34,665 bases of DNA from Candidatus Brocadia sapporoensis (GCF_001753675.2 NZ_MJUW02000081.1:1-34665); one strand, 5' to 3'; counted from the first letter of the stretch, positions 1 through 34,665 are shown. Notes: generated from the letters alone by a model not told the origin. A program made the numbers and translations.

Positions 1-198
1 TGGGCGATTCATGCCTAAAAATAACCTTTTTTCAGCTCGAATTGCGAAAGTCGGGTTAATATTCAATTTAAACGGCATACAAAATTACTACGACTGATTC
101 GATGCTATGATCAATGTTTTTTCATGTACGACAGAGGGAAACCAGAAAACCGAATATTCTTCAATAGTTACGACAGAAAAAAACTGTGTTATTGAAGT
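1..198. other. Non-coding left edge
   Basis: I find no open frame with a credible start in this stretch on either strand. It is AT-rich and lies downstream of the minus-strand gene run, beyond its terminator. It probably contains the upstream region of, or the spacer to, a gene outside the window. No promoter close to consensus was recognised. Confidence 0.5.
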
Positions 199-238
199 AA
201 AAAAAGGCTTAATCCGTTTTCTGGATTAAGCCTTTTTT
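199..238 (-). terminator. Rho-independent terminator closing the minus-strand gene run
   Basis: A perfect 10-bp stem, GGCTTAATCC (206-215) pairing with GGATTAAGCC (223-232), encloses a 7-nt loop. It is flanked by a run of A on the left and T on the right, so it has a U-tract when read in either direction. It lies about 30 nt beyond the stop codon of the octaheme cytochrome gene. It should therefore end the long minus-strand transcript and may also stop any plus-strand transcript entering from the left. Confidence 0.9.
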
Positions 239-269
239 ATCGATTTTCTAAAAACTTGTTTTTTAAAAC

Positions 270-1919
270 TTATTCAACCAGGCATTTCTCGCCTTCATGC
301 TTGCATGCAGCCTTGTCTACATCGCCCGGTTTTCTTTTCCAACCCAAGAGCATATCCGTATATTCGCCGTGCTTCCAGAAGTCATAAGCCTTGTGTTCTA
401 TGCCTACCTGATTCTCAAGTGCCTTGAACCTTCTTAACCGGCTTGCCTCACTCTTTATCTGGATAAGCCAACGATCTTGCAAAAAGGCGCCTTTTCCATA
501 CGTGGCGCCATACATCGCTCCATGAGCCATAGCCTTGTACACGGCGTTGGTTATATAGACCAGCATCTCAAAGGATGTACGTTCTATGTCAGAAACGTTG
601 TACATCCTGCCTTCACCACCTAACAGACTGAAGGTATAGTGTCCTGCATAGTCTGGGGCTAAGTCATTCGGCATGGGGTCCAGCATGCCGTCATTATAAA
701 GATCTACCACGATCTTCATGGCCTCACGCCATTTGGTAAAGCTTATCTTTACGGCCTCATCCATAGCCTCAAATTGATCTGTCGCCCATCGGGGTGAATG
801 ACAACCCTTGCAGGTATCAACCCAATTCTGCCTGGCCTCTTTAAACCTTGGCGCCCCCCGGTCAACAAGCGCGGTACCCATATGACTGTTAATCGTAGAG
901 GCTTTCTGAGCATTATGTTCCCCATCTTTCATATGACAATAGGCGCAGGTGGGGGTTTTGTAATTTGCGGGTTTCATAGGTTTTGTCCAATCCCAGGTGT
1001 GCTGCTCTGATTCATAAATCATTCCATGATACGATTCTTTATACATCTCATATTCATAATGATCCAAACCCGTGTGACAAATACCGCAGTTATTGGGTTT
1101 TCTGGCCTCTGCCAGAGAAAAGTCATGCCGTGTATGACAACCGTCACAACGATTCTCCGCTATGCCATGACACGTGGCGCAGGCCGTCACTTCTGCAGCC
1201 GGCTTTGCTATCTGCCACGGTGTTTCCACTATGCTTACATGGAAAGCATACGTATGGGAGCCAAATTTGCCAGCACGGTGGCCATTTTTTTGTTCGGGGT
1301 GGCACTCGCCACAATGCCGCCAGGAAGGCATATAGAGTTGCTGATGATTATTCCCGTGGCATTTATCACAACCCACTATGCCCTTTTCCGCGGTTGCATG
1401 TTTGCTTTTTTTCCACTGCGCAACGATACCTGGTGTTTGTACCATATGACACATAACACATTCTTCATGCTTAAACTCTCCGGAAACGTTTAAGTTTGGA
1501 GTATAGTAATGATCGGGGTCATACCATCGGATAAGAGGTAAAAACCCAAACAGTTTCCCAAATTTACCCTCACCTGGCAGTAGTTCTTCTGGCGGTGTGT
1601 ACGTTGCCGTTAAACCACCGTGGTATAGATCTCCTGAATTATCAGGGCCAATCTTTTCGCCAGTTATTTCAGAGATAATTTGTTGAATAGTCCTCTTGTC
1701 CTTCGGATGAGGCGCCATTTCTTCTTTCTTTACAGGACGAGGAGCAGGCGTCTCTACCCTTGCCACTTCTTCCGGCTTAGCCTGAACTTCTTTTTCTCCT
1801 GCCTGTTTAATAGTAACGGCTTCTGTTTTTTTCACAGCCTGCTGTTCGCAGCCAAACTGGATACAGCCAAACAGGGCAAATACACCCATAAGGGTCACAA
1901 TTCTTGTCCCCTCGCTCAT
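270..1919 (-). CDS. Octaheme hydroxylamine oxidoreductase (HAO)-like cytochrome c, predicted lipoprotein
   Basis: The 549-residue protein has eight CxxCH heme-binding motifs, at residues 154, 184, 203, 247, 258, 278, 325 and 370, followed by about 175 residues without heme motifs. That is the arrangement of the HAO family of multiheme cytochromes, which interconvert hydroxylamine, NO, nitrite or hydrazine. The N-terminus is a short hydrophobic segment ending in a lipobox-like LFGC (C19; a second candidate is QFGC, C24), so it is probably exported and lipid-anchored. A charged, proline-rich linker of about 60 residues follows. The first heme motif lies unusually far in (154). HAO enzymes that oxidise carry a tyrosine cross-linked to the catalytic heme. 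Y461, Y470 and Y474 are possible positions here, but only an alignment can tell. The start has AAGGAG 8 nt upstream. It is the last gene of the run, 82 nt after the DUF2249 gene. The family is certain; the reaction direction is not. Confidence 0.92.
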   Translation of the reverse strand: MSEGTRIVTLMGVFALFGCIQFGCEQQAVKKTEAVTIKQAGEKEVQAKPEEVARVETPAPRPVKKEEMAPHPKDKRTIQQIISEITGEKIGPDNSGDLYHGGLTATYTPPEELLPGEGKFGKLFGFLPLIRWYDPDHYYTPNLNVSGEFKHEECVMCHMVQTPGIVAQWKKSKHATAEKGIVGCDKCHGNNHQQLYMPSWRHCGECHPEQKNGHRAGKFGSHTYAFHVSIVETPWQIAKPAAEVTACATCHGIAENRCDGCHTRHDFSLAEARKPNNCGICHTGLDHYEYEMYKESYHGMIYESEQHTWDWTKPMKPANYKTPTCAYCHMKDGEHNAQKASTINSHMGTALVDRGAPRFKEARQNWVDTCKGCHSPRWATDQFEAMDEAVKISFTKWREAMKIVVDLYNDGMLDPMPNDLAPDYAGHYTFSLLGGEGRMYNVSDIERTSFEMLVYITNAVYKAMAHGAMYGATYGKGAFLQDRWLIQIKSEASRLRRFKALENQVGIEHKAYDFWKHGEYTDMLLGWKRKPGDVDKAACKHEGEKCLVE

Positions 1920-2001
1920 CTCCTTTTCTCCTTTTCTTCAACCATGTTTGATGAGAATAAACCGTATATTTAAAACCTTCGGAACAACGAGTACCGGCTC
2001 T

Positions 2002-2238
2002 TTATTTCTTTGTTATCTCCACCTTCCAAACTTCAGGCCCTTGTTCAACGTATTTCCAGTCCAATTGTCCGCTCCGTTCTGCATCTAACTGATACTTTAA
2101 GGGTTTGGGGTCATGGTCATTTATAAGGATCATCATTTCACCTTTTTTCAGACCGTCAAACGTATTAAATATTTTTGGGTGCCTTTCTCTGGGTACGATA
2201 CTTCTCACATCGAGAACAATGGATGGTGTCTTACTCAT
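2002..2238 (-). CDS. DUF2249 domain protein
   Basis: This 78-residue protein opens with the LDVRxIxPRERHPKIF pattern typical of DUF2249 and carries its NDHDPKPL motif near residue 41. DUF2249 proteins are small, soluble and of unproven function. In many genomes they sit beside denitrification, NO-response or hemerythrin genes, and a TusA-like fold has been suggested for them. A good ribosome binding site (AAAGGGAG) precedes the ATG. It lies 24 nt after the cupin gene and 82 nt before the octaheme cytochrome, so co-transcription with both is likely. A role in nitrogen-oxide metabolism is inferred from the neighbourhood only. Confidence 0.8.
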   Translation of the reverse strand: MSKTPSIVLDVRSIVPRERHPKIFNTFDGLKKGEMMILINDHDPKPLKYQLDAERSGQLDWKYVEQGPEVWKVEITKK

Positions 2239-2262
2239 ATCTCTCCCTTTTTTTCATTTAAT

Positions 2263-2565
2263 TTATCCTACGCTAATAGCCAAAACTATCATTCTTTCTA
2301 CACACTGCATACCTCTAAGTGTTCCCTCGGGAGCAATGATAACCATGTCCTTTTTCATATCAATTTTTTTATCTCCGAGAGTAAATACCCCTTTCCCTTC
2401 TTTTACGTAAAAAATACCCACGCTTTGTCCACCATGGGGCGGAATTTCTTGTCCGGGCTCCATACAAATAAGCGGCATTTTTACCTTTGGCGAAGCGTAA
2501 AGAATATTTGGAATAAAGTGTTCTTTGTTAAATTTAATTTTGTTTTCTAAATATATCGGCTCCAA
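2263..2565 (-). CDS. Small single-domain cupin
   Basis: The product has about 100 residues with a double-stranded beta-helix pattern. The motif PPHGGQSVGIFYVKEGKG matches cupin motif 1 in a reduced form, with one clear His and one Glu, and is followed by GDKKIDMKKDMVIIAPEG in place of motif 2. The incomplete metal-ligand set means a metal site is possible but not assured. I prefer the TTG start at 2565 because AGGAGG lies 10-12 nt upstream. A GTG at 2586 in the same frame lies within or before that ribosome binding site and would add 7 residues. It sits between the DUF1858 and DUF2249 genes. Cupins in such contexts are often sensors or small-molecule binders; the ligand is unknown. Confidence 0.75.
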   Translation of the reverse strand: MEPIYLENKIKFNKEHFIPNILYASPKVKMPLICMEPGQEIPPHGGQSVGIFYVKEGKGVFTLGDKKIDMKKDMVIIAPEGTLRGMQCVERMIVLAISVG

Positions 2566-2617
2566 GGTATAAACGCACCTCCTCACTAATATTCATGCAA
2601 TAGGTAAGGTTATTTCA

Positions 2618-2671
2618 GGATGACAGGAACATTACTAAATGTCATCCGAAAACAACAGAGACTCGAGTCTC
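2618..2671. repeat. Intercistronic inverted repeats between cupin and DUF1858 genes
   Basis: Two separate dyads lie in the gap of about 130 nt. GGATGACA at 2618-2625 pairs with TGTCATCC at 2640-2647 across a 14-nt loop. GAGACTCGAGTCTC at 2658-2671 is a perfect 14-bp palindrome with no loop. Neither is followed by a T-tract in the minus direction, so they are not classic terminators. They could be an mRNA processing or stabilising structure, or an operator for the promoter-distal three genes. Confidence 0.5.
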
Positions 2672-2696
2672 CATTACAATAGAGAACTGATGATTC

Positions 2697-2927
2697 TTAC
2701 GGAATCTTGCTTGTCTCTTTTTGAGCTGCTTCATTTAGTTCTTTCACGAATTTATCAACATCCGTGTTATGCATCATACATGCGAGGTTAATGTCTTCTG
2801 TGCCAAAAGAAGGACAATCGAAGCATCCTTTTCCGAAATATTTTGTAAAAACTGCTTTCGTTGCAGGATATTTCTTTGTTACCTCACCCGTGCTCATTTT
2901 CTTTGTGATGTGAATTTCGTTGTCCAT
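2697..2927 (-). CDS. DUF1858 redox-disulfide domain protein
   Basis: The 76-residue protein matches the DUF1858 / 'hybrid cluster protein-associated redox disulfide' pattern. It has the opening ITKKMSTGEVTKKYP, a GCFDCPSF motif (C35 and C38) and a third cysteine in LACMMHN (C50). Members are small soluble proteins thought to carry a reactive disulfide or bind a cofactor. They often accompany hybrid cluster protein, NO or nitrite reductases, or hemerythrin. AGGAGG precedes the ATG at good spacing. The gene lies 36 nt after the radical SAM gene on the same strand. The domain call is confident. Its partner here, either the radical SAM enzyme or the octaheme cytochrome, is inferred. Confidence 0.82.
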   Translation of the reverse strand: MDNEIHITKKMSTGEVTKKYPATKAVFTKYFGKGCFDCPSFGTEDINLACMMHNTDVDKFVKELNEAAQKETSKIP

Positions 2928-2963
2928 ATTTTTCCTCCTGTAATGATAGAGAGCGTTAAAATA

Positions 2964-4205
2964 CTATCCTACCCCTGCAAGGGTGATTTCCTGATCGGCA
3001 AGTTCGACAGGCGCGATATCTTCTATTTTTACCGGTAACCGCACATTCTTTGGAAGCGGATCAATATATTTTTTCCGGTATGCCTTGCTTTGCATACGGC
3101 AGGTGGGGTACCGCTTGCTAAAGTCAGGATGCGTTACCATTTTCTTCCAGATTTCCTGAATGGGCATGTCACGCACATTCCCGAAATTGATCGGGTTAAA
3201 ATCACAGGGATTAATATCGCCGTATGCCGTCATATAAAATTGTGACTGTGCTCCATAACAACCCACACCACGCGGTGAATTGATAATCGACATACAATTG
3301 ATTCCCATAGGATGGTTCATTTCATGATACTTTTTCGTCAGGGCAATTAATTGTTTCCGGTCTTCTGCCGTTAATATCTTCGATGTGTCCTTCAAGAACC
3401 GACCTGATGGAATACAATCAAAAATCGTTACCTCTGAAAATCCCTGTTCCTGTGCGATTTTTAAGAGTTTTTCAACCTTTCCTGTCTTGATGCTTTCGCC
3501 GGTTGCATAAGTAGAAATCCCCGTCAAGATGCCCGCCTTGCGGCAACGTTCTGCTCCTGCAAAGGCTTTCTGATAGCATCCTGGCACCGCTCTGAACTCA
3601 TTGTGCAGTTCAGGTTCACTGCTATCTATAGAGATATTTAAGGAAAAGAGCCCTGCCTTAGCAAGTTTTTGGACATTCTCTTCGGTAAGGAGCAATCCAT
3701 TAGTAAAAATCATAGAGATTGCCTTGGTTTTATCCACATAGTGAATAAGATCGTAAAGCTCTTCACGGAGCATGGGTTCTCCCCCTACGTAGATAACGAG
3801 GCTTGCACCAAGATCTAATGCACCATCAACTACGGTCTTTATTTCCTCTACTGTAAGCTCTTTTTTTGCAGGATCAATAAAAGGATCTGCACTACAATGA
3901 ATACACTGACACTGACATTTATGGGTAATGGCTAAATTCGCCGTAACAGGGAATGCCATCTTATACAGCATCATTCTCAACTTTCGTTCAAGAAATCTCA
4001 TACCTGCCTGACTGGGAAATGGTGGATTGTACAGGTTGTAAACGTGCATACCCTGAATATTAGCAATTACCTTTAAAGAATTAACTTTTTCAAAAAACTG
4101 ATCCACGTAAGGTTGCAACATTTTGCCCAATACTCCTCCGGCCTTTCCTGCAATTTTACCCTCACGAATCTCAGCGTCGATATGTAAAAAATCGAACGAC
4201 GTCAT
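2964..4205 (-). CDS. Radical SAM protein with C-terminal SPASM/twitch-like cysteines
   Basis: The 413-residue protein has a CxxxCxxC [4Fe-4S] motif at C97, C101 and C104 (HKCQCQCIHCSA), with an extra cysteine at 99. GGEPMLR is the usual SAM-binding GGEP element. The C-terminal third holds GVGCYGAQ, NPCDFNP and PTCRM, three cysteines that resemble a twitch or half-SPASM site for an auxiliary cluster. That suggests modification of a peptide, protein or small molecule of the MoaA/PqqE/heme-maturation type. About 90 residues precede the core and look helical. Its ATG overlaps the stop of the dehydrogenase gene as ATGA, so it is translationally coupled to the lipid A block, yet the genes after it are redox genes. 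The substrate is unknown. It is not the AmmeMemoRadiSam enzyme type by position or architecture. Confidence 0.85.
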   Translation of the reverse strand: MTSFDFLHIDAEIREGKIAGKAGGVLGKMLQPYVDQFFEKVNSLKVIANIQGMHVYNLYNPPFPSQAGMRFLERKLRMMLYKMAFPVTANLAITHKCQCQCIHCSADPFIDPAKKELTVEEIKTVVDGALDLGASLVIYVGGEPMLREELYDLIHYVDKTKAISMIFTNGLLLTEENVQKLAKAGLFSLNISIDSSEPELHNEFRAVPGCYQKAFAGAERCRKAGILTGISTYATGESIKTGKVEKLLKIAQEQGFSEVTIFDCIPSGRFLKDTSKILTAEDRKQLIALTKKYHEMNHPMGINCMSIINSPRGVGCYGAQSQFYMTAYGDINPCDFNPINFGNVRDMPIQEIWKKMVTHPDFSKRYPTCRMQSKAYRKKYIDPLPKNVRLPVKIEDIAPVELADQEITLAGVG

Positions 4206-5245
4206 AATTTGTCCTCCCTACTCTTTGCATTGTGGATTAATTTGAGATTTTTTTCTATTTCGCACACAATATCATTTGCGACCTCAATAGCCTTTAATCC
4301 TTCTTCTCCCGAAACAACAGGCTCTTTGCGTCCTACAACACAATCAACAAAAGAGCTGAGTTCCTTTTTTAGTGGTTCACAATCATCCATTTTTATATGC
4401 TCCACTTTTAATAAGTCACCAAACACATAACTTTTCAAATCGGCAATGGTTGAGACATCCATTTCAGAAAAATTTAAAGCCTTTAACGTCAACTTGGACG
4501 ATTTTTTATATATTAATGCATCCCTTTTCTGATAATCAATAGAAATATATGAATCCTCAGAGAACAATCTCATTTTACGCATCGATGTAATTGATACCCG
4601 ACTCGCGGTAACATTCGCTACACAACCGTTCTGGAATTGGATACGGACGTTTGCAATGTCCTCTTTATCAGAAATGACATTTACTCCCACGGCATCAAAT
4701 TTTTTTATCTTTGACCCCGTTACGTGCAGGATTATATCGATATCATGGATCATCAGATCAAGCACCACACCGATATCTGCAGAACGAAAGGTAAACGGAC
4801 TCAAACGGTGGCACTCAATAAACCGAGGATTGATTGCGAGTTTTTTTATCGCATCTATTGCAGGATTAAACCGCTCAATGTACCCTGCCTGAAGCACGAC
4901 TCCTTTTGTTTTGCTCATAGCAATTAAATCCTTCGCCTCCTGTACTGTGCCTGTCATGGGTTTCTCAATCATGACATGAATTCCGTTCTGAAGAAATTCT
5001 TTTGCTATAGCGTAGTGGGATTTTGTAGGAACTGCTATGCTCACAGCCTCTACCTGGTCAATCACCTCCTTATAGTTTGAAAAATATCTCGTATGGTAGC
5101 GCTGTGCAATTTTCTCTGCTTGCTGAGGCTGGATGTCAACGACCCCAACCAGAGACACCCCTGGCAGTTCCGCATAAATTCTTGCATGCTCCTTTCCCAA
5201 ATGACCAACGCCAATTACCGCAACCTTTAAATCAGACATAATCAA
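4202..5245 (-). CDS. Gfo/Idh/MocA family dehydrogenase, GnnA-like (lipid A context)
   Basis: A Rossmann NAD(P) site (VAVIGVGHLGKEHA) opens the protein, followed by the family EKP motif (HVMIEKPM) and the catalytic-domain motif DIGVVLDLMIHDIDI. The same type of gene sits between lpxA and lpxB in several Gram-negative bacteria. In Acidithiobacillus, GnnA of this family oxidises the 3-OH of UDP-GlcNAc so that GnnB can aminate it, giving a diamino lipid A. Here the gene overlaps lpxA (TTGA: TTG start at 5245; an ATG at 5239 is an alternative) and the radical SAM gene (ATGA). No GnnB-type aminotransferase is present in the window. UDP-GlcNAc as substrate is inferred from context; another UDP-sugar is possible. 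Confidence 0.78.
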   Translation of the reverse strand: MIMSDLKVAVIGVGHLGKEHARIYAELPGVSLVGVVDIQPQQAEKIAQRYHTRYFSNYKEVIDQVEAVSIAVPTKSHYAIAKEFLQNGIHVMIEKPMTGTVQEAKDLIAMSKTKGVVLQAGYIERFNPAIDAIKKLAINPRFIECHRLSPFTFRSADIGVVLDLMIHDIDIILHVTGSKIKKFDAVGVNVISDKEDIANVRIQFQNGCVANVTASRVSITSMRKMRLFSEDSYISIDYQKRDALIYKKSSKLTLKALNFSEMDVSTIADLKSYVFGDLLKVEHIKMDDCEPLKKELSSFVDCVVGRKEPVVSGEEGLKAIEVANDIVCEIEKNLKLIHNAKSREDKL

Positions 5246-6135
5246 GTTGCCATTGCCGCCGGGTATCGAAAAGCCTCCCGATACCTTCCGAACTTACCCT
5301 TGTCGATATTTTTCAGAAAGGTAACCAGATACATGACCTCAGGAGAAACATCTTTATTATCTTCCAATGCTTCCAAGATATTTCTCCTGTTCAATTTGCC
5401 TGAACGGAATATTTTACGAAACGCCTTTTTGATTTCATTAATTTGCCCTTTTGAAAATCCTTCCCTCTCTAATCCAATGACGTTCACCTGACGTATCTTT
5501 GCAGGGTGACCTTCGATAATCATATACGGCGGGACATCCTGAACAATCCTGGTATGGCCTCCTACATAAGCATATCGACCAATAGTCACAAAAGGTTGTA
5601 TACCTACAAGCCCCATTAGCTTGGCACATCTTTCTACCGCAACGTGTCCGCCCAGGAGCACCCCATTTGCCAAAAGCACATTATCCTCGATAATGCAATC
5701 ATGAGCAATGTGCGAATACGCCATGAAAAAATTATTATTGCCGATTACCGTTTTCTCACCGCCTCCAGCCGTACCTTTGTTAATGGTTACACCTTCCCTT
5801 ACCACATTGTTGTCCCCCATGATTAGGGAAGTTCGCTCACCACGATATTTTAGATCCTGCGGTTCAGCCCCCAAAATAGCATTAGGGTGAACAATATTGT
5901 TTTTCCCGATGACCGTAATACCTGCTACAGTAACATTGTTCCTTATAACAGTTCCTTCTCCAAGCGTAACGTCTTTGCCGATTATACTATAAGGGCCAAT
6001 TTCTACCTCTTTGCTCAAAACAGCATCCGGGTGCACAATAGCCGATCTGTGAATCTTCAACCTGTTTCCTTTTTTGTAAATTTCCAATACTTTTGCTCTT
6101 TTCTCATTGCCACGCAATAATTCTTTTCGAATCAC
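5242..6135 (-). CDS. lpxA: UDP-N-acetylglucosamine O-acyltransferase
   Basis: This enzyme catalyses the first step of lipid A synthesis: transfer of an R-3-hydroxyacyl chain from ACP to UDP-GlcNAc, in the cytoplasm. The sequence shows the left-handed beta-helix hexapeptide repeats from about residue 28 to 210, the family motif GAEPQDLKYRGE (89-100) and the catalytic-base region HIAHDC (H142/H145, equivalent to E. coli H122/H125). The C-terminal helical domain follows. At 297 residues it is longer than the usual 255-265 because of about 27 basic residues before the first repeat. The GTG start overlaps the lpxC stop (GTGA), which supports the long form through translational coupling. The GG pair of the acyl-length ruler region (YVGGH) is retained; acyl length cannot be read from this. 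Confidence 0.95.
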   Translation of the reverse strand: MIRKELLRGNEKRAKVLEIYKKGNRLKIHRSAIVHPDAVLSKEVEIGPYSIIGKDVTLGEGTVIRNNVTVAGITVIGKNNIVHPNAILGAEPQDLKYRGERTSLIMGDNNVVREGVTINKGTAGGGEKTVIGNNNFFMAYSHIAHDCIIEDNVLLANGVLLGGHVAVERCAKLMGLVGIQPFVTIGRYAYVGGHTRIVQDVPPYMIIEGHPAKIRQVNVIGLEREGFSKGQINEIKKAFRKIFRSGKLNRRNILEALEDNKDVSPEVMYLVTFLKNIDKGKFGRYREAFRYPAAMAT

Positions 6136-6986
6136 AGATTGTTTACAATCATTTCTGCTAACCGAACATTCAACGAATGCCCGGACCTCTTTGCAATAAT
6201 ACGTCCCTGGATAACGACATTAGCCAAATAAAGATCCCCTATCAGATCTAAAATCTTATGTCTTACCAGTTCACCGGGAAATCGCAATTCTGCAGGTCTC
6301 TGAGAAACTGGTTTTGTCATTGTACCATCTTCATGCACCATGATACTATTTTCATCAGTAACCCCTTTCCCCAAACCAAGCCGCCTGAACTCTTCGATAT
6401 AGGTACTTAACCCAAACGTCCTTGCTGATGCAATTTCCCTGCAAAAACTTTCTTCTGTAACCTCAATATCATACGTTTGTTGCTGAAGAAAGGAATTGTT
6501 AAAATCCAAAGTATATGACAATGCCAATCCTTTTTCGTAAGGAATTGCCAAAATACTTGCATTTCCGTTGTTAACCCCCATGGGTTCTTTGACAACAAAA
6601 ACCTTCTTTACGCCGCCCAGATCAACAACCTCCGCTTTTTTCAGAATTTCAACAAAAAGCTGTGCACTCCCATCTCCCGCCGGAACTTCGCTGCCATTTA
6701 TTTCAATTTCGATATTATCAATTCCTAACCCTGCCAAGGCCGCCATAAGATGTTCTACGCACTCAACCTCTGCATCCCCGCGTTTGAGAAATATGCGCCG
6801 GTAGTTGCTTGATAAAGAGCCAACGTGCGCAGAAATCCTTGGTCGATTTGGTAAATCAACACGAACAAACGATATCCCACTATTTAACAACGCAGGCTTA
6901 AAATGAAGCGTTGTATTTTCCCCCCGAAACATTCCGATACCGGCGCATCCAATTTCCTGCCCGATCGTTTTTTGCGTATTGACCAC
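6132..6986 (-). CDS. lpxC: UDP-3-O-acyl-N-acetylglucosamine deacetylase
   Basis: This zinc enzyme performs the committed deacetylation of lipid A synthesis. Zinc ligands and catalytic residues are visible: ECVEHLMAAL with E78 and H79 (same numbers as in E. coli), the HKxxD motif at H243 and D247, and the general-acid region SGHSLN with H270. Its length of 284 is close to the stand-alone family (about 300). It is not fused to FabZ, as happens in some other phyla. The start is GTG, with AAGGG about 10 nt upstream, 3 nt after the skp stop. Together with lpxA and bamA it indicates a genuine lipid A-containing outer membrane. Confidence 0.95.
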   Translation of the reverse strand: MVNTQKTIGQEIGCAGIGMFRGENTTLHFKPALLNSGISFVRVDLPNRPRISAHVGSLSSNYRRIFLKRGDAEVECVEHLMAALAGLGIDNIEIEINGSEVPAGDGSAQLFVEILKKAEVVDLGGVKKVFVVKEPMGVNNGNASILAIPYEKGLALSYTLDFNNSFLQQQTYDIEVTEESFCREIASARTFGLSTYIEEFRRLGLGKGVTDENSIMVHEDGTMTKPVSQRPAELRFPGELVRHKILDLIGDLYLANVVIQGRIIAKRSGHSLNVRLAEMIVNNL

Positions 6987-6989
6987 AAA

Positions 6990-7652
6990 CTACTTTCCCT
7001 TGGTTCCTTCAGAAAATCGTTTATTCAAGTTATTGATTATCCGATTGGTAATATCCACTGAATCAGAATTATACAGGACTGTTTTGATTCCGACCTTGAA
7101 CTGCAATTCAGAAATCCCGCTACTCTGCAACTCTGGCTCTTCTTTTTTGATAATCAGATCGTATTGTTCCCGTTTCCCTATATCTTCTACTTCTTTACAT
7201 ACTTCTGTATAGAGACTTTCAAAATAGTCCTTGTACTTCTTTGCAAGACTCTTTTCTGCAAATTTCGCATACGATTCGAGCTCCATGTTTTTTTTCTCGA
7301 AGGTTTCTTCGTCTTTTTTTCTGGCCTCACTCCCGAAATCTAACAATTGTATCTTTTCGCCAAGGCTCACCAGTTCTTTTTTTCTATCTGTGACATTTTT
7401 TTGGTATTGTTTTTCTTGCTCTTTTAACTGTGCATCAAATACTTTTCTCTTCTCGTACTTTTCAAACACGGCATTTAAATCAACAACCGCCATCTTCAAC
7501 CCTTTCGATGCAGAAGCTGCTACCTCGGGCTCTTTCGCCTGAGTCGTATTCTGCAACCACGGAAACAAGCACAAAACACTTGCCACTATGCAGAGAATAC
7601 CCTTTCCCATACGTCTCTTTTTCTTAACCGTTTTCGCTACTTTCATAATCAA
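6990..7652 (-). CDS. skp: OmpH/Skp-family periplasmic chaperone
   Basis: The 220-residue protein has a basic N-terminus, a hydrophobic stretch (about 18-34) and a probable signal peptidase site near residue 39 (TQAKEP). The typical OmpH core follows: KMAVVDLNAVFEKYEK, a long coiled coil (about 68-155) and a C-terminal strand containing YDLIIKKEEPEL. Skp captures unfolded outer-membrane proteins in the periplasm and passes them to BamA, which is the next gene upstream. GGAGGT lies about 9 nt before a TTG start at 7652 that overlaps the bamA stop (TTGA); an ATG at 7646 is an alternative. The protein is longer than E. coli Skp (161), mostly at the ends. Confidence 0.88.
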   Translation of the reverse strand: MIMKVAKTVKKKRRMGKGILCIVASVLCLFPWLQNTTQAKEPEVAASASKGLKMAVVDLNAVFEKYEKRKVFDAQLKEQEKQYQKNVTDRKKELVSLGEKIQLLDFGSEARKKDEETFEKKNMELESYAKFAEKSLAKKYKDYFESLYTEVCKEVEDIGKREQYDLIIKKEEPELQSSGISELQFKVGIKTVLYNSDSVDITNRIINNLNKRFSEGTKGK

Positions 7653-10027
7653 AAACTACTACCTCCTCCAAAATTAAATGTAAATGCTTGTGTATCATCC
7701 TTGTCTTTTTTTATGATGGGAATACCATAATCAATAGATATCGTAGAGCGACCAAGAAAAGGAACATTAAATCTCAGTCCAAAGCCCGACGACAACCTAA
7801 ACCGATCAAAATTGATATCACTAATGCTTTCGTCAGCCTTTCCACTGTCAACAAAGATCGCTGCACGAACCATATCCTTATATATGGGGACAAGGTATTC
7901 CGTGCTCATCAACATCAATACATCTCCTCCGATCTGATCACCTGTTTTCTCATCAACCGGAGACACACCTCGAAAACGGAACCCGCGAATAGAACCGTAA
8001 CCACCAGCATAATATCTTTCAAATATAGGGACAACATCTCCCGAAGTCGACTTCACGATACCAAATGTTCCCCCGTAAGAAAGTACGTGTTTACCCCATT
8101 TGGGGACTTCAAAGAGGGTGTTGAATTTCGTTGCCTGAAATTTATATTTCACAATATCCACATCCAACCCTGCAACCTCTATCGAAGATTCTCCCTGGTA
8201 TCCTTTCGCCGGTGCATAGATATTATCCGTTCTGTTTATATTTGCTGACAATGTCATACCTGCTTTCAAATAGCTACCTTCTGCATCAAGGACGTCCTGT
8301 GGCGTGTTTTCCGTATCATCCCGCTTTGTAATATCGATAACATCAAATTCGGGAGTCAATTTTACAAAAAAACTTCTTTGTATTTCCCTTCCCACGGAAA
8401 CCGATGAGCCCATTTCCTTTTGCGCATACTTACGATACCACCGAAGGTAATCAAATAAACTTACCCCCGCGCTGTATGGAGAATCAAACACTGATGGATT
8501 TGTCAAAGATGCCATGATTTCCGTCCTATTAAAACCAGGGCTAAATCGTAACGTTAATACCTCACCAGCGCCACGGAAGGCATTCCCCTGCAAAAAATCA
8601 TCCCAACTTTTTGGCAAATCCGTGACGTCAAAGTTCCTGTCGGTGTAAGAAATATCTCCGAACACTCCGACGTTTGCTCCAAAACCACCACCAAAACGCA
8701 ACATTCCCGTTCGTCCCTCTTTTACATCCACCAGGACATTTTGTTTGTCAGATTCAGAGCCTTGTTCAAAGTTAATTCCGGCTGGCATTCCTGACTGCAT
8801 ATCGAAATACCCTGTATTGGTAAGTCGTCGCTGGCTATCACGGATTTTTTCCGTATCCAATTTTTCACCGGGATAAAATGTTAATTCACGACGGATAACA
8901 TTATCCCTCGTTTTATCATTTCCTGTTATCTTAATCTTTTCAATATAATACCTGTTTTTCTCTTCTATAGTAAAAAGCACATTCACCTTTGCCCCTTCCG
9001 AACTAAATGTATGCTTTTCTTTAACAACGGTTGTAATATACCCCTGTTCTCCATACATCAAACGGAGCTGGTAGGTGTCCTTCTCTACCGCGTCCAAGAA
9101 GAAGGGGCCTCCTTCTTGTAGTTTTAATTTATTCTTTAATTCCCCGTCGGTAAACAGAGCAGCGCCTTCTATGGTTAAGTTTTCAACGGAATATCTTTCA
9201 CCTTCTTTTACATGAAGGGTAATATACATCTGCCTGTCGTCATCCCTATATGCTATTTCCCACCCGACATCAACATCGAGCCATCCGTTATTCATGTAAA
9301 ATTCTTTTATCTTTTCTACATCGGCTTCAAACTTTTTTGCGTCAAATCTTCCCGGAAATATAAAGGCAGGAAATCGCTTTTGTTTGGTTTCCATCAGTTT
9401 CAAAAGCTTTCTTCGTTTGAAGCCGGTATTTCCTTCAAACGCTATCCTGGAAATACGAACCTTAGGGCCCTCATCAATGTTAAATATAACGATGGTTTTC
9501 CCATCCACGGTTTTACTCTCCGCATGTACCTGTACCCGGCTGAAACATTTTTTTATGTAAAGTTCCTTTATTTTATCTTCATCCAATTTCAGCAGATAAT
9601 ACTTTAAATAATCCCCCTTTTTCACCTCAATTTGCTTTTCCAGTTTCTTGGTTTTAATCTTTTCGTTCCCGACAAATTGTATTTCGTCAATGACAGCCCG
9701 CTCAGTTACAACAAATATAAGCTTCAGCCCGTCTTTTAGCTCTTCCAGTTCCACTTCAATATTATCAAAGAATCCCATCGACCAGATAGCATCAACATCC
9801 TGGCTTATCGTTAATGGGTTGTAGCGATCGCCTTCCTTTGCCCGAATACTGCTCTTAATCGCTGCCGGACTGATTCGATGTGTTCCTCTGATTTCAATTT
9901 TTTTAATAAATTGCACCGCTTTTTCCTGAATCTCAGCACAAAATATCACTTCACCTCTTACGCACAGAATTATAACAAGCACCGCGATGAAGCTCGTCGC
10001 TTGTAATAAAATCCTGCAAAACTTCAT
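7649..10027 (-). CDS. bamA: Outer-membrane protein assembly factor BamA (Omp85)
   Basis: The 792-residue protein has a signal peptide (1-30), about five POTRA domains (residues 41 to 440, with repeated patterns such as KKIEIRGTHRIS, IDEIQFVGNEKI and IEKIKITGNDKTRD) and a C-terminal Omp85 beta-barrel. The barrel carries the invariant loop-6 motif SIRGFRFRG, needed for folding activity, and ends in phenylalanine (GGGSSF), a typical outer-membrane C-terminus. It inserts beta-barrel proteins such as the porin encoded at 21879-23540. The ATG overlaps the dnaB stop (ATGA), and its own stop overlaps skp. Tying an outer-membrane assembly gene to the replicative helicase gene by overlap is unusual outside this lineage. 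Confidence 0.95.
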   Translation of the reverse strand: MKFCRILLQATSFIAVLVIILCVRGEVIFCAEIQEKAVQFIKKIEIRGTHRISPAAIKSSIRAKEGDRYNPLTISQDVDAIWSMGFFDNIEVELEELKDGLKLIFVVTERAVIDEIQFVGNEKIKTKKLEKQIEVKKGDYLKYYLLKLDEDKIKELYIKKCFSRVQVHAESKTVDGKTIVIFNIDEGPKVRISRIAFEGNTGFKRRKLLKLMETKQKRFPAFIFPGRFDAKKFEADVEKIKEFYMNNGWLDVDVGWEIAYRDDDRQMYITLHVKEGERYSVENLTIEGAALFTDGELKNKLKLQEGGPFFLDAVEKDTYQLRLMYGEQGYITTVVKEKHTFSSEGAKVNVLFTIEEKNRYYIEKIKITGNDKTRDNVIRRELTFYPGEKLDTEKIRDSQRRLTNTGYFDMQSGMPAGINFEQGSESDKQNVLVDVKEGRTGMLRFGGGFGANVGVFGDISYTDRNFDVTDLPKSWDDFLQGNAFRGAGEVLTLRFSPGFNRTEIMASLTNPSVFDSPYSAGVSLFDYLRWYRKYAQKEMGSSVSVGREIQRSFFVKLTPEFDVIDITKRDDTENTPQDVLDAEGSYLKAGMTLSANINRTDNIYAPAKGYQGESSIEVAGLDVDIVKYKFQATKFNTLFEVPKWGKHVLSYGGTFGIVKSTSGDVVPIFERYYAGGYGSIRGFRFRGVSPVDEKTGDQIGGDVLMLMSTEYLVPIYKDMVRAAIFVDSGKADESISDINFDRFRLSSGFGLRFNVPFLGRSTISIDYGIPIIKKDKDDTQAFTFNFGGGSSF

Positions 10028-11361
10028 TTGTTACCTACAGAAGCTAAATTCTCAAAGCGCATATATTGGGAGAGAAACGCTAATTTTATTACCCCTATAG
10101 GTCCGTTCCGCTGTTTGGCAATGATGAGCTCTGCTGTTCCGTCCTTTCTTTCAGGATCATAATAATCCTCCCGGTGCAAAAGAACGACGACATCCGCATC
10201 CTGCTCGATTGATCCCGATTCGCGGAGGTCGGACATTCTGGGTCTATGTCCTTCTCTGGACTCTACCGATCTGTTCAATTGTGATACAACAATCACCGGA
10301 ATCGACAACTCTCGGGCAAGGGACTTTAAACCACGGGAAATTACGGAAATTTCTTGTTGCCGGTTTTCAGCGCGCGGCGCTTCCATTAATTGTAAATAAT
10401 CTACTGCAACCAACTGAATATTATACTGGGCTTTCAATCTCCTCGCTTTTGCACGCACTTCCAATACGGAAAGGCCCGGCGTATCATCAATAAAAATCGG
10501 CGACTCGGAAAGCGACCCCAGCCCGTAAGAAAGATCGCTCCACTGTTTATCCTCTAAAAAACCCTTCCTTAGCTTATGTGCATCTATTCGCGCATGAGAA
10601 CAAAGCATATTCTGCGCTACTTGCTGTGCCGACATTTCCAATGAAAACAGCACAACCGGCTTCTTGTCTACCACCCCTATATGTTCAAGAATATTGAGCG
10701 CAAGGCTTGTCTTTCCCATGCTCGGTCTGGCTGCAATGATAATGAGCTCTGACGCTTGCAATCCACAGGTAAGATCGTCTAAATCGTAAAAACCGCTGGA
10801 TAATCCCGTTAATCTGTTTTGTCTATCGTGTAGATTTTCAATACGGCTAAACGTCTCTTTAAGGATTTCGTTTAGCTTTGAAGAAGCGGCATTAAACTTC
10901 TTTTGGGTAACGTCAAAGATCGCCCTTTCTGAACTATCAAGCAACTGCCCGGTATCACTAGATTCACTAAATGCTTGTTTTTGTATATCTGCTGCGACCT
11001 CGATAAGGTTTCTCTTTATCGCTTTTTCACGTACAATATTTGCGTAAAATTCTACGTTTCCTATTGTAGGAACTGCCTCTTCCAGTTCCATAAGATATTC
11101 TGTACCGCCAACCTTTTCCAGCAACGAACGCTTTTTTAGCTCTTCTCTCAGGACAACCAAATCAACCGCTTGTCCCTTGTCATAGACCTCTACAATAGTC
11201 TGATATAATTCCTGATGCGCCGTTTTGTAAAAACTGCCCTTGCTGAGTAAGGGAATGACCAGGCTTATAACTTCGTTATCCAGAAGCATTGCCCCTAAAA
11301 CACTCATTTCGGCTTCCACACTTTGAGGCAATGTGCGTTCAAGCAGAGACTCTATAGCCAT
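10024..11361 (-). CDS. dnaB: Replicative DNA helicase
   Basis: This hexameric 5'-3' helicase unwinds DNA at the replication fork. The N-terminal primase-interacting domain (about 10-110) includes LPQSVEAEMSVLGAML. The RecA-like domain has Walker A ARPSMGKTS (211-219), the SLEMS motif, Walker B VAVDYLQLM and the H4 region SDLRESGSIEQDAD. Length 445 matches the family, with no intein. It follows rplI by 21 nt in the widely conserved rpsF-ssb-rpsR-rplI-dnaB order, and its stop overlaps the bamA start. Confidence 0.97.
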   Translation of the reverse strand: MAIESLLERTLPQSVEAEMSVLGAMLLDNEVISLVIPLLSKGSFYKTAHQELYQTIVEVYDKGQAVDLVVLREELKKRSLLEKVGGTEYLMELEEAVPTIGNVEFYANIVREKAIKRNLIEVAADIQKQAFSESSDTGQLLDSSERAIFDVTQKKFNAASSKLNEILKETFSRIENLHDRQNRLTGLSSGFYDLDDLTCGLQASELIIIAARPSMGKTSLALNILEHIGVVDKKPVVLFSLEMSAQQVAQNMLCSHARIDAHKLRKGFLEDKQWSDLSYGLGSLSESPIFIDDTPGLSVLEVRAKARRLKAQYNIQLVAVDYLQLMEAPRAENRQQEISVISRGLKSLARELSIPVIVVSQLNRSVESREGHRPRMSDLRESGSIEQDADVVVLLHREDYYDPERKDGTAELIIAKQRNGPIGVIKLAFLSQYMRFENLASVGNK

Positions 11362-11382
11362 TATTCCTTCCTCAACGGCAAA

Positions 11383-11850
11383 CTAGGCTTCTTCCGGTTC
11401 GGCCGTTTCTTCTCTAACTACCGATACTTTACACGTTGTCTGTAATTCAAAATTGAACGCAATCACAACATCAAAATCACCACATTCTTTTATCGGGCTA
11501 TCAAGCTTAACCATCTCATGATTGACCGGATATCCTTCTTTTGCCAGAACATCCGCAATGTGAACGGCTGTAACAGAGCCAAAAAGTCTGCCTTCCTCGT
11601 TTGCTTTTACAAGAATGGTGCAGGAAACTGCGGAAATTTTTTCTAATATCCCCTCCAACTGCTTCCTTTCTTCCTTTAACTGTAACTCCATCTTGACCTT
11701 CTCTTTTTCTATCTGTTTTACATTGGCAGGAGAAACCGTCGTCGCCAATCCTTTTGGCAACAAATAATTTCTTGCGTACCCTTCTTTTACCTTTACAATA
11801 TCGCCAATTCTGCCAAGTTTATCTACATTCTTCTTCAACAACAATTCCAT
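11383..11850 (-). CDS. rplI: 50S ribosomal protein bL9
   Basis: The N-terminal RNA-binding domain (MELLLKKNVDKLGRIGDIV, then VKEGYARNYLLPKGLA) is the bL9 signature. A long connecting helix (about 42-75) and the C-terminal domain with GRLFGSVT follow. The length is 155 residues, the normal size with a slightly acidic tail. It sits between rpsR and dnaB as in most bacteria, and an AAGGAG-type site precedes the ATG. Confidence 0.97.
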   Translation of the reverse strand: MELLLKKNVDKLGRIGDIVKVKEGYARNYLLPKGLATTVSPANVKQIEKEKVKMELQLKEERKQLEGILEKISAVSCTILVKANEEGRLFGSVTAVHIADVLAKEGYPVNHEMVKLDSPIKECGDFDVVIAFNFELQTTCKVSVVREETAEPEEA

Positions 11851-11862
11851 GATTATCTCCTT

Positions 11863-12084
11863 CTATGCCACATATGGAAGCAATGCCATAAATCTCGCTC
11901 TTTTGATAGACACCTTTACGGAATGCTGATGACGAGCACAGTTTCCGGAACGTTTTCTCGAAAAAAGTTTTCCCTGACTCGTCGTAAGTTTTGGTAAATT
12001 TTGCGAATCTTTGTAATCTACCTCTTCAACTCCCATCCTGCAAAACCGACATTTGCTTGTTTTATTAAACCTTCTTTTTGTCAT
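11863..12084 (-). CDS. rpsR: 30S ribosomal protein bS18
   Basis: From the ATG at 12084 the protein is 73 residues, beginning MTKRRFNKTSKCRFCRMG. An in-frame extension to 12111 (9 more residues) exists, but AAGGG sits 8 nt before the inner ATG and the inner start fits the family length. It contains CRFC and a later NCARHQ, so it may be the zinc-binding (C+) form of S18. The core KLTTSQGKLFSRKRSGNCARHQ is diagnostic. Part of the small-subunit platform, it pairs with S6, encoded two genes upstream. Confidence 0.95.
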   Translation of the reverse strand: MTKRRFNKTSKCRFCRMGVEEVDYKDSQNLPKLTTSQGKLFSRKRSGNCARHQHSVKVSIKRARFMALLPYVA

Positions 12085-12120
12085 ATCCCCTACCCTTATT
12101 AAAAATTCCACAAAAATACG

Positions 12121-12561
12121 CTAAAACGGTATTTCCTCATTATTAATATCAAGATGAACATCCTCAGGAATTCCGTCCGGTTGTTTGGCCTCCTTTGCGG
12201 AGGCGCCTGCTTCATCCACAGAACGCTTGGCAGATCCTCCGATAAATTGAAAATTATCCGCAACAACACGAAGGGTGCTCCGCTTTTGTCCATCTTTAGT
12301 TTCCCATTGATTCAATTGCAAACGCCCTTCGATAAAAATCGGATTTCCTTTACTAAAATATTCTCCTACAACCTCAGCCCTGCGTCCAAAAACATTGATG
12401 TCAACATAGCAGACTTCTTCTTTCTGTTCACCCGTTTTCGCGGTCCATGCCCTATTAATTGCAATCCCAAAGCTTGCAACCGCCAGTCCCGCCGGAGTGT
12501 ACCTCAACTCTGGGTCTCGAGTGAGATTTCCCATAAGAAATACTTTATTCAGACTCGCCAT
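12121..12561 (-). CDS. ssb: Single-stranded DNA-binding protein
   Basis: The 146-residue protein has an OB-fold domain (MASLNKVFLMGNLTRDPELRY to about residue 110) including the VDINVFGRRAEVVGEYFSKG segment. A short disordered linker leads to the acidic tip NNEEIPF, the protein-interaction tail recognised by primase, RecQ, PriA and others. It protects single-stranded DNA during replication and repair. Its place between rpsF and rpsR is the standard arrangement. Confidence 0.97.
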   Translation of the reverse strand: MASLNKVFLMGNLTRDPELRYTPAGLAVASFGIAINRAWTAKTGEQKEEVCYVDINVFGRRAEVVGEYFSKGNPIFIEGRLQLNQWETKDGQKRSTLRVVADNFQFIGGSAKRSVDEAGASAKEAKQPDGIPEDVHLDINNEEIPF

Positions 12562-12670
12562 ACCCTGCTCCTTTTGAAAAACTTATAGAAACATATCTTT
12601 CATCCGTATCGTGTAAACCCTACGCTTCATTTTGATTGACCCATAAGTACGGCATACGTCTTTAAAAATT

Positions 12671-13093
12671 CTATATCGTGTCTGCAACCTCACGGGACAT
12701 ATCGCCTTCTCTCAACGATTCTTTTATAACGGTTTCTGGTATTTTATCAATATTCTTTTCCGCCGATCCTTCTGTAGTAGCTATTTGAGAAAGCTCCTCA
12801 ATCTTGTCATCTTTTACAATCAAAGAACGAATAATATAATCTGAAAGCTGAAAATCCCTTTTTATGGTTACAATGGCTGAATTTTTTGCATTAAAATGAA
12901 TCAGCAGATAGGTTCCTCGTTTATGTCCCTTAATTTTATATGCCAATTTTTTTTCACCCCATTTTTCCGTTTTCAGGATTTCAGCCCCGTTTTTTTGCAG
13001 GATATCATGGATATGTTTAACCACAACATCCCACTCCAGACTGGCGTGTGCATTATCGAGCAAAAACAACCCTTCGTACATCCTCAACTTCAT
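12671..13093 (-). CDS. rpsF: 30S ribosomal protein bS6
   Basis: The S6 fold is visible in MRMYEGLFLLDN-type residues 3-14, then KTEKWGEKKLAYKIKGHKRGTYLLIHFNA, the strand-helix region that contacts S18. At 140 residues it is longer than a minimal S6 (about 95-100). The extra 40 residues form an acidic C-terminal tail after RSLIVKDD. E. coli S6 also has an acidic tail, modified by RimK, but whether that happens here is unknown. TAGGAGG precedes the ATG. The 172-nt gap to pth upstream is the longest in the housekeeping run and could contain an internal promoter, though I could not find a convincing one. Confidence 0.94.
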   Translation of the reverse strand: MKLRMYEGLFLLDNAHASLEWDVVVKHIHDILQKNGAEILKTEKWGEKKLAYKIKGHKRGTYLLIHFNAKNSAIVTIKRDFQLSDYIIRSLIVKDDKIEELSQIATTEGSAEKNIDKIPETVIKESLREGDMSREVADTI

Positions 13094-13265
13094 TCCCTCC
13101 TATATTTAAAGTTTTTACTTAATGACGAAACCTTTTACCCCTTATCATGATGATCTTATAAAACCTTTTCCCCTTAACGGGTTTTTTCACTACAACCCTT
13201 CGTCTTTTCTGACTTTGAGAAATTGGCTGCGGCTTTGCAACGCTACGAATCCTCTGCCGGGCTTA

Positions 13266-13820
13266 TTAATTAAACTGGTTCATACATGTCTCAATCCCTT
13301 CAAAAATCCAAGTTTTCAAAACCCGGCAAACCTTTTCGATGACCTCTTGAACAACGAGTTCCTCGTCTTCGGAAAAGGGGTACAAAACATAGTTACTTAT
13401 GTTTCCTGATGCAGAGCGTCCTATTCCCATTCTTAATCGGGGGAAGTCCATAGTCCCAAGAGAATTTGCAATTGATTCGAGCCCACGATGCCCACCAAAA
13501 CCGCCGTTCCGTCTAATCCGTATTTTTCCCAACGGCAAATCCAGATCATCACCCACAACCATAAGATCTTGCAGTGCACACTTATAGAAGGCTAAAGCCT
13601 CTTGTACCGCCACACCGCTCATATTCATAAATGTCTGTGGTTTTAGCAGAACAACTTCTTCCCCCTCTATAATTTCCTTGCAAAAAAGCGAATGAAATTT
13701 TTTCTGATTACACGCTGTTTCAAGTTGCCATGCAAACCGGTCAATTGCCATAAAACCAAAATTGTGTCTCGTCTTCAAATATTTTTCTCCGGGGTTGCCC
13801 AGACCAACGATAATTTTCAT
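13266..13820 (-). CDS. pth: Peptidyl-tRNA hydrolase
   Basis: This enzyme releases tRNA from prematurely dropped peptidyl-tRNA. The active-site set is visible: N in VGLGNPGEKY (about residue 9), catalytic His in KTRHNFGF (H19), the FMNMSG strand, Asp in VVGDDLDLPLG and the GGFGGHRGLES loop. Length 184 is normal. It lies 14 nt after rplY. The order prs-rplY(ctc)-pth is shared with Bacillus (prs-ctc-spoVC) and many Gram-negative bacteria. Confidence 0.96.
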   Translation of the reverse strand: MKIIVGLGNPGEKYLKTRHNFGFMAIDRFAWQLETACNQKKFHSLFCKEIIEGEEVVLLKPQTFMNMSGVAVQEALAFYKCALQDLMVVGDDLDLPLGKIRIRRNGGFGGHRGLESIANSLGTMDFPRLRMGIGRSASGNISNYVLYPFSEDEELVVQEVIEKVCRVLKTWIFEGIETCMNQFN

Positions 13821-13834
13821 TCATCCACACCACA

Positions 13835-14482
13835 TCAAACCTTTTTCTCCGCCTCCGCTGATTCTTCTCCCTCTTTTGGCTTCCTGACAATAACCTCTGG
13901 TTCCGCCAGGAGTTCTTCTTCAGTCACAGCCTTTTTCTCCACAGCTTGGTGCACAGACACAACAACAGCTTCCGCATCAGATATGTATCGAATACCTTCC
14001 AATGCAGGCAACTCTCTTACATGTATCGCCTTTCCAAGACCCAAATCCGTCACACCCACCTTTATCATTTCTGGTATAGACGTTGGAAGACATTCTATCT
14101 CTATATCTTTCATAACGTGAGTCAATACGCCACCCTCCTTTACGCCGACAGACTCTCCGGCTAATTCTATCGGCACCCTCAGCTTTACCCTCTCATCCAA
14201 ATCAATGCGTGAGAAATCCACATGAAGCACACGATCCACAACGTGATCGTATTGAATTTCTTTGATAAGCGCAGACTCCTTTTGATTATCGTAGGTTACG
14301 TAGAGCATCCTTGTCCCCGTGTGCAAAATACGGACAAATTCGTCTTCCTTCATGCACAACATAACATTGTTCTGTTTGTGGCCATACAACATTGCCGGAA
14401 TCTTTCCGGTCATTCTTAGTTTTCTAACTGCCTTACTCCCCTTGGTCGTCCTTTTTTCTGCCTTTAGTTCCAGGATTTTCAT
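13835..14482 (-). CDS. rplY: 50S ribosomal protein bL25 (general stress protein CTC form)
   Basis: From the ATG at 14482 the protein is 215 residues: MKILELKAEKRTTKGSKAVR, then the 5S-rRNA-binding L25 domain (to about 90), a TL5/CTC beta domain (about 95-185) and a Lys/Glu-rich tail. GGAGGT lies 7 nt before this ATG. The in-frame TTG at 14497 overlaps that site and is rejected. The two-domain form is the CTC type rather than the short E. coli L25. It lies between prs and pth, the conserved order. Confidence 0.95.
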   Translation of the reverse strand: MKILELKAEKRTTKGSKAVRKLRMTGKIPAMLYGHKQNNVMLCMKEDEFVRILHTGTRMLYVTYDNQKESALIKEIQYDHVVDRVLHVDFSRIDLDERVKLRVPIELAGESVGVKEGGVLTHVMKDIEIECLPTSIPEMIKVGVTDLGLGKAIHVRELPALEGIRYISDAEAVVVSVHQAVEKKAVTEEELLAEPEVIVRKPKEGEESAEAEKKV

Positions 14483-14508
14483 CCATTTTACCTCCAAAAA
14501 ACATAAAA

Positions 14509-15480
14509 TTACTGGACAAAGAGAGAACTCACCGATTCATGACGATGAATTCTCGTTATCGCATCTCCCAAAAGTCCGGAAATAGATAACACTTTTATTT
14601 TACTGTTTAATCCTTTCGCTTTTTCGTTCAGCGGTATCGTATCCGTAACTACAATCTCCTTGATCGGCGCAGCAGACAATTTTTCCACTGCAGTACCACA
14701 GAGCACCGGATGGGTAGCGCCAACATAAATATCTTTTGCCCCGCGTTCTTTAAGCACATTAGCAGCCTGGGCAATTGATCCACCGGTAGCAATTAAATCA
14801 TCAACCATTACGATGTTTTTATTTGCTACGTCTCCTATTACAAACCCAACCTCTGTCTCTTCCGGCCCTATCCTGCGCTTATCAACAATCGCCATCTTTA
14901 TTCCCATTTTTTTTGAATAATTTCTGGCTAATTTTATTCCACCCACATCAGGTGTCACCACCACCAAATCCCCGGCATTCAACTGTTCAAAATATTTTGA
15001 TAACACAGGAAAGGCAAGTAAATGATCTACCGGAATATCAAAAAAGCCCTGGATTTGTGCGGCATGCAAATCGACTGTAAGTGCGCGGTCGGCACCCGCT
15101 TCTGTAATAAGGTTTGCAACCAATTTTGCCGTGATGGGGACACGCCCTTCGTCTTTTCTGTCCTTCCGTGCATACCCATAATAGGGCAACACCGCGGTAA
15201 TGCGTGCAGCGGATGCCCGTTTTAAACAATCAATAAATACCAGCAACTCCGTCAAGTTCTCATTGACCGGCGGGCAGGTAGGTTGTATTAAAAACACGTC
15301 AGCCCCGCGTACATCTTCATTTACTTTCAGGTCAATTTCACCGTCAGGAAAACGGCCCACATAAGCATTTCCCAGATGAATCGATAGATGTTCACAAATT
15401 TTCTTTGCTAAAGAAGGATTTGCATTTCCCGAAAAAATCTTCAAGTGGTTTATTTCTTCCAACCTTCTTTTTTTATCCAT
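14509..15480 (-). CDS. prs: Ribose-phosphate pyrophosphokinase (PRPP synthetase)
   Basis: It makes PRPP from ribose-5-phosphate and ATP for nucleotide, His and Trp synthesis. Family motifs appear in order: GRFPDGEIDLKV, the ATP-binding region YYGYARKDRKDEGRVP, the metal site TVDLHAAQIQGFFDIPVD and the PRPP loop NIVMVDDLIATGGS. Length 323 is slightly longer than average owing to about 10 N-terminal residues (MDKKRRLEEINH). GAGAGG precedes the ATG. It is first in the long minus-strand run and stands next to tRNA-Gln, a pairing seen in many Gram-negative genomes. It feeds PRPP to the tryptophan pathway that includes trpE at 20232-21761. Confidence 0.97.
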   Translation of the reverse strand: MDKKRRLEEINHLKIFSGNANPSLAKKICEHLSIHLGNAYVGRFPDGEIDLKVNEDVRGADVFLIQPTCPPVNENLTELLVFIDCLKRASAARITAVLPYYGYARKDRKDEGRVPITAKLVANLITEAGADRALTVDLHAAQIQGFFDIPVDHLLAFPVLSKYFEQLNAGDLVVVTPDVGGIKLARNYSKKMGIKMAIVDKRRIGPEETEVGFVIGDVANKNIVMVDDLIATGGSIAQAANVLKERGAKDIYVGATHPVLCGTAVEKLSAAPIKEIVVTDTIPLNEKAKGLNSKIKVLSISGLLGDAITRIHRHESVSSLFVQ

Positions 15481-15706
15481 TGCATCCTCTCATATCTTTC
15501 ACAAAAAAAGACATATCTTTCTCCAACCTCCAACGCGTCTTTGATATCTGCATTATTTCTTCATGCCTTGCTTGGTTTACAGCCATCACTCCCTGCAGAT
15601 CATTATCCCGCACACATCGAACGTATCAGCGCTCCCAAGACCTTCGGCCATCTTCCCTTCTTCGGCAAAAACCACACGAAACTTCGTTCTTTCCTATAAA
15701 ATACAA

Positions 15707-15780
15707 TGGCTACCCGGGGAGGACTCGAACCTCCAATGAGAGAACCAAAATCTCTAGTGTTACCATTACACCACCGGGTA
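15707..15780 (-). tRNA. tRNA-Gln (anticodon TTG)
   Basis: A full 74-nt cloverleaf can be folded on the minus strand. The acceptor is TACCCGG/CCGGGTA, the D stem GTGT/ACAC with AATGGTA loop, the anticodon stem AGAGA/TCTCT with loop TTTTGGT (anticodon TTG, reading CAA), the variable loop CATT, and the T stem GGAGG/CCTCC with loop TTCGAGT. The discriminator is G, and CCA is encoded at 15707-15709. It lies 52 nt beyond the ilvD stop and 226 nt before prs. Confidence 0.96.
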
Positions 15781-15832
15781 GCATTCATTTCAGGAGTTCT
15801 TCGATACACAAGGCAAAAGAATATGGCCCCTG

Positions 15833-17491
15833 CTATTCTGCAACAAGAACCGCCCCTTTGTCTGCAGAGGTTACACATTTCGCATATCTGGCCAATAAAC
15901 CCTGCGTGATTTTTGGCTTTGGCGGCACCCAACGCGCCTTACGCTTTGCAAGCACCTCTTCTGTGACGTGTAAATTCAACATTCTCTTAGGAATGTCGAT
16001 GAATATTTCGTCTCCGTCCTCCACCAACGCAATAGGACCACCAACCATTGCTTCCGGTGACACATGCCCAATGCAGGGCCCCTGAGTGCCACCCGAAAAT
16101 CTCCCGTCAGTAACCAATGCAACAGACTCCCCAAGACCCATACCAACAAGCGCCGCGGTAGGCGACAACATTTCCCGCATCCCAGGCCCCCCGCGCGGTC
16201 CTTCATATCGTATTACCACAACCATGCCTTTCTTAATCTGAGAATTCATTATCGCTGCCATTGCGGTTTCTTCACTATCGAACACCTTTGCAATGCCCTT
16301 AAACTGCATCATACCGGCCGACACGGCACTCTGTTTAATTACGGCACCATCAGGAGATAAACTTCCATACAAAACAGCAATTCCGCCTTCTTTATGATAC
16401 GCCTTTTCCTTTGCCCTGATAATATCATCATCATGAATTTCTGCCGCCTTTGCAATCTGCCTGGTAGTTAAGCCACTCACCGTGGCACAGTCGTGCAAAT
16501 CGCTGTATAGCCGTTTCATAACGGCCGGGATCCCGCCCGCATAGTATAAATCCTCCAGCAAATATTCACCGCCAGGCTGCATGCTGGTTATATGCGGAGT
16601 TCTCGCACTAATCGAATCGCACAGCGGTAAATCGACTTTTACTCCAGCCTCTTGTGCAATGGCAGGAATATGCAAGCATGAGTTGGTTGACCCCCCCAGT
16701 GCCATATCAACCATAATGGCATTCTCAAACGCTTCTTTAGTCATAATTTTTCGAGCGGTAATACCTTTTCTTACCAATTCAACCACCTGTTGTCCGCTTT
16801 TATAAGCAATCCGTTCCTTTTCAGAAGAGATAGCCAACGACGCAGCGCATCGCGGCAACGACATTCCTATTGCCTCGGTAACACATGCCATGGTATTGGC
16901 GGTATAAAGCCCCTGACATGAACCCGGTCCGGGACAGGCCTCCATTTCAAGACAAGAAAGTTCCTCTTCGCTGATTTCCCCTTTTCGCCTTCTTCCTACC
17001 GCCTCAAAGGTATCTTTTACGAGAGAAAGCTTTTGTTTTCCGGAACGCCCGGAAATCATTGGGCCAGCCGTTAGAACAATACCAGGGATATCCAGCCTGG
17101 CAGCCCCCATCAACATTCCTGGTGTTATCTTGTCACAGTTCGTAAGCATGACGAGTCCGTCTAAGCAATGAGCGCTTACAACACACTCAACAATATCCGC
17201 AATAAGATCCCGCGATGCGAGTGAATACCGCATACCCGCATGACCCATCGCTATTCCATCGCAAATACCAGGCACACCAAAAACAAAACTAACGCCGCCA
17301 CCCGCATGAATCCCTTTTTCAATCGCTCTTTCAAGCGATCGCATATGCACATGTCCGGGAATCAGATCGGTAAAACTACTGGCTATTCCGATAAAAGGTT
17401 TGCCCAAATCATCCTTATTTAAGCCCGTGGCATACAAAAGCGCCCGCGCCGGAACACGCTCGAGCCCCTTGGTAATTTTATCGCTTCGCAA
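15833..17491 (-). CDS. ilvD: Dihydroxy-acid dehydratase
   Basis: This iron-sulfur enzyme dehydrates dihydroxy acids in valine, isoleucine and leucine synthesis. Diagnostic motifs are [50 protein letters not shown] and [15 protein letters not shown]. The PGHVHM form matches the E. coli-type enzyme rather than the PCN form typical of [2Fe-2S] members, which would mean an oxygen-labile cluster suited to an anaerobe. The likely start is TTG at 17491 (552 residues, [16 protein letters not shown]), with AAAGGA 8 nt upstream. An in-frame ATG at 17557 would add 22 residues but falls at the predicted transcription start. A near-consensus promoter precedes it. Confidence 0.95.
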
Positions 17492-17567
17492 ACGTACTTT
17501 TCCTTTCAAATTTAAAACAAGAACCAATTTCAATGAGACATGCAATACTATACCCAAAAGCCTTATT

Positions 17568-17595
17568 ATTATAGCGAAAAGCTTTTTAATGTCAA
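17568..17595 (-). promoter_or_regulatory. Sigma70-type promoter of ilvD
   Basis: On the minus strand a perfect -35 box TTGACA (17590-17595) is followed after 16 bp by a perfect -10 box TATAAT (17568-17573). Transcription should begin near 17561. That leaves a leader of about 70 nt before the TTG start at 17491 and makes the longer ATG start at 17557 very unlikely. No BCAA leader peptide or T-box was recognised in the leader. Confidence 0.85.
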
Positions 17596-17784
17596 TTTAA
17601 AACTCCACTATCCATCCGTAGATTTCACTTGACTTTAACACAGGTTTGGGTATTATTCACACGATATGTCTTGCTGAAATTGCCGCAATACAAAGTGATG
17701 AGGTAAATACCCACCCAGGGTCTTTGAATTGCGACCCTTGATAATGGGAGGGTTATAATTTTTCAATGTATAGAATCCAGGTAT

Positions 17785-19380
17785 ATGAAGTTAGTATATA
17801 TTTTATTAATTCTGTTTATTATCCTATCTAACTCTCCAACATTGCTTGCGCAAACTGAACTTATCGAGGTATGGGAACCGCAAGCTGCCGGGCGTTTTTA
17901 TCCCGATAACGAAACTATCCTGAAAGATCAGATAAATAGTTTTTTTAAAACTGTTCCTGCGCCAGCGCTGAACGGGAGACCTGTCGCTATTATTTCGCCA
18001 CATGCGGGTTATCAGTATTCTGGCCAGGTAGCAGCTTACGGATATAACGCTATCAAAGGTATCGATTATTCAAGAGTCATTGTTCTTTCACCCAGCCATT
18101 TTCGAAATGGAAAACGATTCCGGGGCGTATCTATTCTTAAGACAAAAGGCTTTAAAACACCGTTAGGCATTATCCCTGTAGATCAGGATGCATGCAATCA
18201 GCTTCTTGACAACTCAAAGAATAAGCCTGCCAATTCCTCCCGTAAGGGTATACCACTTTTTGGGACATATGAAGGCGCCTATTTGGGAGAACATTCCCTG
18301 GAAACCCAGTTACCTTTCTTACAGATGTCTCTGAACGCCTTTCAATTGGTTCCTATTATGGTCGGCCTATTGATCGAGGATGATTTCGATCGGATTGCAG
18401 ACGCCATACGACCACTGATTGACGAAAAAACGCTCCTTGTGATAAGTTCAGATTTTACGCATTTTGGGGAAGGTTATGGTTACACCCCCTTTAAAAAAGA
18501 CATAGAAAAGAACATCGCGGCTATGGACTATGGTGCATTTGAAAAAATCCGAAATAAGGATTTTGAAGGACTTAAAAAGTACCGGAAAGAAACGGGAATA
18601 AACGCTTGTGGGATCATGCCGATTCAGTTGCTCCTTAAATTATTACCGGATACTGTATCGGGCGAAGTATTAAAATATGACACATCCGGGCATCAATCCC
18701 ACAATTTTTCTTATTCCGTAAGTTATGCGTCTATTATATTTACAAAACCCGCGGGTACAAAATCTGGGCGTATTTTACCAGAAAAGGAAATACTCGAAAC
18801 CCGCCAGATTTCCTTAACAAAGGAAGAAAAATCGCTGCTCCTGTCTTTGGCCAGAAACACGCTGGAAACCTATGCAAAAACCGGTATCCCACCAAAACCA
18901 AACCAGATAAACAGCCAATTGACCCCAAATTTAAAAGAAAAATGTGGCGTTTTTGTCACGTTAAAAAAACATGGCAGGCTTCGCGGATGTATTGGATATC
19001 TCTTGCCTAGGGCACCCCTCTTCCAAGAGGTTATCGAAAATACGATAAATTCCTCTTTCTGCGACAGGAGATTTAACCCAATAGAGGCAAACGAAGTTTC
19101 TGATATTACTATAGAAATTTCTGTTCTAAGCTTTCCAAAAAGAATAATAAAGCCGGACGATTTTGATGTTGGCAAAGAAGGCATTCTTATACGGAAAGGA
19201 CATTCCAGTGCTGTATTTCTTCCGCAGGTTGCGATAGAGCAAGGATGGGATAGAGCAGAAACCCTTTCCCACCTTTGCCAGAAAGCCGGACTATTAAGAG
19301 ACACATGGAAGGGCACTGATATGGAATTTTATACATTTACTGCGGACGTGTTTCATGAATCCCCGAAATCCCGAATTTGA
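17785..19380 (+). CDS. Exported MEMO-AMMECR1 fusion protein
   Basis: The 531-residue protein begins with a Sec-type signal peptide (1-22, cleavage after LLA). The MEMO domain (about 27-315; 'AmmeMemoRadiSam protein B') keeps the putative metal/active-site residues seen in human MEMO1: H73 in SPHAGYQYSG, H170 in GEHSLETQLPF, H226 in SSDFTHFGEG and C275 in NACGI. The AMMECR1 domain (about 345-525; 'protein A') carries CGVFVTLKKHGRLRGCIGY with the invariant LRGCIG at 399-404. MEMO proteins resemble class III extradiol dioxygenases and bind iron or copper; AMMECR1 function is unknown. Fusions of the two occur in bacteria and archaea but are usually cytoplasmic. A TATAAT at 17754-17759 may be its -10 box, without a good -35. 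The gene overlaps the next AMMECR1 gene. Domain calls are secure; function is not. Confidence 0.9.
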   Translation: MKLVYILLILFIILSNSPTLLAQTELIEVWEPQAAGRFYPDNETILKDQINSFFKTVPAPALNGRPVAIISPHAGYQYSGQVAAYGYNAIKGIDYSRVIVLSPSHFRNGKRFRGVSILKTKGFKTPLGIIPVDQDACNQLLDNSKNKPANSSRKGIPLFGTYEGAYLGEHSLETQLPFLQMSLNAFQLVPIMVGLLIEDDFDRIADAIRPLIDEKTLLVISSDFTHFGEGYGYTPFKKDIEKNIAAMDYGAFEKIRNKDFEGLKKYRKETGINACGIMPIQLLLKLLPDTVSGEVLKYDTSGHQSHNFSYSVSYASIIFTKPAGTKSGRILPEKEILETRQISLTKEEKSLLLSLARNTLETYAKTGIPPKPNQINSQLTPNLKEKCGVFVTLKKHGRLRGCIGYLLPRAPLFQEVIENTINSSFCDRRFNPIEANEVSDITIEISVLSFPKRIIKPDDFDVGKEGILIRKGHSSAVFLPQVAIEQGWDRAETLSHLCQKAGLLRDTWKGTDMEFYTFTADVFHESPKSRI

Positions 19381-19988
19381 TTTCTTATAACACACAGATT
19401 TTTCCCATCTGTTTTAACCACAAAAAAGATACTCCCTTGGATGAACAAGCGAAAAGACTTCTTTTAGATATTGCAAGAAAAAGTATCAGGGCGGCAATAA
19501 AACTGGAACCAAAGCCTCTCGTATCATGCACCCATTCTGATCTGCTGGAGAAACACGGTGTTTTTGTCACATTAAAAACACGCGGTCAACTTCGGGGCTG
19601 CATTGGAATCCTTCAGTCTGACCTTCCACTCTATCAGTTAGTCTCCGAAATGGCGGCGGCCTCGGCAGCAGACGATCCACGATTTGAGCATAATCGCATC
19701 ACTCTTTCGGAACTCAACCAACTGGAGATTGAAATCTCCATCTTGTCTCCATTGACGTGCATTATTGATCCACTCAATTTTGAACTTGGGAAGCACGGTA
19801 TCTACATTAAAAAAGGAATCCGATCGGGATGTTTTTTGCCTCAGGTGGCAGCAGAAACTGGCTGGAACAAGGAAGAATTTCTCTCCTTTTGCTGCTCACA
19901 CAAGGCGGGGTTGCCTCCCAGCGCATGGAAGCAGAAAGACATTGAAATTTATGTCTTCACCACAGAGACAATCAAAGAAAAAGAATAG
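19377..19988 (+). CDS. Stand-alone AMMECR1 domain protein
   Basis: The roughly 200-residue protein is almost entirely one AMMECR1 domain, with HGVFVTLKTRGQLRGCIGILQ containing the invariant LRGCIG. Then come AAASAADDPRFEHNRITLSELNQLEIEISIL and a C-terminal GCFLPQVAAETGWNKEEFLSFCC. It shares the fold and motifs of the C-terminal half of the preceding protein but is clearly diverged from it. A TTG at 19377 overlaps the preceding TGA. A second TTG at 19437 (MDEQAKRLLLDIARK) would start right at the domain and is also plausible. It has no signal peptide, so unlike its neighbour it should be cytoplasmic. The radical SAM member of the AmmeMemoRadiSam trio is not next to it. Confidence 0.88.
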   Translation: MISYNTQIFPICFNHKKDTPLDEQAKRLLLDIARKSIRAAIKLEPKPLVSCTHSDLLEKHGVFVTLKTRGQLRGCIGILQSDLPLYQLVSEMAAASAADDPRFEHNRITLSELNQLEIEISILSPLTCIIDPLNFELGKHGIYIKKGIRSGCFLPQVAAETGWNKEEFLSFCCSHKAGLPPSAWKQKDIEIYVFTTETIKEKE

Positions 19989-20071
19989 GGGCACGAATCA
20001 CCCTTATCCTTCGCAAAAAACCAAGGCAGCCGCTAAGGAAAGAACCTGCCGTTAACGATTACACAGAATTT

Positions 20072-20230
20072 TCACTTTCCTTTTTCAAAAATTCTGCCCA
20101 CATAAAAAACCATAACACCCAGGAACAAAAGGAAGATTTCTGTCTTCATGGAATCCTTTGCGATGCCAAAATACAGGGCGTTCAATGCCAAAATAATTCC
20201 CATGACTTGCAAAATCTTTGCAAAGCTCAT
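20072..20230 (-). CDS. Small two-helix membrane protein downstream of trpE
   Basis: A 52-codon frame starts 1 nt after the trpE stop codon, with AGGAAT about 9 nt before its ATG. The product (MSFAKILQVMGIILALNALY ... VGRIFEKGK) has two hydrophobic helices, about residues 5-24 and 31-46, joined by a short charged turn (KDSMKTE), with a basic C-terminus. The tight coupling to trpE and the clean membrane topology argue for a real gene. No function can be assigned. After its stop about 85 nt remain to the convergent AMMECR1 gene, with no clear terminator. Confidence 0.65.
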   Translation of the reverse strand: MSFAKILQVMGIILALNALYFGIAKDSMKTEIFLLFLGVMVFYVGRIFEKGK

Positions 20231-20231
20231 T

Positions 20232-21761
20232 TCATGAATTCCTATAGGCGCTTTTTATAACGTCCCGCTCTCGTGTTAACTTTTCAGCAATTTCTATTGC
20301 CCTCAGCAATCCTTTCGCCTTATTCACCGTTTCTTCATATTCCTGTTCGGGGACGGAATCCGCTACAATTCCAGCTCCAGCTTGAATATACGCGTCATTT
20401 CCTTTAAGTAAAATCGTTCGAATCGTTATACACGTATTCATATTATCAAAGAAATCAAAATAACCAACTGCCCCGCCGTAAGGCCCTCTCTTTGTAGGCT
20501 CAATGCTATCGATAATCTGCATCGCCCTGATTTTCGGTGCGCCGGATAACGTACCTGCTGGCAGGCATGCCTTCAGCGAGTCAAACGCATTTTTGCCCGC
20601 TTCCAGTTCACCGCATACGCTGGAGGTTATATGCATAACATGGGAGTATTTCTCAATAACCATCTTTTCATCAATTTGCACACTTCCAAAACGAGACACC
20701 CTTCCCACATCATTTCTTCCTAAATCCAAAAGCATGATGTGCTCTGCCCGTTCTTTAGGGTCATCAATTAGATTCTGGGCAAAACCCTGATCCTCTTCGT
20801 CGTCTCTCCCTCTGCGTCTGGTACCAGCAATTGGCCTTACAACTATCTTCTTTCCTTCAACCTTCACCATAACTTCAGGTGACGAGCCAACAAACTGTAC
20901 ATCACCCATCTTAAGGTAAAACATATAAGGCGACGGATTAATTACACGCAAGACTCGATAAATACTGAAGGGGTCGGCTTTCGTCTGTATTTTAAATCGT
21001 TGAGAAATTACCACCTGAAAAACATCGCCCGCACGGATGTATTCTTTACATTGATTTACCGCTTTAAGAAAGTCAGACCTTTCGAAGTTAGAAGAAAACA
21101 CAAGGTTCGTTTCCTTTTCGGTCATGATATCATCGCTTAATGCCATAACGGGCGTTCGCAATTTTTCAACAAGGCAATCAATTTTACTAACCGCCTTTTG
21201 GTATAAATTTTCCAAATGACTATCATCAATCATTGCGGTACAAACAACTTTAATGGTTTTTGTTACATGATCAAATATGATCATCGTGTCATAAAACATG
21301 ACATGGATATCAGGAAGTGATAAATCATCTCTGGGAATATTTGGCAACGATTCATAATAACGAATCGTGTCATATCCAATATACCCGACACCACAGCAAA
21401 AAAACTGTGGTAAACCATCCAATTGTGCTGGTGTGAAAGATTTTACCTCACCATACAAGATAGCCAAGGGATCCTGTGCATGTACTACTTCATTTGGTTT
21501 CCCCCGGCGTTTGATTTCTATACGAGTGCCAAATGCTGTAAATTCAATAAACGGGTCAGAGCTCAGAAGAGAATAGCGGGAAATCTTTTCACCGCCAGAA
21601 GCACTTTCAAGCAAAAAAGAGTTTTCCGTATCGGCAATCTTTTGAAATGCAGATACCGGTGTAAGGGAATCTGCAAAGAGTTGCCGATAAACAGGGACAA
21701 GATTACTTCCGGCAGCCAACTGTTTAAATGTTTCAAAGCCAGGGTAATATTGCTTCATCAT
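20232..21761 (-). CDS. trpE: Anthranilate synthase component I
   Basis: It converts chorismate plus ammonia or glutamine to anthranilate, the first step of tryptophan synthesis. Motifs are LLESA in the tryptophan feedback site (SFLLESASGGEKISRYSLL), GSSPEVMVKVEGKKIVVRPIAGTRRRG, HIMLLDLGRNDVGRV and LPAGTLSGAPKIRAMQII of the chorismate-binding fold. I start it at the ATG at 21761 (509 residues, MMKQYYPGFETF); an adjacent ATG is at 21758. The frame stays open to an ATG at 21809, but that lies inside a terminator hairpin, and the added 16 residues do not belong to the family. No strong ribosome binding site is visible. trpG is not adjacent, so the amidotransferase partner must be elsewhere. Confidence 0.93.
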   Translation of the reverse strand: MMKQYYPGFETFKQLAAGSNLVPVYRQLFADSLTPVSAFQKIADTENSFLLESASGGEKISRYSLLSSDPFIEFTAFGTRIEIKRRGKPNEVVHAQDPLAILYGEVKSFTPAQLDGLPQFFCCGVGYIGYDTIRYYESLPNIPRDDLSLPDIHVMFYDTMIIFDHVTKTIKVVCTAMIDDSHLENLYQKAVSKIDCLVEKLRTPVMALSDDIMTEKETNLVFSSNFERSDFLKAVNQCKEYIRAGDVFQVVISQRFKIQTKADPFSIYRVLRVINPSPYMFYLKMGDVQFVGSSPEVMVKVEGKKIVVRPIAGTRRRGRDDEEDQGFAQNLIDDPKERAEHIMLLDLGRNDVGRVSRFGSVQIDEKMVIEKYSHVMHITSSVCGELEAGKNAFDSLKACLPAGTLSGAPKIRAMQIIDSIEPTKRGPYGGAVGYFDFFDNMNTCITIRTILLKGNDAYIQAGAGIVADSVPEQEYEETVNKAKGLLRAIEIAEKLTRERDVIKSAYRNS

Positions 21762-21776
21762 TTCAATAATAGAGTT

Positions 21777-21810
21777 AAAAAAAATGGGTGTTGCAAAGGC
21801 AACACCCATT
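21777..21810 (-). terminator. Rho-independent terminator between porin and trpE
   Basis: A perfect 12-bp stem (21783-21794 with 21799-21810, core GGGTGTTGC/GCAACACCC) has a 4-nt loop and, on the minus strand, is followed by eight T residues. It lies about 70 nt beyond the porin stop and 16 nt before the trpE start. Its simplest role is to end the abundant porin transcript. It could also act as an attenuator if trpE is reached by read-through. A short frame in front of it (MVTNVLVVST) has no Trp codons, so classical trp attenuation is not supported. Confidence 0.88.
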
Positions 21811-21878
21811 ATGTCGATACAACTAATACATTTGTGACCATCAAACCAAAATACGTGCAGATGATCTATCCACAGTTC

Positions 21879-23540
21879 TTAAAAGGTAACCGTAGTTTGT
21901 AAATAGAACCAATTTGTATCAAAATCGGCAACATTAGCATTCATCCAGCTCTGTGGATTAAACCATGAATATCCGGCAAGAATACCTACGTTCTTATATA
22001 ATTGGTAGCTTACCGTCAAATCGACTTCCTGGGCCAAATTAGAACTGCCCGTATCATAACTTCCACGAGGAGTAGCCAACGATCCATTCGCAAGATACCA
22101 ACCGTCTTTTGCTTCGGCTAACAAATAGTAATGATAATCAACCTGAGCGGTCAACTTATTCGTGGGTTGAATCTTGACATTACCCCTGAAATCGTGCATG
22201 TTTTGCCATGAGACTAAATCGATAGCTCCATAATTGTTCTGCCAGTGATTAGTAGGATAGAGATTATCAAATGTTCCATGCGTACTATCAGTAGGATCAT
22301 CATCACCAGACGAATAATCATATTCAAAACCAAACCTTGGCTTCCAATTCATTTCCTTAAAAGTGTATCCTGCTCTACCAGCAAATGCCCAGGCTCTTTG
22401 CGTCATATCGCCGTAGTCGCCAAACTGACCATGAGCTTCCGCGGTGTAATCAATAGCATCAATGTTAGGAATTTTACCATCAATTCTAGCACCAACATCG
22501 TGGATTACGACGCCTGGATTATTGTTCGCTCTGACATTTCCCGTTGCAACTAACGTAGAGTTCGTGGAAGAACCATCCTGGTCATTTTTTTGAATATACA
22601 TAAACTCTAACAACGCACCAGGAACAAGCTTTTTAAGCCCTAACTGGGCGGCGTATACATTTTCGTTGCTATCCCAATTCCCACCAGTCGCACTTTTACC
22701 GATAAAACCATTCTCATCTACCCTCGCGGCGAATGCCTCAGCATGGATTTCATCCGTATCCCACATAAATCTGCCACCATCAAACACGCGACCTACATTT
22801 GACCATACAAAGTTACCAATAACCCTGTGATCGCCCCAGATAATCTCCTGACGTCCAACCCTTACAGTTAATGGCAAGTCAAAAAGTTTCTTTAAGTCAA
22901 AATAACCCTGATGAAGATCAAAAATACTGTTTTCGGTATTACTATAAGCGTACCCAACCGTGGAACCTTCTGCGCCAAACGTCCTTGCATCCTGAAGCTG
23001 AATAAATAACCTTAGATGCTCATTTACATCTGCGTCAGCCCAGAGCCTTGTCTGGTTTAACACATAATCATCATCATAGGACGAATAACGATTTGAAATT
23101 CCCGTCGCTCCGGGTAGTGTACCATTACTAACGGGCACCTGATAGAGGCCATTTGCATATTCCGCCCTTGTTTTGATCTGTCCACCCAACTTTACTTTTT
23201 TGGCAAATTCAGAATATACATTCCCAGCAATATCTTCGGCCTTGAGCGCTGGCTGTGCCTGAGCAGCGGTCTTCATCTCTTCTTTCAAGGTGCTAACCTC
23301 ATTTTTCAAGGTTTCAACATCATTTTTTGTGGCAGAAGATGATGATGCCACTGTCTTATCTTGCTTTACAGATTCAATCTGATCTGTCAAAGCCGAGACA
23401 GATGCCCTTAAGGCATTCAACTCTTTCTCCATCTCTTCTAACGACTTAGCATCTGCTCCAAAAGACTGACTAACAGTCACTGCGCAGAAGACGGCAGCGA
23501 CAAAACCACCTGTACATGTCTTCCACAATCCATTTCTCAT
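21879..23540 (-). CDS. Outer-membrane porin with N-terminal coiled coil (alginate-export/OprP-like barrel)
   Basis: From the ATG at 23540 (GGGAGG 7-8 nt upstream; the ATG at 23579 is rejected) the protein has 553 residues. A signal peptide ending at SQSFGA is followed by a heptad-like coiled coil (about 28-105) that probably spans or anchors in the periplasm. A beta-barrel rich in alternating aromatic strands runs from about 120, with VRVGRQEIIWGDHRVIGNFVWSNVGRVFDGGRF, typical of alginate-export-family barrels. The C-terminus YLQTTVTF ends in phenylalanine, the BamA signal. A porin in the outermost membrane of Kuenenia has been described; whether this is its orthologue cannot be decided here. 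It stands alone between a long AT-rich leader and its own terminator, which suggests strong independent expression. Confidence 0.88.
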   Translation of the reverse strand: MRNGLWKTCTGGFVAAVFCAVTVSQSFGADAKSLEEMEKELNALRASVSALTDQIESVKQDKTVASSSSATKNDVETLKNEVSTLKEEMKTAAQAQPALKAEDIAGNVYSEFAKKVKLGGQIKTRAEYANGLYQVPVSNGTLPGATGISNRYSSYDDDYVLNQTRLWADADVNEHLRLFIQLQDARTFGAEGSTVGYAYSNTENSIFDLHQGYFDLKKLFDLPLTVRVGRQEIIWGDHRVIGNFVWSNVGRVFDGGRFMWDTDEIHAEAFAARVDENGFIGKSATGGNWDSNENVYAAQLGLKKLVPGALLEFMYIQKNDQDGSSTNSTLVATGNVRANNNPGVVIHDVGARIDGKIPNIDAIDYTAEAHGQFGDYGDMTQRAWAFAGRAGYTFKEMNWKPRFGFEYDYSSGDDDPTDSTHGTFDNLYPTNHWQNNYGAIDLVSWQNMHDFRGNVKIQPTNKLTAQVDYHYYLLAEAKDGWYLANGSLATPRGSYDTGSSNLAQEVDLTVSYQLYKNVGILAGYSWFNPQSWMNANVADFDTNWFYLQTTVTF

Positions 23541-24664
23541 TACATACACCTCCCTAAACAAAGGACAATTGGACTCCAATTTAACAACAGAACTAGCAAG
23601 ATAAAATTACCAAGCTAAAATAATTTAGAGCAACTTGCCTCCTTTCTCCTCCTCCAGTTATTTTCTTTCTTCTTTACAAATATTACCTTTTCAGCGTTTA
23701 TTCCTTTACAAAAAACATTTATATAAAATCTAAAACCAGAAAATCGTCTTGCCTACCTTACCAAAATTAATATTTACGTCTCGCTTTAGACTTAATCCGA
23801 ACTCCACTTTCGTCATCAATTACACTTCGGAAGCCTTCTAATCAAACAACTGAATACTTCTCAACTTGTGCACCCTAAAAAATATTTCAAATCAAACAAT
23901 CTCTTCATATTACTCTGGCCCTTGCAGGCCAGACTAAGCAAAATTATTCTTTGTCTATACGAATATATTTATCAAAATACCGCTATTTAATAATGCTATG
24001 AGCCTTTAACCAATCCAAAAAATTTGTAAAACCCCATTTTTGGTTAAGCCACCACAATCTCTCCCAAAGAGCTAAATCACTCGCACAACCCGCTTAAAAT
24101 CTGATCAAAACGACAAAAAAAACAAATCGTCCACAACCTCTAAGCTGTCAGATATATTTTTGCGCAGTAAGATAACAAAAAAACAAACCCATGTCAAATA
24201 AATATTTTTCAAATAAATATCAACCAACTGATCCGACACAGAATCATAAAGCAAACGACAAGGAATTTGAAGCCTGTGGTTGTAGAGTAAAGGAGTTCGT
24301 CGTATTACAGACAAGAAGTCGTCGAAGGACTAACTTGGCATTTAGAAATTTCAAAGTTTTTCGTTGTGCCATTCATTCATCCCGAAATCCACTCACAAGA
24401 CGGGATTTTGTAATTTCCTCCTTGTATGGATCAGGATGGTTGAAAAGTCATTGGTTTTTCCCTTTTAAAACCCAGCCCAAAGAATTATTAGGCAATTTAT
24501 CAACACCTTAAGATAGCACACAAATAATGTTCCAAAATGTTTGATTGGTAAGACTATTATAGAAAGCATTGCCTCTTTAATGATTATATTGCATTTAGTT
24601 ATGCAACAAAAGCAAAAAAAATTGCAGCTATAAATTAGCACGCAACGAACAAGGCGTGATTACA

Positions 24665-24688
24665 AAAATGCAATCCAGATTGCATTTT
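24665..24688. promoter_or_regulatory. Perfect 24-bp dyad, possible operator
   Basis: AAAATGCAATC at 24665-24675 is repeated as an exact inverted copy at 24678-24688 with 2 bp between the arms. The minimal centre and the AT-rich arms look like a dimeric repressor site rather than an RNA hairpin. It stands about 310 bp upstream of the SPFH promoter, so the regulated promoter is not obvious. Confidence 0.4.
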
Positions 24689-24754
24689 GAAATTTTTTAT
24701 ATTTTGCAAGATAAACAGTTGTGCAAAATATTTAACCATATAATTTGTAAAAAT

Positions 24755-24921
24755 CAATGTTGTCCGGTCAGAAATTTGCTGGTACGGTTTTGTCATACCC
24801 GAACGCTTTTATCGGGTATCCAGTGAACCCCGAACTTTCTGGATTCCCGCTAAAAACATGCGGGAATGACCTATCGAGAGCAACAAAACAAGACGCGCAA
24901 ATTTCTAACCGGACAGCACTG
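24755..24921. mobile_element. MITE-like element with 25-bp terminal inverted repeats
   Basis: Left end 24755-24779 and right end 24897-24921 are inverted copies matching at 22 of 25 positions (core TGTCCGGTnAGAAATTTGC). The interior holds two hairpins, ATACCCGA/TCGGGTAT and ATTCCCGC/GCGGGAAT, which are themselves arranged as a larger inverted repeat. No protein is encoded. The element is bracketed exactly by TGTAAAAAT (24746-24754) and TGTAAGAAT (24922-24930), a likely 9-bp target-site duplication with one mismatch. These are the hallmarks of a miniature inverted-repeat transposable element moved by a transposase elsewhere in the genome. Confidence 0.82.
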
Positions 24922-24996
24922 TGTAAGAATAAAAATATTTTATTGTAAAGCAAGTCAATAAAACAGTTTTGTAATTTTGTATTTTTTAATTTTTTG

Positions 24997-25025
24997 TTGA
25001 CGTTATAAAAATATATTTTTATAAT
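24997..25025 (+). promoter_or_regulatory. Sigma70-type promoter of the SPFH gene pair
   Basis: The -35 box TTGACG (24997-25002) and a perfect -10 box TATAAT (25020-25025) are separated by exactly 17 bp in a very AT-rich stretch. Transcription should start near 25032, giving a leader of about 70 nt before the ATG at 25101. It lies about 75 bp downstream of the MITE-like element. Confidence 0.85.
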
Positions 25026-25100
25026 TATCCTCCAAATATAATGAGTAGAAAAAAATCATAATTCTATGCCAACAATTACCTTTGGAAAAAAGAGCAGAAT

Positions 25101-26285
25101 ATGGATAAGTCATTCAAACCAAAGATTCAGCATTTTTATATATACAGGAAGATCATTACAACGGTAATTATTATAGGGATAATAATCGGCGGAGTATATG
25201 GCGGCAAGGAATTGAGCTGGAAAGAAATTGCTGCTGACGAAGTAGCAGTTATCGTAAACAATCTTACTGGCGGCATAAAGTTAATAAATAGAGCTGGCGC
25301 TGTTCTTTATTATCCTTTCATTCAAGATATTTACATACTGGACAAACGAGTACAGATTTTAAAAATGACGGCGGCTGAAATAGATGAAAAACATCCCCAA
25401 GGAAACCCTCTCATGGTAAAATCTATAGATGGTGGCGATGTCGTCTTGGATTTGCACATACATTACATGCTAAGGCCGGAATACGCCATACATATTGTCC
25501 AAAACACCGGAGTAGGTGACATTTTCAAGCAAAAATGGTTGTATGATTATGCGCGTACCGTCTGTTATTATTGTTACGGTGAATTAACATTAGATGAGTT
25601 TCCTATCGCTTCGAAGCGTGATATCAAGGCACAAAATGCACTACAAGAGATCAACAAAATGCTGGAGCCTCACGGTTTCACTGTTACCTCCATAGACTTG
25701 TCTGACTACCGCTATTATAGAGAATATGCCGAAAAAATTCAGGAACGAAGATTGGCAGACAAAGAAGTAGAAGAACAAAAAACAAGGGCTTCGGCAGCTA
25801 TGGAAAATCAACGGAGAGTTGTAGTTGAGGAAACGAAAAAACTAGAAGTTGAGGTGGCAAGGTTTCGCGGTGAATGTGATAAACGCATCATGGATGCAAG
25901 AGGCAGTAGTGAGGCGAAAAAACAAGATGCCGACGCCTATCTTATTCGGGCAAGATTTGAGGCAGACGCTGAGTATGAAAGGCTTGCAAAAGATGCGGAG
26001 GCAATTCTTGACAATCTAAAGACCGACGCCGAAGGTGTCAGGCTGTTACGCAATGCTTTAGAAGGAGATGGTGGACGTAATTTGGTCAGGCTTGAGTATG
26101 CAAAACGCCTAAAACAGGCTATCGTCAGAAGCACACCTATTATTCGGCAGGGCATCGAAACGCCGCAAAGTATACAAAGATTTAAATATATTGAGGATGC
26201 GCCTAAGATCGATTATATGTTTCCAGAACCTCCTGATGCGGCATTGGTTAGCCCTTTAAAGCCAGGACCTGACAAGTCACCATAA
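25101..26285 (+). CDS. SPFH/band-7 membrane protein, first of a tandem pair
   Basis: The 394-residue protein has one N-terminal membrane helix (about 18-36, TTVIIIGIIIGGVYG) and then an SPFH domain (about 38-215; EVAVIVNNLTGGIKLINRAG and DVVLDLHIHYMLRPEYAIHIV). A charged, alanine-rich coiled coil follows (about 215-310; EERRLADKEVEEQKTRASAAMEN type), with a proline-rich tail. This is the stomatin/prohibitin/HflC-like plan: membrane-anchored oligomers that build rings or microdomains and regulate membrane proteases. A single helix with the bulk outside predicts a large soluble cage. The second gene, 46 nt downstream, encodes another SPFH protein, so a hetero-oligomer like HflK-HflC is likely. 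The HflKC name is not justified without alignment. Confidence 0.87.
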   Translation: MDKSFKPKIQHFYIYRKIITTVIIIGIIIGGVYGGKELSWKEIAADEVAVIVNNLTGGIKLINRAGAVLYYPFIQDIYILDKRVQILKMTAAEIDEKHPQGNPLMVKSIDGGDVVLDLHIHYMLRPEYAIHIVQNTGVGDIFKQKWLYDYARTVCYYCYGELTLDEFPIASKRDIKAQNALQEINKMLEPHGFTVTSIDLSDYRYYREYAEKIQERRLADKEVEEQKTRASAAMENQRRVVVEETKKLEVEVARFRGECDKRIMDARGSSEAKKQDADAYLIRARFEADAEYERLAKDAEAILDNLKTDAEGVRLLRNALEGDGGRNLVRLEYAKRLKQAIVRSTPIIRQGIETPQSIQRFKYIEDAPKIDYMFPEPPDAALVSPLKPGPDKSP

Positions 26286-26331
26286 TTAAATTGCGTCATT
26301 ACATCCCTCATTATTTCATAAAGAGGTAAAA

Positions 26332-27501
26332 ATGCATATAGGCAAGCTGACAACAAAATATCTTATTCCTATCGGTATTTTTGTTTTTATTGTTTTGTTT
26401 ATCATTGGGATAAAATTCTTTGTCATAAAGGTTGGAGTCGATCAGGTTGGCGTAAGAACAATCATTTGGGGTGTAAAGAGAGGTTTGGCACAAAAGGATT
26501 ATGGCCCCGGATGGCACAGGGCAATTTCGAGCGTTGACCAGTGGGATCTTTATGATAGCACGGTACAGACACTTGAACTTTCAAAACAAGTTTCTCATCT
26601 GGGGCATGACGAGCGGCAGGAAGTAGCAATCAGAACGGCAGATGACTACGATGTCTCCGCAGATATCATCGTTAAATATCAGATCAAAAAGGGACAGGCA
26701 TGGAATTTACGCCAGGATATCGGTGTTGGTGAACGGTACAAAATAATAGTAGAAAACGAGATACGAGACATTGCCAGAAGTGTACTTGGAAAAATGACGG
26801 AACGGGATTTATACAATCCTAACGAAAAGCGAAAAAGAGCTGAAGAATTCAAGGTAGAGCTTACTAATCGACTTTACAGTCAACACGTAGACATTATCGA
26901 CGTTCTTATTTTGGAAATGAGATTTGACCCACAGCTCGAAAGGAAGATTAAAAACATTAAATTGGCGGAGCTTGATAATGTTTTAAACAAATCAAAGGCG
27001 TTAGCCGCTGAGCAAAGAGGTATTACTCAAACTATTGATGCAGATACCGAGGCCGTTGCTCAAAAAATTGCCGGTGACAAAGAACGATCGATTACCGTGC
27101 TTGATGCTGAAACCACAAAAAAGACGATCGAACTTCTCGCAGAGGCTGATAAGTATCTGATACAAAAGAAGGCAGAAGGAGATCTTTACAAAGATCAACG
27201 CAAGGCAGCGGGGAATCTCCTGATCAAAAAGTCACAGGCTGAGGGAGAAAAACTGCGAAGAGAGGCGATTTCTGGTATAGGTGGCGATATTATTGTCGCG
27301 CTAGAGGCTGCCCGCAATATGAACCTTGCTGATTTGAACATTTCTAGCCTGGATATCAATCTCCTTGATGTTGATGATATGGCAACGCGTTTTGGAGTGC
27401 CAGATATCAAAGGTAAGCTTCGGGTTGACACGAAGACCTTTAAACAAATCCAGGAAATGCTTAATCAGCCAAAACACACGGATACAACAAAGCCAAATTA
27501 G
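26332..27501 (+). CDS. SPFH/band-7 membrane protein, second of a tandem pair
   Basis: The 389-residue protein has an N-terminal membrane helix (about 11-30, IPIGIFVFIVLFIIGIKFF) and an SPFH domain starting VGVDQVGVRTIIWGVKRGL with the conserved YGPGWH segment. A coiled-coil stretch follows (about 225-310; AEQRGITQTIDADTEAVAQKI, then KKAEGDLYKDQRKAAGNLLIKKSQAEGEKLRREA), and the C-terminal 65 residues contain LEAARNMNLADLNISSLDI. AAGAGG precedes the ATG. The AEG/EAE-type repeats are typical of flotillin- and prohibitin-like coils. It differs in sequence from the first protein but shares its plan, so the two probably assemble together. No protease gene of the FtsH kind is adjacent. Confidence 0.87.
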   Translation: MHIGKLTTKYLIPIGIFVFIVLFIIGIKFFVIKVGVDQVGVRTIIWGVKRGLAQKDYGPGWHRAISSVDQWDLYDSTVQTLELSKQVSHLGHDERQEVAIRTADDYDVSADIIVKYQIKKGQAWNLRQDIGVGERYKIIVENEIRDIARSVLGKMTERDLYNPNEKRKRAEEFKVELTNRLYSQHVDIIDVLILEMRFDPQLERKIKNIKLAELDNVLNKSKALAAEQRGITQTIDADTEAVAQKIAGDKERSITVLDAETTKKTIELLAEADKYLIQKKAEGDLYKDQRKAAGNLLIKKSQAEGEKLRREAISGIGGDIIVALEAARNMNLADLNISSLDINLLDVDDMATRFGVPDIKGKLRVDTKTFKQIQEMLNQPKHTDTTKPN

Positions 27502-27795
27502 TTACAATTCCTTTATAAGAGCAAGCTAAATGATTTTATACAGTTCATTTTTCTGTTAGCAACATCTTTCAAGTACTCTCCGGCGAAAATTCATTTCCTC
27601 AAAAATCTAAAATTATACAAACAAATTACAAAGAACGACATTTTGCCTGCCTGGTGTTAGAACGGAAACGCGAGGTACCTATATTAACCATCGTTTTACT
27701 ATTGCAAACCAGGCGGTTGCAAATGATGCATTGGGTAGGAGACAGACATGATCGCTTTCTATACCCGATCGTTTTTCATTCAGAAACCAACGCAT
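27502..27795. other. Intergenic region between convergent SPFH and FGE-fold genes
   Basis: About 290 nt without a credible frame. The only structure is an imperfect dyad near 27704-27722, TTGCAAACC and GGTTGCAA around AGGC. Neither flanking gene has a textbook hairpin-plus-T-tract terminator here. Confidence 0.45.
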
Positions 27796-28590
27796 CTATT
27801 TTTTAATTGACTTTACGCAACGAAAGCCAATTTGAGGACTTTGCGCATACCACGGTACGCGGTAGCGTGCAGCACAACGTGCAAAATGCCCAAAGTAAAG
27901 AAGTCCTCCTCCACGAATAACCCTTTGAAAACCATCCACCGGACCCGAAGGATTTTTTAACGGAGAACTATAATAATATTTCTGGTCATAGTAATCAGCA
28001 CACCATTCCCAGACATTTCCCGCCATGTCGTAACACCCATAAGGGCTTTTGCCATTTTCAAATGTTCCCACGGGCTTTGTTTCTCTGGGTCCCGTTTCGC
28101 CAGATTCCCACACATTGCATTTCGTTTTATCAAATTTATTGCCCCATGGCCACAAACGCTTATCCGTACCGCGCGCAGCCTTTTCCCATTCGGCTTCTGT
28201 TGGCAAACGTTTGCCAGCCCATTGCGCATATGCTGTTGCATCTTCCCAGGTAACTCCGACAACGGGCTGGTTCGGCCGATTAAACCTGACGTCATTCCAG
28301 CATCTCGGCTGGCAATGCCCTGTTTCGGATACAAATTTTTGATACTGCTCATTAGTTACCTCATATTTATCAATGTAATATGCGTCAAGATAGACAACAT
28401 GTTCAGGCCCATCATAAATATTATACGCCAGCATAAAAGTCCAGTTGTAGCGCGTACTATCACCCATCGTAAATTCACCAGCTGGCACCAGCACCATTCC
28501 AGGGTATTTTTCTTCACCGGCTGTTAATTCAGTGGCTGAAGAAATACCTAAAAAAAATATCAAAAAGAAAATGATGGAGCAACTTTTCAT
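27796..28590 (-). CDS. Exported FGE-sulfatase-fold protein, catalytic cysteines absent
   Basis: The 264-residue protein has a signal peptide (about 1-19, GISSA/TEL) and then a complete formylglycine-generating-enzyme (SUMF1) domain. Motifs are [77 protein letters not shown] and RVIRGGG...RCAARYR. In true FGE two catalytic cysteines lie in the segment between GGS and RxAAR. Here that segment is LLYFGHFA, with no cysteine, and GGS is GGG. It is therefore probably a ligand-binding or structural member rather than a sulfatase activator. It starts 10 nt after the coiled-coil protein gene; both are exported, so they probably act together in the periplasm or a comparable compartment. Confidence 0.87.
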
Positions 28591-28599
28591 GAATGCTTT

Positions 28600-29688
28600 T
28601 TAATATCTCCTCTTGGTAACAATTTCATACCGTGCAATTTCGACTGGCGTATAGCCGGAGATGATTTCATTAAAGGTTCTAACCTCACCAATCTTGAACG
28701 TTTTAAGAGAAAAATCCTGAGTAAACAAAAGCATTTCCGCAGCATTATAAACCTTGATGACAAATGACGCGATACTTCGGTCTCTACCAGAAAAATTCTT
28801 AATTTCACCTTTAATCTGAGAAGATGACCCAAAAGGAGAGAGCGCTACATTCCGAATATAAAATCCGTCGCCCAGTTCTTTAAAACCCTCTTCTTCTGGT
28901 GTGACAACACGCTCCCTGACAACCTCCGTAGTTCCCGTTCCATCGGCAACCTTTGCTGTTTCAGTGCCCACAGGCGCCGTCACTTGCTTTGCCTGAGGAG
29001 TCTCCGCGGCCACTGCCCCCGAAATAACAACTCCGCCTTTTTCTAGTTTTTTCAATCTCATTTCTAAGTCAGAAATGATTTTAGATTGTCCATCGAAAGA
29101 TTTCATTGCAGCGTTTAAAGAAGCCATCCCCGTCTTCATGCTGTCTTCAACTGTTGTGATCTTTTTTTCCTGTTCGCCCAATTTATCTGTCACCAACTTA
29201 CTGAGGTCATCTATTGCCTTTTTAATTGGCTCCAAGGGTCTTTGTGCCTCCTGATATCTTTTCTCAAGCACTGCGGTTTTTATCTCCTGGTCTTCAACCC
29301 GTTTTGTCAGGTCCGACAAAAGTTTTTTCAGGACATCAAGGGTCTTACCAAAAGAATCCAGCAGCCCTTTGACATCTGCCACCGACGAGAGCCTCTCTAA
29401 CCCTGCCAGCCTTGAATCAATAGAATTCAATTTTACTTCATTTCCTTTAATGGTCTTCTCAAACTCCTTTAACGGAGCCATACTGTCGCCAACACTTTTC
29501 TGAAGGGAAGTAAATTGCGATGACAGGGTATCCAGATTCTTCATCCAGCCAGAAAGGGCCTTTTGAAAATCATCCAATTCCTTCATTACTTGTTGTCCAT
29601 CGGCCTGATTATCGGCATTCGTTGTCCTGGAAAATCCAAATAGCATGCCTGCGCTCAATGCAATAAAAAAGAAAAGTAAGCCTTTCAT
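28600..29688 (-). CDS. Exported coiled-coil protein with C-terminal FxLYD-like domain
   Basis: The 362-residue protein begins with a signal peptide or membrane anchor (1-24, LLFFFIALSAGMLFGF). A long heptad-rich coiled coil (about 33-215) follows, then a low-complexity Ala/Thr/Val linker (216-262). The last 95 residues (GFYIRNVALSPFGSSSQIKGEI, then NFSGRDRSIASFVIKVYNAA and FKIGEVRTFNEII) match the beta-sandwich pattern of FxLYD/DUF3426-type domains. I recognise no named family for the whole. The plan suggests a fibrous spacer that positions a small beta-domain away from a membrane. It is the first gene of a two-gene unit with the FGE-fold protein. Its upstream region is shared with serA. Confidence 0.72.
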   Translation of the reverse strand: MKGLLFFFIALSAGMLFGFSRTTNADNQADGQQVMKELDDFQKALSGWMKNLDTLSSQFTSLQKSVGDSMAPLKEFEKTIKGNEVKLNSIDSRLAGLERLSSVADVKGLLDSFGKTLDVLKKLLSDLTKRVEDQEIKTAVLEKRYQEAQRPLEPIKKAIDDLSKLVTDKLGEQEKKITTVEDSMKTGMASLNAAMKSFDGQSKIISDLEMRLKKLEKGGVVISGAVAAETPQAKQVTAPVGTETAKVADGTGTTEVVRERVVTPEEEGFKELGDGFYIRNVALSPFGSSSQIKGEIKNFSGRDRSIASFVIKVYNAAEMLLFTQDFSLKTFKIGEVRTFNEIISGYTPVEIARYEIVTKRRY

Positions 29689-30050
29689 GAATTATGCTCC
29701 ATTGTAGGAAATATTAAATGGGTATCCGCTTGACTGCAATTCGTACTTTATTGGTACTCTTTGTACTAAAAATACACTTTGTGTTGCGATTGTGGTAACT
29801 AAGCATATAACCAGAAAGTGTTATTCTATAGAATGTCGGGTAGTTTAACAAAAAATCATACGTATCGCAAATATTTATCAGTTGCCAATGCGAGAGAGTT
29901 TGAATTTGATTTTCTGGGAGAAAATAAGTAACATAGAATTTTTTCCATGACACCAATAAAAATAGTGAACTTTAATCGTTGCGGTCAATGGTTACTATTC
30001 CATGACGCATTGGCACATTCTAAAGATATTTGTTTTTGAGAAAGGACGAT
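29689..30050. other. Divergent intergenic region, coiled-coil gene / serA
   Basis: About 360 nt with promoters expected for both directions. A palindrome ATTCTATAGAAT lies near 29822. On the minus strand it offers a possible -10 (TATAGA) with TTGTTA 15 bp upstream, weak evidence for the coiled-coil gene promoter. The octamer TCCATGAC occurs twice, about 55 nt apart (near 29945 and 29999), ahead of serA. An 80-codon minus-strand frame (29714-29956) has no ribosome binding site and is not accepted. Confidence 0.4.
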
Positions 30051-31631
30051 ATGCAGGTTTTAATTGCTGACGAACTTCCTGATATATGCATTGAAATACT
30101 TGAAAAAGCGGGACTCAAGGTATCAAACAAGCCCGGTATAAAAACCGATGAACTGAAAACCATTGTAGATTCTTGCGACGGGATTATCCTGCGGAGCGGA
30201 ACAAAAATCACCGCATCCCTCCTGGAAAGGGCTGACAGACTTAAGGCTATTTGCCGGGCAGGCGTAGGAGTGGATAATGTCGATGTGCCAGCGGCTACCA
30301 AAAAAGGCATTGTTGTCATGAACACCCCTGAAGGGAATATCATATCCACGGCTGAACACACTGTGGCCATGATCTTTTCTCTCTCACGTTTTATTCCACA
30401 GGCATGCGCCTCGGTAAAAGCGGGCAAATGGGAGAGAAAGAAGTTTACCGGCATTCAAATCGCCGGAAAGACGCTTGGCATTATCGGCTTGGGCAGGGTG
30501 GGAAGGCAGGTTGCAAAACGCGCTGCAGCGCTAGAAATGAAGATCGTTGGCTACGATCCTTTCATTTCACCGGAAGTTACCGTTCAATACAGCATCAATA
30601 TTGCAAAAAATCTTAAAGAATTGCTCTCTCAGGCTGATTACATCACAATGCACATCCCTTTTAACAACCAGACAAAAAACCTTATTACCCACAAGGAATT
30701 CCAGATCATGAAGCAGGGAGTTCGTGTTATCAATTGCGCACGGGGAGGCATCATCTCTGAAGAAGACCTTTATCAGGCCATTAAGGACGGCCAGGTTGCA
30801 GGGGCCGCCATCGATGTCTTTGACGTGGAACCACCCGTAGGCAACAAGCTCCTTGAGCTAGAACAGGTTATCACGACCCCTCATCTGGGCGCATCCACTG
30901 AAGAAGCTCAGTTCGCAGTTGCAGTAGAAGCTGCAGAACAAATGGCAGATGCCCTTACCGGAAAGGGTTACCGAAATGCTGTAAACCTTCCCCCATACAA
31001 TATCGAGGAATACAATATCCTGAAACCCTATATCCTCCTGGCAGAAAAGATGGGATTGCTCCTCTCCCAGCTTGCCGTTGGCGGAATCAAAGAAGTTGAT
31101 ATTATTTACACGGGGGAAATTACAAAGAAAAATATTTGCCTCGTCACAGACAGCCTTATGGTTGGACTACTCAAGCCTGTCCTTGAATACGGCGTAAATC
31201 TGGTCAGCGCACCCCATCTTATAGCAGAACGAGGCATCAAGACCAACATTACCACAAGCAGCGGCGTGAGTGATTTCACGAGCCTCATTACGGCAAAAAT
31301 CACCACCTCGCAGGGCGAAACCATACTCTCAGGAACTGTCTTTGGCAAAAACGAACCAAGGATTGTTGACATCAATGGCTATGGAATTGAGGCCGTTATT
31401 GATAAATATATGCTCATACTCTTCGGGAAGGACAAGCCTGGTTTTATTGGAAACATCGGGCGCATTCTTGGCGAAAAAAATATCAATATTGCCCATATGA
31501 CCTTTGGCCGGAAGGAAACCGGCGGTAATGCCATTACCATTGTGAATGTGGATGCAAAAATACCGCAGGAATGCCTTCACGAGATTGAACAAATTGACCA
31601 TATCGAGACGGCCTATTTAATTCAGTTCTGA
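30051..31631 (+). CDS. serA: D-3-phosphoglycerate dehydrogenase
   Basis: It oxidises 3-phosphoglycerate, the first step of serine synthesis. From the ATG at 30051 (AAAGGA 6 nt upstream) it has 526 residues, the long form. The substrate and NAD domains show LGIIGLGRVGRQVAKRAAALEMKI, the catalytic Arg in NCARGGI, Glu in DVFDVEPP and the His in TPHLGASTEEAQ. An allosteric-substrate-binding domain (about 320-450) and a C-terminal ACT domain (YMLILFGKDKPGFIGNIG to the end) follow, so feedback by serine is likely. An ATG seven codons upstream (30030) lacks a ribosome binding site. Confidence 0.96.
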   Translation: MQVLIADELPDICIEILEKAGLKVSNKPGIKTDELKTIVDSCDGIILRSGTKITASLLERADRLKAICRAGVGVDNVDVPAATKKGIVVMNTPEGNIISTAEHTVAMIFSLSRFIPQACASVKAGKWERKKFTGIQIAGKTLGIIGLGRVGRQVAKRAAALEMKIVGYDPFISPEVTVQYSINIAKNLKELLSQADYITMHIPFNNQTKNLITHKEFQIMKQGVRVINCARGGIISEEDLYQAIKDGQVAGAAIDVFDVEPPVGNKLLELEQVITTPHLGASTEEAQFAVAVEAAEQMADALTGKGYRNAVNLPPYNIEEYNILKPYILLAEKMGLLLSQLAVGGIKEVDIIYTGEITKKNICLVTDSLMVGLLKPVLEYGVNLVSAPHLIAERGIKTNITTSSGVSDFTSLITAKITTSQGETILSGTVFGKNEPRIVDINGYGIEAVIDKYMLILFGKDKPGFIGNIGRILGEKNINIAHMTFGRKETGGNAITIVNVDAKIPQECLHEIEQIDHIETAYLIQF

Positions 31632-31722
31632 AACAAGATAGGCATCGTCTGGAAAAAATAGATAGGCTATTCAAACATCTGTAATGAAGGAAAGACTCGA
31701 AAAAAAATATGCAAAATAATTC

Positions 31723-32442
31723 CTAACCCATTAAACGGGAAGCATTTACTTCTGGCAGTCCAGCCTTATAGATTTTGTTCATGGTATCTTGAATATTATA
31801 TTTAACACGTTTAATTTGCACGGTCTTTTCTTTTTCGTCATAAATTGCATACGAAGCCCTGATGTCCCAGTCACGCGGTTGTCCAACGCTTCCTACATTA
31901 ACAAGCACTTTATCTGCATTGCTTAAATCAAAAACCCCTCCCTGATCTACATGCAGATTTCCATCTACCAAAAAGATCGCTAACGGCACATGGGTATGCC
32001 CATAAAAACAGATTTTGGTTTTCAACAGACTTAAATTTAATTGTGCATCTCTTCCGGTCGTAATGTAATCAAAAAACTCCGGATGATTTAAAGAAGCATG
32101 TACAAGTGTGATGTCATTCAGTTCCTCGACCAAAGGCAAGCCTTTCAGGTATTCTGCATATTCATTGGTAAGTTGATGTGTCGTCCAAACAATTGCAGTC
32201 CTTGCGTCAGAATGAAAATATCCTGAAGGAAATTTTCCTACTGCCGCATAGTCGTGATTTCCAGCAACGATGGTACAGTCCAAATCGCGCAGTATTTCAA
32301 TGCATGGTAAAGGTTCGGCTGCATAGCCGACAATGTCACCTGCGCACAATATCTTATCGACCCGCTCTTCCCGCAATTCTTTAACGACAGCCGTTAATGC
32401 CTCATAATTGCTATGAACATCTCCAATTATACCATATCTCAA
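31723..32442 (-). CDS. Calcineurin-like metallophosphoesterase (YfcE/diadenosine-type)
   Basis: The 239-residue protein shows the full set of dimetal phosphoesterase motifs: GDVHSN (7-12), GDIVGY (35-40), GNHDYA (61-66), VHASL (H115) and GHTHVP (148-153). It is a soluble single-domain member of the family that includes YfcE and bacterial protein-phosphatase-like enzymes. The substrate cannot be read from the sequence; phosphodiesters, phosphoproteins or dinucleotides are all possible. It lies 35 nt after the ABC-2 permease gene on the same strand, so they may be co-transcribed. Confidence 0.88.
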   Translation of the reverse strand: MRYGIIGDVHSNYEALTAVVKELREERVDKILCAGDIVGYAAEPLPCIEILRDLDCTIVAGNHDYAAVGKFPSGYFHSDARTAIVWTTHQLTNEYAEYLKGLPLVEELNDITLVHASLNHPEFFDYITTGRDAQLNLSLLKTKICFYGHTHVPLAIFLVDGNLHVDQGGVFDLSNADKVLVNVGSVGQPRDWDIRASYAIYDEKEKTVQIKRVKYNIQDTMNKIYKAGLPEVNASRLMG

Positions 32443-32477
32443 CGATACATCCTTTCACAATAACAGTGATGAATCAA

Positions 32478-33284
32478 CTAACGGCATTCCTTTTTCTCAA
32501 AAAATTCGATGGCCAACGTAATGACAAAGGCTATATATAACACGGCGTATATCATCAGCAACGATGCCATATACGAATAACTCATGAATTCGACCTTCGC
32601 GCCCATCCCAATTGCACCGATGTCCTCAAGGTCTGGTATAAATGCATAGACAAGGGACAGATACCACAGAGACCAATTCGTCACACTTGGAAACAGGTCA
32701 TGAAAAAAACTCGCCAAATTCCCGACGATATAAATTACCATGCAACAACACAGATTGGAGATCAGATTCAGATAGACAGAGCCGGCAGTCGCGACAGCGC
32801 ACATGATAGCAACGGGCAAAAAGGAAAATACAAGCTGGAAGACCGTTGGATAGCCTGCCATCGCAAACGATGTCAAAAAACCGATATGCAGATCGAGCGA
32901 CTCTCTAACACACAACAAAACGGTCAGAAGGGTACCCATTACAATAAATACCGACGAGACAGCGGCCAGTATCCCGAAAAATTTTCCCAGGATAACCGAA
33001 TGCTTGTCGACCGGTTTGGAAAGCAGCATCACAATGGTACCCTTTTCTATCTCTTTGGATATCGTATTCGCAGCACTCAGTGATGCAAGGAAAAGGCAGC
33101 AGACCACAATCGTCGATATCCCCATCTCCCTGATCATCCTCAACTCTTCTCCAAAGGCAAAGAGGGTAAAGAAGAAAGAACACAGGATCAGGAAAATCCC
33201 TCCCCCTGCAACAAAACAAAAAAATCCCTGCCTCATCACATCACGCGCAGTGTTTCCGGCTATGGCAAGAATACGTCGACACAT
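32478..33284 (-). CDS. ABC-2 type transporter permease
   Basis: The 268-residue protein has six predicted membrane helices, two before a cytoplasmic segment ISKEIEKGTIVMLLSKPVDKHSVILGKF and four after. That segment (E-x-G-T-x-x-x-L-L-S-K-P) is the hallmark of ABC-2 permeases of the NatB/gliding-motility GldF/YhaP type. No ATPase gene is in the window, so it must pair with a subunit encoded elsewhere. It is transcribed away from parB, from the same intergenic region. The substrate is unknown. Confidence 0.85.
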   Translation of the reverse strand: MCRRILAIAGNTARDVMRQGFFCFVAGGGIFLILCSFFFTLFAFGEELRMIREMGISTIVVCCLFLASLSAANTISKEIEKGTIVMLLSKPVDKHSVILGKFFGILAAVSSVFIVMGTLLTVLLCVRESLDLHIGFLTSFAMAGYPTVFQLVFSFLPVAIMCAVATAGSVYLNLISNLCCCMVIYIVGNLASFFHDLFPSVTNWSLWYLSLVYAFIPDLEDIGAIGMGAKVEFMSYSYMASLLMIYAVLYIAFVITLAIEFFEKKECR

Positions 33285-33291
33285 AAAAATC

Positions 33292-33319
33292 TTGCAAATT
33301 CAAAAAAATTTCATACACT
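33292..33319 (+). promoter_or_regulatory. Probable promoter of parB
   Basis: TTGCAA (33292-33297) and TACACT (33314-33319) are separated by 16 bp in an A-rich spacer. Transcription would start near 33326, directly at the parS site that follows. ParB bound at that parS would therefore be placed to block or modulate its own transcription. Confidence 0.55.
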
Positions 33320-33329
33320 AAAACCAATG

Positions 33330-33349
33330 GATGTTCCACGTGGAACATC
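33330..33349. promoter_or_regulatory. parS centromere site 1 (upstream of parB)
   Basis: GATGTTCCACGTGGAACATC is a perfect 20-bp palindrome containing the 16-bp parS form TGTTCCACGTGGAACA (33332-33347), which differs only symmetrically from the classical TGTTTCACGTGAAACA. It lies in the parB leader, about 80 bp before the start codon and just after a likely promoter. ParB loads here as a CTP-dependent clamp and spreads along DNA to organise the origin region. Confidence 0.95.
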
Positions 33350-33428
33350 CGTCGTTCTCACATTAATGCTTATCCTAGCATTCCTACCATGGAAATGCAA
33401 TGGAAAAGCGAGAGAGGAGCTCGTCGTT

Positions 33429-34298
33429 ATGTCAAAAAAAGAAAAGCTGAGCCGCAGCCTTCAATCACTCCTTGGCGGGGTTATCGGGATAGAAGCTAAC
33501 GCAGGACAAGACGTTATAATTAAGATCAATCCCGAGGACGTCCAACCCAGCAACCACCAACCGAGACACGTTTTCAACGAAGGCGAGATGGAGGGGCTCG
33601 TAGCGTCGGTTAAGAAGCATGGCATTCTGCAACCCGTCATCGTTAAGCCTCTCCCGCACGGTTATATGCTCATTGCAGGAGAACGACGCTGGCGGGCAGC
33701 AAGACAACTAGGACTAAAAGAGATCCCCGCCATCGTACGCCATTCCGACGACGTAAACACCCTGGAGATCGCCCTTATAGAAAATATTCAGCGTGAAGAT
33801 CTCAATCCAATTGAAAAGGCAAAGGGATTCAAGGAGCTTGTAAACAAATTCGGCTTCACCCAGGAGCAGGTTGCAAAAGCAATGGGAAAAGACCGAAGTT
33901 CTGTGGCCAACTATCTCCGGCTCCTGGAGTTGCCACAGAAGATACAGGAGGATGTTTCACGTGGAACAATTTCGATGGGACATGCTCGGGCAATTATGGC
34001 GTTGCGCGACCATGAAACTCAACAAATGCTTTGTGAACGCATTCTGAAAGAAGGGCTATCAGTTCGAGAGGTAGAAGAAATCGTTTCCATGGAGAAGAAC
34101 CAAGGAAAACCCAAAAAATTGGTCGGGACAAAAACCACGACCCCGCATATTCAAGATCTGGAAGACCAGTTTCGCAGATTCTTCAGGACAAAGGTGACGA
34201 TCAGAGAGAGAAATGGCAGAGGGAGTATATCGATTGCATTTCATTCGAACGATGAGTTCGGCAGGATCGCAAATACCTTAGGAATTCGCCTTTCATGA
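33429..34298 (+). CDS. parB: Chromosome partitioning protein ParB
   Basis: The 289-residue protein (ATG at 33429, GAGAGGAG about 9 nt upstream) has the ParB/Srx CTPase domain with GILQPVIVKP, GERRWRA (84-90) and ENIQRED. A helix-turn-helix parS-binding domain follows (about 125-200; FGFTQEQVAKAMGKDRSSVANYLRLL, GHARAIMAL), then a C-terminal dimerisation region. The frame remains open 34 codons upstream through parS, but that extension is unlike the family. It binds parS, spreads as a clamp and works with ParA to segregate origins. No parA flanks it; the usual parA-parB order is broken here by a divergent ABC permease gene. Its own coding sequence carries a second parS. Confidence 0.96.
   Translation: MSKKEKLSRSLQSLLGGVIGIEANAGQDVIIKINPEDVQPSNHQPRHVFNEGEMEGLVASVKKHGILQPVIVKPLPHGYMLIAGERRWRAARQLGLKEIPAIVRHSDDVNTLEIALIENIQREDLNPIEKAKGFKELVNKFGFTQEQVAKAMGKDRSSVANYLRLLELPQKIQEDVSRGTISMGHARAIMALRDHETQQMLCERILKEGLSVREVEEIVSMEKNQGKPKKLVGTKTTTPHIQDLEDQFRRFFRTKVTIRERNGRGSISIAFHSNDEFGRIANTLGIRLS
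33953..33968. promoter_or_regulatory. parS centromere site 2 (inside parB)
   Basis: TGTTTCACGTGGAACA matches the parS consensus, with one asymmetric position relative to a perfect palindrome (T versus G at mirrored positions). It lies in the coding sequence of parB, where it encodes D-V-S-R-G-T around residue 175. The same type of hexapeptide (DVPRGT) would be read in frame from site 1. A 16-bp match 620 bp from another is very unlikely by chance. Confidence 0.9.
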
Positions 34299-34569
34299 AC
34301 TTGGAACGAAAAACCCCGGCCTCTGTACTGATTCTTTGGAAAACAATCGATGCAAAAAAAATCATGGAATATATTCGCATTCAGAATAACGAGTAATTGC
34401 AGCGGCACGCTCTTTCATGAAGGTATTCAACGATGGTTGAACAAACAACGCGGGGGTACATTGCTGTCTTGCGATTTTCCGTTCGGAAGAAGCACTCGGT
34501 ATCAAAACCTCATGTTGTCACCACCGATTTTCATACCATTTCTGAGTTGTCGCATCCAGACCGGGGCAA
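34299..34569. other. Short frames after parB, no accepted gene
   Basis: A 33-codon frame starts at 34295, overlapping the parB stop as ATGA (MNLERKTPASVLILWKTIDA... ending at 34396). A 46-codon frame runs 34433-34573 (MVEQTTRGYIAVLRF...). Neither resembles a known family, neither has a strong ribosome binding site, and an 87-codon frame (34350-34613) in another phase overlaps both. The first may be a coupled micro-protein; otherwise this is spacer or decayed sequence. No hairpin terminator for parB was found. Confidence 0.35.
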
Positions 34570-34665
34570 ATGAATCTGCTCTTCAACAAATACTATGTGA
34601 TAAAGGAGCGTAGCAGGCACTATTTTCCAAAAGCGAGTTGGTTCAAGCTAAAAGCATACGACAAG
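34570..34665 (+). CDS. Possible 5' end of a gene running off the window
   Basis: An ATG at 34570 overlaps the TGA of the preceding 46-codon frame (ATGA), and the frame stays open for 32 codons to the window edge. The product is MNLLFNKYYVIKERSRHYF and continues, rich in aromatic and basic residues. The pattern FNxxYxIKER faintly recalls the start of LURP-one/scramblase-like proteins, but too little is present to assign a family. It could equally be chance. Confidence 0.3.
   Translation, partial: MNLLFNKYYVIKERSRHYFPKASWFKLKAYDK

Follow-up and report, generated by a model that had tools for sequence, protein, structure and literature searches.

The window analysed here is a stretch of 34,665 nucleotides from Candidatus Brocadia sapporoensis (NZ_MJUW02000081.1:1-34665), of which positions 270-4205 contain five minus-strand ORFs. 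These encode a predicted exported octaheme cytochrome of the HAO family, a HOX-like paralogue (270..1919), a DrpA-like DUF2249 protein (2002..2238), a small cupin with an incomplete canonical metal motif (2263..2586), a DUF1858 protein of the hybrid-cluster-protein-associated redox disulfide type (2697..2927) and a radical SAM/SPASM protein (2964..4205). The domains of all five proteins pass the Pfam cut-offs (Multi-haem_cyto, PF13447, 140 bits; Hao_C, 42.7 bits; DUF2249, PF10006, 104.7 bits; Cupin_2, 35.9 bits; DUF1858, PF08984, 46.3 bits; Radical_SAM, PF04055, 78.6 bits; SPASM, 34.5 bits). From the octaheme gene to the radical SAM gene the gaps are 82, 24, 110 and 36 nucleotides, the third being about 130 if measured from the conserved cupin start; the cupin ORF opens at 2586, and comparison of relatives places that start nearer 2568. 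An intrinsic terminator with a 17-pair stem and a T-run lies 3' of the octaheme gene (200..238, minus strand); its hairpin is near-symmetric and is listed on the plus strand by the terminator scan, and a similar hairpin is found 3' of the octaheme gene in most relatives. The initial annotation had described five same-strand genes with short gaps ending in one strong terminator, and this is confirmed by the ORFs, the gaps and the stem. The gene order is retained in about 30 Brocadiaceae genomes from some ten genera, which argues that the clustering goes beyond chance. Promoter-like sites do not exceed those of shuffled sequence (10 versus 9.5), and an Rfam scan gave a single kind of match, one tRNA.

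The five genes lie at the end of a longer run on one strand, which also includes ssb, rplI, dnaB, bamA, skp, lpxC, lpxA and a GFO/Idh/MocA oxidoreductase gene, with rplI, ssb and rpsF lying farther upstream of dnaB. Next to the radical SAM gene, and likewise on the minus strand, are the genes for the GFO oxidoreductase (4202..5245; PF01408, 113 bits), which is distant to UDP-GlcNAc 3-dehydrogenase and scores 240.8 bits against NF040723, under the cut-off of 450, an LpxA-type acyltransferase (5242..6135; Hexapep and Acetyltransf_11), LpxC (6132..6986; PF03331, 274.6 bits), Skp/OmpH (6990..7652; PF03938, 68.8 bits), BamA (7649..10027; POTRA repeats and Omp85) and the DnaB helicase (10024..11361; DnaB_C, 359 bits, and others). 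The radical SAM and GFO genes share 4 nucleotides (4202-4205), and further 4-nucleotide overlaps join GFO to lpxA, lpxA to lpxC, skp to bamA and bamA to dnaB, a chain that stops at the radical SAM/DUF1858 junction. The GFO/radical SAM overlap is found again in many relatives and the DUF1858 and cupin genes abut or overlap in many of them, while the spacing between the radical SAM and DUF1858 genes is loose, at 29-146 nucleotides in most genomes and 1137 in one locus (L024). This pattern of a tight GFO/radical SAM and a loose radical SAM/DUF1858 junction, read as translational coupling, therefore suggests that two units meet at the latter.

The phyletic distribution of the radical SAM gene, which was detected in 45 of 62 Brocadiales genomes, points the same way. 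All 14 of the Brocadiales genomes outside Brocadiaceae that carry it show the order lpxA-GFO-radical SAM in the retrieved loci, with lpxC, skp and bamA preceding wherever the contig extends far enough, and in none of the 14 does an octaheme, DUF2249, cupin or DUF1858 gene lie behind it. Two distant planctomycetes (L128 and L132) have the order lpxA-GFO-lpxB-radical SAM, with radical SAM proteins of 52-56% identity and with the LpxB of L128 assigned by Pfam. A complete, single-contig genome of 4.4 Mb from a Kuenenia-like genus (G031) is without the radical SAM gene and retains both the HAO gene and the trio of DUF1858, cupin and DUF2249 genes. Because of this lpx linkage without the other four genes and the absence from an HAO-bearing genome, we conclude that the radical SAM gene belongs to the upstream bamA-skp-lpxC-lpxA-GFO envelope operon and stands outside the HAO module. 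The DUF1858-cupin-DUF2249 trio is a module separate from it. The best HMM scores of the radical SAM protein are to AhbD (159.7 bits) and NirJ2 (137.3 bits), against cut-offs of 500, and it falls below the cut-off of every equivalog model listed; it has radical SAM and SPASM domains in common with AhbD and NirJ, but differs from them in scores of just 137-160 bits versus 500 and in its lpx-operon setting. Several lineages of planctomycetes have an uncharacterised radical SAM enzyme whose gene is linked to those of lipid A.

The octaheme protein (549 amino acids) has all eight CxxCH motifs and a hydrophobic N-terminus and is presumably exported to the anammoxosome side. It scores 606 bits against the HAO-like chain 6t5e, 602 against HOX (4n4j) and 410 against HDH (6hif), and reaches 438.7 bits with the hydrazine dehydrogenase equivalog NF052343, below the required 900. 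Its Y474 corresponds in the alignment to Tyr467 in the HAO of Nitrosomonas, the cross-link tyrosine of heme P460, and this tyrosine is kept in every row of the clade alignment covering the site except L090. In our tree the protein falls in a clade of Brocadiaceae and two further genomes (g21 and g22) with a support of 80, which is not strong, and this clade lies near the HAO-B clade and the f3 sequences, while HOX and HDH branch elsewhere. HOX (kustc1061, 4n4j) and 6t5e are likewise octaheme, exported and equipped with a P460-type cross-link tyrosine; unlike them the octaheme protein belongs to a separate clade, has an N-terminal linker that is longer and, in Brocadia, resembles a lipobox, and occupies another gene neighborhood, and the HOX-type copy within the same Brocadia genome is 57% identical to it. 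HAO4 in the naming of Okubo groups with HOX and HDH in an oxidative subclade and is absent from Scalindua (PMC12758564), an absence that agrees with the distribution of the octaheme clade, and the Kuenenia-type orthologue has 591 amino acids, the length given for kusta0043 of K. stuttgartiensis. From our own tree, this distribution and the shared length we infer that the octaheme protein is probably of the HAO4/kusta0043 type; with HOX as its closest relative and the tyrosine retained, it would most likely act by oxidising hydroxylamine or a similar nitrogen compound.

Among the small proteins, the DUF2249 protein consists of a single domain in which, as in DrpA, the histidines of RHPKIF and NDHDP are conserved, and shows 70% identity across 70 amino acids to the Thermus DUF2249 protein DrpA, encoded directly downstream of the nar operon. 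Its top-ranked fold match is TusA/SirA-like, a weak assignment (E 0.03) from a model of moderate pLDDT (76.6). In the cupin (model pLDDT 94.6) one Cys and one His are invariant in an alignment of relatives, and a search of it against plasmids gave no match. The DUF1858 protein, which has a CFDCP motif that is invariant among its relatives and a third Cys, passes the TIGR03980 model of the hybrid-cluster-protein-associated redox disulfide domain (53.5 bits versus a cut-off of 44.95), but no hybrid cluster protein is found among the neighbor genes examined. It is encoded by a stand-alone gene, as opposed to a DrpB-type fusion, and in a two-sequence comparison its match to Thermus DrpB is marginal (E 0.02). 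None of the three has a hydrophobic N-terminus or a signal peptide, in contrast to the hydrophobic N-terminus of the octaheme protein, and they are most likely cytosolic; this placement is less than certain, since Thermus DrpA was found in the periplasm although it has no signal peptide (PMC6282519). In Thermus, DrpA and DrpB (DUF1858-DUF2249-DUF2249) are required for nitrate-dependent expression of nitrate reductase, and upon loss of drpAB NarG expression becomes nitrate-independent and about a tenth of the nitrate reductase activity is left (PMC6282519). Further contexts of these families include Haloferax mediterranei, in which all four DUF2249 proteins are induced during denitrification (PMC11218638), Bradyrhizobium diazoefficiens, with a DUF1858 gene within the NnrR regulon (PMC6710368), and Shinella, where we found DUF2249 genes between nor and nirK genes.

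The DUF2249 gene adjoins the octaheme gene in 30 of the 31 Brocadiaceae carrying this HAO, and the gene beyond the terminator varies between their genera in at least six ways; the downstream flank thus changes repeatedly and the joined trio-HAO block is kept. As the Brocadiaceae arrangement is one inherited event, these 30 genomes do not amount to 30 separate observations. Outside this family the DUF2249 gene occurs in 14 genomes, usually with the cupin and DUF1858 genes; HAO is not seen alongside in 12 of them, some of whose contigs are short, and the DUF2249 loci of planctomycetes other than Brocadiales (L152-L156) are short and carry little information. Two Scalindua-type genomes (G049 and G058) have the trio directly behind a different HAO paralogue, of the HAO-B clade, and in other Scalinduaceae it is found close to dnaA or to an aminotransferase gene with no HAO seen there. 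The same HAO-B-type paralogue occurs in G048 and G057 with the trio not adjacent, so that the pairing in G049 and G058 looks independent, and the trio-HAO pairing probably arose twice. Independent support beyond Brocadiaceae comes from this one further small lineage. The link of the trio to HAO paralogues is hence supported. In g21 and g22 an HAO of the octaheme clade occurs although the trio is incomplete, as does a related HAO in f3; the f3 and g21 HAOs retain the cross-link tyrosine although their genomes do not have the complete trio, and HOX and HDH retain it with the trio next to neither.

A natural variant is provided by a complete genome (G033), in which the HAO gene has been displaced and now lies beside a cytochrome b and Rieske pair, while the trio and the radical SAM gene are still at the original locus. 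The displaced HAO, which is on a long branch in the tree, has lost exactly the cross-link tyrosine (AHGAMQGAA-GNGPF in place of AHGAMYGATYGKGAF). Though a single case, this agrees with a link between the trio and the enzyme form that bears the tyrosine.

These observations bear on several explanations of the locus. Modification of the HAO protein or its heme by the radical SAM enzyme is suggested by the 31 Brocadiaceae genomes in which its gene adjoins the trio and by its top HMM scores being to the heme-synthesis enzymes AhbD and NirJ2, but those scores are far under the cut-offs, orthologues reside in lpx operons without HAO across the order and in distant planctomycetes, and G031 retains HAO without the gene; this distribution leads us to reject a role as HAO maturase, and any such modification seems highly improbable. 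Neither do the radical SAM and small genes together track HAO in all lineages, as those of a dedicated HAO maturation operon should, and a literature search on HAO paralogues combined with radical SAM found no report. The proposal of the initial annotation that four accessory proteins may serve HAO accordingly gains partial support, in modified form, for the three small proteins, linked to HAO paralogues in 30 of 31 Brocadiaceae and in the Scalindua-type genomes, and finds no support for the radical SAM protein, whose gene belongs to the lpx operon in lineages lacking the other four and is missing from G031. Orthologues located mostly away from any HAO, which that annotation had set against its own proposal, are what we find for the radical SAM gene, and the same is half true of the trio (the 12 of 14 genomes outside Brocadiaceae). 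The small proteins might themselves mature or protect the HAO active site or supply electrons to it: they are linked to HAO paralogues, tyrosine loss in G033 coincides with HAO leaving the locus, and the poorly active nitrate reductase left after drpAB loss in Thermus (PMC6282519) means that maturation is already documented as a function of this family. However, the HAO is presumably exported and the small proteins have no signal peptides, the HOX and HDH of these cells carry the tyrosine with no linked trio, and tyrosine-bearing HAOs in genomes without the full trio weaken the case for an obligatory cofactor-maturation set. Because a hydrophobic N-terminus is lacking in the small proteins and the tyrosine is kept in HOX, HDH and the f3 and g21 enzymes without the trio, maturation of the active-site heme, as initially suggested for these proteins, is unlikely, and we regard the wider accessory role at the active site as improbable too.

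A different possibility is that the trio and HAO are functionally independent passengers, which landed once behind a strong housekeeping operon and share its transcription. One ancestral event could account for all Brocadiaceae, other Scalinduaceae have the trio by itself in the vicinity of dnaA and an aminotransferase gene, and HAO relatives occur without it in f3 and g21. Against such independence stand the second HAO-trio pairing, in a different order, in G049 and G058, a downstream flank that breaks repeatedly while trio and HAO stay together, and the DUF2249 and DUF1858 relatives in nitrogen-oxide gene clusters or regulons; we consider it somewhat unlikely. Based on these considerations we propose, with a probability of roughly one half, that the locus joins a cytosolic Drp-like nitrogen-oxide sensing or accessory module, coupled to an HAO paralogue, to the end of an envelope operon. 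The first unit would be the housekeeping and envelope operon ending in bamA-skp-lpxC-lpxA-GFO-radical SAM, and the second, DUF1858-cupin-(second cupin)-DUF2249 followed by the HAO paralogue, would have been appended 3' of it in the ancestor of Brocadiaceae. The exported octaheme enzyme would oxidise hydroxylamine or a related nitrogen compound, and the trio proteins, most likely in the cytosol, would, judging from their homology to Thermus DrpA/DrpB, most likely detect a signal of the nitrogen-oxide or thiol/redox kind and modulate the HAO system linked to them, in its expression or its activity. The gene order with its distribution and breaks, the 70% match to DrpA, Tyr474 and the invariant cysteines are direct observations, and we infer the location, signal and regulatory action of the trio and the substrate of the enzyme. 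A sensing or accessory role is favoured over heme maturation because of the likeness to DrpA, the nitrogen-oxide contexts, the lack of a hydrophobic N-terminus and the invariant cysteines.

A more specific and rather doubtful form of this proposal, which we put forward tentatively, is that a split, cupin-extended Drp-type module serves as the dedicated sensor or partner of one class of tyrosine-cross-linked HAO, sensing the burden of NO, nitrite or hydroxylamine and tuning the enzyme, and was paired independently with two related paralogues. The tie of one anammox HAO paralogue to a DrpA-like module provides a testable candidate regulator of hydroxylamine/NO chemistry, and removal of the radical SAM gene from the picture averts a misdirected hunt for an HAO maturase. 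The closest known parallel is the DrpA/DrpB system of Thermus thermophilus, in which, as here, DUF1858 and DUF2249 domains are encoded beside the gene of a nitrogen-oxide enzyme. The two systems differ in that Thermus DrpB is a DUF1858-DUF2249-DUF2249 fusion, whereas the anammox domains are encoded by separate genes to which cupins have been added, and in that the linked enzyme is Nar in Thermus and HAO at the anammox locus.

In the Scalinduaceae the DUF1858-cupin-DUF2249 trio is convergent with a gene encoding a class I/II aminotransferase, and in one Brocadiaceae genus group the same kind of aminotransferase gene is found 3' of the HAO gene (loci L092, L104, L105, L123, L027 and L042 for the two groups together). 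These two placements hint that the aminotransferase neighborhood marks the ancestral site of the trio. On the side of the trio opposite the aminotransferase several Scalinduaceae carry dnaA, dnaN and gyrB. Jettenia-, Kuenenia- and Loosdrechtia-type genomes (L031, L033, L034, L036, L043, L088, L089) encode an additional cupin between the cupin and the DUF2249 protein, which is about 33-40% identical to the first cupin and is absent from the window genome. In f3 genomes, which have a tyrosine-bearing HAO and no complete trio, we found a 160-residue protein (L120, L122, L135) whose DUF1858 domain is 65-67% identical to that of the window; cupin and DUF2249 genes do not accompany it at these loci, and its neighbors include a DUF4438-type protein gene in L122 and L135 and dnaA in L120.

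Within the N-terminal 75 residues of the octaheme protein (window 1695-1919), Brocadia and Jettenia have a lipobox-like start (FGC) that Kuenenia lacks, and a variable linker of 50-100 residues comes after the N-terminus. Anchoring of the enzyme in the membrane may thus be restricted to certain genera. The relocated HAO of the complete Brocadiaceae genome G033 (L090, 9573-11255) lacks the cross-link tyrosine, and is convergent with two genes, one for a Rieske protein and one for a cytochrome b that carries c-type domains. It possibly represents an oxidative-to-reductive switch within the Brocadiaceae.

Elsewhere in the window, a tRNA gene (15710-15780, minus strand) lies upstream of the long run of minus-strand genes that ends with the octaheme gene. 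The radical SAM/SPASM and GFO oxidoreductase genes (2964-5245, minus strand) are linked to lpxA, lpxB or lpxC genes across several planctomycete lineages (also L128, L132, L133), and the pair may serve a previously undescribed step in making lipid A or the envelope. The GFO oxidoreductase of the window is a distant relative of UDP-GlcNAc 3-dehydrogenase.
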